From Chlorobiota bacterium (lineage in GTDB: Bacteria > Bacteroidota > Ignavibacteria > Tepidaquicellales > OLB5), in contig JAKEEM010000054.1 in the NCBI GenBank assembly GCA_022616535.1, positions 1-57,751 on the forward strand: a DNA stretch of 57,751 nt, in the 5' to 3' direction. This document shows, in pieces, positions 1-57,751 of this stretch. The translations under genes and the position numbers were made by a program. Below the pieces are notes generated by a model. The model was not told where the DNA came from. It did not search any database and saw nothing but the letters and a program-made list of their open reading frames with translations. The stretch's first letter is position 1; each line of letters begins with the position of its first letter.

Positions 1-609
1 CAAACCATCAGGCGAAAAGGTTCCGTACAGCTCTGCATCTTTGGTTGCAACAATCGTTTGCTGGGCATCCTCTGTTGTATCGTTTAAATTTAATATTGCA
101 AGGTCGAAGTTTTGAGTTATAGAAGACGAATATACAACTTTGCTTCCGTCATGCGAAAACTCAGCGTGAGTGGAAAGGCTTCCGTCGCTAACGGGGAATT
201 GCAGCTGGGTTTCAAGGTCCATTATATAAACGGCGTTGTACTGGTCTCTTTCTGAGCGGTAAATTATGGATTTTCCGTCGGGGGAAAAATGCGGGTCAAT
301 TCCCCCGTCCACAAAAAGCGGAAAGTGGAATGTGGCTGTGTCGTCAAGGTCAACCATATAAAGATAATCGGAAACTCTGTTAGTTGCACTGAACACAATT
401 TTTCTTCCGTCGGGTGAGAAGTTCGGCCCGTAGCAATCGAGATTCATAAAGCAAACCTGCATTACACCGTCTCCGTCTTCATCCATTATAAAAATCTGCT
501 GCTTATCGTTTTTTGTAGCGTCTGAGCTGAATGCTATGTGCTTCTTTTGCGAAGAACTTTGTGATAATGAAATCAAAAGAACAACTGCTGAGATGAGAAA
601 TCTTTTCAT
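1..609 (-). CDS. TolB-like beta-propeller protein, C-terminus cut by window edge
   Basis: The reverse strand reads from an ATG at 609 to the window edge without a stop, giving 203 codons of an incomplete protein. It opens with a signal peptide of about 20 residues (MKRFLISAVVLLISLSQSSS). It then shows at least four blades with the WD40-like/PD40 signature, an F-S-P-D-G core followed by K/R and hydrophobics (FSPDGRKIVFS, FSPDGKSIIYRS, FSHDGSKVVYS, FSPDG). Such propellers occur in TolB and in many exported Bacteroidota proteins. It is probably periplasmic or secreted. The substrate or partner cannot be read from this fragment, and a longer multidomain protein (for example with a peptidase or OmpA domain) is possible beyond the edge. 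Confidence 0.8.
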   Translation of the reverse strand, partial: MKRFLISAVVLLISLSQSSSQKKHIAFSSDATKNDKQQIFIMDEDGDGVMQVCFMNLDCYGPNFSPDGRKIVFSATNRVSDYLYMVDLDDTATFHFPLFVDGGIDPHFSPDGKSIIYRSERDQYNAVYIMDLETQLQFPVSDGSLSTHAEFSHDGSKVVYSSSITQNFDLAILNLNDTTEDAQQTIVATKDAELYGTFSPDGL

Positions 610-676
610 ATGGAAAAACTGTATGGAAATGTAATAAAATTCTAAAATAATCTACAATTTTAGCGAAATTTTAAGA

Positions 677-752
677 TTGTTTCAAGGAAGTTAAATTTTG
701 ACTTAAAAGAGGAGATATTCATGGAAGTATTGAATATATTTCCTTGAAACAA
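677..752 (+). promoter_or_regulatory. Perfect 13-bp inverted repeat with a tiny SD-led ORF upstream of gdhA
   Basis: TTGTTTCAAGGAA at 677-689 is repeated in exact inverse at 740-752, with a 50-base interior. Inside lies a strong ribosome-binding site (GGAG 711-714) six bases before an ATG at 721, which opens an 8-codon ORF (MEVLNIFP, stop 745-747). The ORF end overlaps the right arm, so ribosome occupancy would affect hairpin formation. This is the layout of a leader controlling the glutamate dehydrogenase gene at 823, but an operator pair for a DNA-looping regulator would look the same. Confidence 0.35.
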
Positions 753-822
753 GGGCTTATTATAGTTAATTTGCACCTCAATTTTAATAGATTTAAGAAA
801 ACTAACCATTTTTAATTAATCA

Positions 823-2130
823 ATGAGCGATAAGGATATCACAAACGGCACGCCCACATACGTAGAGCCGGCACCGGTTCACCACGGCGAGCCGAACCCG
901 TTTGAATCAATGATGGCACGCTTCGATAAAGCTGCGGAGATTTTAAACCTTGAAAAAGGCGTTTACGAATACCTGCAAAAACCCGTTAAACAGGTAATAG
1001 TTTCAATACCCATACAAATGGATAACGGCGAAATAAAGGTCTTTGAAGGATACAGGGTTATACATGACAATATTCTGGGACCCTCCAAAGGCGGTATAAG
1101 ATACGCTCCCGATGTTACGCTTGACGAAGTAAAAGCGCTCGCTTCGTGGATGACGTGGAAGTGCGCCGTTGCAAACATTCCCTTCGGGGGTGCAAAAGGC
1201 GCGGTAAAGTGCGACCCTTCGGTGCTTTCAAAAGTAGAGCTTGAAAAAATAACAAGAAGATATACAGCTAATATGTTCAGCGTTTTCGGACCGGATATGG
1301 ATATTCCCGCCCCTGATATGAATACAAATGAGCAGACTATGGCATGGATTATGGATACCTATTCAATGCACGCCCAAAGAACCGAAACAGCAGTAGTAAC
1401 CGGCAAGCCGTTAATTATAGGCGGTTCACTTGGCAGGGTTGAGGCAACGGGACGAGGAGTTATGATTTCAACTCTAGAGGCACTGAAAAAACTTGGTTTG
1501 GAGCCGTATGATGTTAATGTAGTAGTGCAGGGATTCGGAAATGTCGGCTCCATTACTGCACGTCTTCTGAAGGAACAGGGGTGTAAGATTACCGGAATCA
1601 GCGATATCAGCGGCGGTTATTACAACAAAAAAGGAATCGATGTCGATGCGGCAATAGATCACTGTAAAAAGAACAAGTCTTTAAAAAATTCTAACTTCGG
1701 GGAAAAAATAACCAATGAAGAGCTTCTTGAGCTTGAGTGTGACGTCCTTGCCCCCTGCGCAAAGGAAGACCAAATTGATAAGGATAATGCTCCAAATATT
1801 AAGGCGAAGCTTATCATCGAAGGAGCAAACGGTCCTACATCAGCCGATGCCGACGACATATTAAAAGAAAAAGGCATTATGGTTGTTCCCGATATACTTG
1901 CAAACGCAGGCGGTGTTACTGTTTCGTATTTCGAGTGGGTGCAGAACCGCCTCGGATACTACTGGGATATAGATGATGTAAACAGAAGGCACGACAGGAT
2001 GATGAGCGAAGCATTTGAAAATGTTTACGAGACAGCTTCAAAATACAGGACCACTTTGAGGCTTGGGGCGTATATCTTTGCTATAGATAAAGTAGCAAAA
2101 ACTCTGGTTTTAAGAGGAATTTACGGATAA
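823..2130 (+). CDS. gdhA: Glu/Leu/Phe/Val-family dehydrogenase, probably glutamate dehydrogenase
   Basis: This enzyme probably interconverts glutamate with 2-oxoglutarate plus ammonium in the cytosol, linking nitrogen and carbon metabolism. At 435 residues it has the usual length of the hexameric family. The N-terminal substrate domain contains K113 (TWKCA), the catalytic lysine motif PFGGAKG (K125) and the catalytic aspartate in PAPDMNT (D165). The Rossmann domain carries QGFGNVG at about 236-242. Nothing in the motifs excludes a broader amino-acid specificity, and I cannot assign NAD or NADP preference from sequence alone. It stands alone behind a structured leader and has no obvious Shine-Dalgarno before the ATG, as is common in Bacteroidota. 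Confidence 0.93.
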   Translation: MSDKDITNGTPTYVEPAPVHHGEPNPFESMMARFDKAAEILNLEKGVYEYLQKPVKQVIVSIPIQMDNGEIKVFEGYRVIHDNILGPSKGGIRYAPDVTLDEVKALASWMTWKCAVANIPFGGAKGAVKCDPSVLSKVELEKITRRYTANMFSVFGPDMDIPAPDMNTNEQTMAWIMDTYSMHAQRTETAVVTGKPLIIGGSLGRVEATGRGVMISTLEALKKLGLEPYDVNVVVQGFGNVGSITARLLKEQGCKITGISDISGGYYNKKGIDVDAAIDHCKKNKSLKNSNFGEKITNEELLELECDVLAPCAKEDQIDKDNAPNIKAKLIIEGANGPTSADADDILKEKGIMVVPDILANAGGVTVSYFEWVQNRLGYYWDIDDVNRRHDRMMSEAFENVYETASKYRTTLRLGAYIFAIDKVAKTLVLRGIYG

Positions 2131-2167
2131 TTAAAAATATAACTCCTTAATCAGAAGGTTAATAAGT

Positions 2168-2821
2168 TTGACCCGAACAGTCATTTCAGCATTTTTGGTT
2201 TTCTTGGGTTTAAATATAAGCTTGGGTCAGCCTCAAAAAAGAAATATTGAAATACTCGAGCAGGACATCTCAGCCGAACTCGAAAAATTCCTATATTATC
2301 CCGATTTAAACAGAAATTTACAGTTCATTTTTTTTGTTACATCTTCTGAGAAAAATAAGGATTTGAACGCCTCTGAAGTAAGCTTCATTACCGGGGTTGT
2401 TAAAAAAACTGCTGAAAGAATAAGGATTCGCATTAGCTTTTCTAAAGAGAGCAAGAGCGTTTCAGCAGACAGTTTATATAATAAAGTCAGCCTGCATGTT
2501 AAAAAGATTGGGACACGCTATCCGAAATTCGGAAAAAATAAGTTTCTCGGGGATAAAACTTTGGTCAGGGAAATAAAGTCAGATTTAGACCTAGAAATTT
2601 CATCAAGCGATAATAAATTCAGCATAAAAGATAATATTTCAACAAGATACAAAGATGAAATTGATTACGACTGGTGGGAAAAATATTCTTCAGATGATTA
2701 TTTATTTACGCAAGCTCTTCCTCCGAATATCGGCTTGTTTGAATCGGTTTTTTTTCCCGCATTAATAATAACAATTTCGGCAGTTGCTGCAATACTTTTT
2801 TTCACAATAAGGTCAAACTAG
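2168..2821 (+). CDS. Exported protein of unknown function with C-terminal membrane anchor
   Basis: I do not recognise this 217-residue protein. It starts at a TTG and has a signal peptide ending near the LGQ motif (residue 21). The middle is a mixed alpha/beta domain of about 160 residues, and a single hydrophobic helix lies close to the C-terminus (about 191-214) followed by RSN. It would be a periplasmic domain tethered at its C-terminal end. A D-Y-D-W-W-E-K segment near 170 is distinctive. It lies one base upstream of bamD, so the two are very probably co-translated, which hints at an envelope role. No catalytic motif is visible. Confidence 0.7.
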   Translation: MTRTVISAFLVFLGLNISLGQPQKRNIEILEQDISAELEKFLYYPDLNRNLQFIFFVTSSEKNKDLNASEVSFITGVVKKTAERIRIRISFSKESKSVSADSLYNKVSLHVKKIGTRYPKFGKNKFLGDKTLVREIKSDLDLEISSSDNKFSIKDNISTRYKDEIDYDWWEKYSSDDYLFTQALPPNIGLFESVFFPALIITISAVAAILFFTIRSN

Positions 2822-2822
2822 A

Positions 2823-3596
2823 TTGAACACATCAAAATATTTAATTCAGATTTTTGTTTTTACCGCTGCTTTTTATATAACAGGATGTTCTTCGTCCGGT
2901 CCGAGTATAAACACAGATGACCCCCAAAAAGCATTTGAAATAGCAAAAAGGAAATTTGACCGCGGAGACTATGTTGATGCAATTGAAGATTTTTCCTTCA
3001 TGAAAATCAGATTTCCAGGGACTGAGATATCCGATAAAGTGCAGTTTTACCTTGCGGAAAGCTATTTCAGGCAGAAAGAATATTTGCTTTCGGCGTATGA
3101 ATATGATAATCTATTGAGAAATTTTCCTTTAAGCCAGTTATATCCGGATGCAAAATTCAAACTGGGGCTTTCGTATTACGAACTTTCCCCAAAGTATCCC
3201 CTGGACCAGGGGTATACGCAGGATGCATTGAATGAGCTGCTTGTATTCCTCGAGCTTTACCCTGAAGATAAAAATGCTCCCGAGGCTGAGAAAAAAATTA
3301 AAGAACTAAGAAACAAGCTGGCGTATAAAAACTTCAGAACGGGCGAGATTTATCTGAAAAACGATAATAACAAGGCAGCTGCATTATATTTCCAAAGCGT
3401 ATATGAAGATTATATCGATTCCGACTGGGCTGATGATTCTATGGTGGGCGAGGCAGAAGCATTGATAAACGGGAAAAAATATGATCGTGCAAAAGAGGTG
3501 TTAGAAAAATTTTATAAGCTGTTTCCAAAAAGCGACCAGAAATCAAAAGCAGACAGGCTTTTAAGCAGGCTCAAGGAATTCCAGACCTCGAAATAA
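2823..3596 (+). CDS. bamD: Outer membrane assembly lipoprotein BamD
   Basis: BamD is an outer-membrane lipoprotein of the BAM complex that helps insert beta-barrel proteins. The 257-residue product starts at TTG and has a signal peptide with lipobox ITGC (lipidated C22). It then shows tandem TPR-like helical hairpins, beginning with AFEIAKRKFDRGDYVDAIEDF (about 39-59) and YYELSPKYPLDQGYTQ (about 119-134), a loop typical of BamD. Length matches the family. One base separates it from the unknown exported protein upstream, and a thioesterase gene follows after 16 bases. The many barrel proteins in this window (porV, two receptors, small barrels) are its expected clients. Confidence 0.9.
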   Translation: MNTSKYLIQIFVFTAAFYITGCSSSGPSINTDDPQKAFEIAKRKFDRGDYVDAIEDFSFMKIRFPGTEISDKVQFYLAESYFRQKEYLLSAYEYDNLLRNFPLSQLYPDAKFKLGLSYYELSPKYPLDQGYTQDALNELLVFLELYPEDKNAPEAEKKIKELRNKLAYKNFRTGEIYLKNDNNKAAALYFQSVYEDYIDSDWADDSMVGEAEALINGKKYDRAKEVLEKFYKLFPKSDQKSKADRLLSRLKEFQTSK

Positions 3597-3612
3597 TAAT
3601 TTTAGAATATTA

Positions 3613-4113
3613 ATGTCTGATAATAAAAAGCTCCGCTCGAAATTTATTAGAGAATCGCAGGTTACAATGATTGAGCTTGTGCTTCCAAATGACACTAATA
3701 TTATGAATAACCTGCTCGGCGGGCGTTTAATGCACTGGATGGATATTGCAGCTGCAATGGCTGCATCGCGCCACTGCAATACTGTTGCAGTAACGGCGGT
3801 AGTTGATGACCTGTCGTTTCACGAGCCCATCAAGCTCGGAAACATAGTTACATTAAATGCGTCGGTTAACAGGGCTTTCAACACTTCTATGGAAGTCGGC
3901 GTAAGGGTCGAAGTTGAGGATTTTGAAACGGGTGAAAAGAAACATTCAAACAGCGCTTATTTTACGTTTGTAAGTATTGAGAGCAAAACCGGGAGAAAAA
4001 TGACGGTGCCTGAAATTGTGCCCGAAACCGATGAAGAAAAAAAATGGTATAATGACGCACTTCTAAGAAGAAACCAGCGCTTGCAGAAAAAACACGGAAT
4101 AGTTCAGCATTAA
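3613..4113 (+). CDS. Hotdog-fold acyl-CoA thioesterase (YciA/BACH type)
   Basis: The product probably hydrolyses acyl-CoA to free acid and CoA in the cytosol. The 166-residue single hotdog domain has the family's GGRLMHWMD signature (G36-D44), with the aspartate at the usual catalytic position, then DLSFHEP (about 67-72) and a C-terminal strand HSNSAYFTFV. One domain per chain suggests a hexamer of YciA type, not the duplicated eukaryotic form. Its stop codon overlaps the next ATG (TAATG at 4111-4115), so it is coupled to ccmA, although the functional link to haem export is not obvious. Chain-length preference cannot be read. Confidence 0.85.
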   Translation: MSDNKKLRSKFIRESQVTMIELVLPNDTNIMNNLLGGRLMHWMDIAAAMAASRHCNTVAVTAVVDDLSFHEPIKLGNIVTLNASVNRAFNTSMEVGVRVEVEDFETGEKKHSNSAYFTFVSIESKTGRKMTVPEIVPETDEEKKWYNDALLRRNQRLQKKHGIVQH

Positions 4114-4748
4114 TGGAAGGAGGTGAACCCAAAATCAGGCTCACTGCGGTAAACCTTACAAAAAAATTCGACAGAAAAATAATCTTTGAAAATATAAGCT
4201 TCGAGCTTTCAGCAGGAAGCTCGCTTGCAATTACGGGCAAAAACGGTTCGGGAAAATCCACTCTGATAAAAACTCTTGCAAATGTTATTGAAAAATCAAG
4301 CGGTGAAATTAATTTTTATTCAGACGGAAGTGAAGTAAAAAAAGAACATTACTATAAACATATAGGTTTTGTCTCACCTTACTTAAATCTTTACGATGAA
4401 TTCACGGGGTATGAAAACCTGAAAATAATATCAAATATAAGGGGCATCAACGGTGATAACATAAATAATGTTTTAAAGAAAGTTGGATTGTATGACAGAA
4501 GGGGGGATTTGCTGAAGATATATTCTTCGGGAATGAAGCAAAGACTTAAGATTGCATTTTCAATTCTCCATAACCCGCTGATATTGCTTCTTGATGAGCC
4601 GACTAGTAATCTTGACTCCGAGGGGGTTAGGATTGTTGATGAAATAGCAAATGATTATAAAAAAGACAGAATATTGATTATTGCAACAAATGACGAGAAT
4701 GAGAAATCGTTATGCGAAAGCGAGGTGAATTTAGACAGAGGTGATTAA
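4113..4748 (+). CDS. ccmA: ABC transporter ATPase, CcmA-like (cytochrome c biogenesis)
   Basis: This is the ATP-binding subunit expected to work with CcmB in cytochrome c maturation at the inner membrane. The 211 residues contain Walker A GKNGSGKST (42-50), signature YSSGMKQR (137-144), Walker B ILLLDEP (157-163) and a D-loop SNLD. The usual switch histidine is asparagine (N193 in IATND), and the usual Q-loop glutamine is replaced in FVSPY (87-91). Its assignment rests mainly on the next gene, a clear CcmB, which it overlaps by 8 bases. CcmC, D, E and F are not in this window. A generic ABC ATPase role is the alternative. Confidence 0.8.
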   Translation: MEGGEPKIRLTAVNLTKKFDRKIIFENISFELSAGSSLAITGKNGSGKSTLIKTLANVIEKSSGEINFYSDGSEVKKEHYYKHIGFVSPYLNLYDEFTGYENLKIISNIRGINGDNINNVLKKVGLYDRRGDLLKIYSSGMKQRLKIAFSILHNPLILLLDEPTSNLDSEGVRIVDEIANDYKKDRILIIATNDENEKSLCESEVNLDRGD

Positions 4749-5403
4749 GCAGGCATTTGCAATATGCAAGAAAGATTTCAGCTCCGAAATCAGAACCCGA
4801 TACGCCATTAATGCTTTGCTGATGTTTATAATAGTGGTCATATCCATTATAAAATTTTCGCTTGGCGAAGAAAAGCTCTCAAGCGAAATGAATGCTGGCA
4901 TATTATGGATTATAATATTTTTTGCAGCCTCAAACGGACTTTCCAGAGTATTTGTATCTGAAGAGGAAAGAGGAACCTCACTGGCTATAAAGCTTAGCGC
5001 AGAAGCTAAATCCGTTTTACTAGGAAAACTTATATTTAACACCTCCTTAACATTTATTATTAACTTCTTCATAATTTTTCTATATATAATTATAACAGAT
5101 TTAAAAATAAGCAGCATCGGACTATTTTTAATTACAATTATTCTGGGAAATTTCGGGCTTTCGTCCGTAATGACAATAATAGCGGCTTTGATATCCAAAG
5201 CAAGCTCAAAAGGGACTCTTTATCCTGTGCTATCATTTCCCCTGCTTTTGCCTCTGCTTCTTGCTTCGATAAGCGCCACCTGGCTTTCCATCGAAGGAAC
5301 AGCGTTTTCCGGAATTTCCGGCGAGCTTCAGATAATGGTATCCTATACAATAGTAGTAATAACGGCCTCGTTTCTCCTGTTTGATTTAATATGGAATGAT
5401 TAA
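4741..5403 (+). CDS. ccmB: CcmB-like permease of cytochrome c biogenesis
   Basis: CcmB is the six-helix inner-membrane partner of CcmA in the system I haem maturation pathway. The product has 220 residues, the usual family length, with a cytosolic N-terminus (IKQAFAICKKDFSSEIRTR), about six hydrophobic helices and the EEERGTSLAIKLSA loop characteristic of CcmB. It starts at a GTG inside the end of ccmA. The run stops here: no ccmC follows, and a palindrome and a promoter for the next gene come after it. The organism is therefore expected to make c-type cytochromes, with the rest of the machinery elsewhere. Confidence 0.85.
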   Translation: MIKQAFAICKKDFSSEIRTRYAINALLMFIIVVISIIKFSLGEEKLSSEMNAGILWIIIFFAASNGLSRVFVSEEERGTSLAIKLSAEAKSVLLGKLIFNTSLTFIINFFIIFLYIIITDLKISSIGLFLITIILGNFGLSSVMTIIAALISKASSKGTLYPVLSFPLLLPLLLASISATWLSIEGTAFSGISGELQIMVSYTIVVITASFLLFDLIWND

Positions 5404-5477
5404 CCTTATCTGGGCTGAGGTTTTGCCTTTGCCAAAGGGGTGAGCTACAAGAATAACAACAGTTTTTAATACCAAAC

Positions 5478-5497
5478 AGTGTAAAAATTTTTACACT
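5478..5497. promoter_or_regulatory. Perfect 20-bp palindrome upstream of the TPR gene
   Basis: AGTGTAAAAATTTTTACACT is its own reverse complement. It lies 75 bases after ccmB and 21 bases before a -35 box. It may be an operator for a dimeric repressor of the TPR gene. It may instead be an AT-rich terminator of the ccm run, since it is followed on the plus strand by ACCCTTTTTT. Confidence 0.4.
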
Positions 5498-5518
5498 ACC
5501 CTTTTTTAAATAATTAAC

Positions 5519-5547
5519 TTGACATATCAACAAAAAAATTTTAGATT
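5519..5547 (+). promoter_or_regulatory. Sigma-70-like promoter of the TPR gene
   Basis: A perfect TTGACA (5519-5524), a 17-base spacer and TAGATT (5542-5547) form a canonical housekeeping promoter. A good ribosome-binding site (AAGGAG 5563-5568) lies nine bases before the ATG at 5578. Most other promoters that I can see in this window are of the Bacteroidota TAnnTTTG type, so this one stands out. Confidence 0.5.
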
Positions 5548-5577
5548 GACATTAACAAAATTAAGGAGAGAGAAAAT

Positions 5578-6987
5578 ATGGGGTACTTTGACGACATTGA
5601 GTTTGAAGAGAGTTCCAAAAGCAAGAATAGGGATAAAGAAGAATTAATTGCTTCTCTTTTAAGAAAAGGGGAAAGAGCAATCCCTGAATTGGATTTAGAC
5701 GCTATTGATGACATCATAAACTATCTCCTTGAAAAGAATCAGCATGAAAAAGCATTAAGCTGCATCGATTCGCTTTTAAATTACTACCCTTATTCAAGTG
5801 AAATCTGGCAGAGGAAGGCTATAATTTACGATAATAAAGCTGACTACATTAACGCTATTGCATGTTTCGATAAGGCAATCAGCTTAAACCCAAACGATGA
5901 GGAAGCACTGATAAATAAAGGCATAACTCTTGACAACGCAGGCAATTTTGATGAGGCTGTAAGCTGCTTTGACGGAGTTTTGAGCTTTGCACCCAACTGC
6001 ATAGATGCACTCTTTAATAAAGGATTAATTTTAGAAAAGACCGATAAATTCCAGGAAGCCATTGAATGCTTCGAAAGAATAATTTCAATCGAGCCTTCTC
6101 ATAAAGACGCGTATTATGAGCTCGGATACAGCTGTGATTTTATAGACCGGCTCCAGGATGCGTTAAATGCCTATAACAAACACCTTGAGCTCGCGCCGTT
6201 TAACTACAACGCATGGTATAACAGGGGAGTTGTTCTAAGCAGGCTGAACCGATTCCGTTACGCAATTGAAAGCTACGAAATTGCACTTTCAATTAATGAA
6301 AAGTTTTCATCCGCCCTGTATAACAAAGGAAATGCCTACGCAAGTCTTGGCATAACAACAAAAGCAATTGAAGACTACAAGCAGGCGCTCATTTACAACC
6401 GTAAAGATGTTTATGCTTTGTATAACCTTGCAAGCGCTTATGAGCAAATGGATAAATTCAAAGAAGCAATTGAAACCTTTACTAAGGCAATCAATATTGA
6501 TTCAAAGCATTATGAATCCCTGTTCGGCAGAGGAAACTGCTATTACCATCTCGAAGACTTTAACAAAGCTTTAAGAGATTACAACAGCGCAATTGGACTT
6601 TACGGCGGGAATCCGGAGCTGTGGTATGCAAAAGCCGATGCCGAATATAACCTGGGGAGAGTTGAGGATTCTCTCAACAGCTACAGAAAAGTATGCTCCC
6701 TTAGTCCGGATAACGAGAACGCACAGCTTGACCTTGCTAACACTTTGATTGAAGCAGAAAATTACCATGAATCAATGGAAATTTTAAATTCACTTCTTGA
6801 GAAGTTCCCCAAATGGGCTGAGCCTTATTACGCAAAAGCCAAGCTTCATTTCCTTGAAGCGGAAGTTGAACTTGGCATAAAATATTTGGAAATCGCATTT
6901 ACAATCAATCCCGGAGACAGATTCGATTACAATTTTGAAAGGGATTGGGAGAAAGTCCTTCAGTTTTTAATTTCCAGAGACGATTAA
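5578..6987 (+). CDS. Tetratricopeptide repeat protein
   Basis: This 469-residue protein is almost entirely TPR. From about residue 38 onward the 34-residue pattern repeats some 11-12 times, with the classic small/large positions (for example AIACFDKAISLNPNDEEAL, AVSCFDGVLSFAPNCIDAL and AIESYEIALSINEKFSSAL). There is no signal peptide or membrane segment, so it is a cytosolic scaffold. The acidic N-terminus (GYFDDIEFEESSKSK) may be a recognition tail. Partners are unknown. It has a strong promoter and ribosome-binding site of its own, suggesting constitutive high expression, and it faces the reverse ftsE-type gene ten bases away. Confidence 0.85.
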   Translation: MGYFDDIEFEESSKSKNRDKEELIASLLRKGERAIPELDLDAIDDIINYLLEKNQHEKALSCIDSLLNYYPYSSEIWQRKAIIYDNKADYINAIACFDKAISLNPNDEEALINKGITLDNAGNFDEAVSCFDGVLSFAPNCIDALFNKGLILEKTDKFQEAIECFERIISIEPSHKDAYYELGYSCDFIDRLQDALNAYNKHLELAPFNYNAWYNRGVVLSRLNRFRYAIESYEIALSINEKFSSALYNKGNAYASLGITTKAIEDYKQALIYNRKDVYALYNLASAYEQMDKFKEAIETFTKAINIDSKHYESLFGRGNCYYHLEDFNKALRDYNSAIGLYGGNPELWYAKADAEYNLGRVEDSLNSYRKVCSLSPDNENAQLDLANTLIEAENYHESMEILNSLLEKFPKWAEPYYAKAKLHFLEAEVELGIKYLEIAFTINPGDRFDYNFERDWEKVLQFLISRDD

Positions 6988-6997
6988 TTTTTTCGGA

Positions 6998-7672
6998 TTA
7001 ACCCTGCTCCTTTATAACAACATCAAGAACTTTCTTATCTTTAATCTGCAGCAACCGCTTGCCTTTTAATCTCTTTACAATATCATAATTATGCGTTGCA
7101 ATAAATACAGCTGTTCCCTTCAGGTTTATATTCAGCAGAAGCTTAATGATTTCAAACGAAACAAAAGGGTCAAGATTTCCGGTCGGTTCATCTGCAATTA
7201 GTATATAAGGCTCGTTTACCATAGCTCTTGCAATCGATACCCGCTGCTGCTCGCCGCCGGAAAGCTCGACGGGAAATTTTTTGTAAGAATCGAATACACC
7301 GACCTCGTTTAAAATATTAAAGACTTTTTTCTTAATTACATCCGGTTTCAGCCCGGCAAGATACAAAGGTAATGCGACGTTTTCAAAAACATCCCTGTCA
7401 TTTAAAAGCTTGTAGTCCTGAAATACAAATCCTATTTTGCGCCTTAACAAGGGAATTTCAGGTTTTTTAATATTCTTTGAATTATACCCGTAAACAACAA
7501 CCTCTCCCGTAGAAGGAAAAAGCTCCATATTTATCATTCTTAAAAGCGTGGTTTTACCAGTCCCGCTTTCTCCTATTAAAAATACAAATTCACCCTTATC
7601 TATTTTAAAACCTATGTTATTAAACAGCTCTTTAGAAGGATAAGAAAACGATATACTATCGAAATTAATCAT
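6998..7672 (-). CDS. ftsE: FtsE-type ABC ATPase
   Basis: This is an ATP-binding protein of the FtsE/LolD/MacB class. In FtsE the partner is the permease FtsX, and the pair controls cell-wall hydrolases at the septum. The 224 residues include Walker A GESGTGKTT (34-42), Q-loop FVFQDYKLL, signature LSGGEQQR (137-144), Walker B ILIADEPTGNLD (DEP at 161-163) and switch H194 (ATHN). The short C-terminus and the FQDYKLLNDRDVFENVALPL segment favour FtsE over LolD. It overlaps the end of pdxA by 8 bases. No ftsX is in the window, so the partner must be encoded elsewhere if the call is right. Confidence 0.75.
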   Translation of the reverse strand: MINFDSISFSYPSKELFNNIGFKIDKGEFVFLIGESGTGKTTLLRMINMELFPSTGEVVVYGYNSKNIKKPEIPLLRRKIGFVFQDYKLLNDRDVFENVALPLYLAGLKPDVIKKKVFNILNEVGVFDSYKKFPVELSGGEQQRVSIARAMVNEPYILIADEPTGNLDPFVSFEIIKLLLNINLKGTAVFIATHNYDIVKRLKGKRLLQIKDKKVLDVVIKEQG

Positions 7673-8633
7673 CTAATTTTTTTCTGTTTTTAAATATTTT
7701 ATCAGCCCATTTAATTGCTTCAATCAAACTTAACTCGCTTGCCAGATTTTTACCGGCTATATCGAATGCCGTTCCGTGGTCGGGTGAGGTTCTTACAAAC
7801 TTTAAGCCACCTGTGAAGTTGACTCCACTGTAGCCCGAAATCATTTTAAAAGGAATAAAGCCCTGGTCATGATACATTGCAAAAGTCATATCAAAACTTT
7901 TGTATGCTTTGGAAGCAAAATATGCATCAGGCGAAAAAGGACCGCATAAAAAATTCTTATACATTCTGTTCAAATTATTTATCACTGGCAGAATCGTCTT
8001 AATTTCTTCATCTCCTATCAGCCCGCCCTCGCCTGCGTGGGGATTTAAACCAAGGACTCCGATTTCGGGTTTTTTAATATTTAAATCTCTCTTCGCTGAT
8101 TTATAGCATACCGTTAATTTATTTTTCAAAAGCTTCTTTGTAATTAAAGCAGAAACTTTTCTCACAGGAGGATGCGTAGTTGCGAATCCAATAATAATTT
8201 TATCAGAAATCATTATCATACACACATCTTTTGCTTTGCCCAAATCAGCCAGCATTTCGGTATGCCCGTCATATTTGAATCCTCCGAGATTCAATGCTTT
8301 TTTGGAAATCGGTGCGGTAACAATTGCATCATATTCACCCGCTTGACAAAGCTCTATTGCAGTTTTAACGGCAAGACCTGAAATAAAACCAGACTCAGCT
8401 GTAATTTTCCCCGGATTTATTATAACACTCTCTGAACCAACAGGCAAAATATTAAAATAATCTGCAGAAAGACTGATTTTAAGGCGCTTTGCATAATATG
8501 AAAGAACCGAAAACGGTGAAAGTACGGTTAATTCGAACTTCTTGATAAAGGATTTATTCCTTAGAGTCTTTAAAATAATCTCGGGACCTATGCCATTAAT
8601 ATCGCCAATAGTAACAAGAATTCTTGTCCTCAT
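7665..8633 (-). CDS. pdxA: 4-hydroxythreonine-4-phosphate dehydrogenase PdxA
   Basis: PdxA oxidises 4-phosphohydroxy-L-threonine with NAD in the DXP-dependent route to pyridoxal phosphate. The 322 residues carry all hallmarks: GDINGIGPE at the start (10-18), YDGHTEML (121-128), the metal ligands H154 (THPP), H199 (NPHAGEGG) and H255 (MYHDQG), and the C-terminal block RTSPDHGTAFDIAGK. Length is normal. It sits 16 bases after the Ste24-type protease gene and overlaps the ftsE-type gene, so the three form one transcription unit. The vitamin made here is the cofactor of tryptophanase and LysA in this window. Confidence 0.95.
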   Translation of the reverse strand: MRTRILVTIGDINGIGPEIILKTLRNKSFIKKFELTVLSPFSVLSYYAKRLKISLSADYFNILPVGSESVIINPGKITAESGFISGLAVKTAIELCQAGEYDAIVTAPISKKALNLGGFKYDGHTEMLADLGKAKDVCMIMISDKIIIGFATTHPPVRKVSALITKKLLKNKLTVCYKSAKRDLNIKKPEIGVLGLNPHAGEGGLIGDEEIKTILPVINNLNRMYKNFLCGPFSPDAYFASKAYKSFDMTFAMYHDQGFIPFKMISGYSGVNFTGGLKFVRTSPDHGTAFDIAGKNLASELSLIEAIKWADKIFKNRKKLDD

Positions 8634-8649
8634 TTTAGCAAATATAAAT

Positions 8650-9780
8650 CTATATAGAACCTACTGCAAGGCAGTGATTATAATATTGCTCAGCCATTTG
8701 GATTCTCCTTTTAATCGAAGGGTGCGAATGAAACCAGAACTCAACAAGCTTATTCGGCTCGTCGTCAGCAAGATTTTGCTCGGCAAGCTTTTCCATTGCG
8801 GATTTGAATGAGGCGAAATTCATCACAGTATCAATAGCAAACCGGTCGGCTTCAAATTCAAACTTTTTTGAAATTGCGCTTCCAAGCGGTCCCGTAATAA
8901 AACCGAGCACTGACGCAATTAATGCAAGCAGCGGTAAAGCCCCTATTTCCCACGGGTTTTGATACCCGAATTTTGGCAGAAGAAACCCGTAAATTTGTGA
9001 GATTAAAAATAAACCTATAAAAGTGGAAAAAACTGAATACAAAATACTTTTCTTAATATGTCCCTTTTTATAATGCCCCAGCTCGTGAGCAAACACTGAC
9101 TCAATTTCATCACCTGTGAATTTTTCAATCAGTGTATCGCTTAATATTATTCTTTTTGTTCTTCCAAGCCCTGTAAAAGCCGCATTCGCCTTTTTAGTCA
9201 GCCGGCTCATATTAAAAGTAAAAACTCCTTTAGTTCTAAACCCTGCCTTACCGCAAAGTTTTGTAATTATTTCTTTAAGATTTTCGTTTTCAATCGGCTT
9301 AATCTTATAAAATACCGGTAAAATCAAAACTGGTGCAACCTGTGCAAGCACAACTGAATATCCTAAAACAATAAACGCAAGGTAAAGCCACCAGTTTTCG
9401 TATGACGAAATAAGCCAGTAAAATAAAAATACAATTGGCACTCCGATTACAATTCCGACAAGAGCGGCTTTAAACTTTTCCTTAAGCCACACAATGAAGG
9501 TAAGATTCGAAAGCCCGAATCTGTGCTCAAGCTTAAAACCGAAATAGTAATCAACGGGAAAAGATAAAACAGAGCTTACTGCTCCGATAATTAACCCGAA
9601 ATAAATCAAAGCCATGTAAGAATTTGATGTAAATTGGAAAACCAAAATCTCAAGTTTTTTGCTATATCCAAAAACAACAAAAAGTGCAAGCAGTATAAAT
9701 GATAAAATACCTTCAGTTATGCTGATTGTTAGCTTAATCTTTTCATATTTTTTGGCGAGCCGTTTTCTTGATTCATCCAT
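8650..9780 (-). CDS. M48-family Ste24-type membrane metallopeptidase
   Basis: This is a zinc endopeptidase of the inner membrane in the Ste24/HtpX (M48) family. Several transmembrane helices precede the active site HELGH (232-236 counted from this start), and the third ligand lies in FEFEADRFA. I choose the ATG at 9780 (376 residues). The longer frame begins with a TTG at 9837 that lies inside an exact -7 promoter box and would add 19 residues. Full-length Ste24 has about 400 residues, so this is slightly short. The substrate is unknown; in bacteria the family is linked to membrane-protein quality control. It leads the run to pdxA and ftsE. Confidence 0.88.
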   Translation of the reverse strand: MDESRKRLAKKYEKIKLTISITEGILSFILLALFVVFGYSKKLEILVFQFTSNSYMALIYFGLIIGAVSSVLSFPVDYYFGFKLEHRFGLSNLTFIVWLKEKFKAALVGIVIGVPIVFLFYWLISSYENWWLYLAFIVLGYSVVLAQVAPVLILPVFYKIKPIENENLKEIITKLCGKAGFRTKGVFTFNMSRLTKKANAAFTGLGRTKRIILSDTLIEKFTGDEIESVFAHELGHYKKGHIKKSILYSVFSTFIGLFLISQIYGFLLPKFGYQNPWEIGALPLLALIASVLGFITGPLGSAISKKFEFEADRFAIDTVMNFASFKSAMEKLAEQNLADDEPNKLVEFWFHSHPSIKRRIQMAEQYYNHCLAVGSI

Positions 9781-9834
9781 AAACAGATGCAAAAGTATTT
9801 TGTTTAAAATTAATTTTATATTCAATTTTTTAGT

Positions 9835-9842
9835 CAAACTTA
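9835..9842 (-). promoter_or_regulatory. -7 box TAnnTTTG for the M48 peptidase run
   Basis: Read on the minus strand the box is TAAGTTTG, an exact match to the Bacteroidota -7 consensus, 55 bases before the ATG at 9780. It overlaps the alternative TTG start, which is why the shorter protein is preferred. It is divergent from the promoter at 9872. Confidence 0.5.
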
Positions 9843-9871
9843 GTTACATTTCAGGTTCGCTTTTAATTCTC

Positions 9872-9879
9872 TATATTTG
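9872..9879 (+). promoter_or_regulatory. -7 box TAnnTTTG for the amidohydrolase-like lipoprotein run
   Basis: TATATTTG matches the Bacteroidota -7 consensus exactly. It is 17 bases before the ATG at 9897, giving a very short leader with AAGGG just ahead of the start codon. It would drive the forward run from 9897 to 15498. Confidence 0.5.
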
Positions 9880-9896
9880 TTAAAATTAAGGGAAAA

Positions 9897-11576
9897 ATGA
9901 GATTATTAAATATTGTAATTATAGCTTTTTTTTGCTTATTTCTTTCATCGTGCAGCAAGAAGCCCGAGCTTATTTATATCAATGGGAAGATTTATACTTT
10001 AGATGAAAACAGCACAATTGTTGAAGCAATAGCAGTAAGCGAAGGAAGGATACTTGCTTTGGGCAAATCCAGCGAGCTGACTGAAAGATATAAAGATGCA
10101 AAAGTAGTTGACTTAAAAGGCAAAACAGTAGTGCCCGGGTTTATTGACGCAGAAGGTAACCTAATGGAGTTTTCAAAGCAGTTAAGTCTGCTTGATTTAA
10201 GAAATGCCAAATCACTGGAAGAAATTATTTCTCTTGTTACCGAAAGAGTTAAAATCACAAACACAGATGAATGGATTGGGGGGTTCGGCTGGGATGAGCT
10301 GAAAATCCCCGCAAAGGATTTGGAAAAGCTTCATCACAATGTTCTTGATAACATATCAACAAACCATTTCATCTACATGGTCAACGCGCTTGGAAATACA
10401 ACGTGGGTAAATAAAAGGGTTTTGGATTTAATCAAAGTAACAAAAGACACTCCAGACCCTGAAAACGGCGCAATCGGGTTCGATGAAAAAACCAATCCAA
10501 CCGGGCTATTTTATGATACTGCACAGGAGCTCGTCATAAATGTCCTGCCGCAGCCTTCTGAGCAGCAGGTTATGAAAAATATCGAAAGGGGGATTCAGGA
10601 GCTTTTTAAATACGGAATAACCGAAATTAATGATGCAAATATTACTGAGCAGGGATTGAATCTTTATAAAAAAATGGTCGATGATAATAAGTTTCCAATC
10701 AGGCTCTACACAATAATTCCGGGTAAAGGGCCGATGTTTGAGAAATACTTATCAAACGGTCCGGAAAACTACAAGGACAGGATAAATATAAAATGTTCAG
10801 AGCTTGAATTCGACGGCTACTTTGAAACGCAGGATGCCGCAATGATTAACGATTACAACAACGAACCAAGGAGAAAGACCCCCTACAATGATGAATTCGA
10901 TATTAAGGAAATGATAAAGAAAGCATTTGAAAACGGATTTCAGGTATCCGTGAAAGCAGTCGGTGACCGGGCTGTAAGCCAGACTTTAAACGCAATTGAA
11001 TCGGTTTCAAAGGAAATTAAGCCCAAGACAGGACGAACAAGGCTAGAATATGCAGAATTTGTTACTCCATCAGATATGCAGAGAATAAAGCAATTTGAGA
11101 TAATTCCCTCGATTAGACCCGAGGTCACACTTGCAGATAAGCTTGTTTTAACGGAATTAATCAAGCCTGAAAACGCACAGAACCTCGGATTATGGAATAC
11201 TCTGCTGAAGCAAAATGAAATTATCATTTCCGGAACTGATTATCCTTACCACACAATTAATCCACTTATCCTGATGTATTACCTTTCAACCGGACTTTCG
11301 CTCGATACTGCAGCAAACAGAATTGCAAACAACACTGCTCAAAAGCTCAGCGTTATGGATGCGCTGAGGTCTTTTACTGTTTGGTCCGCATATGCATGTT
11401 TTGCTGAGGATGTAAAAGGTTCGCTTGAAATAGATAAGTTTGCCGATATGGTAGTATTATCAGAGGATATACTTGCATCTGACCCAAGTGTACTGCTAAA
11501 AACAAATATCCTGATGACGATTGTCAGAGGAGAAGTGGTTTTTGAAAATAGAACTTCCGCTTCAAAGCTGCATTGA
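9897..11576 (+). CDS. YtcJ-like amidohydrolase-fold lipoprotein lacking the metal ligands
   Basis: The 559-residue product has a lipobox LSSC (C19) and the overall layout of YtcJ/ExoD-type metal-dependent amidohydrolases, with an N-terminal beta-sandwich, VVPGFIDA at the first barrel strand, GDRA, GTDYP and a C-terminal sandwich return. However, the expected HxH after PGFID is E86-G-N88. The expected His in the GITxxHD motif is N245, the lysine before FADG is E302, the His in HAIGDRA is K353 and the His in IEHAQ is Y385. Only the last aspartate (D448) remains. Hydrolysis by the known mechanism is therefore unlikely, and a binding or structural role at the envelope is inferred. It is coupled by TGATG to prmC. 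Confidence 0.8.
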   Translation: MRLLNIVIIAFFCLFLSSCSKKPELIYINGKIYTLDENSTIVEAIAVSEGRILALGKSSELTERYKDAKVVDLKGKTVVPGFIDAEGNLMEFSKQLSLLDLRNAKSLEEIISLVTERVKITNTDEWIGGFGWDELKIPAKDLEKLHHNVLDNISTNHFIYMVNALGNTTWVNKRVLDLIKVTKDTPDPENGAIGFDEKTNPTGLFYDTAQELVINVLPQPSEQQVMKNIERGIQELFKYGITEINDANITEQGLNLYKKMVDDNKFPIRLYTIIPGKGPMFEKYLSNGPENYKDRINIKCSELEFDGYFETQDAAMINDYNNEPRRKTPYNDEFDIKEMIKKAFENGFQVSVKAVGDRAVSQTLNAIESVSKEIKPKTGRTRLEYAEFVTPSDMQRIKQFEIIPSIRPEVTLADKLVLTELIKPENAQNLGLWNTLLKQNEIIISGTDYPYHTINPLILMYYLSTGLSLDTAANRIANNTAQKLSVMDALRSFTVWSAYACFAEDVKGSLEIDKFADMVVLSEDILASDPSVLLKTNILMTIVRGEVVFENRTSASKLH

Positions 11577-12442
11577 TGAAAGAGGAGATAAAAGCATGGA
11601 AAATTCTGGAATTGCTTAAGGTAACCGAGGGTCTTTTCAGGGAAAAAAAAATTGATAATCCGCGTCTTAATGCAGAGCTTATTCTTAGCAGCATTTTAAA
11701 AAGTAAGAGAATTGATTTGTATCTGGATTTTGAAAAACCTCTGAGTGAAGCTGAGCTTTCTCAATTCAGGGAAAAGGTTAAAAGAAGGCTAAACAGAGAG
11801 CCTTTGCAATACATAATCGGAGAAACGGAGTTTTACGGACTAAAATTCAAAGTCAACCCCTCTGTTTTAATACCAAGAACCGAAACCGAGCTATTGGTTG
11901 ATAAAGCATTAGAAATTCTAATTCACAACAGGCTCGAAAATCCGAAAATACTGGAAATAGGGACAGGTTCCGGTTGTATTGCAATTTCGATAACGTCTAG
12001 GTTAAAATGCACAATCGATGCTATCGATACAAGCGATGATGCCCTAAAAACCGCCAAGCTGAATTCGGACTTTAATAATACCACCAGAAGGGTAAATTTT
12101 ATTAAAAAAAATATTTTAAGCGACTTCAGTAATTTCAATGAATACGATTTGGTCATCAGCAATCCTCCCTACATTGAAGCGGGCGAAATCCAAACACTGG
12201 CGGACGAAATTAAAAATTTCGAGCCAATGAAAGCATTGACCGATAATGCAGGCGGATTGGTTTTTTACAGGAAGTTTATTGAAATTGCTAAAAATACGCA
12301 GGGGAAAGTCCGGTTGCTTCTTGAAATCGGCGATAACAAAAAAGAAAAAGTTGAAAATTTACTCAGGGAATCAAAAATACAAAACTTTGAATTTTTTAAA
12401 GACCTGTTGAATATATACAGGGTTGTTTACATCGAATTATGA
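11576..12442 (+). CDS. prmC: Release factor glutamine methyltransferase PrmC
   Basis: PrmC methylates the glutamine of the GGQ motif in peptide-chain release factors RF1 and RF2, using S-adenosylmethionine. The protein has 288 residues from the ATG chosen here. A TTG three bases earlier is possible, but the ATG overlaps the preceding stop as TGATG. The N-terminal helical domain contains REPLQYIIGETEFYGL, and LIPRTETELLVD precedes the AdoMet motif LEIGTGSGCIAI. The catalytic NPPY lies in VISNPPYIEA. Its stop overlaps the dtd start as ATGA. Confidence 0.95.
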   Translation: MKEEIKAWKILELLKVTEGLFREKKIDNPRLNAELILSSILKSKRIDLYLDFEKPLSEAELSQFREKVKRRLNREPLQYIIGETEFYGLKFKVNPSVLIPRTETELLVDKALEILIHNRLENPKILEIGTGSGCIAISITSRLKCTIDAIDTSDDALKTAKLNSDFNNTTRRVNFIKKNILSDFSNFNEYDLVISNPPYIEAGEIQTLADEIKNFEPMKALTDNAGGLVFYRKFIEIAKNTQGKVRLLLEIGDNKKEKVENLLRESKIQNFEFFKDLLNIYRVVYIEL

Positions 12443-12894
12443 TAGCACTTGTTCAAAGAGTTCTTGAGTCATCGGTTGCAGTTGATTCGCAAATGGTCGA
12501 TATGATTAACCGCGGGCTGCTTGTGCTGCTTGGAGTAAGAAATGATGACTCGGAAAACGATGCAAAATACCTTGCCGCAAAAACAGTTAATTTACGGATA
12601 TTCTCCGATGAAAACGACAAGATGAACCTTTCGCTTCTTGATACGGGTTTTGAAATCCTCGTTGTGTCACAATTTACTCTGCACGCTGATACAAGGCACG
12701 GAAACCGCCCCAGCTTCACGGATGCGGCTGAACCTGAAAAGGCAAATGAGCTTTACAGTTCATATATATTGGAATTAAAAAATCTAATCGGGCATGATAA
12801 AGTCCGTGAAGGAAAATTCGGCGTAATGATGAAGGTTAAGCTCGTTAATGACGGACCAGTTACAATAATTTTAAAAAGCAAAAACGATTATTAA
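12439..12894 (+). CDS. dtd: D-aminoacyl-tRNA deacylase
   Basis: Dtd releases D-amino acids (and glycine from mischarged tRNA-Ala) from tRNA, proofreading chirality during translation. The 151 residues match the family length. The SQFTL active-site motif and the cross-subunit Gly-Pro motif NDGPVT near the C-terminus are both intact, as is the opening ALVQRV. Start and stop overlap the neighbours (ATGA with prmC, TAATG with the next gene), so it is translated as part of a tight operon of protein-synthesis genes. Confidence 0.95.
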   Translation: MIALVQRVLESSVAVDSQMVDMINRGLLVLLGVRNDDSENDAKYLAAKTVNLRIFSDENDKMNLSLLDTGFEILVVSQFTLHADTRHGNRPSFTDAAEPEKANELYSSYILELKNLIGHDKVREGKFGVMMKVKLVNDGPVTIILKSKNDY

Positions 12895-13742
12895 TGCATA
12901 AAATTGCAATAATAGGATACGGAAAGCTAGGCTCGCATTTATTTCATTCATTGAAAAAGTTCCGCAAGGCAAAAGTAATTTCAATTATACGAAAATCGAA
13001 AAGCAAAGTTAATCCTTCGTTAATAAATCAATCAGATATAATTTTTATTTGTACACAGGATTCTGAAATCTCTGGTGCTGTAAAAAGTTTAATTAATAAA
13101 TCAATCGACCTGAAAAAAAAATATATTTTTCATACATCGGGTTCTTTAAATTCAGGAGAGCTTATTAAGTTAAAAAATAAAGGTGCGTATACAGGCTCTT
13201 TTCATCCGGTGCAGACGTTTGAATCACCGGCAAAACGATACTCGGGCAGATTTGAAAATATTTACATAGCCGTTGAAGGAGATAAAGAAAGTGTCAAACT
13301 GGGATTTAGAATTGCAAAACTCCTCAATGCAAAGCCGTTTTTTATTAAAAAAGAGTCCAAGATATTTCATCACATTTGCTGTGTTATTTCATCGAATTTT
13401 TTAACAGCACACCTGTATCAGATTGATAAAATTGCACATAAAAGGATACAAAAAATTGGGTTTAATAATTTTTCTTTTTTCAGCATATATAAACCACTGG
13501 CTGAGCAGACCATGAAAAATGTTGAAACTAAAGGTGCAATAAAATCCCTCAGCGGACCCATTGAAAGAAACGATTTGATTACCATTAATAAACATATTTC
13601 GGCACTGCGTAAAAAGCACAATGATATTTTACCGTTATACTCGCTGATGGGAATCGAAACCGTGGGGCTTGCGTTAAAAAAGAAAAGCCTGACTCACAAC
13701 CAATCCAAAAAGATTTTAAGACAGCTAAATAAATATTTGTAA
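12894..13742 (+). CDS. Rossmann-like and DUF2520 domain protein
   Basis: This 282-residue protein begins with a dinucleotide-binding motif (IIGYGKLGSHL, about 5-15) and resembles the NADP-dependent pyrroline-5-carboxylate reductase-like half of the DUF2520 family. The HTSGSL and SFHPVQTF motifs in the middle and the helical C-terminal DUF2520 domain support this. The reaction is unknown. The family is widespread in Bacteroidota and usually annotated only by domain. It is coupled by TAATG to dtd. Confidence 0.85.
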   Translation: MHKIAIIGYGKLGSHLFHSLKKFRKAKVISIIRKSKSKVNPSLINQSDIIFICTQDSEISGAVKSLINKSIDLKKKYIFHTSGSLNSGELIKLKNKGAYTGSFHPVQTFESPAKRYSGRFENIYIAVEGDKESVKLGFRIAKLLNAKPFFIKKESKIFHHICCVISSNFLTAHLYQIDKIAHKRIQKIGFNNFSFFSIYKPLAEQTMKNVETKGAIKSLSGPIERNDLITINKHISALRKKHNDILPLYSLMGIETVGLALKKKSLTHNQSKKILRQLNKYL

Positions 13743-13752
13743 AATCAATATA

Positions 13753-14424
13753 TTGACATACAAAACGATAATATTCATCACAGCATTTCTAATAATCGGT
13801 GAATCCTCATCATTTTCCCAATTTCCCGAAAATAAACTGAAACTTTTAGATAAGCCAATCGCTGAAAAAAAATTAACATTTGCAGATTCACTAAGTAAGG
13901 GTTTAAAACGAAGTAAATCAATAAGTGCGGTTTTTTTGAGCGTGGGTGGCGGGATTTCAGTCCCGCTTTCTCCTTTTAAAACAAGCTCCGACGTTACTTT
14001 TGGCATCCTTGGAAGAATAGAGTTTTCATCTTACGGAATTTTTCCCTTTGTAGTGGGTGGCGAGATTACTTACTTTTCTTACGCCGGAGCCGATGAATTT
14101 AAAACGATAAATTTACTGACCAACTTTAAGACTACGATGCTTTCTTACGGTCTAAATATCGAGTACTCGCTTGCCAAAATACTTCGCTCATCCTTCACAA
14201 TGCCCTTTCTGGCGGTTGATGTGAAATATAACAACATAAAAAGAGAGTACGATGAATCGAGAAATTTTACCGACCTGCCTAAAGAAGAATCGAAAATTAG
14301 CGTAGGGGCGGGATTCGGATTCACACTGTTTATTTTTGATTTCTACACAAAGTATAATTACATGAAAAATAATTCGCATATCGGAGTCTACACAAAAACG
14401 AAAATTCCTGTAATAAGGTTTTAG
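13753..14424 (+). CDS. Predicted outer-membrane beta-barrel protein, unknown function
   Basis: I do not recognise a named family. The 223-residue protein starts at TTG ten bases after the DUF2520 gene and has a signal peptide ending near SSSFSQ (residue 23). From about residue 58 it shows alternating hydrophobic/polar strands (VGGGISVPL, GRIEFSSYGIFPF, GGEITYFSYAG, VGAGFGFTLF, DFYTKYNYM) and a C-terminal aromatic residue (RF). That pattern fits a small barrel of about eight strands. It belongs to the forward run 9897-15498. Confidence 0.7.
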   Translation: MTYKTIIFITAFLIIGESSSFSQFPENKLKLLDKPIAEKKLTFADSLSKGLKRSKSISAVFLSVGGGISVPLSPFKTSSDVTFGILGRIEFSSYGIFPFVVGGEITYFSYAGADEFKTINLLTNFKTTMLSYGLNIEYSLAKILRSSFTMPFLAVDVKYNNIKREYDESRNFTDLPKEESKISVGAGFGFTLFIFDFYTKYNYMKNNSHIGVYTKTKIPVIRF

Positions 14425-14434
14425 AGTAATTGAA

Positions 14435-15124
14435 ATGGATTTAAAATCATACGCAGAAAATATTTTTATTGTTCCGATACTGATTTTCTCTGTTGTCATT
14501 CATGAAATGGCACACGCATGGGTAGCACTGAAATGCGGGGATACAACAGCAAAAGATTTGGGAAGAATTACATTAAACCCGATACCCCATATTGATTTAT
14601 TCGGCTCAATCTTAGTTCCGCTTTTTTCTATAATTGCAACCGGCAGGGTTTTTATAGCATGGGCGAAGCCCGTTCCAATCGACCCGAGAAACTTCAGAAG
14701 CTTCAAAAGAGACGATACGCTTGTAACGATAGCCGGACCGCTTTCGAACTTAATCATTGCTTTTATCTGCGTGATATTTGTAATAGTATTTTACTACATA
14801 ACAATTTTAACCGATACAAAGCAAAGCTCGTTTGGCTTTGAATTTCTGAACTATATGTTTAAAATGTTTTACGCAGGTATTATATTAAATGTTTCGCTCG
14901 CTGTTTTCAATATGCTGCCCATTCCCCCGCTTGACGGTTCACACGTGCTTGCGAACATTCTGCCCGATGAAGCAGCAATAAGATACCGGAATATAGGGTT
15001 AATGGGAATATTTATAATTCTCGCATTGTTTAATTTTGTGCCGGGATTTACACAATTCTTTGTTTCGGTAATTTCCTTTGTTGCCGCACCATATTTAAAT
15101 TTAGTCGATATCTTTGTAAGATGA
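14435..15124 (+). CDS. Site-2-protease-like (M50) membrane metallopeptidase
   Basis: This is an intramembrane zinc protease of the short S2P-like class. The 229 residues include HEMAH (23-27) in the first helix, LNPIPHIDLFGSILVPL (about 47-63), and the second active-site helix motif NMLPIPPLDGSHVL with the third metal-binding aspartate. No PDZ domain is present, which distinguishes it from RseP. The substrate is unknown. Its last codons overlap the next ATG (ATGA at 15121). Confidence 0.92.
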   Translation: MDLKSYAENIFIVPILIFSVVIHEMAHAWVALKCGDTTAKDLGRITLNPIPHIDLFGSILVPLFSIIATGRVFIAWAKPVPIDPRNFRSFKRDDTLVTIAGPLSNLIIAFICVIFVIVFYYITILTDTKQSSFGFEFLNYMFKMFYAGIILNVSLAVFNMLPIPPLDGSHVLANILPDEAAIRYRNIGLMGIFIILALFNFVPGFTQFFVSVISFVAAPYLNLVDIFVR

Positions 15125-15498
15125 ATAAAAACAAAATAATAGAACCCCAATATACTCCCGAATATTCTGAAGATATTATTCAGGATTATTACGTAGAAAA
15201 ACCGCTAACGAGTGGTGAAGCTGAAGAGTTAGCCGAAAATCTTGAAAAGAAAATTAAGGCAAATAAGAAAAGCGTTTTTAAAATTTTAAATCACTTGAAA
15301 GCCCTTAAAAATTATATGCTGGATAAGGATATAAAGTGGTACAGGAAATCCGTTGTGGTTGCTGCGCTTTTGTATTTTATAGCACCTGTTGATGCAATGC
15401 CTGATTTTGCACCGCTCATTGGGTTTTTGGATGATATTGGAGTAATAGCGTGGACTATTAAATTTTTAGGCGATGAAATAAGGAGTTATTATAGTTAG
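15121..15498 (+). CDS. DUF1232 (YkvA) family protein
   Basis: The 125-residue protein has an acidic N-terminal half and a C-terminal DUF1232 segment with VVVAALLYFIAPVDAMPDF followed by a second hydrophobic stretch (GFLDDIGVIAWTIKFL). The P-D-x-x-P-D core (APVDAMPD) is the family mark. Function is unknown. It is translationally coupled to the M50 protease gene and ends the forward run, facing the glycosyltransferase gene 13 bases away. Confidence 0.88.
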   Translation: MNKNKIIEPQYTPEYSEDIIQDYYVEKPLTSGEAEELAENLEKKIKANKKSVFKILNHLKALKNYMLDKDIKWYRKSVVVAALLYFIAPVDAMPDFAPLIGFLDDIGVIAWTIKFLGDEIRSYYS

Positions 15499-15511
15499 TT
15501 AGGCTAGGTAA

Positions 15512-16606
15512 TCAGATTTTCTGGTCTTTCCAAACCACCCCCCTGCCTGTCGCAAGCAGTATTGAAGTAACAATAACATAAATTGCAAAGTAAACTTCAA
15601 ATGCGATTATATACAGATAAGTTTTAAACATTTTAAATTCCTTTACTGCCGGAAATAAAAAAAATGAATCGGACACAAGCTTCACAATTATAAAAATAAG
15701 ATAGGTTTGTAAGCTCAAATAAGCCCCGCCGGAAAGAAGCACCGCACCCATAATCCATGAAAATACCCCAACAAGCACACCAAGATTCGGCTCACCAAGT
15801 CCCCCCGCCGCCCAGCGCTTCTTCTGCCTGAACAGCTGGCTCAGCGTTATACACGGCAGCGTTAGATTTATAGTATCGTTGTCTATAGGAAATTTCGTCT
15901 TGTACGAAGTTTTCTTACTAATGTTTTGAAGAAGCATAAAATCCTCCGTAATGGAAAATTTTATATCTTCATACCCGCCGACTTCATCATATGCTTTTCT
16001 GCGGTAAGACATATTGTTCCCGACACAGCTTATCGGAATACCGATTCCGTCTCCGCCTGAGGCAACAGAAAGCAGATAAAGCCAGTCAACCGACTGAACG
16101 CCCCAAACCAGATTTTTCGGCTCAATTACGGAATATCCGCTTACAACACCTGTATCTTCATCATAGTAACTTAGAATTTCTCTTACCCATTTTTTATTTA
16201 CTTTAATATCAGCATCAGTGGTGAAGATTATCTCGCCCGTTGCAGTCTTCAATGCCTGCGCAAGTGCGTTTGCCTTGCCTTTTAACTTTCCAACAGACTC
16301 AGTTATTTCAACATACTTTAAAACCGGATTTCGGCTCGCATAGCTTGTCATGATATCTTTAGTTTTATCTACAGAGCGGTCATTAACTAAAATAATCTCG
16401 AGTTTCTCCTTTTGATAGTCCAGCTCTAAAAGCGATTTAATGCAATCCCCGATGTTGTCCTCTTCATCTTTGGCACAAATTACAATCGATACCTTGGGCT
16501 CATAATTTGATTTAACAGTTTTTTTAGTGTTTTTAAGTAAACCAGCAAGCAGTGCAAGATGGATTAAAACATACAGCCCGAGTATCGTAAAAATAACTAT
16601 ATCCAT
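15512..16606 (-). CDS. Family 2 glycosyltransferase, membrane-bound
   Basis: This GT-A enzyme is expected to transfer sugar from a nucleotide-sugar at the cytosolic face of the inner membrane. In 364 residues it has an N-terminal membrane helix, the GT2 start VSIVICAKDEEDNI, LVNDRSVDKT, the metal-binding TTDADIKV, then GNNMSYRRKAYDEVGGY and ED, and Q-R-x-x-R-W as QKKRWAAGG. Three hydrophobic helices follow. The layout resembles processive or lipid-carrier enzymes such as those for hydroxy-carotenoids or glycolipids. The acceptor is not readable. A terminator sits directly before its start codon, so it must have its own start signal or depend on readthrough. Confidence 0.88.
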   Translation of the reverse strand: MDIVIFTILGLYVLIHLALLAGLLKNTKKTVKSNYEPKVSIVICAKDEEDNIGDCIKSLLELDYQKEKLEIILVNDRSVDKTKDIMTSYASRNPVLKYVEITESVGKLKGKANALAQALKTATGEIIFTTDADIKVNKKWVREILSYYDEDTGVVSGYSVIEPKNLVWGVQSVDWLYLLSVASGGDGIGIPISCVGNNMSYRRKAYDEVGGYEDIKFSITEDFMLLQNISKKTSYKTKFPIDNDTINLTLPCITLSQLFRQKKRWAAGGLGEPNLGVLVGVFSWIMGAVLLSGGAYLSLQTYLIFIIVKLVSDSFFLFPAVKEFKMFKTYLYIIAFEVYFAIYVIVTSILLATGRGVVWKDQKI

Positions 16607-16632
16607 AAAAAAGTCCCGATATTTACGGGACT
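16607..16632 (-). terminator. Intrinsic terminator of the porU-porV-M6-like run
   Basis: On the minus strand AGTCCCG, a 7-base loop and CGGGACT are followed by a T6 tract. It lies 125 bases after the M6-like gene and directly touches the start of the glycosyltransferase gene. Confidence 0.75.
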
Positions 16633-16642
16633 AACTTTAATT

Positions 16643-16706
16643 GTCATTCCCGCCGTGCCTGCGGCAGGCGGGCGAAAGCGGGACCAGTGAAACGCGGAGC
16701 AATCCA
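16643..16706. repeat. ATTCCCGC-type interspersed repeat with nested palindrome
   Basis: GTCATTCCCGCC opens the element, a palindromic GCCTGCGGCAGGC core sits inside it, and GCGAAAGCGGGA with a degenerate AATCCAG end closes it. Related elements occur at 33552 and 40086 in this window. Confidence 0.6.
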
Positions 16707-16757
16707 GAAGTATATTTATTAAATAAGAAATTTTTTGCTTATTCAATTAATCACATT

Positions 16758-19700
16758 TTACTTTACCACGGCAATTTTAATTGAAGCCGTTTCGCCGCAT
16801 CCGCCCTCAAGCTCAACTACCGCAATGTAAATCCCGCTCTGGACGGTTGATATATCCCATGGCACCTCATTATCGAATCCTTTATTTGTGGTGCCAGTAA
16901 GAGTCGTTACCAGCTCGCCGGATAAATCCATAATCTTAATGTTTACACTTGTAACATCACCATTTAAAAAGTAACGTATATTGGTTGATTTCCCGTACGC
17001 GGGGTTAGGCCAGTTGTAGACTTTATCGGAGGGCAAACATGGGCCTGTGGTAACTGGAATTACATTGTTAAGGTTTGAATTATGGTGGAAGATGTTTGTT
17101 AAATAATTTCTCCACTGAATTTTGCTTTGATTATATGTCCAGGGAGTTTTCCATCCGTATAAATTGCCATCAGTCGAGTAAACAACTATACCAAAGTTTC
17201 CTGCATAATTTATTATTGCAGGTGTTGATTTTACTTCTCCTCCGGTAAGCAGAGGAAAGCCATCTAGAATACTTCCATTGGCACTGTATGCGTAAACCCT
17301 GCCGTCGCCTGTTCCGAATATAACTTCATAAATTCCGTCATCATTTAAATCTGCAACGGAACATCCGCTTGAGATTTTATTCACACCCGCAATACTAAAT
17401 GGAAAGTTATCAAGAAATGCTCCGAAATGATTCATTGCAATAATTTTATTATCTGCTGTAAAAATTATGTCATTTGACCCCATACTATTTAAGTTTGATA
17501 CAACAGGCGTAGAAAAAATACTGCTAAAAGTAGTCCCCGATAATAATTGTCCAGTCCTGAACATAATTTTATTATCATTTGAAATGATAACAGGGTCACT
17601 TCCTTCAGGATCAAATAATACTCCCGGCTGGTCTATAAAAACTCCTTCCGAAAAATACTTATTGCTCTCATCTATGTGGCTCAAGTTAGCCAATGGTGAG
17701 CCATCAAGCGTGTGGAGCGACAAAGACACAATTCTGCGATTAGATACCGAATCGTAGTTTAACGATTGTGAATTCAAATTAAGCTTACAAATTTTACCGT
17801 CCGCAGTTCCAAAATTAAAACTTGAATCAATTAACAGGTATAGTGAAGGGGTAGTAATCAAACTGTTTGATGCAAATTGAATTACATTCGGCGCAGAAGT
17901 TAATGTATCAATTGTAAAGTTTATGAGATTAATTTTATTGTCATTTGAACTGATTAAAAAACCAGTTAAATTATTTATAGTGATAGATGTATGACTAACA
18001 ATATAATTAGCAACTGTATCCATTAAAAAGCCGTTCGGCATGTCGATTCTTATTGAATTGCCGTTATCACGGAATCCATACAGACTGTCTTTTACATTTA
18101 CAAAAATTTCATCAAACCCGTTGCCGTTATAATCAAATCCAATCGGCTGAGCGTTGCCTGAGTTATCAACTCCAACATAACGCGGAAAAGTATTAATATT
18201 GGTAATATTTCCGCAAAGCTGGTAGTTGAACGTCATCGATGGACCAATCTGAGTGAAATTGGTTATGCAGACACGTGAATTAATATTCGAATAGCTTTTG
18301 GAGTTTGGAATGCTTGTGGGAGTAAACTCATTTTTATAAATATTAGCAGGTCTGTAATGGTTGCCGTTATACCAGAAATCAACGAAGAAACCATCGCTGA
18401 TTAAATCGCCTAATGGAGTAGACACAACAACACCTATATCCTGCGAGCCCTTTGCTTCCTCAACGTCAACGCCGCGGTGCTTAATATCAACATTGACTGT
18501 ATTTGAGGCAATATTTGCATCGATGACGTTTTCATCTATATGCCATATTAATATCCCGCCCTGAAAATCTGCCGTATCGTTTTTAAGTCCCGGCACACTC
18601 CAGTCAAGCTCGTCAACGTCTACAATGCTGCCTTTAAGAGCCGAAATATCGGCACTATTAAAACCATCGACATCCTTTAGAAATTTAATTGAATCTCTGA
18701 CACCGTTTCTCACAAAGTAAACCGTCTGCCCGTTGCCAAGTGCATCGCGGTTGCGGTTTTCAATAAGAAAATATTCCTTAGCGCTGATTAGAACTTTGTA
18801 AACGGATTCATTACCGTTAAAATCAATCGATGACGCTTTTGTAGTATAAGTTCCGTTTGAGCTGACAAGCACCGGCTCAACCCAGCCAAGATACTGCTTT
18901 TCCCAAGCAGAGGGCTCAGGCGGAAAAACACCGAGATAGCTGAAAATCCCCTGCCCGTCCATTAGCCCGAAGCGTCCAATTGCCGTTCTTCCTGTTCTGG
19001 TGTCGAATAAATCAGGCAGTCCCAAATAACTGCCGATTGTTCCGACAACTATACCGTTGAGTCCAAGCTCCAGAAACACATCACCGAATGATGAATTTAC
19101 AATTCTCCACTCCTGCTCAGGTAAAATGCATGAGCCGGAAATTATTAATCCCTCGTTAGTATAATAACCCTGTGTTGTATCTCCGTATAATGATTTAAGA
19201 GTACTAATGCCCATAAAAATCGAAGGCAAATCAAGCTCACCCTGGAAAAAACCGGATAAATCCACATCTCTTCCTACTCCCGCGTGAAATATAATGAATG
19301 CTGAATTGGAAGCGTTAATTCCGGAAAAGTCTATAGTACTATCCGCCGAACGCCAAACGTCATAGAAGAGATTTCCCATTCTTAAAAGACTCTCGTTCCT
19401 GCGGGGCGAGTAAGCCTCCATCTCATTTGAAAGATTTCTAACAGTAGGTAAAAGCGTGTAATTAATTATCAGATTGCCTTTTGAAGCTTTAAAATAATAG
19501 TTTTTCAGAAATTCAAGTTTATAGGTAAAATACAGACTGTCATGAGGAGGTGCATCAACTGAATCGGGATAGCTGTTTGACAAGTTGAATCTCCCGTTTC
19601 CTGTTGTTTGATTATTATTATCCGGCTTAAACTGAACCCTTATGGCATAAACGTTCAAAGTCTCAGGAGCAAACGAACGAAAAAGGGAATTGTCATAATA

Positions 19701-19856
19701 GCTGACTTGTTTTAACACAGGGTGATAATTTAACGGGTGGCTAAGCTTAGGGGTAAATTGAAATTTACTTTGGGAATGAATATTAAACTTTACGGATATT
19801 AACAGCAGTATAACCGTTAATATCCGTAAGCTGAAAAACGGATTTATAATTTTCAT
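16758..19856 (-). CDS. M6 metalloprotease-like secreted protein with dead active site and T9SS sorting domain
   Basis: The 1032-residue product has a signal peptide (about 1-29), an M6 (immune inhibitor A-like) peptidase region to about 480, a beta-propeller/FG-GAP-like region (about 560-930) and a T9SS type A sorting domain at the end (NWPNPAYGKST to KIAVVK). In active M6 enzymes HExxHxxGLPDLYD binds zinc. Here the aligned segment is G272-T-I-G-S276-YLGLPDLFD, so both histidines and the glutamate are gone while the flanks are kept. It follows porV by six bases in the porU-porV transcription unit, so it may be a T9SS accessory or surface protein and not a protease. Confidence 0.82.
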   Translation of the reverse strand: MKIINPFFSLRILTVILLLISVKFNIHSQSKFQFTPKLSHPLNYHPVLKQVSYYDNSLFRSFAPETLNVYAIRVQFKPDNNNQTTGNGRFNLSNSYPDSVDAPPHDSLYFTYKLEFLKNYYFKASKGNLIINYTLLPTVRNLSNEMEAYSPRRNESLLRMGNLFYDVWRSADSTIDFSGINASNSAFIIFHAGVGRDVDLSGFFQGELDLPSIFMGISTLKSLYGDTTQGYYTNEGLIISGSCILPEQEWRIVNSSFGDVFLELGLNGIVVGTIGSYLGLPDLFDTRTGRTAIGRFGLMDGQGIFSYLGVFPPEPSAWEKQYLGWVEPVLVSSNGTYTTKASSIDFNGNESVYKVLISAKEYFLIENRNRDALGNGQTVYFVRNGVRDSIKFLKDVDGFNSADISALKGSIVDVDELDWSVPGLKNDTADFQGGILIWHIDENVIDANIASNTVNVDIKHRGVDVEEAKGSQDIGVVVSTPLGDLISDGFFVDFWYNGNHYRPANIYKNEFTPTSIPNSKSYSNINSRVCITNFTQIGPSMTFNYQLCGNITNINTFPRYVGVDNSGNAQPIGFDYNGNGFDEIFVNVKDSLYGFRDNGNSIRIDMPNGFLMDTVANYIVSHTSITINNLTGFLISSNDNKINLINFTIDTLTSAPNVIQFASNSLITTPSLYLLIDSSFNFGTADGKICKLNLNSQSLNYDSVSNRRIVSLSLHTLDGSPLANLSHIDESNKYFSEGVFIDQPGVLFDPEGSDPVIISNDNKIMFRTGQLLSGTTFSSIFSTPVVSNLNSMGSNDIIFTADNKIIAMNHFGAFLDNFPFSIAGVNKISSGCSVADLNDDGIYEVIFGTGDGRVYAYSANGSILDGFPLLTGGEVKSTPAIINYAGNFGIVVYSTDGNLYGWKTPWTYNQSKIQWRNYLTNIFHHNSNLNNVIPVTTGPCLPSDKVYNWPNPAYGKSTNIRYFLNGDVTSVNIKIMDLSGELVTTLTGTTNKGFDNEVPWDISTVQSGIYIAVVELEGGCGETASIKIAVVK

Positions 19857-19862
19857 TTAAAT

Positions 19863-21002
19863 CTATTTCTTGGGTTGTTCTTCGACCTTCTTCTCCTCGG
19901 GTTTCTTTGTTGCTGTTTCATCCTGTCCGAAATTTACCGAGAGTGTAAACCTTAAGGTGTTTGCAAGCGGATGGTTCTCTTCGATTGTATTAATGTAGCT
20001 GAAATCAAATCCGTAGAGGCTGTATCTTATGCTTGCACCAAGGGTTATGAATTTTCTTTTACCTTTATTCGGGTCTTCGTAAAAGAACCCGCCTCTTAAG
20101 CCGATGAGCTTTGGATTGCCATACCAGTATTCGGCACCGACGGAAGTTTGAATTGACTTCATTACATTGTTAAATCCGCCTCCAAACGATGTAAATATGG
20201 CTTTGTATACGGGGTCAGATTCAGGTCCGTTTCTTTTAACAAGAAGCTTTGCGAAATCGAGTGTTAAGGTTAAATTATTAAACTCGCTTTGATATATATC
20301 ATATCCAAATCCAAGACGAAGGTTTGTCGGCAGAGGGTCAGCCTGGGCATTATCAACATAAGTAACTTTGGGCCCTATATTTGAAATGTTTAGCCCAATG
20401 CCAAGCTTGTTATCGATAAATTTCAGCTTTGTTTTTGAAGGTTTCCAAAGACCGGAAATATCGAAGCTTAGGTCATAGGCCGTTCCTGTTCCTTGTTCAC
20501 CTGCAACCGGATCGACCGCCAGCTTGCTGTATATAAATCTTGTTACAATTCCTACCCCTAAATCCCTAGTTACCTTTGTACCGTATCCCACAGCCAAAGC
20601 GCCGTCAAAAGCCTGGTAGTCGCCTATTTCATTTCCAAACTCATCTGTTTTTATGATTTTACCTATATTCAGATATGTTATGCTCACGCCAAGGGTCCCC
20701 TTCAGCTTTTTAAGATGATACTTTGCGCTTAAGTAATCATAAAACAGGTCCGAAAGCCCCAGACCCGGCAGCCATGGCGAATGTGTAATCGTAACCTGAA
20801 TCCCTTTTTGAAATGCAAGTCCTGATGGATTCCAGAACATTGCCGAAGCATCGTTAATAAGGCCTGTTCCTGTTTCACCCATGCCTGCATTTCTGGAATT
20901 TGGCCCGATTAAAAGAAAGGGCACTGCCGATTCGCCCTGAGCCAAAATCCTGCCCGATAAAATTACTGAAATCACCAGAGCAATCACTTTAAATTTGAAC
21001 AT
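19863..21002 (-). CDS. porV: Type IX secretion outer-membrane protein PorV
   Basis: PorV is a FadL-like 14-strand outer-membrane barrel that receives T9SS cargo from the translocon and hands it to the PorU sortase. The 379-residue protein has a signal peptide, the family opening FLLIGPNSRNAGMGETGTG and NDASAMFWNPSGLA (about 50-63), and barrel strands up to LRFTLSVNFGQ. A charged lysine/glutamate tail (TKKPEEKKVEEQPKK) is an extra after the last strand. Adjacency to porU is the conserved arrangement of the two genes. Confidence 0.92.
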   Translation of the reverse strand: MFKFKVIALVISVILSGRILAQGESAVPFLLIGPNSRNAGMGETGTGLINDASAMFWNPSGLAFQKGIQVTITHSPWLPGLGLSDLFYDYLSAKYHLKKLKGTLGVSITYLNIGKIIKTDEFGNEIGDYQAFDGALAVGYGTKVTRDLGVGIVTRFIYSKLAVDPVAGEQGTGTAYDLSFDISGLWKPSKTKLKFIDNKLGIGLNISNIGPKVTYVDNAQADPLPTNLRLGFGYDIYQSEFNNLTLTLDFAKLLVKRNGPESDPVYKAIFTSFGGGFNNVMKSIQTSVGAEYWYGNPKLIGLRGGFFYEDPNKGKRKFITLGASIRYSLYGFDFSYINTIEENHPLANTLRFTLSVNFGQDETATKKPEEKKVEEQPKK

Positions 21003-21036
21003 CTAAATACCTCCTAAGTATTCTTTATATTGACTT

Positions 21037-21055
21037 CCTGCCTGCAGCAGGCAGG
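21037..21055. repeat. CCTGC palindrome between porU and porV
   Basis: The 19-base element CCTGCCTGCAGCAGGCAGG is near-perfectly self-complementary. It lies just after the porU stop, and closely similar cores are nested in the longer repeats at 16643 and 33552. In RNA it would form a stable hairpin between porU and porV. Confidence 0.6.
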
Positions 21056-21057
21056 TT

Positions 21058-24000
21058 TTACTTCAAAACCGCTAACTTACCCGTGCTTGTAATCGATGAA
21101 CCTTCGGAGGTTTCAACGATTAATTTGTAAATATAAATACCATTTCCTAAAGTTTCGCCGTCTTCATCTTTCCCCGTCCAATTTATAACGACAAACTTAT
21201 CGGAAATGCTGTTTTGTTGTATTTCTTTAATCAGCCTTCCGGCAACTGTATATATTTTAATTTTTACGTTAATATCGGTTGGGTAATTATGCTGGAACGT
21301 AAATGCTGTGTTATCCTTAAACGGATTAGGATAATTATATACATTAGTTACCTGCAAAACACCAGAAGTAGATACATTGAACTCAAGGGTTGACTCCGAA
21401 GAATTATTGTATGTATCCCATGCCTTAAATCTTAAAGTATGCCTGCCTATAGAAATGCTTGAAAAATCATACTCAATGGTTCCTGACCTATAAGACGTAT
21501 CGCTAGTATAGAAATTAGAGAGGTCATACTTATTATTTTCGTTTTCATCCAGAACCGCCTCGAGCTTATGCCCGATAGTTCCGGTAGTATTAATTCCCGA
21601 TTCATCGAACAAATCTGCAATGAATTTAAAATTTTCATTTACTATGTCACCGGTTCTAAAGTTCCTGTTATTCAAATACAGGCTGATTTGGGGACCTGTT
21701 GTGTCAATCGGCGCATCAGGGTCTATTCCTCCAACTATGAAATTCCTGTAAATCCCGGCACCGTCTGCCTGGTTGTTGAAGAAATAGTTAATAAATCTTC
21801 CGTTTTGATTAAGGTATGAAATATCTTTGGGGACTATGTATTCGACAACCCACTTTCCGTTGTTAATTATTTGGGTGCCTGAATAAATTATGCCTCCGTT
21901 TTGCCTGAAATTATGAACAGTCGGCGGACACTCCGGATCGGCTAAAACAATCTGCCTGTCGACATCATAAATTTTAAGCACTATTTTACCGTTATAATCA
22001 TTCCAAATTGATGAATCAGGCCTTAGAATGGAGCCGTAAATCTTTATTCTGCTCAAAGCCCTCATAGTATCTCCGCTTAAGCCGCTGATACTGTCAATAT
22101 GCGAGCGGTATCGGGGCATCTGAGTTCTTATTGTGGGGTCGCACAATAAAACATATTTCAAATCGTTTACCTGAAACAGGGATTGTTTTGTTTGAAACAT
22201 CGCTGCTCCGAATCTTTTCTGTAAAAGCAGAGTATCTCTCGGTATATAAAGCCAGTCAAATAAATTGTAGAAAAAGGTAGCATTGCTTTCAGCATAAACG
22301 GGCCTGGTTGCGGCTACCGTGCCAATTGCTCCTTTTCTTGGAGCAAGCATAAACAGTTCGCCTGCACTTTTATTTGCGGGATTATCGAACTTGCTCATAT
22401 CGCAGCTTGCTATGGTAACAAACGGATATTTGTTAACGTTATTTATCTGGCTTACTATGTTATCTTTCTCGAGAATATACTCGTGCGCCCAAATATCGGG
22501 GCTGCCGTGTCCTGTATAATGAATATTCAGAACTCCTTCGGTCCAATACTTTGCAATATCGCTGTTGACCTGTGGTTTCCTTCTGCCCTGAGGCGTTATT
22601 ACTGTTGGGTAGGTAACAATGTAAGCTTTTACCTTATCAATATATGCCGGCGTGTGCAGCTCGGCCAGAAGTTCCGCCTGCTGTAAATGCTGGATAAATT
22701 CGCATCCCTCGGAAGTTCTCTGGTCGTCTGCAACGAAAAACATTCTGTTTTTCCAGTAGCCGTTATTTACTCCGCTTTCATATGCATCAATTTTATCAAG
22801 ATATTCGTTAGCTTCCTGAATTGAAGCTGCAGGAATTCTGCCGTGGGCTATATCGGGAGGAGAGTTCTGAGGAAAATTATTTCCAGTCACGTTTGCGAAA
22901 TAATCGTCGGATGTAAAGCCCTCTACCTGGTGAATGCAGGGACTGGAATATTCATATGCGGGCACGAAATTCTTGTTGTAACCCAAAATGTCCTTATAAT
23001 CAAAGCTCCCGTCGCCGAAAAAGCATACGTAAGACGGTCTTATGTTCCAGTTGAAAAAAGCATGCTTTAAGAAATCCCTTATTGCCACCGCATCTAAAAC
23101 CCCGCCTGAAAACTCATTGTAAATTTGCTCGGTGGTTATAATCATGGTTTTCAGATAATTAGGATTTCCCTGTCCCCCCGATTCTCTTTTGTTTTTCAGC
23201 CTTTCGGCTGCTGTTATAAAATCCTTATGGGTAACAATAATAAAATCCGCTCCACCGGTTATGCCTCTTAAATTCTGATTTGGGATTCGTGAAGTGATTG
23301 CTGTCGGGGTTTTAAATCCGTTTTGCCCCACAACAAAATATTTGCTCAAATTCCCCGAAGTTTCGGTTTTCTGAAAGCGAACATTGGACGAGGTAACAAT
23401 CAACGGCTGGATACGTTTCAATTCATTGTGTTCTGTTACGTTAAATACTTTTATGTTATTGTTTGAAAAAGAAGAAACATTATATTCAACTGTTCCGCTT
23501 ACATTTGGCGATTCAAACCTTAATACATCTCCCTGTGCACTGTTTAATCTTCTCTTATACTGAATCTCCATCCAGTCAAGATAGCCTTCTGCTTCACTGC
23601 TTGAAGCCTGGTATGTTGCTCTGAATTTACTCTGTTCTCCGTTTGTTTTTTGAGACTGATTAATCGTAAAACTATACGGATTTGTATCGGTCCAAATCCA
23701 GCAGCCAAATCCGCCTTCAGCGTTCTGCATTTGATAATACAATTCCGACATAGTTGAATAATCTTCCCTGATAAGCATATTATTGGTATTTGGGCTTAAA
23801 CACCTAGAAGCGGGCTTTATTTTATATAAAATCTGGCTGCCGGCTTCAAGCCCTGTGAGCGTAGTGTTCCATTCAAAAGACTGCCCGGAACTCTTCCTGA
23901 AGCTTAGCCACAAATTGCCCTCATTAATCAGATTCGTCTGCTCTGGCTCATAGAAAATTCTTTCAAGAAAAGAAGACGGAATAATCGGGCTGCCAACGTT

Positions 24001-25227
24001 TTCAGAAGGCACTAGCTGCATTCTTTTGCCGTTATTAGGTGTATTGATACAGATCCAATAATAATTAGAGCGTGTGTAATAATTGACATAATGATTATAC
24101 TGGTTTGTGGACGTATCATATCTCCAGTTATTAATCGCTTTGGCATAGAAAAGCACATAATCCTGTTCATCAAAGCTCCCGTCGTTTTCACCTTCTATAT
24201 AAATTGCCAGCTCTACCAAATCATCAGGCCGGGGGTCATTGAGTCCTTCGGGGAGAAAATCGCCTCCGTTGCCGAACATTTTAATTTTTCTTGGGTCAAC
24301 ACCGGAGAAATTTATACCGGCGCCCTGTAAAAAGCTTTTGGTAAGCTTGTAAATTCCTTCGCTTGTTGAGTTGCCCCCGTCATCTTTTATTTCTATCTTA
24401 TACCAGTCTCCGCTTGAGAGCGCACTGCCGCCGCCTCTTATATTGTCTTTTAACACAGAACGAAATTTAGGACTCATCCAATTCAAAGCAATGTCGGAAT
24501 TCAATGCTAACCCTCTTAATAATGAGACCTCTTCCCTTGTCCTCGGTCTGTTTAATAAAACGGGAGCTTCGCCAAAATTAATCCTTACTCTGAGCCTTGA
24601 ATAAACTTTTAAAGTTCTTGTTACAGGATTGTATTGGTAAGGATATAAAACTATATTCCCCAAAGAAAGCTCTCTTAAAGCACCCGCGTCGATAAATGAA
24701 GCAATGTTTTCGGGTATGAACTTATTTTTGGAATATTCCGAATTCTTATTGTATGTATAGTATAAATCTTCAAAACTTCTTGAGTAAGGATTTCTGAAAT
24801 TTGCCTGAGGAATAGGAGAAAGATTCACGCTGTATTCCTCTTTAACATCATAGTCCAGAACCTGAACGGTATTATTAAGCTCAGAGGGTGTAAAAATCGC
24901 AAACCTTCTGCTTCTTATATCCGGGCTGCCTGATTTATCGAAGCTGTTTGCGGATGCACTTCCGAAATCATAGATCGAAAACCCTTCGCCGTTATACCAA
25001 ATTTCTCTTTTAAATATTTTAGGATAATACTCAAACTCAAGATATGAGGAATTTGAGCTTATTATCTTGTAATCAGATTCAACTTGATTAAATAAATAAT
25101 CCTCTATCCGGGGTACTTTGGACGAATAGTTATCTGTGCTCCTTGTTAAAACATCTTCATTTTGAGCAAATAAAACAGAACAAGCGTAAAATAAAAACAC
25201 AATTAGAGAATTCTGAATTGCTCTCAT
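21058..25227 (-). CDS. porU: Type IX secretion system sortase PorU
   Basis: PorU is a gingipain-like (C25) cysteine transpeptidase at the cell surface that cleaves the C-terminal sorting signals of T9SS cargo and attaches A-LPS. The 1389 residues comprise a signal peptide, a long N-terminal beta region, the C25 caspase-like domain (about 655-1010), an Ig-like region and a C-terminal sorting-like domain (from about 1290, YNYPNPFKDNTAF). The catalytic dyad is intact: H907 in HYTGHGSPD and C942 in TIASCDMS. It heads the unit with porV and the M6-like gene, and a hairpin with a U-tract lies in its leader. Confidence 0.95.
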   Translation of the reverse strand: MRAIQNSLIVFLFYACSVLFAQNEDVLTRSTDNYSSKVPRIEDYLFNQVESDYKIISSNSSYLEFEYYPKIFKREIWYNGEGFSIYDFGSASANSFDKSGSPDIRSRRFAIFTPSELNNTVQVLDYDVKEEYSVNLSPIPQANFRNPYSRSFEDLYYTYNKNSEYSKNKFIPENIASFIDAGALRELSLGNIVLYPYQYNPVTRTLKVYSRLRVRINFGEAPVLLNRPRTREEVSLLRGLALNSDIALNWMSPKFRSVLKDNIRGGGSALSSGDWYKIEIKDDGGNSTSEGIYKLTKSFLQGAGINFSGVDPRKIKMFGNGGDFLPEGLNDPRPDDLVELAIYIEGENDGSFDEQDYVLFYAKAINNWRYDTSTNQYNHYVNYYTRSNYYWICINTPNNGKRMQLVPSENVGSPIIPSSFLERIFYEPEQTNLINEGNLWLSFRKSSGQSFEWNTTLTGLEAGSQILYKIKPASRCLSPNTNNMLIREDYSTMSELYYQMQNAEGGFGCWIWTDTNPYSFTINQSQKTNGEQSKFRATYQASSSEAEGYLDWMEIQYKRRLNSAQGDVLRFESPNVSGTVEYNVSSFSNNNIKVFNVTEHNELKRIQPLIVTSSNVRFQKTETSGNLSKYFVVGQNGFKTPTAITSRIPNQNLRGITGGADFIIVTHKDFITAAERLKNKRESGGQGNPNYLKTMIITTEQIYNEFSGGVLDAVAIRDFLKHAFFNWNIRPSYVCFFGDGSFDYKDILGYNKNFVPAYEYSSPCIHQVEGFTSDDYFANVTGNNFPQNSPPDIAHGRIPAASIQEANEYLDKIDAYESGVNNGYWKNRMFFVADDQRTSEGCEFIQHLQQAELLAELHTPAYIDKVKAYIVTYPTVITPQGRRKPQVNSDIAKYWTEGVLNIHYTGHGSPDIWAHEYILEKDNIVSQINNVNKYPFVTIASCDMSKFDNPANKSAGELFMLAPRKGAIGTVAATRPVYAESNATFFYNLFDWLYIPRDTLLLQKRFGAAMFQTKQSLFQVNDLKYVLLCDPTIRTQMPRYRSHIDSISGLSGDTMRALSRIKIYGSILRPDSSIWNDYNGKIVLKIYDVDRQIVLADPECPPTVHNFRQNGGIIYSGTQIINNGKWVVEYIVPKDISYLNQNGRFINYFFNNQADGAGIYRNFIVGGIDPDAPIDTTGPQISLYLNNRNFRTGDIVNENFKFIADLFDESGINTTGTIGHKLEAVLDENENNKYDLSNFYTSDTSYRSGTIEYDFSSISIGRHTLRFKAWDTYNNSSESTLEFNVSTSGVLQVTNVYNYPNPFKDNTAFTFQHNYPTDINVKIKIYTVAGRLIKEIQQNSISDKFVVINWTGKDEDGETLGNGIYIYKLIVETSEGSSITSTGKLAVLK

Positions 25228-25251
25228 GGTAGTAAAATTTAAATTTTAAAT

Positions 25252-25285
25252 AAAAAAACCGAATTTGAACAAATCTCAATTTCGG
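25252..25285 (-). terminator. Hairpin with T7 tract upstream of porU
   Basis: On the minus strand CCGAAATTGA pairs with TCAAATTCGG with one mismatch across a 7-base loop, followed by T7. It is 170 bases after the GT9 gene and 25 bases before the porU start. It may end the upstream folate/GT9 run or act as an attenuator in the porU leader. Confidence 0.55.
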
Positions 25286-25427
25286 CTTCAGTAATAATAA
25301 ACCTTAATAATTGCTAAAGGCATCCGATTAAGTTATAAAACCGAAAATTGAAAAACCCTTAACAATTATCCTATAAAATTACCCTCTTTTAAAGGCAATA
25401 TATATTTAGATAAAAGAAATGTCAAGA

Positions 25428-25435
25428 CAAAATTA
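25428..25435 (-). promoter_or_regulatory. Possible -7 box for porU
   Basis: Read on the minus strand the box is TAATTTTG, an exact TAnnTTTG match. It lies about 200 bases upstream of porU, so a transcript from here would contain the hairpin at 25252-25285. In AT-rich DNA such a match can arise by chance. Confidence 0.25.
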
Positions 25436-25454
25436 TTTTAAATAAACTTGTAAA

Positions 25455-26597
25455 TTATACAGATTTTAATGTTTTAACACCCAGTATTCGCATACAAGTT
25501 TCAAAAACCGTATCTGTTTCTATGCTGTTAACATTTCCGGCTTTTCCCTGAATCGAAACCTCATTTTCTCCGATAGGTCCCCACTCATAAGCTTTTGTAG
25601 GACCGAATAGTGCAATGAGAGGAATATCAGCCCCCGCCGCCAAATGCATAACTCCTGTATCATTAGTTATAAACAAATTAGTTTTAGAAATAATTGCCAA
25701 ATTATTCATCAAATCCCCTTTATGCTTAGCATAAATAACATCAGCGTACTTCTGAGTCATTAGCTTCTCAAAGCGGCTTACACATTCCTCGTCGTCGGGT
25801 CCCTCGGATACAAAAATTTTTGCTCCGTATTTTTCGCTGAGCTTAAAGGCAAGCTCTGAAAATTTTTCCGGCGCCCAGACGTTTTGCTCTTTCCCTGCTC
25901 CCGGGTGAATGCCAACTAAAATTCTTCCGTCGTCCGGAAATTTTTCACCAATAAATTTCCCGGCAAAAATTATATTGCGTTCCCTTAATGTTAAATCAAT
26001 TTTAGCTTTCAGTGGGTTAATATTTAACAATCTGATTATATCAAGATTTCTTTCTATCTGGTGAACTTTACTTAAATCCCAAATAAAATCATCCTTAATA
26101 TTTAAAACATAGCCGGCTTTGTTTTTTTCATAATCCTTGGACCTGATGCCAGCACGGTACCGGGCTTTGGAATAATATGCAATCAAATGATTGGTGCCCG
26201 AGACTATGACGCTTGAGGGAACTATCGCTAAATCATACTCCTCCATCTGTAATTCTTTAATAAGATTGAGAAAGCTCTCCATCCCGCGTTCATAATATTT
26301 AACATCGTTTACGGGCGAGTTGTTATCTTTAAATATCTCATCAAAACGGGTGGATTTCTTCGTAACAAGAGTGATGTGAGCATTCGGGTAAAAATCTCTT
26401 ACTGAACGCATCATCGGAACTGAACACAACATATCGCCCATCTGATGACGAACAACAATCAGAATTTTTCTGATAGTAGAGTGGTCAATTTCGGCAGGGT
26501 CAATGTCTTTTTCCACAACAAACCCCCTGAAAATCCTCAGGGCAAAACCGGCAAGTAGCTTTTCAAACCTGCGACTTGTTATAGACAAGCTTCTCAC
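25455..26597 (-). CDS. Family 9 glycosyltransferase (heptosyltransferase-like)
   Basis: This GT-B enzyme resembles the ADP-heptose:LPS heptosyltransferases, which build the LPS inner core at the cytosolic side of the inner membrane. In 380 residues it shows RHQMGDMLCSVPMMRSVRDFYP (about 49-70), GVHPGAGKEQNVWAPEKF in the sugar-nucleotide site and TNDTGVMHLAAGADIPLIALFGPT near the C-terminus. The start is a GTG overlapping the preceding stop (GTGA). The donor could be another nucleotide-sugar. T9SS cargo is anchored to A-LPS in known systems, so an LPS gene near porU fits, though a direct link is not shown. Confidence 0.88.
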   Translation of the reverse strand: MRSLSITSRRFEKLLAGFALRIFRGFVVEKDIDPAEIDHSTIRKILIVVRHQMGDMLCSVPMMRSVRDFYPNAHITLVTKKSTRFDEIFKDNNSPVNDVKYYERGMESFLNLIKELQMEEYDLAIVPSSVIVSGTNHLIAYYSKARYRAGIRSKDYEKNKAGYVLNIKDDFIWDLSKVHQIERNLDIIRLLNINPLKAKIDLTLRERNIIFAGKFIGEKFPDDGRILVGIHPGAGKEQNVWAPEKFSELAFKLSEKYGAKIFVSEGPDDEECVSRFEKLMTQKYADVIYAKHKGDLMNNLAIISKTNLFITNDTGVMHLAAGADIPLIALFGPTKAYEWGPIGENEVSIQGKAGNVNSIETDTVFETCMRILGVKTLKSV

Positions 26598-26782
26598 TCA
26601 TTTTTATTAACCTCTCTGAATTCAGCGTCCTCTACCTGATTTACATCATATGAGCGATCCTTTTTTTTCTTCGTTCCGTCCTCTACTCGGCTTTTGTTTC
26701 TTTCGGAAATCCTTCCGGCAATGCTTTTCACAACCAGATAAACAATGTAAATAAGTATTGCAAGGATAACATAGCGCATCAT
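26594..26782 (-). CDS. Small single-span membrane protein (DUF4834-like)
   Basis: This 62-residue protein has one N-terminal transmembrane helix (about 4-22), a basic stretch (KKKKDRS) and an acidic tail DVNQVEDAEFREVNKNE. The helix-basic-linker-acidic-tail layout is like the short DUF4834 proteins of Bacteroidota, although I would not insist on that family. It overlaps both neighbours by 4 bases (ATGA with the kinase gene, GTGA with the GT9 gene), so it is a real coding gene by context. Function unknown. Confidence 0.7.
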   Translation of the reverse strand: MMRYVILAILIYIVYLVVKSIAGRISERNKSRVEDGTKKKKDRSYDVNQVEDAEFREVNKNE

Positions 26783-27453
26783 TGCTCAGCAGTCTTTCTA
26801 AGCGAAGGGTTGTAATATTTTACTGCACCTGAATCGGACTTGAAAATTTCGTTCAGCAGATTATCGAAATCAGCCCGGCTGTTGATAAAATCTGCTTCTT
26901 CGCTGTTAACAATAATTACTTTTGCGGCTTTATACCGGGAAAAGAAATAATTATACGCCTCATTAAGGTTATCGATATATGTTTCGCTTATATCTCTTTC
27001 AATTTCCCTGTCACGGTTTCTGATATTGCTCATCAATCGCACAACCGATGTCTGCAGGTAAATAACCAAATCCGGCGATACGACACTTCTGTCCAGAGCC
27101 TGAACAACCAGCTCGTAAATCTTAAGTTCATCGTCGTTTAAGTTCAAATAGGCAAAAATCTTATCCTTTTCAAAAATATAGTCGCTTACAGTGTAAGGCT
27201 CAAACATATCTTTCTGGTGCAGCTGCTGAAGCTGCTGGTATCTTTCTAGCAAAAAAAACATCTGCGTCCTGAAGGCATATTCCTGGGGATTTTTATAAAA
27301 CTTATTCAGAAAAGGATTATCTTCGAAGTTCTCCAAAATAAGCCTGGCGCTTATTGTTTCAGCAAGCTTTCGGGCAAGCGATGACTTCCCGGCCCCAATC
27401 ACCCCTTCGACTGCGATATAACTTATTCCCTTAGTATTTAATATGTCGCTCAT
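26779..27453 (-). CDS. Deoxynucleoside kinase
   Basis: This enzyme phosphorylates deoxynucleosides with ATP in nucleotide salvage. It has a P-loop GVIGAGKSS near the N-terminus, followed by the family's E-R-Y-Q-Q substrate segment, DYIFEKDKIFAYLNL, and R-D-R-E-I-E-R-D in the lid. I start at the ATG at 27453 (224 residues); a TTG one codon upstream is less likely. It overlaps folK by 23 bases, an arrangement common in this group. Base specificity (dA/dG versus dC/dT) is not decidable by eye. Confidence 0.88.
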   Translation of the reverse strand: MSDILNTKGISYIAVEGVIGAGKSSLARKLAETISARLILENFEDNPFLNKFYKNPQEYAFRTQMFFLLERYQQLQQLHQKDMFEPYTVSDYIFEKDKIFAYLNLNDDELKIYELVVQALDRSVVSPDLVIYLQTSVVRLMSNIRNRDREIERDISETYIDNLNEAYNYFFSRYKAAKVIIVNSEEADFINSRADFDNLLNEIFKSDSGAVKYYNPSLRKTAEQ

Positions 27454-27946
27454 CAAAGTTGTAATGCAAACTCACTTTCCCCTTATCTTTTGAAATACGA
27501 TAAAGATTTGCTATGCTTTTTTTGAGCATTGGATGAACAAAATCAGGCATAAGCTCAGCCATCGGCTTCAAAACAAAATTTCTTTCCGCAACAAGCGGGT
27601 GCGGAATCGAGTATTTTTTCGTTTTGATTATTTTCCTGCCGTAAAATAACACATCTATATCAATTTCACGAGCCTTCCATTTACCCCTGTCAACTCTGCC
27701 GAGTTTTTTTTCAGTCTTTTCGATAATTTTAAGTATTTCAGCGGGACTGACCCGGCACAAAAAAATACCCACACAGTTTAAAAAATTTTTTTGCTTTTTA
27801 AATCCCCACGGCTCGGTTTCGTAAATTGATGATGAAGCCAAAAAGTCAAACGCACCTGAAAGCGAAATATACCTGAGAGCGGATTCAATGTAATTCACCC
27901 TGTTCCCGAAATTAGAACCAAAACCAAGAACAACTTTTTCAATCAT
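27431..27946 (-). CDS. folK: 2-amino-4-hydroxy-6-hydroxymethyldihydropteridine pyrophosphokinase
   Basis: FolK transfers pyrophosphate from ATP to 6-hydroxymethyl-dihydropterin in folate synthesis. The 171 residues contain the opening LGFGSNFGNR, ETEPWGFKKQKNFLNCV in the pterin site, the metal/ATP signature KWKAREIDIDVLFYG and IPHPLVAERNFVLKPMAEL. It lies 15 bases after folB, the preceding enzyme of the same pathway, and overlaps the kinase gene, giving a compact folate/nucleotide unit. Confidence 0.95.
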   Translation of the reverse strand: MIEKVVLGFGSNFGNRVNYIESALRYISLSGAFDFLASSSIYETEPWGFKKQKNFLNCVGIFLCRVSPAEILKIIEKTEKKLGRVDRGKWKAREIDIDVLFYGRKIIKTKKYSIPHPLVAERNFVLKPMAELMPDFVHPMLKKSIANLYRISKDKGKVSLHYNFDERHIKY

Positions 27947-27961
27947 TTCTTTAATTTAATC

Positions 27962-28339
27962 TCATGTAGCTTTGTGCCTGTATTCGGAATGCTCGACTTC
28001 AACATAATCGGTTAAACCCCCAAGCGGAGGAGAGGGCTTTCTTACCTTAATTGTAACTTTCTGCACAACTGAGAAGTTCTCAATAATCTTTTGAGCAATG
28101 TTATACGCAAGTGATTCAATCAGATAAAACCTTTTGCTTGAAACAACTTCTTTGATAAACTTATATGCTTGCTCGTAATCAAGGGTTTTTTTTAAGTTAT
28201 CCTCTGCTTCCGCCGCTGTAACATCGCAAGTCAGCTCGGCGTCGATTTCAAAAAGTCCCCCGCTCATTCTTTCGGCATCAAGAACGCCGTGGTAGGCATA
28301 AAACCTAGCATTTTGAATTCTGATTATTGTATAGTTCAT
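27962..28339 (-). CDS. folB: Dihydroneopterin aldolase
   Basis: FolB splits dihydroneopterin into 6-hydroxymethyl-dihydropterin and glycolaldehyde. The 125-residue T-fold protein has YAYHGVLDAER near the start, DYEQAY, LIESLAYNIA and the catalytic-lysine segment KVRKPSPPLGG. It directly feeds FolK, encoded next. Its ATG falls just beyond sucD. In both alternative reading frames after the sucD A9 run, the stop codon comes immediately at this start, which matters for the sucD end discussed separately. Confidence 0.93.
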   Translation of the reverse strand: MNYTIIRIQNARFYAYHGVLDAERMSGGLFEIDAELTCDVTAAEAEDNLKKTLDYEQAYKFIKEVVSSKRFYLIESLAYNIAQKIIENFSVVQKVTIKVRKPSPPLGGLTDYVEVEHSEYRHKAT

Positions 28340-28367
28340 TTATTTCTTGTTTTCTTTGAAGTTTTTT

Positions 28368-29336
28368 TCAAGTTCTTTGAACTTTTTTTTTCTTCTCTTT
28401 CTTTTTAGCTTCCTTCTCAGACTTCTTTGCTTTCTTTTTTGTTTTGTTTTTTTCAAGAGCCTTTTTGACTGTCAAACCTATATCAGCAGGTGAGTCAGCT
28501 ACATAAATCCCCGCATCTTTAAGCGCTTTTATTTTCTCAGCGGCAGTTCCTTTGCCGCCGGCTATAATTGCTCCGGCATGACCCATGCGCCTTCCCGGAG
28601 GTGCAGTTCTGCCGGCTATAAATCCAATGACCGGTTTTTTAACGTTTTTTCTGACATACTCCGCGCACTCTTCTTCGGCATTGCCGCCTATTTCGCCAAT
28701 CATTACTACCGCATCTGTTTTTTTATCTTCATTATAGAGCTTCATTGCATCTGTGAATGTAGTCCCTATAATAGGGTCGCCGCCAATGCCTATGCAGGTC
28801 GATTGACCGATTCCAAGAGCAGTAAGCTGGGCAACCGCTTCATAGGTAAGAGTTCCGCTGCGTGAAATTAATCCAACCCTTCCCGGTTTATGAATGAATC
28901 CGGGCATTATCCCGATTTTGCATTCGCCCGGGGTGATAATTCCGGGGCAGTTGGGACCAATCATTCTAACTTTTACGCCTGATTTGTTTAAATCATCAAG
29001 GTAATTTTTAACAATAATCATATCCCTTGTTGGGATACCTTCGGTTATTGTGACAATGACTTCTACGCCTGAATCGGCCGCTTCAAGAATTGCATCAAGC
29101 GCAAAAGCCGGAGGAACGAATATCACAGAAGCATTTGCCTTTGTTGCTTTTACCGCCTCGGCGCAGGTGTTAAATACTGGGACTTTATCATAAAACAACG
29201 ACCCGCCTTTGCCGGGAGTGACTCCTGCAACAACATTTGTTCCGTATTCGATTATCTGCCTAGTATGAAAGGAGCCTTCAGAGCCCGTAATGCCTTGAAC
29301 CATCAATCTCGTTTTTTTATTAACTAAAATGCTCAT
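28368..29336 (-). CDS. sucD: Succinyl-CoA synthetase alpha subunit with lysine-rich tail
   Basis: SucD binds CoA and carries the phosphohistidine intermediate when succinyl-CoA is converted to succinate with ATP or GTP formation in the TCA cycle. The first ~294 of 322 residues are standard: CoA-binding [33 protein letters not shown] and the active-site H253 in [13 protein letters not shown]. The remaining ~28 residues are an unusual K/E-rich tail. The end passes through nine adenines and then stops, while both other frames stay open to the folB start, so the true C-terminus is uncertain. The beta subunit gene sucC is not nearby. Confidence 0.92.
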
Positions 29337-29457
29337 TAAATCACTGCTTTCTATGTATTTGTAAGTTAGACATAATCTTGTGAGTAAATGCGAATTTACT
29401 AATTCTTATCTTATGAAAAAATATATATCACATTGCCTGCCAATTTTGGATTTTTTA

Positions 29458-29479
29458 ACAAGGGGTTGCAACCCCTTGT
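29458..29479. repeat. 22-bp perfect palindrome, REP-like
   Basis: ACAAGGGGTTG is followed at once by its exact reverse complement. It lies between the sucD gene and the convergently placed terminator at 29516. It has no U-tract on its 3' side in either direction, so a terminator is unlikely. Confidence 0.5.
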
Positions 29480-29515
29480 CCAATAACCACTCTATTTACC
29501 GTTTTTATATATAAT

Positions 29516-29542
29516 AAAAAAGCCCGGTTACCGGACCGGGCT
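29516..29542 (-). terminator. Strong terminator of the coiled-coil lipoprotein gene
   Basis: On the minus strand AGCCCGGT, a 6-base loop and ACCGGGCT form a perfect 8-bp stem followed by a T-rich tract (TTTTTTATTAT). It is about 60 bases beyond the stop at 29605. A second perfect 16-bp palindrome (GCCCGCTCGAGCGGGC, 29560-29575) lies in between. Confidence 0.85.
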
Positions 29543-29604
29543 AGTAGGGACTGCTTATTGCCCGCTCGAGCGGGCGTGGATAAATGGAGAAATTCTTAGA
29601 AACT

Positions 29605-30297
29605 TTAGTCTTCTTTAACCAAATTGCCTACAATTACCCATTCACCGCTCTGGTTTGCAGTGAGGTTATAGGTAACAGTTAACGTTTTTGTAACTTCTTT
29701 ATTATCTCCGTTATTTTTGATAACCTGCGTTTGCTTAACTTTTGCAACAACGGTTGCCTTATCATCTTTCTGGCTTAAAACCTTTGGCTCCTGTTCAACA
29801 GTGAACTGCTTTGTGTTCCTGTAACCCGCCTTAAGTGTTTCGACCGAACGCGAAGGGAAATACGTCTGAGCTTTTTTCATATTGCTTTCAAAGTTGCCTG
29901 TCTCGTAAATTCCTCTTTGTATATACTCATAATAATCCTTCACAGTAGACGACGGGTTTTCAAATTTTTTCGTTATCTCTTTTTGAATTTCTTTTTTCTT
30001 CTGTGATTTCGTCTGCTTTTCGGCAATCTTAAGCGAATCCTTTTGATTTTGAGAGAGTTCCATCGAGCTTGTATCGGAAGCATTTTCGGTTAAATTTCCT
30101 TCAAGCGTGTTTATCCGCCTCTCCCGCTCCTCAAGTTCAATTTCCTTAAGCTTTATTCTCGCTTCTCGGTCATTTAATTCTTTTTCCTTATCTGCAAGAA
30201 TCTGAAAACTCGTTTTGCTTGTATCATCCTCTTTTGAGCAACCTATAAGATAAAGTCCTAAAAGGAATATTACTATATATTTAATAAAGTTAAACAT
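29605..30297 (-). CDS. Lipoprotein with coiled coil and C-terminal DUF-like beta domain
   Basis: The 230-residue product has a lipobox LIGC (C20). A charged helix rich in K, E and R (about 34-70, REARIKLKEIELEERERRI) predicts a coiled coil. A polar linker follows, and then a C-terminal domain (about 117-229) with SSTVKDYYEYIQRGIYE and alternating strands ending GEWVIVGNLVKED. That end looks like the cone-shaped NTF2-like/DUF4878 fold found in lipoproteins. No enzyme motif is visible. It is transcribed alone, with its own strong terminator. Confidence 0.7.
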   Translation of the reverse strand: MFNFIKYIVIFLLGLYLIGCSKEDDTSKTSFQILADKEKELNDREARIKLKEIELEERERRINTLEGNLTENASDTSSMELSQNQKDSLKIAEKQTKSQKKKEIQKEITKKFENPSSTVKDYYEYIQRGIYETGNFESNMKKAQTYFPSRSVETLKAGYRNTKQFTVEQEPKVLSQKDDKATVVAKVKQTQVIKNNGDNKEVTKTLTVTYNLTANQSGEWVIVGNLVKED

Positions 30298-30406
30298 TTA
30301 TCTTAAAATATTAGTTTATATAATCCCACTAACTGTAAATATAATGGTAAATTACAGCAAAAGCAATATCTTTTAGAAAAATAAATAATTTTGGGAAAAT
30401 TAAGGA

Positions 30407-31192
30407 TTACTGCATTTCGCAGAGCATTTTGTAGCTCTGAAAGGCATTAAAAAGAGCGATAGCAACGTCATTTTGTCCTTTTTCACTTGTAAGGTACCTT
30501 TCGTCTTTGAGGTCGGATAAGTAGCCTGTTTCAACAAGTACTGCGGGCATTGAAGCGCCGAGTGTTACCCAGAAACCCGCCTGTATCGCTCCGCGTGAGG
30601 CAAGCTCCGTAAAATTAAGCATACTGATTTCTATATTGGATGCTAAGAACTCATTATATTTCTGATAGCCGTTTTGGGCAAGGGAAGAAAAAATAAAATT
30701 ATCCGTTGTGTCTGCACCAAGCGACTCGAACTTAAGCAGCGAATTTTCCTTCATTGTAATCTGAACGGCTTCGGGAAATCTCTCCCTGTTTAAAAGATAA
30801 ATTTCAAAGCCGTTTTTCTCCGTTTCTTCCGCTTTCTTATGGTTTGCGTGAACGCTTATAAACAACTTTGCTTTACTTAGATTTGCAATTTTTGTCCTCT
30901 CCTTTAAATCAATAAATTCATCCGTTGTTCTGATATAAATAATTTTTATATCAGGGAATTTTTCTTCGATTAATTTTCCCAGCTTCATAGTTACGGGCAG
31001 ACCGATATTTTTTTCCTGCACCCCCGTGTTATCGCCGATTGTTCCCGGGTCTTTGCCCCCGTGCCCCGCATCGAGCACTATTACATCAAGCTTGTTTTGT
31101 GAAAGCAATGTCAAATTACAAAGCTCAAATACCAAAAATAAAAGAAAAATTTTTCGCAGAATTTTTGACATTTGGATTTTGACATTTGTCAT
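30407..31192 (-). CDS. amiC: N-acetylmuramoyl-L-alanine amidase (AmiC type)
   Basis: This zinc amidase (Amidase_3) removes the stem peptide from peptidoglycan, usually during daughter-cell separation. The 261 residues contain LDAGHGGKDPGTIG with the first zinc histidine, QEKNIGL with the glutamate, SVHANH with the second histidine and the catalytic glutamate in LVETGYLSD. There is no AMIN or LysM domain. Translation may start at the first ATG or at the one seven codons later (31171), which gives a cleaner signal peptide. The bases encoding the N-terminus look like repeat sequence (ATGACAAAT-TCAAA pattern). It follows the broken yajQ by six bases. Confidence 0.92.
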   Translation of the reverse strand: MTNVKIQMSKILRKIFLLFLVFELCNLTLLSQNKLDVIVLDAGHGGKDPGTIGDNTGVQEKNIGLPVTMKLGKLIEEKFPDIKIIYIRTTDEFIDLKERTKIANLSKAKLFISVHANHKKAEETEKNGFEIYLLNRERFPEAVQITMKENSLLKFESLGADTTDNFIFSSLAQNGYQKYNEFLASNIEISMLNFTELASRGAIQAGFWVTLGASMPAVLVETGYLSDLKDERYLTSEKGQNDVAIALFNAFQSYKMLCEMQ

Positions 31193-31198
31193 TTCGTT

Positions 31199-31695
31199 TT
31201 ACCTGTAGTTTGTAAATTGGACTGCAAAATCAAGCTCCGAGTTTTTTATCAGAGCTATTGCTGACTGTAAATCATCCTTGTCTCTGCCTGAAACCCTGAC
31301 CTGCTCATCCTGTATTGCCGCCTGAACTTTTGTTTTGGAATCTTTAATAATTTTAACAATTAACCTCGCATTATCCTTGTTAATTCCTGCTGGACTTCTA
31401 TAGCCTGCCTTATCATTCCCCCCGATGCCTGCTCCTGCGGCTTATACTTCATTGCTTTGAGCGGTATGCCCCGCTTGACAAATTTGTTCTGCAATATATC
31501 GATTACGGCTTTTGTTTTATAGTCATCATCGCCCATGATTGTTATGGTTTTTTCCTTCTGGCTGTAATCAATGGAGCTTTTTGAGCCCTTGAAATCATAC
31601 CGCTGCTGTATTTCCTTGCGCGCCTGGTTAACGGCGTTATCTATTTCCTGCCAGTTAATCTCAGAAACTATATCGAATGAATAATTTGCTGCCAA
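31199..31695 (-). pseudogene. yajQ: yajQ (nucleotide-binding UPF0234 protein) with a one-base frameshift
   Basis: The first frame gives 111 residues ([20 protein letters not shown] to [12 protein letters not shown]) and then runs into a premature stop. The missing C-terminal half is present in the next frame, reading [35 protein letters not shown] and [12 protein letters not shown] with a stop at 31199. Restoring one base at about 31385-31387 gives the normal ~165-residue protein with QQGINK at the join. YajQ proteins bind nucleotides (cyclic-di-GMP in some species) and may act with RNA or transcription factors. A sequencing or assembly error is as likely as real decay, because the downstream half is otherwise intact. 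Confidence 0.88.
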
Positions 31696-31696
31696 A

Positions 31697-31978
31697 TTAA
31701 ACTCTTGCTTTTTTTCTTATAAAATTATATTTATATGTATTCTCTATTCCTAAAACCTGCTCTATATGAAACACTTCATTGCAATCGTCAAAAGAAAACA
31801 TTTCGCCATCTAAAACATACCATTTCCCCCGTTGATAAGAATTTAACCTTTTTATGGAAGGAAATTGAGTGAGCGGAACAATAATCTCTCTTCCGTCAAC
31901 AAGATTAATTTTCATTTTCCCTTTGAAAGGGAAAGATATATTTTTTATAAAAGGTTTTGTTTTTTTAAATCCCTCCAT
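31697..31978 (-). CDS. DUF2442 domain protein
   Basis: This 93-residue protein has the DUF2442 core, with [22 protein letters not shown] at about 24-45 and then a strand-rich end with FHIEQVLGI. The ATG overlaps the stop of the DUF4160 gene (TAATG). DUF4160-DUF2442 pairs are common in bacteria and have been proposed as toxin-antitoxin-like modules; in that view this would be the partner of the DUF4160 protein. No biochemical role can be read here. The unusually short spacing to yajQ (one base) suggests readthrough transcription. Confidence 0.8.
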
Positions 31979-32262
31979 TATTTTGTAATTTTAATTGTTT
32001 TAATTTTAATTCCATTTGCAAATTTTTCTATCTGCCTGTTTAGCAAATTAAGGTTTTCTTTTATTAATTTCTCAATATTTTTCAATTCAGTCTTTGAAAA
32101 ACCGCCTTTATCGACCAATGCGACTTTTGGTTCAAGCCAAAACTTCGCGGTTTGCCTGAATCTCCCCTTTCTCGACTCAACATGCACATGCTTTCTATTC
32201 TCGGCTAAATCGCTTGAATAAATTAGAAAAACATATTGTCTTACAATAAGAAGCTTTGGCAC
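31978..32262 (-). CDS. DUF4160 domain protein
   Basis: The 94-residue product starts at GTG and resembles DUF4160: a short N-terminal strand with VFLIYSSD, then the conserved N-R-K-H-V-H-V histidine motif (about 22-28), and a helical end (ELKNIEKLIKENLNLLNRQIEKF). It overlaps the DUF2442 gene, and the two almost certainly act together. Whether they form a toxin-antitoxin module is untested. It follows the methyltransferase gene by 27 bases on the same strand. Confidence 0.8.
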   Translation of the reverse strand: MPKLLIVRQYVFLIYSSDLAENRKHVHVESRKGRFRQTAKFWLEPKVALVDKGGFSKTELKNIEKLIKENLNLLNRQIEKFANGIKIKTIKITK

Positions 32263-32289
32263 TTTTAATCGACTTTCTTATTTAGCAAT

Positions 32290-33090
32290 TCATGGTTTTT
32301 TTCCTAATGTATACCCGCATCTAATATTTTCGAAGAAAACACCTTCTTCGCTAATTTTATTCAGTTCTGATTTAAGCTCTGATTCAAATTCTTCAGCTTT
32401 TTCACCAAGGACTTTTTTCGAACAGCGGGAAGTTGAATGCAGATATCCTATGATTGAATCAATGGTACAATAATGGGGAAACTCAAATGGATAACTGGTG
32501 CAATTGGTAAACCCTTTGTCATTCAATAGCAGTCCATAATCCCGAAATTCCGATTTATTACTGCCTGAAGAGTTCGGAGTCCATTTGTCAGTAATTTCTG
32601 AAACACGCTTATGCCAAAGCTCATCTCCTCGCCAGATGCTGTACATTCCAACAATCGCAATATGACTACCCGGTTTCAGCCACCTGTATGCTAAATCCAG
32701 AATAAGCGACTGGTCAAGCCGGTGAAACGCCTCGCCGATTGTTATTAAATCAACAGAGTTTGATTCAATCTTAAGTTCTTCAGCTCTGCCAATTAACCAT
32801 TCAATATTACTGGTTTTATTTTTCTCTGCTTCACTCTTTCCAACAGAGACCATATCCGCATCAACGTCATTTGCAAGAACTTTGGAAAAAAACGAAGCCA
32901 GCGCAATAGCGACTCTGCCGGGACCGCTGGCAAGGTCAAGCAATTTAGCTTTCTGCGGCGGCGATGTTCGGTTTATCAAGTCTTTAATTAAAACCTGCGG
33001 GTAGGGAACTCTGTAGCGTGAATAATAAAGGGCTGTCCCTTCAAACGCATCAGCCGGGTAATTTGGTTTCAAATATTCGAAGCCGGTCAC
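32290..33090 (-). CDS. Class I SAM-dependent methyltransferase
   Basis: The 266-residue protein has the AdoMet motif LLDLASGPGRVAIALA followed by NDVDADMV (acidic loop binding the ribose) and LITIGEAFHRLD. The C-terminal part is helical. The resemblance is to the small-molecule methyltransferases of the UbiE/BioC class, and the substrate cannot be told. I start at the GTG at 33090, which overlaps the EVE gene's stop as GTGA. The longer frame from an ATG at 33162 would overlap the EVE gene by 76 bases. Confidence 0.82.
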   Translation of the reverse strand: MTGFEYLKPNYPADAFEGTALYYSRYRVPYPQVLIKDLINRTSPPQKAKLLDLASGPGRVAIALASFFSKVLANDVDADMVSVGKSEAEKNKTSNIEWLIGRAEELKIESNSVDLITIGEAFHRLDQSLILDLAYRWLKPGSHIAIVGMYSIWRGDELWHKRVSEITDKWTPNSSGSNKSEFRDYGLLLNDKGFTNCTSYPFEFPHYCTIDSIIGYLHSTSRCSKKVLGEKAEEFESELKSELNKISEEGVFFENIRCGYTLGKKP

Positions 33091-33539
33091 TTTTTCTTTT
33101 TCCCATTTTTTGAAAAACCTGTAATTGCTTCCATACCTGACATTTGCAGAATCCCGTTCCACATTGCGTCAGTTACCGGCTGGACAGAAAGACGCGGATT
33201 CCTAACCAGCTTGGAATCTGCAAAACGCTTATCTGCCTTGACCTGTGCAAGTGTAACAGGATTTTTCAGCTTTCGCACTGCCCTAATATCAAACACCTGA
33301 AGATATTCGTCATCTCCTTTTTTGGGGTCAGGATAAGACTCTGAGGTGATTTCAGCTATACCCATAACCTGTTTCTCCTCTCCGGTATGATAAATAAAAG
33401 CGAGGTCACCCGGTTTTACACGCCTTATATAAGGCATCGCCCAGGGACTCGTAACCCCGTCCCACACGGTTTTTTTATCGCGCTGCAAATCACTGTATGA
33501 ATAAACCGAGGGCTCAGTTTTTAATAACCATTTTGCCAT
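33087..33539 (-). CDS. EVE domain protein (thymocyte nuclear protein 1-like)
   Basis: EVE domains are PUA-like folds that bind modified bases in DNA or RNA. The 150-residue protein has the full family pattern: WLLKTEPSVYSYSDLQRD, WDGVTSPWAMPYIRRVKPGDLAFIYHTGEEKQVMGIAEI and NPRLSVQPVTDAMWNGIL. A short basic end (NGKKKK) is extra. The GTGA overlap with the methyltransferase gene downstream suggests a shared role, perhaps recognition and modification, but that is inference. Confidence 0.92.
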   Translation of the reverse strand: MAKWLLKTEPSVYSYSDLQRDKKTVWDGVTSPWAMPYIRRVKPGDLAFIYHTGEEKQVMGIAEITSESYPDPKKGDDEYLQVFDIRAVRKLKNPVTLAQVKADKRFADSKLVRNPRLSVQPVTDAMWNGILQMSGMEAITGFSKNGKKKK

Positions 33540-33551
33540 TGTTTTTCCTTT

Positions 33552-33617
33552 GTCATTCCCGCCCCGCCTGCCTGCAGCAGGCAGGCATCAATTGCGTGAT
33601 AAACTCCAGCGGGAATC
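33552..33617. repeat. ATTCCCGC-type interspersed repeat with nested CCTGC palindrome
   Basis: GTCATTCCCGCC and GCGGGAATC flank the element as inverted ends, and a GCCTGCCTGCAGCAGGCAGGC core is nested inside. It is the same composition as the copies at 16643 and 21037. Confidence 0.65.
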
Positions 33618-33631
33618 TATTGATGGTTTTT

Positions 33632-33693
33632 GCCACTAAGATACAAAGTCTAAAAAACAATTAAAATTTTTAGTGTCTTAGTGCCTTTGTGGC
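33632..33693. repeat. Imperfect inverted repeat (GCCACTAAG type)
   Basis: GCCACTAAGATACAAAG near the start and TTAGTGCCTTTGTGGC at the end form imperfect inverted arms around an AT-rich centre. It sits just after the helicase gene on the minus strand and could terminate or protect its transcript. Confidence 0.45.
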
Positions 33694-33698
33694 TAATT

Positions 33699-35906
33699 TC
33701 ACTTTAAAGTAAGATTAGCGTATTTTAAAATAATATTCTTAACGCCGACTTTTTCAAACTCTATCTGCGCCTTTCTTGAATCCCCCCTGCCCGTCACATC
33801 AAGCACTTTCCCCTTGCCGAAGTTGTTGTGATAAACCACGCTTCCTTTTTTAATCCCAAGCTCCTCGCGGAACATTTCAGCGAGCACATCGTCTCCTGAG
33901 CCGTTATCACCGTAATACTCATACCGAATCGAACTGCCTTCTTCCTGAAGCATTTTATTTTTCTGCCTGCCGAGAGAATGTGCTTTGCTATACTGAAGTC
34001 TTGAAGTATCAATCTCCTTTAAAAAACGGGATTTCATCTGATAGCTTACATTGCCGAAGCGGTAACGCTGGAGCGAATAAGTCATATACAGTTTTTGCAT
34101 CGCGCGCGTTATTGCAACATAAAACAACCTCCGCTCCTCCTCCATTTCCTCCTGTGCTAAAGATGAGCTTGAAAGCGGGAATATCCCGTCCTCAAGCCCC
34201 GTTATAAACACCACGGGGAATTCCAGCCCTTTGGATGAGTGAGTTGTCATTAAAGTAACTGCGTTTTTTTGGTCGTCGTATGTATCGATATCCGTAACAA
34301 GGCTTACTTCCTGCAAAAATCCTTCAAGCGTCGCCTCGGCAGTGTTATCGGTATATTCAGAAATACCCGAGAGCAGCTCCTGCACGTTATACATTCTGTC
34401 CATTGCCTCATCGGTTCCTTCATTTCTAAGCTGACGAATGATGCCTATTTCATCCACAATGCTCCGCGCCAGCTCGCTCGGTGAAAATTCATTCTTCACT
34501 TCACTGTATTTCCTGATTAAGCCCGCTACACGCAAAAGCTCGGCTTCTATCCGCGTCCTTTTCTGCTGTCCTTCTCTTTCGTCAATCATATTCACCAAAT
34601 ACTCGCAAATAGATTTCGCAATTTCTTTTGCCGCTCTCTTAAGCCTGTCAACAGTCTGCTCGCCTATACCGTCTCTCAATTTCAGAATCCTTGTCATCGC
34701 TTCGTCATCTTTGGGATTAACCAGAACCTTTAAATATGCCAGTACATCCTTAATTTCCCTGCGCTGGTAAAATTTTACTCCTCCCACTATAATATAGGGA
34801 ATTGAATTCATCCTCAAAGCGTCCTCAATCACACGCGATTGAGCATTGGTCCTGTAAAGTATTACAAAGTCCTTAAAATTCAGCTTTCGGTTCGAAATTT
34901 CGTTCATTATCCATTTAATAATTATCATTGCTTCATCCCTGTCGTTAAACACTTCGGTCAAAGTGACCAAATCGCCTTCGGTATTATCCGTAAACAGTGT
35001 CTTCTGTATCTGCCGCTTATTGTTTTTAATAACGTCATCGGCAAGCGAGAGAATGTTTTTGGTCGAGCGGTAATTCTGCTCAAGCTTAAATACTTTACAG
35101 TCTTTGAAGTCCTCCCCAAACTTGAAAATATTTTCAATCTCCGCACCTCTCCACCGGTAAATGCTCTGCGCGTCATCGCCTACAATTGAAATATTTCCGT
35201 GTCCGTATGAAAGCATTTTAACTATTTCATACTGTGCGCGGTTCGTATCCTGGTACTCATCCACAAGTATAAACTTAAACCGGTTCTGGTATTTTTCAAG
35301 CACATCGTTATTGCTGCGGAACAGCAAAATCGGGTTAATCAGCAAATCGTCGAAATCCATCGCATTGTTTTTCAAAAGGCGTGATTGATATTCCTTATAA
35401 ACCGGTGTAGCAATTTTTTCAAAAGGATTTGTCACTTCAACAATATCATCGGGCAGGATTAATTTATTTTTAAGTTCCTTGATTCTTCCGCTTACAGTTC
35501 TCGGCTTGGGGTTATCGGTTGCAAAACCCAAATCCTTCATAACGGTTTCCACGAGCTTATCGCTGTCGTCATCGTCATAAATTGTAAAATTCCTGTCAAA
35601 CCCAATATGCTGTGCTTCAATCCTCAAAATACGCGCAAAAATTGAGTGAAACGTCCCCATCCAAATATTACCTGCAGAATTTCCGACTAGCTTGTAAATC
35701 CGCTGCTTCATTTCATTTGCGGCTTTGTTGGTAAAGGTGAGCGCGAGTATTTCAAATGGACTGATTCCCGATTCAATCAAATACGCAATCTTATAGGTTA
35801 GAACTCTCGTTTTGCCGCTGCCGGCACCTGCAACAATCATACACGGCCCTTCGATTTGCTCAACGGCTTTTATCTGTGCTGTATTTAGCTCTTTGGTTAA
35901 ATCCAA
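33699..35906 (-). CDS. UvrD/PcrA-type superfamily 1 DNA helicase
   Basis: This 3'-to-5' helicase acts in repair and replication. The 735 residues include the Q motif LNTAQIKAVEQIEGP, Walker A GAGSGKT (27-33), motif Ia TFTNKAANEMKQR, Walker B LVDEYQDTN, QNYRSTKNIL, THSSKGLEF and VAITRAMQKLYM. The C-terminus has the PcrA-type Tudor-like domain (GSVVYHNNFGKGKVLDVTG), which binds RNA polymerase in other bacteria. PcrA is therefore slightly preferred over UvrD/Rep as a name. It appears to be transcribed on its own. Confidence 0.93.
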   Translation of the reverse strand: MDLTKELNTAQIKAVEQIEGPCMIVAGAGSGKTRVLTYKIAYLIESGISPFEILALTFTNKAANEMKQRIYKLVGNSAGNIWMGTFHSIFARILRIEAQHIGFDRNFTIYDDDDSDKLVETVMKDLGFATDNPKPRTVSGRIKELKNKLILPDDIVEVTNPFEKIATPVYKEYQSRLLKNNAMDFDDLLINPILLFRSNNDVLEKYQNRFKFILVDEYQDTNRAQYEIVKMLSYGHGNISIVGDDAQSIYRWRGAEIENIFKFGEDFKDCKVFKLEQNYRSTKNILSLADDVIKNNKRQIQKTLFTDNTEGDLVTLTEVFNDRDEAMIIIKWIMNEISNRKLNFKDFVILYRTNAQSRVIEDALRMNSIPYIIVGGVKFYQRREIKDVLAYLKVLVNPKDDEAMTRILKLRDGIGEQTVDRLKRAAKEIAKSICEYLVNMIDEREGQQKRTRIEAELLRVAGLIRKYSEVKNEFSPSELARSIVDEIGIIRQLRNEGTDEAMDRMYNVQELLSGISEYTDNTAEATLEGFLQEVSLVTDIDTYDDQKNAVTLMTTHSSKGLEFPVVFITGLEDGIFPLSSSSLAQEEMEEERRLFYVAITRAMQKLYMTYSLQRYRFGNVSYQMKSRFLKEIDTSRLQYSKAHSLGRQKNKMLQEEGSSIRYEYYGDNGSGDDVLAEMFREELGIKKGSVVYHNNFGKGKVLDVTGRGDSRKAQIEFEKVGVKNIILKYANLTLK

Positions 35907-36102
35907 TATAAATCTTAATTTATCAATTTTAATTTATCTCCGCGGGAGAAGCGGAAGTGGAAAAGTTTTACAAAGATAACTTTATTGAAAAGCTAAATCA
36001 ATTGAGATAGATACGGATTTATTAAATTATTTGTTATAATATATAATGATATAACCCCAAAGTTTATATTGCTTTATAATATTTTTTTCACTCATTTTTG
36101 GG

Positions 36103-36116
36103 ATGATATATATCAT
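36103..36116. promoter_or_regulatory. CRP/FNR-type operator upstream of the large oxidoreductase
   Basis: ATGATATATATCAT is a perfect 14-bp dyad with an ATGA-N6-TCAT core. Its centre (36109.5) lies 36.5 bases upstream of the last base of a -7-like box at 36139-36146. A nearly identical dyad sits at the same distance upstream of tryptophanase (42412-42431). CRP/FNR-family proteins recognise dyads of this form, so class II activation is inferred. Confidence 0.5.
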
Positions 36117-36138
36117 AGTATTAAATAATGTATATATG

Positions 36139-36146
36139 TAATTTCG
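36139..36146 (+). promoter_or_regulatory. -7-like box TAATTTCG
   Basis: One mismatch from TAnnTTTG. The weak match fits a promoter that needs the activator site just upstream. It lies 41 bases before the ATG at 36188. Confidence 0.4.
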
Positions 36147-36187
36147 GAGATATTTTGTAACTTAATATTTGATTTTCGAAGCTATTT

Positions 36188-39100
36188 ATGCATAAAAAAG
36201 AAGAATTTTCCCCGATGAATGAATTAAAATTAAAACACGGATTCCATTACGAAGACTTGTTTGAACCCTTAAAGCTTAAGGAGCTTGCAAATAAATTCTA
36301 CGATTTTTACAAAAATTCAGACCCTTCCTCCTTTGAAAAATTTGCAAAATACAGGGATTCAAAAGGAGCGGGATTTAATGAAATTGAAACCTCAAACATT
36401 ATAATAGAAGCAGGCAGGTTTTTAGATACATTTATTGCCGATTTCTTCGGAATTAAAGAGCAAGCTGAAGAGCTGAAAAGAAGCAATGAATCCGAAAAAG
36501 CAATATTAAAAGTAAGAAGTGAATTTGTTACACGCAGGGTTTTAAAAAAGTTTAAGGAGCCTGATTTAGCTTCGCTAAAATATGCTGAACTTGACTCACA
36601 AGTTCAAATTTTGAAAGATGTTCTTTATCCTGATTACCAGTGGAACTCCGACGAGGAAAAAGCCACGGCATTTATGATTCGTGATTTTCTTGGACAGGAG
36701 TTAAATTACAAAAACCATCTTGAAGTTATGCCCGGAGGCTTTGTATTCGATGAAAAGATTGTGGAAAAAGCTGGAGAAGATTTTAACAAATTGAAAAGCT
36801 CCGAAAAAGGGAAAATCTTTACCGAAAATCTAACAATCGGCACATACAAAAATACAGAAGGAACAGATGAACAGAAGCTTCTCTACGAATATTTAAAAAA
36901 TATAATGGAGTTTCTGCAGAAATGGTGCTTTGCGAAGATTCATACTGAAAAGCATAAAGTTAAAAACTGGGTTCTGTTCAAGCAGCCGATGAATGTAGAT
37001 TTTAACGACCTGGTGCACAATAAAGCTGTTTATCAGAATATTCCGGAGAAGATGCAGGGTGAAGTTGATACTCTGCGCAGAAGGGACGGCTTCAAGCTCA
37101 CCAATAAAAGATACAACGACCGCATGGTTATGGGCGAAGTTGAATACTGTGTATTCTGCCATGAAAGAAATAAGGACTCCTGCTCCAAGGGTCTAAAAGA
37201 AAAAGACGGAGCTGTTAAAAAAAATCCTCTCGGCATAGTTTTAAACGGCTGCCCGCTTGATGAAAAAATTTCCGAAATGCACCTTTTAAAGTATGAAGGC
37301 CGCTCGGTCGGAGCGTTGAGCTTGATAATGATTGATAACCCGATGTGCCCGGGAACCGGACACAGAATCTGCAATGACTGTATGAAGGGATGCATTTACC
37401 AGAAGCAGGAACCCGTGAACATTCCGCAGATTGAAACAAGAGTGCTGACCGATGTGCTGAATCTCCCCTGGGGATTTGAAATTTATTCGCTGCTAACCAG
37501 GTGGAATCCGGTAAACGTGAAAAGACCATACCCGCTTCCTTATAACGGAAAAAACATAATGGTCATCGGAATGGGACCCGCAGGCTATACTCTAACACAG
37601 TATCTTTTAAATGAAGGTTTCGGTGTAATCGGTGTCGACGGGCTTAAAATTGAGGCGGTTCACAAGGATATAACCGGGGGACTGGACGAAAACGGAAATT
37701 ACATTTATCCAAAGCCGGTTGCAAAATTCAGCGATATCGAAGATGAACTTGATAAACGAATATTTCTCGGCTTCGGCGGGGTATCAGAATACGGTATCAC
37801 AGTAAGGTGGGATAAAAACTTCCTTAAAGTAGTCTACCTCACTCTTGCAAGAAGAAAATATTTCAAGCCATATAACGGAATTAGATTCGGAGGAACTATT
37901 GAAATCGATGACGCGTGGAAGCTCGGCATAGACCACATCGCAATCGCGACGGGAGCAGGTAAGCCCACAATTGTCCGCATGAAAAATAACCTTATCAGGG
38001 GCATTCGCAAGGCATCTGATTTCCTTATGGCGCTTCAGCTTACAGGCGCAGCTAAAAAAGATTCACTCGCTAACTTAATGCTCCAGCTTCCGGCAATTGT
38101 AATTGGGGGCGGATTAACTGCTATCGATACTTCCACCGAAGCGTTTGCATACTACCCGATTCAGGTTGAAAAGTTTCTTAACAGGTTTGAGATTTCAGTA
38201 AAGGAGTTCGGAGAAGACACTGTTTGGGCAATGTATGATGACGAAGAAAAATCCATTGCAAAAACTTTTATTGAGCACGGTAAAGAAGTCCGAGCCGAAA
38301 GAAAGCGCGCGGCTGAAAAAGGCGAGGAGCCGAACTTTGTTCCGCTGGTCAGGAAATGGGGCGGCGTTACGCTGGTTTACAGAAAATCAATTGAAGAATC
38401 GCCCGCATACAGACTCAACCACGAGGAAATTATTAAGTCGCTTGAAGAAGGAATTTACTACTGGGAAAAAATGAGTCCGGTTGAAGCAGTACCTGACCAG
38501 TACGGTGCTGTGAAGGAAATGGTTTTCTCGAAGCAGACCAAAAACTCCGAAGGCAAATGGATTGACCTCGGCGAAAAAATTACGCTCCCCGCAAAATCGG
38601 TCCTTGTTGCGGCGGGTACATCGCCGAACATAATTTACGAACGTGAGCATCCGGGAACGTTCCAGCTTGATGAGCGGGGAAACTTCTTCCAGACATACAA
38701 GCTTGATGGAAATAATAACCTTATAAAAGCCGAAAAGAATGAAACGGGATTTTTCACTTCTTATAATAAAGACGGAAAATTTATTACAGTTTACGGTGAC
38801 AACCATCCGCGATACGCCGGCAACGTTGTTAAAGCAATGGCATCGGCAAGAGACGGCTTTAAGGAGCTGATTAAAATCTATAAAGATGATATTAAAGAAC
38901 CCCGAGAGCTCGGGGCCGAAAATGATGAAAAATTCAAATCGCTTGTTGGTACGCTTGATAATGAATTCCTCGCAGTAGTTGAGGAAGTAAATATTCTAAC
39001 CCCAACCATAGTTGAAGTTGTTCTCAAAGCACCCCTGCAGGCGCGGAAATTCCACCCCGGGCAGTTTTACCGCCTGCAGAATTACGAGACAAACGCGCAG

Positions 39101-39943
39101 AGCATTAACGGAACAAGCATGATGATGGAAGGGCTTGCATTAACCGGCGCGTGGGTCGATGTCGATAAAGGACTTTTGAGCTTAATTATACTTGAAATGT
39201 GGGGAAGCTCGCGCTTATGCCGCTTCCTTAAAAAAGGCGAGAAGGTAATAGTCATGGGTCCCACGGGCACGCCCACGGAAATTCCGACAGGTGAAAATGT
39301 TCTGCTTGCAGGCGGGGGACTAGGAAACGCAGTGCTGTTTTCTGTTGCAAAGGCGCTTAAGGATAACGGCAACAAGGTAATTTATTTTGCAGGATACAGA
39401 AACTCAGGCGATTTGTTTAAGCAGGATGAAGTCGAAGAGGGAACAGACCAGGTAGTGTGGTCGAATGATTTCGGCGAGCAGATTAAGCCGCGCAGACCGC
39501 AGGACAGAACCATTACCGCAAACATAGTGCAGGCGATGATTGCTTACGCAGACGGCAAGCTTGAGCCAAATGGTACAGGTCCAATGTTCGACCTGAAGCA
39601 GGTTAACAGGATTATTGCAATCGGGAGCGACAGGATGATGAAGGCGGTTAAGGAGGCAAGATACGGCGTGCTGAAGGATTATATTAATCCCGTTCACACG
39701 GCTATTGCAAGCATAAACTCAACAATGCAGTGCATGATGAAGGAAGTCTGTGCGCAGTGCCTGCAGCGCCACGTTGACCCCATAAGCGGGAAGGAAACTT
39801 TTGTGTTCAGCTGTTTTAACCAGGACCAGCAGATGGATTTGGTTGACTTCAACAATCTTAACGCGCGGCTTAAATCCAACAGCGTGCTTGAAAAGCTGAC
39901 CAAGTTCTGGCTGGATTATTTGTTTAAGAAAAGCTTGCCTTGA
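36188..39943 (+). CDS. Giant FAD/NAD(P) oxidoreductase with Cys clusters, GltD-like core and PyrK-like C-terminus
   Basis: This 1251-residue cytosolic redox protein is multidomain. Residues 1-310 are helical and unrecognised. A cysteine-rich segment follows (C321, C324, C332, C355, C387, C395, C398, C402) of the kind that ligates iron-sulfur clusters in GltD-type proteins. The FAD-binding GMGPAG is at 461-466, with a second nucleotide motif IGGGLTAID near 632. From about 960 a ferredoxin-reductase/PyrK-like module has HPGQFYRLQ, GPTGTP and GGGLGNAV, ending in a C1182-x5-C-x2-C1191-x17-C1209 cluster. It probably shuttles electrons between NAD(P)H and an unidentified partner. Related to glutamate synthase beta chain and sulfhydrogenase gamma, but function is not known. 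Confidence 0.85.
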   Translation: MHKKEEFSPMNELKLKHGFHYEDLFEPLKLKELANKFYDFYKNSDPSSFEKFAKYRDSKGAGFNEIETSNIIIEAGRFLDTFIADFFGIKEQAEELKRSNESEKAILKVRSEFVTRRVLKKFKEPDLASLKYAELDSQVQILKDVLYPDYQWNSDEEKATAFMIRDFLGQELNYKNHLEVMPGGFVFDEKIVEKAGEDFNKLKSSEKGKIFTENLTIGTYKNTEGTDEQKLLYEYLKNIMEFLQKWCFAKIHTEKHKVKNWVLFKQPMNVDFNDLVHNKAVYQNIPEKMQGEVDTLRRRDGFKLTNKRYNDRMVMGEVEYCVFCHERNKDSCSKGLKEKDGAVKKNPLGIVLNGCPLDEKISEMHLLKYEGRSVGALSLIMIDNPMCPGTGHRICNDCMKGCIYQKQEPVNIPQIETRVLTDVLNLPWGFEIYSLLTRWNPVNVKRPYPLPYNGKNIMVIGMGPAGYTLTQYLLNEGFGVIGVDGLKIEAVHKDITGGLDENGNYIYPKPVAKFSDIEDELDKRIFLGFGGVSEYGITVRWDKNFLKVVYLTLARRKYFKPYNGIRFGGTIEIDDAWKLGIDHIAIATGAGKPTIVRMKNNLIRGIRKASDFLMALQLTGAAKKDSLANLMLQLPAIVIGGGLTAIDTSTEAFAYYPIQVEKFLNRFEISVKEFGEDTVWAMYDDEEKSIAKTFIEHGKEVRAERKRAAEKGEEPNFVPLVRKWGGVTLVYRKSIEESPAYRLNHEEIIKSLEEGIYYWEKMSPVEAVPDQYGAVKEMVFSKQTKNSEGKWIDLGEKITLPAKSVLVAAGTSPNIIYEREHPGTFQLDERGNFFQTYKLDGNNNLIKAEKNETGFFTSYNKDGKFITVYGDNHPRYAGNVVKAMASARDGFKELIKIYKDDIKEPRELGAENDEKFKSLVGTLDNEFLAVVEEVNILTPTIVEVVLKAPLQARKFHPGQFYRLQNYETNAQSINGTSMMMEGLALTGAWVDVDKGLLSLIILEMWGSSRLCRFLKKGEKVIVMGPTGTPTEIPTGENVLLAGGGLGNAVLFSVAKALKDNGNKVIYFAGYRNSGDLFKQDEVEEGTDQVVWSNDFGEQIKPRRPQDRTITANIVQAMIAYADGKLEPNGTGPMFDLKQVNRIIAIGSDRMMKAVKEARYGVLKDYINPVHTAIASINSTMQCMMKEVCAQCLQRHVDPISGKETFVFSCFNQDQQMDLVDFNNLNARLKSNSVLEKLTKFWLDYLFKKSLP

Positions 39944-40191
39944 GAAGAGCCGAAAGGCAGCAATAAGTTTGTGGTGTAAGTTTTCTCTTTCAATATTATA
40001 GGCACGACCTTCAGGTTGTGGGTCAATAAACACGAACATTTACCCTTGACAATAAATTTCAATTGTATTAAATTTACCACGCTTCGTCATTCCCGCGCAG
40101 GCGGGGAATCTATTTCGCCCCTCTGCTTATAGGAAAGGGGGAAGGAGTGAGGTTCAATCATAGCTTCAAAGTTTTTTAAAAAATTACAATA
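39944..40191. other. Intergenic region with repeat elements
   Basis: No gene is visible in these 248 bases. They contain a hairpin-like GCACGACCTTCAGGTTGTG (about 40002-40020) and a compact ATTCCCGC-type repeat (40086-40111) that is a shortened relative of those at 16643 and 33552. A G/A-rich stretch (GGAAAGGGGGAAGGAGTG) follows. One of the hairpins may end transcription of the large oxidoreductase gene. Confidence 0.6.
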
Positions 40192-40365
40192 ATGAATAAA
40201 TTTCATCAATTGTTTCACGGTCAAAAATCAAAAAACTTAATTCCGCTCGAAATTAATCAAAAATTTCACGCAACTTTACATAATGTAGGATTTGGAACAC
40301 GCAAAATTTTTTCGAGTGAGAAATTTGCCCAAAATATCAGAATTTTGAAGGGTAACAATTTATGA
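40192..40365 (+). CDS. Possible 57-residue protein coupled to the OsmC gene
   Basis: An ATG at 40192 opens 57 codons of a basic, uncharged-core peptide (MNKFHQLFHGQKSKNLIPLE onward, ending RILKGNNL). Its TGA overlaps the OsmC ATG as ATGA at 40362-40365, the same coupling style seen for real genes in this window. No Shine-Dalgarno, signal peptide or known domain is present, and I recognise no relatives. It may be a true small protein or a chance frame. Confidence 0.35.
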   Translation: MNKFHQLFHGQKSKNLIPLEINQKFHATLHNVGFGTRKIFSSEKFAQNIRILKGNNL

Positions 40366-40871
40366 ACTCAGAACAGCTTCGGGCCATTCAGGCGCCACTT
40401 AAAACCAAGTATAAGGAAAACCCTGAATCAGCGCTTGTAACCTTAAGAGCAAAAAGCACACTAGGCGAGGGCGTTAGCTGTAATGTTGAAACAGGCAAAA
40501 AGCTTGCTCAGGTTGCGGGCTTGCACCCTGCTACCGGGGGCACTGGAACTGAACTATGCTCCGGTGATATGCTTCTTGAGGCGCTCACCGCCTGCGCGGG
40601 AGTTACAATGAAAGCCGTCGCTACATCGCTTGGAATTGATATCAAAGAAGGCACCGTTTCCGCCGAAGGCGATATCGATTTCCGCGGAACGCTCGCCGTG
40701 AGCAAGGAAGCACCCGTGGGCTTTAAGGAAATTAGGCTCAGCTTTGAGCTTGATACGGGTGCAACGAAGGAGCAGCTTGAATCATTAATTAAGCTTACCG
40801 AAAGATACTGCGTCGTGTACCAGACTTTGAAATCATCGCCAAATATGATTGTAACTTATAGAACCAAATAA
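40362..40871 (+). CDS. OsmC family protein
   Basis: OsmC/Ohr proteins are thiol peroxidases that reduce organic hydroperoxides, though many subfamily members have unknown substrates. The 169 residues contain LEALTACAGVTMKAVA with C78 and RYCVVYQTLKSSP with C150, the two reactive cysteines of the family, plus a third cysteine (C66) just before the first helix. The first cysteine is followed by A-G instead of L, as in OsmC-like proteins rather than Ohr. It lies downstream of the large oxidoreductase gene across a 418-base gap holding repeats and a possible small ORF. Confidence 0.88.
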   Translation: MNSEQLRAIQAPLKTKYKENPESALVTLRAKSTLGEGVSCNVETGKKLAQVAGLHPATGGTGTELCSGDMLLEALTACAGVTMKAVATSLGIDIKEGTVSAEGDIDFRGTLAVSKEAPVGFKEIRLSFELDTGATKEQLESLIKLTERYCVVYQTLKSSPNMIVTYRTK

Positions 40872-40969
40872 TGGATACAACAGCAGTTTCAGCTTGGATA
40901 AACTGGATAAACCTTGAGCAGAGTAACTATGAGACACTTCGCGGAGTTTATCCCGCTTAAAAGCGGGGC

Positions 40970-42352
40970 TCAGGGATTTGCTCTTTCAAATTTCGCAGTA
41001 AAGTGGCGCAGGAATTTAGGTTCTTCGATAATCTTCAAACCCCGCACTTGTTCTTTGCCATCGAAGAGCTTTTCGAATACTTCAATCACGTACTCAACGT
41101 GGCTTTGGGTGTAAACTCTGCGCGGTATAGCAAGCCGTACAAGCTCATTAGGCGCGGGGATGAGCTTACCGTTTGAATCGTATTTGCCGAACATTACCGA
41201 GCCGATTTCAACCGAGCGGATACCTCCCTTGATGTAAAGCTCGCACACCAGCGCCTGCCCCGGATACCGGTCAACGGGAATGTGCGGATAGAATGCTTTC
41301 GCATCGATGTAAACAGCGTGCCCGCCAATCGGCCAGATAAGGGGAACGTCCATTTTGTAAAGCTTCTCGCCAAAATATGCGGTGCTGCGGATTCTGTATT
41401 TGAGATAATCCGGCTCAAATACCTCCTGCAGACCGACAGCAATAGCTTCCATGCTTCTGCCGGAGAGTCCTCCGTAAGTTGAAAATCCTTCGGTGATAAT
41501 CAGCAGGTTTGTGCAGGCATCGGAAAGCGATTTATCCTTAAGCGCGAGAAATCCGCCGATGTTGACAAGCCCGTCTTTTTTGGCGCTCATAATGCAGCCG
41601 TCGGCAAGCGAAAACATCTCCTGCGCGATTTGCTTGTATGTTTTGGTTTCGTAACCCGACTCGCGGTGCTTAATGAAGTAGGAGTTCTCGGCAATTCGGC
41701 ACGCATCGAGGAAGAATCTGACACCGTGCTTTTTGCAAACTGCACTTACGTCTTTAGCATTTTGCATGCTCACTGGCTGTCCGCCGCCGCTGTTATTGGT
41801 AACGGTCAGAATCACACCGCCGATGTTTTCAGCGCCATAGTGATTGATGAGCCGCTCAAGCTCTGAAACATCCATGTTGCCTTTGAAAGGATGTTCAAGC
41901 ATCGGGTGTTTCGCTTCTTCGATTGGGATATCGATTGCTTCGGCTCCGCTGAACTCGATGTTAGCTCTCGTTGTATCAAAGTGCGTATTGCTGATGAAGA
42001 CTTTGCCTTTGCCGCCAAGGTAGCCGTAGAGAATCCTCTCCCCCGCCCTGCCCTGGTGAGTCGGAAGTATGTGCTCGCAGCAGGTCAGGTCCTTAATCAC
42101 GGCTTCCATTTTCAGCCAGCTGCGCGAGCCGGCGTAAGCCTCGTCGCCTTCCATCATTGCAGCCCACTGGCGGGAGCTCATAGCGGCGGTTCCGCTGTCG
42201 GTAAGGAAGTCAATCAGCACGTGTTCTGATTTGAGCATAAAGGGATTGTAATGTGCTTCACTTAGATGTTTAATGCGTTCTTCTTCAGTGGTAACATTGA
42301 TGGGCTCAACTTCCTTGATTTTAAATGGCTCTATAATGGTTTTAAATGTCAT
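40970..42352 (-). CDS. tnaA: Tryptophanase
   Basis: TnaA cleaves tryptophan to indole, pyruvate and ammonia using pyridoxal phosphate. The 460 residues match the beta-eliminating lyase family, with PLP-binding SAKKD (lysine 259 as Schiff base). I prefer tryptophanase over tyrosine phenol-lyase for two reasons. The substrate-site arginine of the latter (SMERG) is replaced here by VEIGS, and the C-terminal LRHFTA has the histidine typical of tryptophanases (F in phenol-lyases). No tnaC leader or tnaB permease is adjacent. A CRP/FNR-type dyad and an exact -7 box precede the gene. Confidence 0.88.
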   Translation of the reverse strand: MTFKTIIEPFKIKEVEPINVTTEEERIKHLSEAHYNPFMLKSEHVLIDFLTDSGTAAMSSRQWAAMMEGDEAYAGSRSWLKMEAVIKDLTCCEHILPTHQGRAGERILYGYLGGKGKVFISNTHFDTTRANIEFSGAEAIDIPIEEAKHPMLEHPFKGNMDVSELERLINHYGAENIGGVILTVTNNSGGGQPVSMQNAKDVSAVCKKHGVRFFLDACRIAENSYFIKHRESGYETKTYKQIAQEMFSLADGCIMSAKKDGLVNIGGFLALKDKSLSDACTNLLIITEGFSTYGGLSGRSMEAIAVGLQEVFEPDYLKYRIRSTAYFGEKLYKMDVPLIWPIGGHAVYIDAKAFYPHIPVDRYPGQALVCELYIKGGIRSVEIGSVMFGKYDSNGKLIPAPNELVRLAIPRRVYTQSHVEYVIEVFEKLFDGKEQVRGLKIIEEPKFLRHFTAKFERANP

Positions 42353-42384
42353 AGTAAATCACAAAAAATTGAAAAACCTCGCTA

Positions 42385-42392
42385 CAAAATTA
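42385..42392 (-). promoter_or_regulatory. -7 box TAnnTTTG for tnaA
   Basis: Read on the minus strand the box is TAATTTTG, an exact match, 33 bases before the tnaA ATG at 42352. No TTTG -33 element is visible at the expected spacing, as expected for an activator-dependent promoter. Confidence 0.5.
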
Positions 42393-42411
42393 GATATAAA
42401 AAGCGCTTTAA

Positions 42412-42431
42412 GTTATGATTTATGTCATAAC
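42412..42431. promoter_or_regulatory. CRP/FNR-type operator upstream of tnaA
   Basis: GTTATGATTTATGTCATAAC is a dyad with perfect 7-bp arms. Its core ATGA-N6-TCAT matches the site at 36103-36116 in 12 of 14 positions. The centre (42421.5) is 36.5 bases from the last base of the -7 box, exactly as upstream of the large oxidoreductase. The implied centre near -42 is the class II activator position of CRP-like proteins. Confidence 0.55.
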
Positions 42432-42455
42432 AAAATCAGCTTAAACAGCGAAATT

Positions 42456-43112
42456 TTACAGAATTCCGGCTTCTATTATAAGCTTGTGGTTTATCTCATG
42501 CAAGCCTTTAAACGTGTAGGTTTTGGAGCTTATGCCTGCTTTGAAAAGGATTTCGAACTGCTGTTTAGGGAAATTCCGCTCTTTAAAATACGGGTCATCA
42601 CTTGCAAAGATTTGGTAGATTTGAGTTTGCTTTAAATACTCGGCTTTTAAAAAATCGACATCATGGGCAAGACTCCCGCACCAGAAAACGGCTCTATCGA
42701 CTTTGGCTTTGCCGAGCGAAAGCCAGCGCGATAGCGTCGCAACGCCTTGAGAAAAACCAAGCGTGTTGATTTTTAGCGAATGAATTTTTGCTTTGGGTTC
42801 AATCTCGTCAAAGAACAGGCGGTCAAGGTAGTTAACATAGTCTTTTATGTCAGCTTCCCGGTCTTCTTTGGTCATCCATGAGGCACCGACTTCTCCGTAA
42901 TCACCCTTAAGGTAGAAGCGCATAAGTCCTTCAGGGGCAATTAAGAAGCTTCCTGATTCGGCAAGCTTTTCAAAAGTCAGGATAAACTTGCCTGCAAGAT
43001 GCTTATGTCCGTGAATGACAATCCATATGTCTTTGGTATTTTGATTCAGCTCACTAAGAGTATAATAACGAGCAGTACGGGTTACAGGAATGTGATGTTC
43101 AGCTGCCGCCAT
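42456..43112 (-). CDS. Alpha/beta hydrolase (phospholipase/carboxylesterase type)
   Basis: The 218-residue protein is a serine hydrolase of the carboxylesterase/phospholipase class. It has an N-terminal IHGHKH, the nucleophile elbow GFSQG (S121 at 119-123), an aspartate in ASDDPYF and a histidine in LHEINH near the C-terminus. There is no signal peptide, so it acts in the cytosol. The substrate cannot be read. Its ATG overlaps the end of the small membrane-peptide gene by 14 bases, placing it at the end of the fumarylacetoacetase run. Confidence 0.85.
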   Translation of the reverse strand: MAAAEHHIPVTRTARYYTLSELNQNTKDIWIVIHGHKHLAGKFILTFEKLAESGSFLIAPEGLMRFYLKGDYGEVGASWMTKEDREADIKDYVNYLDRLFFDEIEPKAKIHSLKINTLGFSQGVATLSRWLSLGKAKVDRAVFWCGSLAHDVDFLKAEYLKQTQIYQIFASDDPYFKERNFPKQQFEILFKAGISSKTYTFKGLHEINHKLIIEAGIL

Positions 43113-43203
43113 TTTTAAAGTACATTCTAATAAAATGAATTACAGCATAAATAAAGAAAACGAGAAATATTGCAGCAATTACGTAAATTATGTATTCAAA
43201 CAT
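43099..43203 (-). CDS. 34-residue single-span membrane peptide
   Basis: An ATG at 43203 opens MFEYIIYVIAAIFLVFFIYA followed by VIHFIRMYFKNGGS. This is one long transmembrane helix with a basic cytosolic end. It lies 10 bases after fahA and overlaps the esterase start by 14 bases. The longer reading from 43287 would run through fahA and is rejected. Tiny membrane proteins with this architecture are real in many bacteria, but function is unknown. Confidence 0.5.
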   Translation of the reverse strand: MFEYIIYVIAAIFLVFFIYAVIHFIRMYFKNGGS

Positions 43204-43213
43204 ACAATTAAAA

Positions 43214-44470
43214 CTAGTTTGCTGGTAAAATTTTTCCGGATACTTCGCCGAAACCAACTCTGTACCCATCACCTCGGCAGTAACCACTTATGGTCAAAGT
43301 ATCACCGTCATGAAGGAACTTCCTTTCTTCACCGCTAGGGAGCTTAATGGGATTTTCACCACGCCATGTGAGCTCAAGCATCGAGCCGTATGAGTCTTTT
43401 GCCGGCCCGCTGATTGTTCCGGAGGCAAGTAAATCGCCGGTTCGCAAATTGCATCCATTAATGGTATGATGTGCTAGCTGCTGGCAAATGTTCCAATACA
43501 AATATTTAAAGTTACTTTTAGAAATGACAAAAGGTTTTTTTTGATTTTGCGTTGTTAGTGATACTTCGAGCTTGATATCATATGCCTGGTCACCTTTTGA
43601 CTTCAGATATTGTAACGGTTCCGGCTCTTGTTCGGGACCAGTTACCCTGAATGGTTCAAGCGCTTCCATTGTAACAACCCAGGGAGAAATGGAAGTTGCA
43701 AAATTTTTCGCTAAAAACGGACCGAGTGGCTGATATTCCCACGTTTGAATATCCCTTGCGCTCCAGTCATTAACAAGAACAATTCCAAAAATATGGTCAT
43801 AAGCTTTATCTACAGGAATTGGTTTCCCAATAGAATTTCCAGGACCGATTAAGAAACCCATTTCAAGTTCAAAATCAAGAAGCTTTGTGGGGCCAAAAAC
43901 GGGGCTATCGGAATTCCCTAGTTTAACCTGACCGCTCGGTCTTTTGATTTCGGTTCCGCTTATTACTATCGAGCTTGCTCTCCCGTGATATGCAACAGGC
44001 AGATGAAGCCAATTTGGCATTAAGGCATTCTCTTTACCGCGGAACATACTGCCGACATTTGTTGCATGTTCTTTAGAAGAGTAAAAATCAGAGTAATCAC
44101 CAATTTCAACCGGTAAGCACATATTTGCATCCTCCATAGGTACAAGTGCAATTTTCTTCAAATCTTCATCATAGCGCAGCAAAGGATTTTCATCGCTTAA
44201 AGCTGTTTGCAGAACAGTCCTCACCTGCCTCCAGGTTTGTCTTCCTTTCGACATAAAATTGTTCAAAGAGCTACGGTTGAACACACGCTCATTTCCAAGG
44301 TTTGTCTTTTCAAAAAAACCCTTTTTTTCTAGAACTGTAAGGTCAACTATATAATCTCCTAGTGCTACACCTATTGCTGGTTCACTGCCGATTTTGAGCT
44401 TAAATACCCCGTAAGGCAGGTTTTGTATCGGAAAATGGGAATCGGGTTTCACGTCAATAAATGATTTCAT
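43214..44470 (-). CDS. fahA: Fumarylacetoacetase
   Basis: This enzyme hydrolyses 4-fumarylacetoacetate to fumarate and acetoacetate, the last step of tyrosine catabolism through homogentisate. The 418-residue protein has the length of the classical enzyme. It has an N-terminal SH3-like domain (FPIQNLPYGVFK) and the FAH domain with DYSDFYSSKEHATNVG, the metal and substrate residues in LDFELEMGF, and VLVNDWSARDIQTWEYQPLGPF. The preceding gene abuts it without a gap. The other enzymes of the route are not in this window. Confidence 0.95.
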   Translation of the reverse strand: MKSFIDVKPDSHFPIQNLPYGVFKLKIGSEPAIGVALGDYIVDLTVLEKKGFFEKTNLGNERVFNRSSLNNFMSKGRQTWRQVRTVLQTALSDENPLLRYDEDLKKIALVPMEDANMCLPVEIGDYSDFYSSKEHATNVGSMFRGKENALMPNWLHLPVAYHGRASSIVISGTEIKRPSGQVKLGNSDSPVFGPTKLLDFELEMGFLIGPGNSIGKPIPVDKAYDHIFGIVLVNDWSARDIQTWEYQPLGPFLAKNFATSISPWVVTMEALEPFRVTGPEQEPEPLQYLKSKGDQAYDIKLEVSLTTQNQKKPFVISKSNFKYLYWNICQQLAHHTINGCNLRTGDLLASGTISGPAKDSYGSMLELTWRGENPIKLPSGEERKFLHDGDTLTISGYCRGDGYRVGFGEVSGKILPAN

Positions 44471-45445
44471 TTACAACAGCTCCATAGTTTTCAAATCATC
44501 AATTGGTTCATCAAAACTGCAGCTGCCGTAGGAAATTATAAATTTTTCTCGCGCTTCTCTTATTTGCGAGTTTGATACTTCAATTTCGTTCCATTCAAAC
44601 CCGTCCTCTTTAAACACAAACTCATAAGGGTCTTCATCATTTAAAACACCCAGCAACTCTTTTTCATCGAGATTGTTGGTATATGCGAGTATGCCGCCGC
44701 CGAACACGTTAAAAAAACCATGAAAATAAGCAGAAATATTTTCATTAAAATGCTTTATCGGATGATGAAGTCCGGCTGTGTATTTCATCGGAATATTAAA
44801 CTCACAGCATGCCATAATAGCAAAAGCTATCTGTTCAGATTTTGGAAATGCTATTGCCTCGGTTCCGCCTGTTCTTAACTTAAAACCGCAATTTCTGTCA
44901 AGACTTGCGATAGTTTCAGCAGTTCTAGTAATAATTGATTCGTATTGATCACTTGTCTCTGTCTCAAAAAAAACAGGAATTTCTGCACCAAGTTCTTTTT
45001 CAAGACCAGTTGAAACATCTATCATTAAATCTAGCATATCATCATTATTTTCCCTTTCTATAACTTCTATAGGCAATCTGACTTCAAAAACATCCGAACT
45101 TACAAGCTGGCGATTTTTATTTTTAAATTCATAAATATTTTTAACATCATTTGTAAAATTTTTATTGAAATCCGGAGCAGTTTCTCCTCCTGTTCCAAGG
45201 AAAGAAAATGGGATTTGTCCGCCTATTTTCATTTCAGTGATTAATTTGGAAAGTTCGATTAGCCGGCCGGAAGGTACAACAAACTTATTCAGCATCCATT
45301 TATATTCTCCCTGAGAATAAAATACATAATTGTGGAAAGACTGTGCCAAATTTAAGTTTGCAGGAGGGAAAAGTCCCGCATAATCAATTAGCTTCTCGGT
45401 AAAAATTTTCAAGCTTTGAATCGGTTTTCTGTGATTTGAAGACAT
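44471..45445 (-). CDS. Uncharacterised protein coupled to fumarylacetoacetase
   Basis: I do not recognise a named family. The 324-residue protein has no signal peptide and shows the alternating strand/helix pattern of a TIM barrel: EVRLP, IPVFFETE, GFKLRTGG (187-194), MKYTAGLHHP (220-229) and FGGGILAYT. The R-T-G-G and T-A-G-L-H-H-P motifs look like conserved active-site loops. The stop codon touches the fahA ATG with no bases between. A role in tyrosine breakdown is inferred from that coupling alone. Confidence 0.8.
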   Translation of the reverse strand: MSSNHRKPIQSLKIFTEKLIDYAGLFPPANLNLAQSFHNYVFYSQGEYKWMLNKFVVPSGRLIELSKLITEMKIGGQIPFSFLGTGGETAPDFNKNFTNDVKNIYEFKNKNRQLVSSDVFEVRLPIEVIERENNDDMLDLMIDVSTGLEKELGAEIPVFFETETSDQYESIITRTAETIASLDRNCGFKLRTGGTEAIAFPKSEQIAFAIMACCEFNIPMKYTAGLHHPIKHFNENISAYFHGFFNVFGGGILAYTNNLDEKELLGVLNDEDPYEFVFKEDGFEWNEIEVSNSQIREAREKFIISYGSCSFDEPIDDLKTMELL

Positions 45446-45506
45446 TAATCTTTAAATTTCCAGGGAAATTATATATTATAAATTGATAAAAGTAAGAAAT
45501 TATACA

Positions 45507-45514
45507 CAAACATA
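45507..45514 (-). promoter_or_regulatory. -7 box TAnnTTTG for the fahA run
   Basis: Read on the minus strand the box is TATGTTTG, an exact consensus match. It would give a leader of about 55 bases before the ATG at 45445. Confidence 0.4.
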
Positions 45515-45600
45515 ACCAATATAAAAGTCAAATGAAATTGAGTAAAATTTCTTAAAACTAAATTATATATTAGGATGTTTAAAATTATATAATCAGAAAC

Positions 45601-45792
45601 ATGAAAACAATATTTTTAATATTATTAACAATTCTCATTATCCTTCTAGACTGGGCTGCTTTGCACGATATAATCAAGAACAATGAACCTAATTATTTTG
45701 GCGAGTATTCGATAATTATTTTAAGCGTTTTATATTTTGCAGCATTCATGTATTTTTGGTTCAAAAGAAAAGCAAAGGAAAGTGCCCCGTAA
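45601..45792 (+). CDS. Small two-span membrane protein
   Basis: The 63-residue protein has two hydrophobic helices (about 3-22 and 38-55) joined by a polar loop DIIKNNEPNYFGEYS, and a basic C-terminal end (KRKAKESAP). No family can be named. Its last 11 bases overlap the following gene, so both are read from one message. Confidence 0.65.
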   Translation: MKTIFLILLTILIILLDWAALHDIIKNNEPNYFGEYSIIILSVLYFAAFMYFWFKRKAKESAP

Positions 45793-46108
45793 AACAAGAG
45801 AGATTGTGTATTCATATGAAACAGTAACGGAGGCACTCGAAAGCCTGTATAGAAGAGGTTATGCAAATAACTTCAATATAAAGGACAGTGCTTTGGAATG
45901 TAAAAATCTTAACTTGGTACTTAAACCAGAGGATTTTGAAATCGTAGAATTCTACCGTTTCGAAGGAGAAACAAACCCGGGTGATGAAGAAATAGTTTAT
46001 GCAATTGAATCAAAAGACGGAGTGAAAGGGACCCTTGTAAGTGCTTTCGGGATATATGCAGATGAAGTTTCAGATGAAGTTCTCAAAAAACTTAAAATTG
46101 AAAGGTAA
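45782..46108 (+). CDS. Small conserved protein, often labelled phosphoribosylpyrophosphate synthetase
   Basis: From the GTG at 45782 the protein has 108 residues (PRKTREIVYSYETVTEALESL onward) and contains YETVTEALESLYRRGY, LKPEDFEIVEFYRFEG, EEIVYAIESKDGVKG and AFGIYADEVSDEVLKKL. This is a small Bacteroidota family that carries the PRPP synthetase name in annotations. No PRPP-binding or ATP-binding motif of that enzyme is present and the chain is far too short. Function is unknown. The GTG has an AAAGGA in front. A longer start at 45737 would overlap the upstream gene by 56 bases. Confidence 0.75.
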   Translation: MPRKTREIVYSYETVTEALESLYRRGYANNFNIKDSALECKNLNLVLKPEDFEIVEFYRFEGETNPGDEEIVYAIESKDGVKGTLVSAFGIYADEVSDEVLKKLKIER

Positions 46109-46139
46109 TTTCCCAATAATATAGCCCTGTTTTTACAAT

Positions 46140-46173
46140 ACTTACTTCACAAAGCAATTATTAAGAAGTAAGT
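46140..46173. repeat. 9-bp inverted repeat
   Basis: ACTTACTTC at 46140-46148 and its exact complement GAAGTAAGT at 46165-46173 flank 16 bases. It lies 32 bases after the small conserved protein gene and 91 bases before the receptor. It lacks a U-tract, so a regulatory site is as likely as a terminator. Confidence 0.35.
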
Positions 46174-46263
46174 TGAAACCTTTAGAGTAATTTTACATCT
46201 AATATTTTATATTAATAGGATTTGGAATTTCATCCATCCAATAAAGTTAACCGTGGAGAATAA

Positions 46264-48711
46264 ATGAAAATTAGGAGTTTATTATTTTCAGCCTTCGTTT
46301 TATTAATACTGATCTGCCCAATTCATTCCCAAAGTTCTAAGGGAAAAATCTCGGGAATTGTAATAGATAAATCTTCCAACTCACCAATTGAATCTGCAGA
46401 TGTTACTTTGTTTAAAACAAATGATTCCGCATTAATTAAAGGGATTGCGACCGATAAAGAGGGGAGGTTTGAATTTTCGGGTATTCCTTTAGGCAGCTAC
46501 ACTGTAAGAGCTAATTTTGTCGGATACAATTTCGTAACGGTTAAAGGCATTGTACTTTCGGAAAAAAAACCGATAGTGACTTTAGACCCAATTAAGCTAA
46601 CAGAAGGAACTGCTTCAATGGAAGAAATACTGGTTGAGGCTGAGAAAAGTCCCATACAATTTGAAGGAGAGAAAAAAATTTTCAATGTATCACAGAATCC
46701 AATGAGCCAAAGCGGTTCATTAGCGGATTTGCTGAAAAACATACCATCGGTTTCACTGGATGCTGACGGAAATGTAAGTTTGCGTGGCAACTCAAACGTT
46801 AAAATCACGGTCGACGGAAGACCGTTCGGAATGGACGGACAAAACCGCTCACAGTTATTAGAACAAATCCCAGCAAACTCAATAGAAAGCATTGAGCTTA
46901 TAACAAATCCTTCATCGAAGTATGAAGCAGAGGGTGTTTCAGGAATAATTAATATAGTATTAAAGAAAAATAAATCATTTGGGTATAACGGAAACTTATC
47001 TTTAAACGCAGGTACAGGAGACAAATATAATGGTTCATTTAATATAAACCTTAAAAATGATAAAATTCAGGTTTTTTCAAATTATAATTATAATATATTC
47101 AGCTTCAAAATCACAGGAGGCAGCGAGCGTACCAACAGTTTAAGCACTATTGCAAGAGAATTTACGCAAGATAATTTAGGCAACGGCAGAGTTAACTCTC
47201 ATTTCGTCAAAGGTGGAATTGACTATTTCATAGACTCGAGGAATACTCTTGGACTGACCGCTACTTATCAGAATTCAAAAAGAAGAAGGGGGGAGCTGAT
47301 TTCTACTAGAGAATTTGATGTAAACAATTACCTGACCTCCTACTTTACGAGAGATTATAACGGAGATACTAAGGGGCAAACACTGGATTTAGCACTAAAC
47401 TACACTTTAAAATTTAAAACCCCCCAGCAAACTTTGACAGCCGATGCAATTTACTCCTTAAATAAAAATGAAGAAGACGGCTTTACTATTGAAAACGATA
47501 TAACTCCACAAACGATAAATCCCGAACAAGTCAAGGAATTCAGTAAAATAAAAGACCAGGATTTTTCGTTTCAATCAGACTATGTTCATCCAACCGGTGA
47601 AGAGTCCAAAATCGAAGCGGGATTTAAGAGCAGATACAGGAAGAAAGAAAATGATTATTCAAATCAAAAGTTCGATTATAACCTTAATCAGTTTACAACA
47701 GACCCGAATCTGACAAACAACTTTGAATATAACGACATTGTAAATGCAGTTTATGCACAGTATTCGGGAAAGCTGGATATTTTCAGCTACCAGTTCGGAA
47801 CGAGGGTCGAGCAGACAATCACTAAAAGCAAATTGCTGACAAACTCACAGGAGTTCAAAAATGATTATATTGATATCTTCCCAAGCGCAAATATTTCTGC
47901 AAAAATAAGTAAATCCAACGAACTTCAACTAAGCTATAGTAGAAGAATCCACAGACCGAGTCTTTTCACATTAAATCCGTTCGTAAACTCAGCTGACCCC
48001 AATAATTATTTTTCCGGCAACCCAAACTTAAGACCGGAATATACGGATTCTTATGAAATGAGTTTTATACAGTATTTGCCCGGAACGAGTCTCACGCCTT
48101 CGGTTTTCTACAGGCATACTAAGGACTTAATCTCAAGAACAAGAGAATATATTGACAGCAATACCACATTAACGTCTTTTGTAAACTACGCAAGCTCGAA
48201 ATCTTACGGTGCTGAGCTAATTTTCAATTCACAGCCGGTTCAATTTTGGAACATTAACGGAAGCATCAGCTACTTTAAAACAGATATTGATGCTGCTAAC
48301 ATTAGCTCAGCATTTGTAAACGAGGGCAGCACGTGGAGCGGAAGAGTTTCATCATCGTTATTTCTGCCGCTTCAGTTCAGCCTTCAACTAAGCTATTTTT
48401 ATTCAGGGGATATTTTGGCAGCCCAGGCAACTATTGAACCGTTTCATTCATTTGACGCAGCCTTACGCAAGGATTTATTTGACGGAAGGCTTGGTTTAAC
48501 TTTGAAAGTTAATGATGTTTTCAACACTCTGAGATTTAAAGTAAATATTAACAACGATGTGAATTTCCGTGAAATTCTTGAAAGAAAACGCGATACAAGA
48601 ACCGTTAATTTTTCCTTAAACTATAAATTCGGCGTGGCAGATAAAAACCAGCAGAAAAGAAGGCGTGATTCAAACAGGGAAAATCAAGGCAACGACGGAT
48701 TCGGTTTTTGA
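46264..48711 (+). CDS. Outer-membrane beta-barrel receptor with carboxypeptidase-like regulatory domain
   Basis: This 815-residue protein has a signal peptide (to about 24), a carboxypeptidase regulatory-like beta-sandwich (about 27-110), a TonB-receptor plug region (about 125-235, including NIPSVSLDADGNVSLRG and GVSGIINIVLKK) and a long barrel. It matches the family usually annotated as TonB-dependent receptor or PF14905 outer-membrane protein. The tail is basic, then ends NDGFGF with the terminal aromatic expected of BAM substrates. No clear TonB box is visible. It is a paralogue of the protein at 50182-52668. The ligand is unknown. Confidence 0.88.
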   Translation: MKIRSLLFSAFVLLILICPIHSQSSKGKISGIVIDKSSNSPIESADVTLFKTNDSALIKGIATDKEGRFEFSGIPLGSYTVRANFVGYNFVTVKGIVLSEKKPIVTLDPIKLTEGTASMEEILVEAEKSPIQFEGEKKIFNVSQNPMSQSGSLADLLKNIPSVSLDADGNVSLRGNSNVKITVDGRPFGMDGQNRSQLLEQIPANSIESIELITNPSSKYEAEGVSGIINIVLKKNKSFGYNGNLSLNAGTGDKYNGSFNINLKNDKIQVFSNYNYNIFSFKITGGSERTNSLSTIAREFTQDNLGNGRVNSHFVKGGIDYFIDSRNTLGLTATYQNSKRRRGELISTREFDVNNYLTSYFTRDYNGDTKGQTLDLALNYTLKFKTPQQTLTADAIYSLNKNEEDGFTIENDITPQTINPEQVKEFSKIKDQDFSFQSDYVHPTGEESKIEAGFKSRYRKKENDYSNQKFDYNLNQFTTDPNLTNNFEYNDIVNAVYAQYSGKLDIFSYQFGTRVEQTITKSKLLTNSQEFKNDYIDIFPSANISAKISKSNELQLSYSRRIHRPSLFTLNPFVNSADPNNYFSGNPNLRPEYTDSYEMSFIQYLPGTSLTPSVFYRHTKDLISRTREYIDSNTTLTSFVNYASSKSYGAELIFNSQPVQFWNINGSISYFKTDIDAANISSAFVNEGSTWSGRVSSSLFLPLQFSLQLSYFYSGDILAAQATIEPFHSFDAALRKDLFDGRLGLTLKVNDVFNTLRFKVNINNDVNFREILERKRDTRTVNFSLNYKFGVADKNQQKRRRDSNRENQGNDGFGF

Positions 48712-48771
48712 TTAAATCGTTGTTTTCCAACTAATATATTACGATTAATATATTACCTCTGTAAAATAAAG

Positions 48772-48804
48772 CTGCTTAAGTTGCATTTATAAGCGGTTTT
48801 TTTT
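48772..48804 (+). terminator. Intrinsic terminator after the first receptor
   Basis: CTGCTTA pairs with TAAGCGG (one G-U) over an 11-base loop, followed by eight thymines at 48797-48804. Confidence 0.75.
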
Positions 48805-48844
48805 ATTTATTAGACTTTTCCATTTTAAAATTTCACGAAAATTC

Positions 48845-48852
48845 TATCTTTG
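48845..48852 (+). promoter_or_regulatory. -7 box TAnnTTTG for the AlkX-like gene
   Basis: TATCTTTG matches the consensus exactly and overlaps the alternative TTG codon at 48850, which argues that translation starts at the ATG at 48871. Confidence 0.5.
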
Positions 48853-48870
48853 TATTCATTTATTTCAAAA

Positions 48871-50028
48871 ATGAAAGCAGAAACAATTTCTATTCAGGAA
48901 GCACGTTATTTAGCTCTCCACAACCAGCTTTTGCTAGATACCCATCTGCATAAGACGAAAAAAGACCTGCTTAAAATAATCGAGCAGCTGGGATATGTGC
49001 AAATTGATACTATTTCAGTGGTCGAGCGTGCGCATAAGCATGTGCTATGGACACGGTTTCCTTCATATAAAAATGAAATGCTTGACGAACTCCTTGATAA
49101 AGATAAAAAAGTTTTTGAGTTCTGGGACCATGCTGCAGCTTACATGCCGATGAAACACTTCAAATTTACATATCGCAGAAAAGAGCTCTACTGGAATAAA
49201 TATAAAGCATGGAGAAAAAAAAATTTAAAGCTCCTTAACTATATTCTTGAGAGAATTATAAATGAAGGACCCTTGCAATCACGCGATTTTGAGAATCCTT
49301 CAAAGCGGGGGCTGTGGTGGGACTGGAAACCGGCTAAGGAAGGGCTTGAATACTTATTCCACAGCGGTAAGCTTGCAGTAAGAGCGCGAAAAAGCTTTCA
49401 GAAAGTCTACGACCTGCCAGAACGGGTGCTGCCAAATAACATTGAAACCAAAACACCGACAGAAGAAGAGTATTCCACACATTTAATAATGAAATCTATC
49501 GCTGCAAACGGATTTGCATCCGAAAAAGAAATAATATATTTAAGAAACCATGATGCAAAAGCAACAAAATCAGCTTTAAAATATTTAGCTGAAGATAAAA
49601 AAATTATTCCTTTAAAAATTAATGGAATAGATAACGAAATTTATTATACAACTAAGAATAACCTTAAGCAGCTTGAGACAAAAAAGGATGATAAACACAT
49701 TCATATACTTTCACCATTTGATAATCTTGTAATTCAAAGAAAAAGACTGAATACTTTATTTAATTTTGACTACGTTATTGAATGTTATGTTCCTGCTCGT
49801 AAAAGGAAATACGGTTATTTTTGCCTTCCTATTCTTTATTCTGACAGGTTCATCGGACGTATGGATGCGAAAGCAGACAGGAACAATAAAGTTTTTAAAG
49901 TCATAAACGATTTCCGAGAAGATGGTATTAACTTAAACGGAAAGGTCAAAGAATTATTTGATAAAGAGTTAAAAAAAATCGCACTTTTCGCTGGGTGCGA
50001 GGAAATTTCATATCTTAAAGCTACTTAA
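48871..50028 (+). CDS. YcaQ/AlkX-like winged-helix DNA glycosylase
   Basis: The 385-residue protein belongs to the HTH_42 family (tandem winged-helix domains) of E. coli YcaQ, which unhooks interstrand DNA crosslinks and excises N7-alkylguanine. The catalytic motif is Q44-I-D46 in GYVQIDTISVVERAHKHVLW. The Q-x-D form is that of YcaQ/AlkX, whereas Streptomyces AlkZ has Q-x-Q. The C-terminus retains IGRMDAKADR. It has its own exact -7 promoter and terminator-bounded position between two paralogous receptors. I choose the ATG at 48871, since an earlier TTG sits in the promoter. Confidence 0.9.
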   Translation: MKAETISIQEARYLALHNQLLLDTHLHKTKKDLLKIIEQLGYVQIDTISVVERAHKHVLWTRFPSYKNEMLDELLDKDKKVFEFWDHAAAYMPMKHFKFTYRRKELYWNKYKAWRKKNLKLLNYILERIINEGPLQSRDFENPSKRGLWWDWKPAKEGLEYLFHSGKLAVRARKSFQKVYDLPERVLPNNIETKTPTEEEYSTHLIMKSIAANGFASEKEIIYLRNHDAKATKSALKYLAEDKKIIPLKINGIDNEIYYTTKNNLKQLETKKDDKHIHILSPFDNLVIQRKRLNTLFNFDYVIECYVPARKRKYGYFCLPILYSDRFIGRMDAKADRNNKVFKVINDFREDGINLNGKVKELFDKELKKIALFAGCEEISYLKAT

Positions 50029-50181
50029 TGCCCTTTTTATTATAATTTTCATTAAATTTAAATTGAAATTCTGATTTTTTACAACTTAACACTTTACAGT
50101 TACATAATTTTACAGCAATGAGAAACAATGCCTGTTATCTTAGTGTTGTAATTATTAATTGATTTCATATAGGATATTTTC

Positions 50182-52668
50182 ATGAATTTAATTACAAGAT
50201 TTTTAAAAATTTCAGTCCTCAGTGTAATACTTTCGCTTATTATTATTTTACTGGCGGGAATAATCACAGGCACAATTTATGCACAAACACAATCAGGCAG
50301 TGTAAGCGGAAGTGTAATCGATAAAACGAATAATTCTCCATTAGAAGCGGCTGATGTTACCATTCAAAGGCAAAGAGACTCCTCCTTAGTAAAAGGAACA
50401 AGCACCAATAGCGACGGCAGATTCACAATAACCGAAATTCCATACGGAAGATACTTTATAAAAGCAAATGTTGTAGGATATAATTTTGCAACAGTTAGCG
50501 GAATTATCATTAATCAGGATAATAAAACCGTGACACTTGAGCCTATAGGGCTTACAAGCGGTACAACTACTACAGAGGAAATTGTAGTTGAGGGTGAAAA
50601 AAGCTTAATTGAGTTTAAACCCGATAAGAAAATATTCAATGTTTCAAAAAATATGACCACACAGGGAAGCTCACTGATTGACCTGCTTAGGGAAGTCCCA
50701 TCTGTAACTGTCGACCAGGACGGTAATGTCAGTCTGCGCGGTAGCGAAGGAGTAAAGATTATGATAGACGGCAGACATTTCGGACTAGAGGGACAAAGCA
50801 GAAACATCATACTTGAGCAGATTCCTGCGAGCGATGTAGAAAGCATAGAGCTTATTACAAACCCTTCGGCTAAATATGAAGCTGAAGGTTCAGCAGGCAT
50901 CATAAATGTAATTTTAAAAAAGCAAAAGCAGCATGGCTTGGGATATAACGGAAATCTAGCATTAAATCTGGCAACTGGTGATAAATACGGCGGACAGATA
51001 AGCTTAAATCTCAAGAAGGATAAGGTTAACATTTACGGCAATTACAGCTACAATATCAGAAATTTCACTATGAGCGGGTTTAACGAAAGATTCTATCTGG
51101 ATAATCCCTCCATATCGCAAATTTCACAGGATAACACAGGAAGAGGCAGAAATAAATCGCACCTGATTAAACTAGGAATGGATTACGCAATTGACCAGAA
51201 AAATACACTTGGGTTTTCTTTTAATTACAGAAATTCCGACCGCTTGAGAGGAAACACATCAATAAATAAAGAGTATGACCGATCAAACAATCTAGTCAGC
51301 GATTATTTTACAACATCAAACGATATAGATAAAGATTATTCATTTGATATTAATGCAAACTACCTGTTAAGATTTAAAATACCCCAGCAAACATTGAGTG
51401 CCGATTTGTCTTTTTCAAGAGATTCAGATGATGAAACTGAGGAAAATTATGATACATATATTTCACCCGTTAATAACACACCCGATAAACGAAATGAATA
51501 TTCAAAAGAAATTGATGACGCTTTGACGGGAAAAATAGATTATGTTCATCCGTTTTCAAAAGATATAAAGCTTGAAACCGGTTACAGAGGGTCTTACAAA
51601 AAAAGAGATATTGATTTCAGAGTAGAAAATTATGACTACAGCTTAAACCAGTTTGTAACCGACTTTACACAGTCAAACAGATTTATTTACAAGGAGCAAA
51701 TTCATGCAGCATACGGAATTTATACTCAGCAGCTAGGAAGTTTCGGGTTTTCACTTGGACTTAGGGCTGAGCAGACTTTTATAAATGGAGAGCTGCAGAA
51801 TACAAGCCAGTTTTATGACAGAAACTACATTGATTTCTTCCCGAGTGCAAGCTTGTCGCAAAAATTAACCAAATCGACAGAAATTCAGTTAAGCTACTCA
51901 CGAAGAGTAAACCGTCCCCGTCACAGGCAGCTGAACCCGTTTATATCTTACTGGGGACCAAACAATTATTCACAGGGAAATCCCAATCTGAATCCCGAAT
52001 TCACCGATTCATACGAGTTTAACCTTATTCAATATTTTCCGTGGGCCACTATAACACCGGGGATTTTCTACAGGTATACAAAAGACGAGATTTCAAGGCA
52101 GCGTTCACTGCTTGACAGCATAACCACGCTTACGACATTTGTAAATCTTAACAGCTCAAAAGCATACGGCGGAGAGCTTATATTAAGCTTACAGCCCGTT
52201 AAGATTTTAAGCATCAACGGCACATTCAGCTATTTCAGGACGGAAGTCGACGCAACAAATCTTCAAAGCGGTTTGACTAATGCAGCAAGTACATGGTCAG
52301 CAAGGGGATTGACAACGATAAATCTTCCAGCTGATTTCAGTCTCCAAGCTTCTTATTTTTATACAGGAAAAAGGGTAACATCAAACGGAACAATTGATCC
52401 GTTCCAGTCATTTGATGCGGCTTTAAAAAAAGATTTATTCGATAAAAAGCTAAGTATTGCTCTAAGAGCAAGCGATATTTTCAACACAGCAAAATTTGTA
52501 GTAAACATTGACGATGCCTATTTCCGAGAGTATTTTGAAAGAGTCAGGGATTCAAGAGGATTATATCTGAATATTAGCTACAAATTCGGACAGGAAGAAA
52601 GAAAGCAAAGCAGTAAAAGAAAAAGAGAAAATAACCAGAACGAGGAAGACACAGATTTTGATTTTTAG
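50182..52668 (+). CDS. Outer-membrane beta-barrel receptor, paralogue of 46264-48711
   Basis: The 828-residue protein has the same architecture as its neighbour: a membrane-spanning signal sequence, a carboxypeptidase regulatory-like domain (about 42-125), a plug (DLLREVPSVTVDQDGNVSLRG, GSAGIINVILKK) and a barrel, with a basic region and a terminal DTDFDF. Many motifs align nearly residue for residue (PASDVESIELITNPSAKYEAEG against PANSIESIELITNPSSKYEAEG). The unusually long hydrophobic N-terminus (about 10-34) is a difference. The two genes arose by duplication. The ligand is unknown and no TonB box is obvious. Confidence 0.88.
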   Translation: MNLITRFLKISVLSVILSLIIILLAGIITGTIYAQTQSGSVSGSVIDKTNNSPLEAADVTIQRQRDSSLVKGTSTNSDGRFTITEIPYGRYFIKANVVGYNFATVSGIIINQDNKTVTLEPIGLTSGTTTTEEIVVEGEKSLIEFKPDKKIFNVSKNMTTQGSSLIDLLREVPSVTVDQDGNVSLRGSEGVKIMIDGRHFGLEGQSRNIILEQIPASDVESIELITNPSAKYEAEGSAGIINVILKKQKQHGLGYNGNLALNLATGDKYGGQISLNLKKDKVNIYGNYSYNIRNFTMSGFNERFYLDNPSISQISQDNTGRGRNKSHLIKLGMDYAIDQKNTLGFSFNYRNSDRLRGNTSINKEYDRSNNLVSDYFTTSNDIDKDYSFDINANYLLRFKIPQQTLSADLSFSRDSDDETEENYDTYISPVNNTPDKRNEYSKEIDDALTGKIDYVHPFSKDIKLETGYRGSYKKRDIDFRVENYDYSLNQFVTDFTQSNRFIYKEQIHAAYGIYTQQLGSFGFSLGLRAEQTFINGELQNTSQFYDRNYIDFFPSASLSQKLTKSTEIQLSYSRRVNRPRHRQLNPFISYWGPNNYSQGNPNLNPEFTDSYEFNLIQYFPWATITPGIFYRYTKDEISRQRSLLDSITTLTTFVNLNSSKAYGGELILSLQPVKILSINGTFSYFRTEVDATNLQSGLTNAASTWSARGLTTINLPADFSLQASYFYTGKRVTSNGTIDPFQSFDAALKKDLFDKKLSIALRASDIFNTAKFVVNIDDAYFREYFERVRDSRGLYLNISYKFGQEERKQSSKRKRENNQNEEDTDFDF

Positions 52669-52690
52669 CGAAAGCTAAAACTACCTCCGA

Positions 52691-52723
52691 AAAAGGCAGT
52701 AAGTTATTTTAATACTGCCTTTT
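52691..52723. terminator. Bidirectional terminator between convergent genes
   Basis: AAAAGGCAGTA and TACTGCCTTTT form a perfect 11-bp stem over an 11-base loop. A and T tracts on either side let it work for both the receptor gene and the reverse gene at 52741. Confidence 0.88.
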
Positions 52724-52740
52724 ATCATTTAATCTCAGAA

Positions 52741-53205
52741 TCAATTAAAAAAATACCTGAAACCGATTCCGCCGTTAATGCTAACATCTGTTTTCGGAGT
52801 CAGGTCTAGAACAGGAACAATTTCTAGGAAAATATCGACCGGAGCGCCCGCAAACATGTAATCAATCCCGAACGGAACTCTAATCCCAATTCTGTCATCG
52901 GTATTGCTCTTATTGTTTTTAATCTTAATCCTCCCCCCCACACCGACATAAAGCGGCATTTTTCCTGTTGAAATATTTATAACGTTGTAAATATGGTGCA
53001 GGTAATCTGCGTGTATGTGAAGTGAACCCTGGTTTACAAACGACCACGCAAGCCCAGCATCTACCGCTGAAGTAGAGGAAAGCCAACCCTTAAAGCTCAA
53101 GCCTGTCGGTTCACCTACAATAATTCCAATTCCAAAACCTTTATCTTGAGAGTATGTACTGAGTGTCATCAAAATTAAAAATATTAATGATTTAAAGATT
53201 TTCAT
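52741..53205 (-). CDS. Small outer-membrane beta-barrel protein (BAPKO_0422-like)
   Basis: The 154-residue protein has a signal peptide ending at STYSQ and then amphipathic strands with repeated glycines (GFGIGIIVGEPTGLSFKGWL, LYVGVGGRIKI, GIRVPFGIDYMFAGAPVDIFLEIVPVLDL, GGIGFRYFFN). The PVDIFLEIVPVLDL segment and the aromatic end are typical of the BAPKO_0422-type small barrels. Function is unknown. It is transcribed singly, and its stop faces the bidirectional terminator. Confidence 0.8.
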   Translation of the reverse strand: MKIFKSLIFLILMTLSTYSQDKGFGIGIIVGEPTGLSFKGWLSSTSAVDAGLAWSFVNQGSLHIHADYLHHIYNVINISTGKMPLYVGVGGRIKIKNNKSNTDDRIGIRVPFGIDYMFAGAPVDIFLEIVPVLDLTPKTDVSINGGIGFRYFFN

Positions 53206-53330
53206 TATTATTGCCCCTCCTTGAATGCAATATAAAAAAAGAATTGTTCAAATTCGAATTAATTTGGTTTTAAAAGCAATTTCTTGGGATTTAACTAAAA
53301 TATTGCATTTTTTTAGTACCCTCTTCTTTG

Positions 53331-53338
53331 TAGTTTTG
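53331..53338 (+). promoter_or_regulatory. -7 box TAnnTTTG for the helical protein gene
   Basis: TAGTTTTG matches the consensus exactly. Downstream, in the predicted leader, GTGCC and GGCAC (53342-53346 and 53354-53358) can form a small hairpin before the ATG at 53381. Confidence 0.5.
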
Positions 53339-53380
53339 TGTGTGCCAAACAACGGCACTTAGATAGAGAAATCAGGATTT

Positions 53381-53797
53381 ATGACACTGCTCGAATTGTT
53401 ATACTATAAACCTGATCTAATTCTGCTCGATTCAACAAACTGCCTTGTAAGAGCCCAACTTCAGCACTACAAACCATTAAGCCCGGAATTAATAAGATTC
53501 AGATTTCTTAAGCTATTTCAGGCACTTGTGAAATGTGTTGAAACCAATTCATTTAACGGAATCATTAAATTTATGGATAAAGTATCCGACGAAAGATATG
53601 AATTGGGCTTTGAGATTCATGAAGTTCAAACAGCCATAAATATACTTGAAGAATGTTTGTGGAAAAAGATTCTGAAATTCGTTGATGATGATAAACAAAT
53701 CAGCGCAATGAAACAGGTTACAAGAATATTATGCAATGCTAAAATGGAGCTGGCCGGAAGGTATGCTCTGTTAAGCAAAGAATATATTTACAACTAA
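53381..53797 (+). CDS. All-helical protein resembling RsbRD-type sensory N-terminal domains
   Basis: The 138-residue protein has no signal peptide and is predicted all-helical. Segments such as LIRFRFLKLFQALVKCVE and VQTAINILEECLWKKILKF resemble the RsbRD N-terminal domain, which in other proteins is a regulatory dimer unit. No kinase, STAS or other output domain is attached, so it would be a stand-alone unit. The resemblance is modest and a different helical family is possible. It has its own promoter box and a very strong terminator. Confidence 0.6.
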   Translation: MTLLELLYYKPDLILLDSTNCLVRAQLQHYKPLSPELIRFRFLKLFQALVKCVETNSFNGIIKFMDKVSDERYELGFEIHEVQTAINILEECLWKKILKFVDDDKQISAMKQVTRILCNAKMELAGRYALLSKEYIYN

Positions 53798-53831
53798 ACT
53801 TCTATCGGGCATTTAGGTCACAATAACATAA

Positions 53832-53872
53832 AGAAACAAAAAAGGCAGGCAAACCCTGCCTTTTTTGTTTCT
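53832..53872 (+). terminator. Very long perfect-stem terminator
   Basis: Two 18-bp perfectly complementary arms (53832-53849 and 53855-53872) surround a 5-base loop. The GGCAGG/CCTGCC heart is followed by T6, and A6 on the left makes it usable in both directions. Confidence 0.9.
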
Positions 53873-53937
53873 AATCGCAGGGGTCATAAAAAATAAATTA
53901 GTTTTAATTTTTCATTTCATTAATCGTGACAAAAGTA

Positions 53938-53945
53938 TATTTTTG
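53938..53945 (+). promoter_or_regulatory. -7 box TAnnTTTG for lysA
   Basis: TATTTTTG is an exact match, 30 bases before the lysA ATG at 53976. Confidence 0.5.
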
Positions 53946-53975
53946 CACTCATTATTCGATAACTAAACTTTTTAT

Positions 53976-55253
53976 ATGAACCATTTTTATATTAAGGATA
54001 ACAGGCTTTATGCAGAAAATTTTCTTGTTGAAGATTTAGCAAAGGAATTCGGGACTCCGCTTTACATTTACAGCAAAAATCAAATTCTGAAAAATTACAG
54101 GGAAATAAACCAGCCGCTCGTAAATTCAAAGCTTGATTTTATTAACTGCTATGCAATTAAAGCAAATTCAAACCCCGAAATATTAAAGCTTCTCGCAGAG
54201 GAAGGAGCTGGAGCGGAAATTGCATCCGGGGGCGAGCTCTATCTCGCACACAAATTCGGTTATCTACGAAATAAAATAACATTTACAGGTGTAGGAAAAA
54301 CCGACGAGGAAATTGAATACGCGCTTAAGGAAAATATTTTCAATTTTACGGTTGAATCGATGCAGGAAGTAAAAGTAATCTCTGAAATAGCACACAAGCT
54401 TGGTGTGATTGCAAGAGTATCCATAAGAGTAAATCCCGATATTGATGCTAAAACACATCCTTATATAACGACCGGTATGAAGGAAAACAAATTCGGAATT
54501 GACAGTAAAGACATTATCGAAGTATTTAAAACAGCATTAAAGATGCCAAATATTGATGTAATCGGAATACATTCGCACATCGGCTCTCAAATAACCGATG
54601 TTGACCCATATATAGAAGCAGTGAAATATCTCGGCGACTTGATAAAGAAAGTTGAAGCAATGGGTGTTAACATTCGTTACTTAAACTTCGGGGGAGGTTT
54701 CGGGGTAAGATACAAAAATGTATTAACTCACAGGTATATTCCCTTTGAGGAAGATGAAATTAAGGAATATGCATCGCTTGGCGATCATATTGAATCGGTT
54801 ATAAAGCTTCTTTCGGTATACAATAAAAAGCTTGTTATCGAACCGGGCCGCTCGCTGGTTGCAAATGCAGGCATTTTAGCCGGCAAAGTTCTGTTCATAA
54901 AACAGGGTGAAGTTAAAAAATTTGTTATAACTGATACGGGTATGAATGACTTAATGAGACCTTGTTTGTACCAGGCATACCACCAGCTGGTACCATTAAA
55001 TTTAAAGGATACCGGCACTGAAACAGTTGATATCGTTGGTCCGGTTTGTGAAACATCAGACTTTCTTGCGGCAAAACGATGCATCCAAAGGCTTGAGCGG
55101 GGGGACAGGTTTGCTGTTATGACAACCGGTGCATACGGTTACTCGCTTTCTTCAAACTACAATGCAAGGTTAAGACCTGCTGAAGTACTTGTTGACGGAG
55201 ATAAATACCGCCTTATTCGTGAACGTGAAAAAGTCGAAGAGCTGCACTATTAA
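53976..55253 (+). CDS. lysA: Diaminopimelate decarboxylase
   Basis: LysA decarboxylates meso-diaminopimelate to lysine with pyridoxal phosphate. The 425 residues show the PLP lysine K62 in YAIKANSN, HIGSQI, the GGGFG phosphate-binding loop (LNFGGGFGVRY), EPGRSLVANAG, the active-site cysteine in GPVCETSDFLA and GAYGYSLSSNYNARLRP. The YYK-type Y and ring-stacking residues are in place. It ends 13 bases before the S9 peptidase ATG, so both may share a message. Confidence 0.95.
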   Translation: MNHFYIKDNRLYAENFLVEDLAKEFGTPLYIYSKNQILKNYREINQPLVNSKLDFINCYAIKANSNPEILKLLAEEGAGAEIASGGELYLAHKFGYLRNKITFTGVGKTDEEIEYALKENIFNFTVESMQEVKVISEIAHKLGVIARVSIRVNPDIDAKTHPYITTGMKENKFGIDSKDIIEVFKTALKMPNIDVIGIHSHIGSQITDVDPYIEAVKYLGDLIKKVEAMGVNIRYLNFGGGFGVRYKNVLTHRYIPFEEDEIKEYASLGDHIESVIKLLSVYNKKLVIEPGRSLVANAGILAGKVLFIKQGEVKKFVITDTGMNDLMRPCLYQAYHQLVPLNLKDTGTETVDIVGPVCETSDFLAAKRCIQRLERGDRFAVMTTGAYGYSLSSNYNARLRPAEVLVDGDKYRLIREREKVEELHY

Positions 55254-55266
55254 TGACAAATTTCAA

Positions 55267-57459
55267 ATGAAAAATGTTAAATTATTAAGAGCAGGGGCTA
55301 TTTTTTCTATGCTCATTTTTTTTTATCCCGACTCATTAGCTCAGAACGTAACCCTTGAATACATTTTTCAGGACACTAATATTATAAACCCCCGCCCTGC
55401 ATTAAAATTTATAAACTCTAAATTTAATAAGATTTATTATTATGCTGACGACGATTATGACGGCAAACTTAGCTTGTTTGATCATAATTATTTAACTGGC
55501 GAAACCTATAAATATTCCGATACCGGAGAAACTGCCTCGGAATTTGTAATCCTGCCGGAAGGAAATGCTCTTTCAATTATAAAAGGTGATTTATATATAT
55601 CAAAAGATTTTGTAAATACAAGAGCGTTTTCAAAAGATTTGCAGATTACAAATTCCGATAAATATGAATATTCACCAGAAGTTATAGATAATGCAGTAAT
55701 TTACCGGCACAGCGGGAATTATTATATAACACGATTCTTTCTTAACGATATTAATGATACTCCAAAAGTTTCAAATGAGCTTCAGCTTACAAGCGATGAA
55801 TCCGATTCCGTTTCATATCAATTGCTTGCCATCAAAAAACCTGAGCTGGATTTCGATGAACTTTCAAAAACGTTTTTGCGTATTTTGTTTGCAAGATATG
55901 ATAACAGTTCAAAACAGGAGCTTATTTTTCCCGACTATATGACTGAATTTGTAAAGGGCGAAAGAAAAAAAAGAGGTATATCGAAAGTCAAACTTTTTGA
56001 ATATGAATTAAGAGTTAAAGGAACAGATTCAATATATAAATTCATAAACGAGATAAAATATCCAGATTCCATAAGATACTGCACAGTTTACGCAGATTAT
56101 TCTCCTCGTACAAAATATATAATTCTTGATGCGGAAAGCCTTGACCGCCACAACAGGAAATTATACTATTACAATACGTGGGATAAAACAATTAACGAAA
56201 TATATTCCGAAAGTGATTCTGCTTGGTATGAACGACACGGAAATACAACTTCGTTTATAAATGACAGTGTAATAATTTTTGAATCCGAAGTATCCGGTTA
56301 TAATAACCTTTATTCAATAAAAGCTGACGGAACGGGTTTCCAAAAAATTGCAGGCGATAACTATACGACTCTCGAATCTGTAATTGACAGAAAAACCGGT
56401 AAAATTTACTTCTCTGCAAACAGGGAAAAACCTTATGAATACTTCATTTACGAAACTGATTTTGACGGTATTATCTTAAAACAAATAACATCAGAAAGCG
56501 GGGACGTTGAGGATTTAAGAATCTCTGCAGAAGGGAGTTACTTATTTTATTCACAGTCATTTATAAACAAACCAAATGAACTGCGTATTCTAAGTCTTCA
56601 GGATTACAGCTCCAGACAAATAACAAATGCAGTTTCCCCGGAATTTTCACAAGTTGATTGGAACATACCCGAATTAATTACATTCCCAAACGAGGAAGAC
56701 GGTCAGTTAGTTTACGCTTTTTTATACAAGCCAAAAGACTACAATCCGAAAAAAAAATATCCGCTTATCTGCTTTGCACACGGTGCGGGTTATTTGCAAA
56801 ACGTAACTTACGGTTTCAGTCCCTACCGTGATAATTTTATGGTCAACACTTTTCTGACCGGCGAAGGTTTTGTAATACTTGATATAGATTTCCGCGGAAG
56901 CAGAGGATACGGCAAAGAGTTTCGCAATAAAACTTACAGAAATCTCGGCTACTGGGAAGTTTCGGACTACATAAGCGGCATAAACTACCTTAGCTCGCAA
57001 GGGATAACTAATAGTGAGAAAATCGGTATTTACGGCGGCAGCTACGGCGGATTTATAACACTAATGGCTTTATTCAGGCACCCGGAAATTTTTAAATGCG
57101 GAGTAGCACTTAGGGCAGTTTCCAACTGGAAAAATTATTTTTACAGCAACTGGTGGTATACGCTCGCGCGGCTCGGTGATTACAACAAAGATGAGATTAA
57201 ACAATATTACGATATTTCCTCCCCGATAACATACGCTGAAAACCTGCAAGGACAGCTCCTTATGACTCACGGAATGCTTGACGACAACGTTTTTTTTCAG
57301 GATATGGTCCAACTCACACAAAAGCTTATAGATAACAAGAAAGATTTTGAAGTTATGTTTTACCCCAAAGAAAACCATTCATTTTACAGACAGACGAGCT
57401 GGTTAGACCAGTATAAAAGGATTTGGAAATTCTTTGAAAAGAATTTAAAAAATGAGTAA
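55267..57459 (+). CDS. Prolyl-oligopeptidase family (S9) peptidase, exported
   Basis: This is an exported serine peptidase related to dipeptidyl peptidase IV and acylaminoacyl peptidase. From the ATG at 55267 it has 730 residues, with a signal peptide ending near DSLAQ. A region of WD40-like propeller strands follows (YYYADDDYDGKLSLFDHN, IKADGTGFQKI, FSANREKPYEYFIYETDFDG). The C-terminal alpha/beta-hydrolase has the nucleophile in GGSYGGF, aspartate in MLDDNVFF and histidine in PKENHSFY. Starting 26 codons earlier would overlap lysA, so the ATG is preferred. The peptide preference is unknown. Confidence 0.9.
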   Translation: MKNVKLLRAGAIFSMLIFFYPDSLAQNVTLEYIFQDTNIINPRPALKFINSKFNKIYYYADDDYDGKLSLFDHNYLTGETYKYSDTGETASEFVILPEGNALSIIKGDLYISKDFVNTRAFSKDLQITNSDKYEYSPEVIDNAVIYRHSGNYYITRFFLNDINDTPKVSNELQLTSDESDSVSYQLLAIKKPELDFDELSKTFLRILFARYDNSSKQELIFPDYMTEFVKGERKKRGISKVKLFEYELRVKGTDSIYKFINEIKYPDSIRYCTVYADYSPRTKYIILDAESLDRHNRKLYYYNTWDKTINEIYSESDSAWYERHGNTTSFINDSVIIFESEVSGYNNLYSIKADGTGFQKIAGDNYTTLESVIDRKTGKIYFSANREKPYEYFIYETDFDGIILKQITSESGDVEDLRISAEGSYLFYSQSFINKPNELRILSLQDYSSRQITNAVSPEFSQVDWNIPELITFPNEEDGQLVYAFLYKPKDYNPKKKYPLICFAHGAGYLQNVTYGFSPYRDNFMVNTFLTGEGFVILDIDFRGSRGYGKEFRNKTYRNLGYWEVSDYISGINYLSSQGITNSEKIGIYGGSYGGFITLMALFRHPEIFKCGVALRAVSNWKNYFYSNWWYTLARLGDYNKDEIKQYYDISSPITYAENLQGQLLMTHGMLDDNVFFQDMVQLTQKLIDNKKDFEVMFYPKENHSFYRQTSWLDQYKRIWKFFEKNLKNE

Positions 57460-57496
57460 TTTACCATAAGCCCTTCTTAATTAAACCATAAAATCA

Positions 57497-57751
57497 TTGG
57501 GATTACTTGTTCACACAAAATTTCCGGACACAACTAACCCAAAGTTTAACTTTGTTGAATGGAACCGGCAGTTTATCAAAAATAATGTAATAATTTACGG
57601 CAATTATTCCTCTGCTTTCTTTGATACTCACTGGACACCTCTGTCAATCAAAAATGCATTCAAAGGCACCGAATACTACGTCATAGGCAATATAAAATAC
57701 GGTGTTGACGACACAAATTATCTCATAACAAATCACGATACTATGTATGAA
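57497..57751 (+). CDS. AraC-type regulator N-terminal part, cut by window edge
   Basis: A TTG at 57497 opens 85 codons to the window edge; an in-frame stop lies 15 bases upstream. The translation contains a FFDTHWTPLSIKNAFKGTEYY block and a VDDTNYLITNHDTMYE strand. This looks like the ligand-sensing cupin-like domain of AraC-family regulators (usual form LSIK...G.E.Y...G..Y.V....YLI.N.G). The helix-turn-helix part would lie beyond the edge. It lies 37 bases after the peptidase stop on the same strand. Confidence 0.55.
   Translation, partial: MGLLVHTKFPDTTNPKFNFVEWNRQFIKNNVIIYGNYSSAFFDTHWTPLSIKNAFKGTEYYVIGNIKYGVDDTNYLITNHDTMYE

Follow-up and report, generated by a model that had tools for sequence, protein, structure and literature searches.

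The window, a 57,751-nucleotide contig, carries on its minus strand a gene for an inactive M6-like protein (M6i) behind two genes of the T9SS, porU and porV:

21058–25227, minus strand: porU, the T9SS sortase, upstream of porV (NF033707, 938.5 bits, cut-off 420; Peptidase_C25)
19863–21002, minus strand: porV, the type A shuttle protein, directly upstream of M6i (NF033710, 277.7 bits, cut-off 250)
16758–19856, minus strand: M6i gene, inactive M6-like protein with a T9SS sorting domain, 1032 aa (open reading frame; NF052323.1, 757 bits)
19773–19856, minus strand: predicted signal peptide, residues ~1–28, IHS/Q (by eye; model helix; similar N-termini in relatives)
18222–19667, minus strand: pseudo-M6 domain, residues 64–545 (model, InhA2 match, profile match to active M6, near-invariant columns)
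19002–19043, minus strand: GTIGSYLGLPDLFD, residues 272–285, in place of HExxHxxGLPDLYD of active M6 (alignment)
17142–18209, minus strand: beta-propeller, residues 550–905, poorly conserved in sequence (YxaL and BamB matches)
16761–17024, minus strand: type A T9SS sorting domain (CTD), residues 945–1032, seven strands (PF18962, TIGR04183, model strands, 6za2)

The M6i start lies 6 bases past the porV stop in the open reading frames, as the first-pass annotation of this DNA had stated. Elsewhere in the window, a 1251-aa fused oxidoreductase is encoded at 36188–39943 (plus strand), with its best NCBIfam match to a bifunctional glutamate synthase beta/polyprenylphenol hydroxylase type (622 bits, below the cut-off of 1072). 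Frames of 324 aa (44471–45445, minus strand) and 223 aa (13753–14424, plus strand) have no Pfam match, and a 392-aa frame (48850–50028, plus strand), which sits between two TonB-dependent-receptor-like genes, has no NCBIfam match.

M6i matches NF052323.1 at 757.1 bits (cut-off 600), with residues 47–1032 covering profile positions 37–1043. This NCBIfam equivalog (T9SSA_dep_M6i) is named "T9SS-dependent M6-like inactivated metalloprotease", and its domains, motif loss and sorting domain are all the same as those of M6i, with no difference found. NCBIfam has on record both the loss of the zinc site and the dependence on the T9SS, and the newness in this lineage suggested at first pass is not supported, since the protein is already named and is found in many families. 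The family name mentions neither the porV linkage nor a function, and our literature search found no paper describing the NF052323 family or its role. New here are the count of porV linkage, the constraint on the dead domain, the fold match to InhA2 and the persistence of M6i without PorU.

Where active M6 enzymes have HExxH, M6i reads G272-T273-I-G-S276-Y-L-GLPDLFD. We compared M6i, as profiles, with a reference set of five M6 domains from related genomes that have an intact HExxH. The hhalign match (probability 99.9, E 1.2e-31, 333 columns) places the HExxH columns securely and pairs GVFCHEYGHALGLPDLYD of the HExxH-bearing M6 with GIVVGTIGSYLGLPDLFD at the zinc segment. Both histidines and the glutamate are therefore lost across G272–S276 while the surrounding loop is kept, as first described, and the Asp of GLPD is invariant in all 81 aligned M6i proteins. 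None of these orthologues, drawn from ~25 families of the phylum, has HExxH anywhere in its sequence. The first His column holds Ala (71 proteins), Ser (6) or Gly (4), the Glu column Ser (50), Asn (18), Thr (7) or others (6), its residue kinds being S/N/T/Q/M/I, and the second His column Ser (60), Asn (20) or Gly (1). The first-pass annotation had asked whether most porUV-adjacent orthologues keep the motif, which would have meant lineage-specific decay; none does, and such decay is ruled out by this count together with the position of the dead domain as the most conserved part of the protein. In a tree, M6i forms one clade separate from HExxH-bearing M6 domains (SH-aLRT 99, with long branches among the active rows), a separation that appears moderately firm, and one ancient loss of the motif would be the simplest reading. 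A different zinc site, the other objection foreseen at first pass, is not evident in the sequence: no Cys is conserved among the 81 proteins, and the conserved H191 and H439 look structural because they lie within the HAGxG and HID motifs common to active M6.

AlphaFold2 was run on the family alignment, both for the whole protein (mean pLDDT 87.9) and for residues 60–545 alone (93.7). The pseudo-M6 model matches InhA2 of B. anthracis (4yu5) at Z 22.1 over 374 residues with 16% identity; the two InhA2 entries, 4yu5 and 4yu6, score Z 22.1 and 21.5 over 374–376 residues, the next entry drops to Z 9.8, and Foldseek returns InhA2 at E 1e-12. The match came only from the domain-alone model, the propellers having filled the whole-protein fold search, and a sequence search of the PDB with M6i matched CTDs and propellers and not M6. 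Residues 550–905 resemble the propellers of YxaL (Z 28.9) and BamB (Z ~26). The structure comparison proposed at first pass and the profile match agree with its statement that the M6 fold is kept without the catalytic residues. By ancestry and fold M6i belongs with peptidase family M6; it lacks the HExxH of that family, with GTIGS in the window protein, and at 57.7 bits falls below the cut-off of the TIGR03296 M6 domain (110.8). Immune inhibitor A (family M6; InhA2 4yu5/4yu6) shares fold and sequence ancestry with M6i, whereas M6i is without HExxH and has a propeller and a T9SS CTD after the M6 part.

Among 102 near-invariant columns of the alignment, 88 fall in the pseudo-M6 domain, 2 in the propeller and 12 in the CTD, and by this measure no part of M6i is better conserved than the dead protease domain. 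Because such strong constraint acts on a domain without zinc ligands, we infer a binding role. The same conservation, with several acidic residues of the domain invariant besides the GLPD Asp, could also indicate that the domain is still catalytic through another metal site or other chemistry, but we consider this highly improbable given the want of a conserved Cys, the apparently structural H191 and H439, and three catalytic columns that hold small residues of several kinds. Inactive animal metallopeptidase homologues of the ADAM22 type bind other proteins (reviewed in PMC11266112); they share with M6i a peptidase fold without catalysis and differ from it in family and setting. A decoy or inhibitor of an active M6 enzyme was also considered and rejected, since TIGR03296 passes its cut-off in just 5 of 31 genomes tested and an active cousin is thus usually not evident.

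The distribution of M6i was read in 296 sampled genomes of the phylum, where NF052323 gives 109 matches above the cut-off of 600 and five more long matches below it; genomes of the sample carry one full-length copy each. Most relatives with a name are from records labelled Ignavibacteria, and the rest from Kryptonia, Melioribacter, Chloroherpetonaceae and others; a record labelled Melioribacter roseus (L168), a cultured carrier, has the gene. Viral contigs gave no M6i match. Of 80 neighbourhoods from ~25 families, 79 have porV as the next gene upstream of M6i, in the same orientation and at a median gap of 15 bases (300 bases or less in 78), and the full order porU-porV-M6i is found in 71. The place beside porV is fixed, then, and not peculiar to the window. 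Pairwise distance correlations over 72 genomes are similar (M6i–PorU 0.92, M6i–PorV 0.88, PorU–PorV 0.92), as expected for genes inherited together.

Of 73 genomes in the window's class, a total that includes the window's own, 27 are without M6i, as are most sampled genomes outside the M6i-bearing families. PorV matches were found in 37 of 37 M6i-less genomes tested, and in most of the 35 M6i-less loci read porU-porV is followed by genes other than M6i, so M6i does not occur wherever porU-porV is present. Since sister families with porU-porV are without it, M6i is not essential for T9SS in general. Mapped on a tree of PorU, presence or absence of M6i takes 8 changes, whereas shuffled labels take 25.4 on average; there are large clades with and without M6i, and isolated losses as well, for example in G239 next to G085. 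D217 of PorV (78 of 80 PorV with M6i, 9 of 35 without) was tried as a signature tracking M6i and found unusable, because several M6i-losing genomes keep D217 and the shorter loop is bound to one lineage. This loop, near residue 217 of the window PorV, is ~3 residues shorter in most M6i-less genomes of the window's class (loci L233–L267) and looks lineage-bound rather than tied to M6i.

PorZ, a surface protein of the T9SS as M6i would be, likewise has a propeller and a CTD, and unlike M6i it has two propellers (PMC5562754) and no M6 domain. This likeness (PorZ 5m11 is Foldseek rank 5), together with the order porU-porV-M6i in 71 of 80 loci, would suit a surface subunit of the attachment complex that sits beside or in place of PorZ and feeds or regulates the PorU sortase. 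M6i, however, has no match to the PorZ N-terminal propeller domain (PF21544), for which the window's genome has a separate match (E 2.7e-8), and PorZ coexists with M6i in that genome and in most M6i genomes, which rules out M6i as a PorZ replacement. The PorU catalytic domain is, moreover, missing from nine M6i genomes, eight of which also lack a PorZ match, and we regard an attachment-complex subunit as improbable.

These nine genomes (G266, G203, G108, G235, G171, G119, G274, G081 and G061), all of one family (f30), carry M6i and PorV and have no PorU match outside the C-terminal region. SprA is full length in all seven tested (G266, G203, G108, G171, G274, G081 and G061), PorZ is not listed in eight and is weak in G274 (E 4.6e-5), and porV and M6i are still adjacent in G266, G203 and G274, whose loci were read with flanks (L088–L090). 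Type A CTD matches number 7 in G081, 8 in G061, 10 in G235, 17 in G266 and 32 in G108, and at least 150 in the window's genome. Because nine genomes keep PorV and M6i without PorU, M6i follows PorV and not the sortase, and the tie to the porU-porV unit drawn at first pass is better drawn to porV. M6i goes with PorV, not with CTD removal by the sortase, yet it can be lost: f30 genomes G250, G151, G286 and G227 have PorV and neither PorU nor M6i. In all, 13 f30 genomes encode PorV and CTD-bearing proteins, with SprA in 9 of 9 tested; none has a PorU sortase domain, and most have no PorZ either, so that a T9SS apparently runs here without its sortase. In the window's own genome, but outside the window (G000:C9:29765–34537), a frame of 1625 aa matches PorU in part (283 bits) and ends in a PorU-like C-terminus; it may be a PorU2, the kind for which NCBIfam has the entry NF052324.

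In the T9SS studied so far, type A proteins are picked up by PorV at SprA, kept at the surface and then handed on to PorU, whose partners are PorQ and PorZ (PMC5562754, PMC10994853, PMC12618676). M6i has the features needed for this route. Its model has a hydrophobic N-terminal helix (residues 6–23), which with the by-eye call and the similar N-termini of relatives supports the signal peptide predicted at first pass. The sorting domain noted then is recovered by both PF18962 (38.2 bits, cut-off 27) and TIGR04183 (26.1 bits, cut-off 23), the PDB sequence search matched it to the PorU CTD 6za2, and the Lys near the C-terminus is present in 73 of 81 M6i. The modelled CTD has seven strands over ~88 residues and no extra hairpin; the uncleaved CTDs of PorU and PorZ bear such a hairpin, which was found functionally irrelevant (PMC11285876). 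Within the window's genome, an M6i CTD profile scores PorU at 39 bits and six cargo proteins at 45–61 bits, a weak indication of cargo over PorU resemblance because the cargo was picked by its similarity to M6i; a PorU-like CTD was set aside on these scores. The M6i sorting domain has the look of a cargo CTD and not of the PorU and PorZ type, which is longer and uncleaved. Given this likeness and the missing hairpin, it is quite possible that PorU removes the M6i CTD where PorU exists, in which case M6i would count as cargo, though an unusually constant one.

The main rival explanation is that M6i is an ordinary cargo which has been retained to an unusual degree. It could be, for example, a lectin, adhesin or coat protein at the surface, its gene co-transcribed with that of the shuttle and its CTD removed by PorU, with no role in secretion. 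Beta-propellers are common in surface binding proteins, the CTD is cargo-like in length, strands and profile score, and whole families with porU-porV do without M6i. What such a cargo leaves unexplained is the fixed place behind porV (79 of 80 loci, ~25 families), the single full-length copy in each sampled genome, and the retention of M6i with as few as 7–10 type A CTD matches and where PorU is gone. We hold this explanation to be possible but somewhat doubtful.

The reading that we find likeliest, and to which we give an even chance, is that M6i works with PorV as a surface protein that is exported by the T9SS and has no catalytic activity; it might plausibly serve as an accessory or a scaffold. 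On this reading the M6 peptidase has lost its catalysis and would be made with a signal peptide, exported via the T9SS through its type A CTD, and collected by the PorV encoded just upstream. At the cell surface it would act by binding, not cutting: the pseudo-M6 domain may hold PorV, a cargo chain in transit or a glycan at the surface, the variable propeller may give reach or species-specific contacts, and M6i would serve the PorV step and not CTD removal by PorU. Such a PorV partner is supported by the absence of HExxH from all orthologues alongside an InhA2 fold far above the next entry, by the near-invariant columns of the dead domain, and by the porV linkage with its distance correlations. 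The retention of M6i and PorV without PorU, with SprA full length, and its persistence at 7–10 type A CTDs (G081, G061 and G235) point the same way, as does the known ability of PorV to hold type A proteins at the cell surface (PMC5562754, PMC12618676). The case for a PorV partner is weakened by the sister families with porU-porV and the four PorU-less PorV genomes that are without M6i, by the cargo-like CTD (seven strands, ~88 residues, PorU scoring below cargo), and by the operon linkage, which also fits a cargo made with its shuttle. A stronger version, which we think unlikely, is that M6i is a dedicated part of the T9SS, a surface protein to or by which PorV hands or holds type A proteins, working without PorU and PorZ and with the dead M6 groove gripping the polypeptide next to the CTD.

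To our knowledge, nearly all that is known of the T9SS comes from Porphyromonas and Flavobacterium. M6i is single-copy, fixed behind porV over much of a phylum and kept without the sortase, which makes it a clear candidate for a part or an obligate client of the shuttle step, in a role that may go unseen in the usual model organisms. It would further provide a case, in bacteria, of a dead metallopeptidase that has been conserved and put to a new use.
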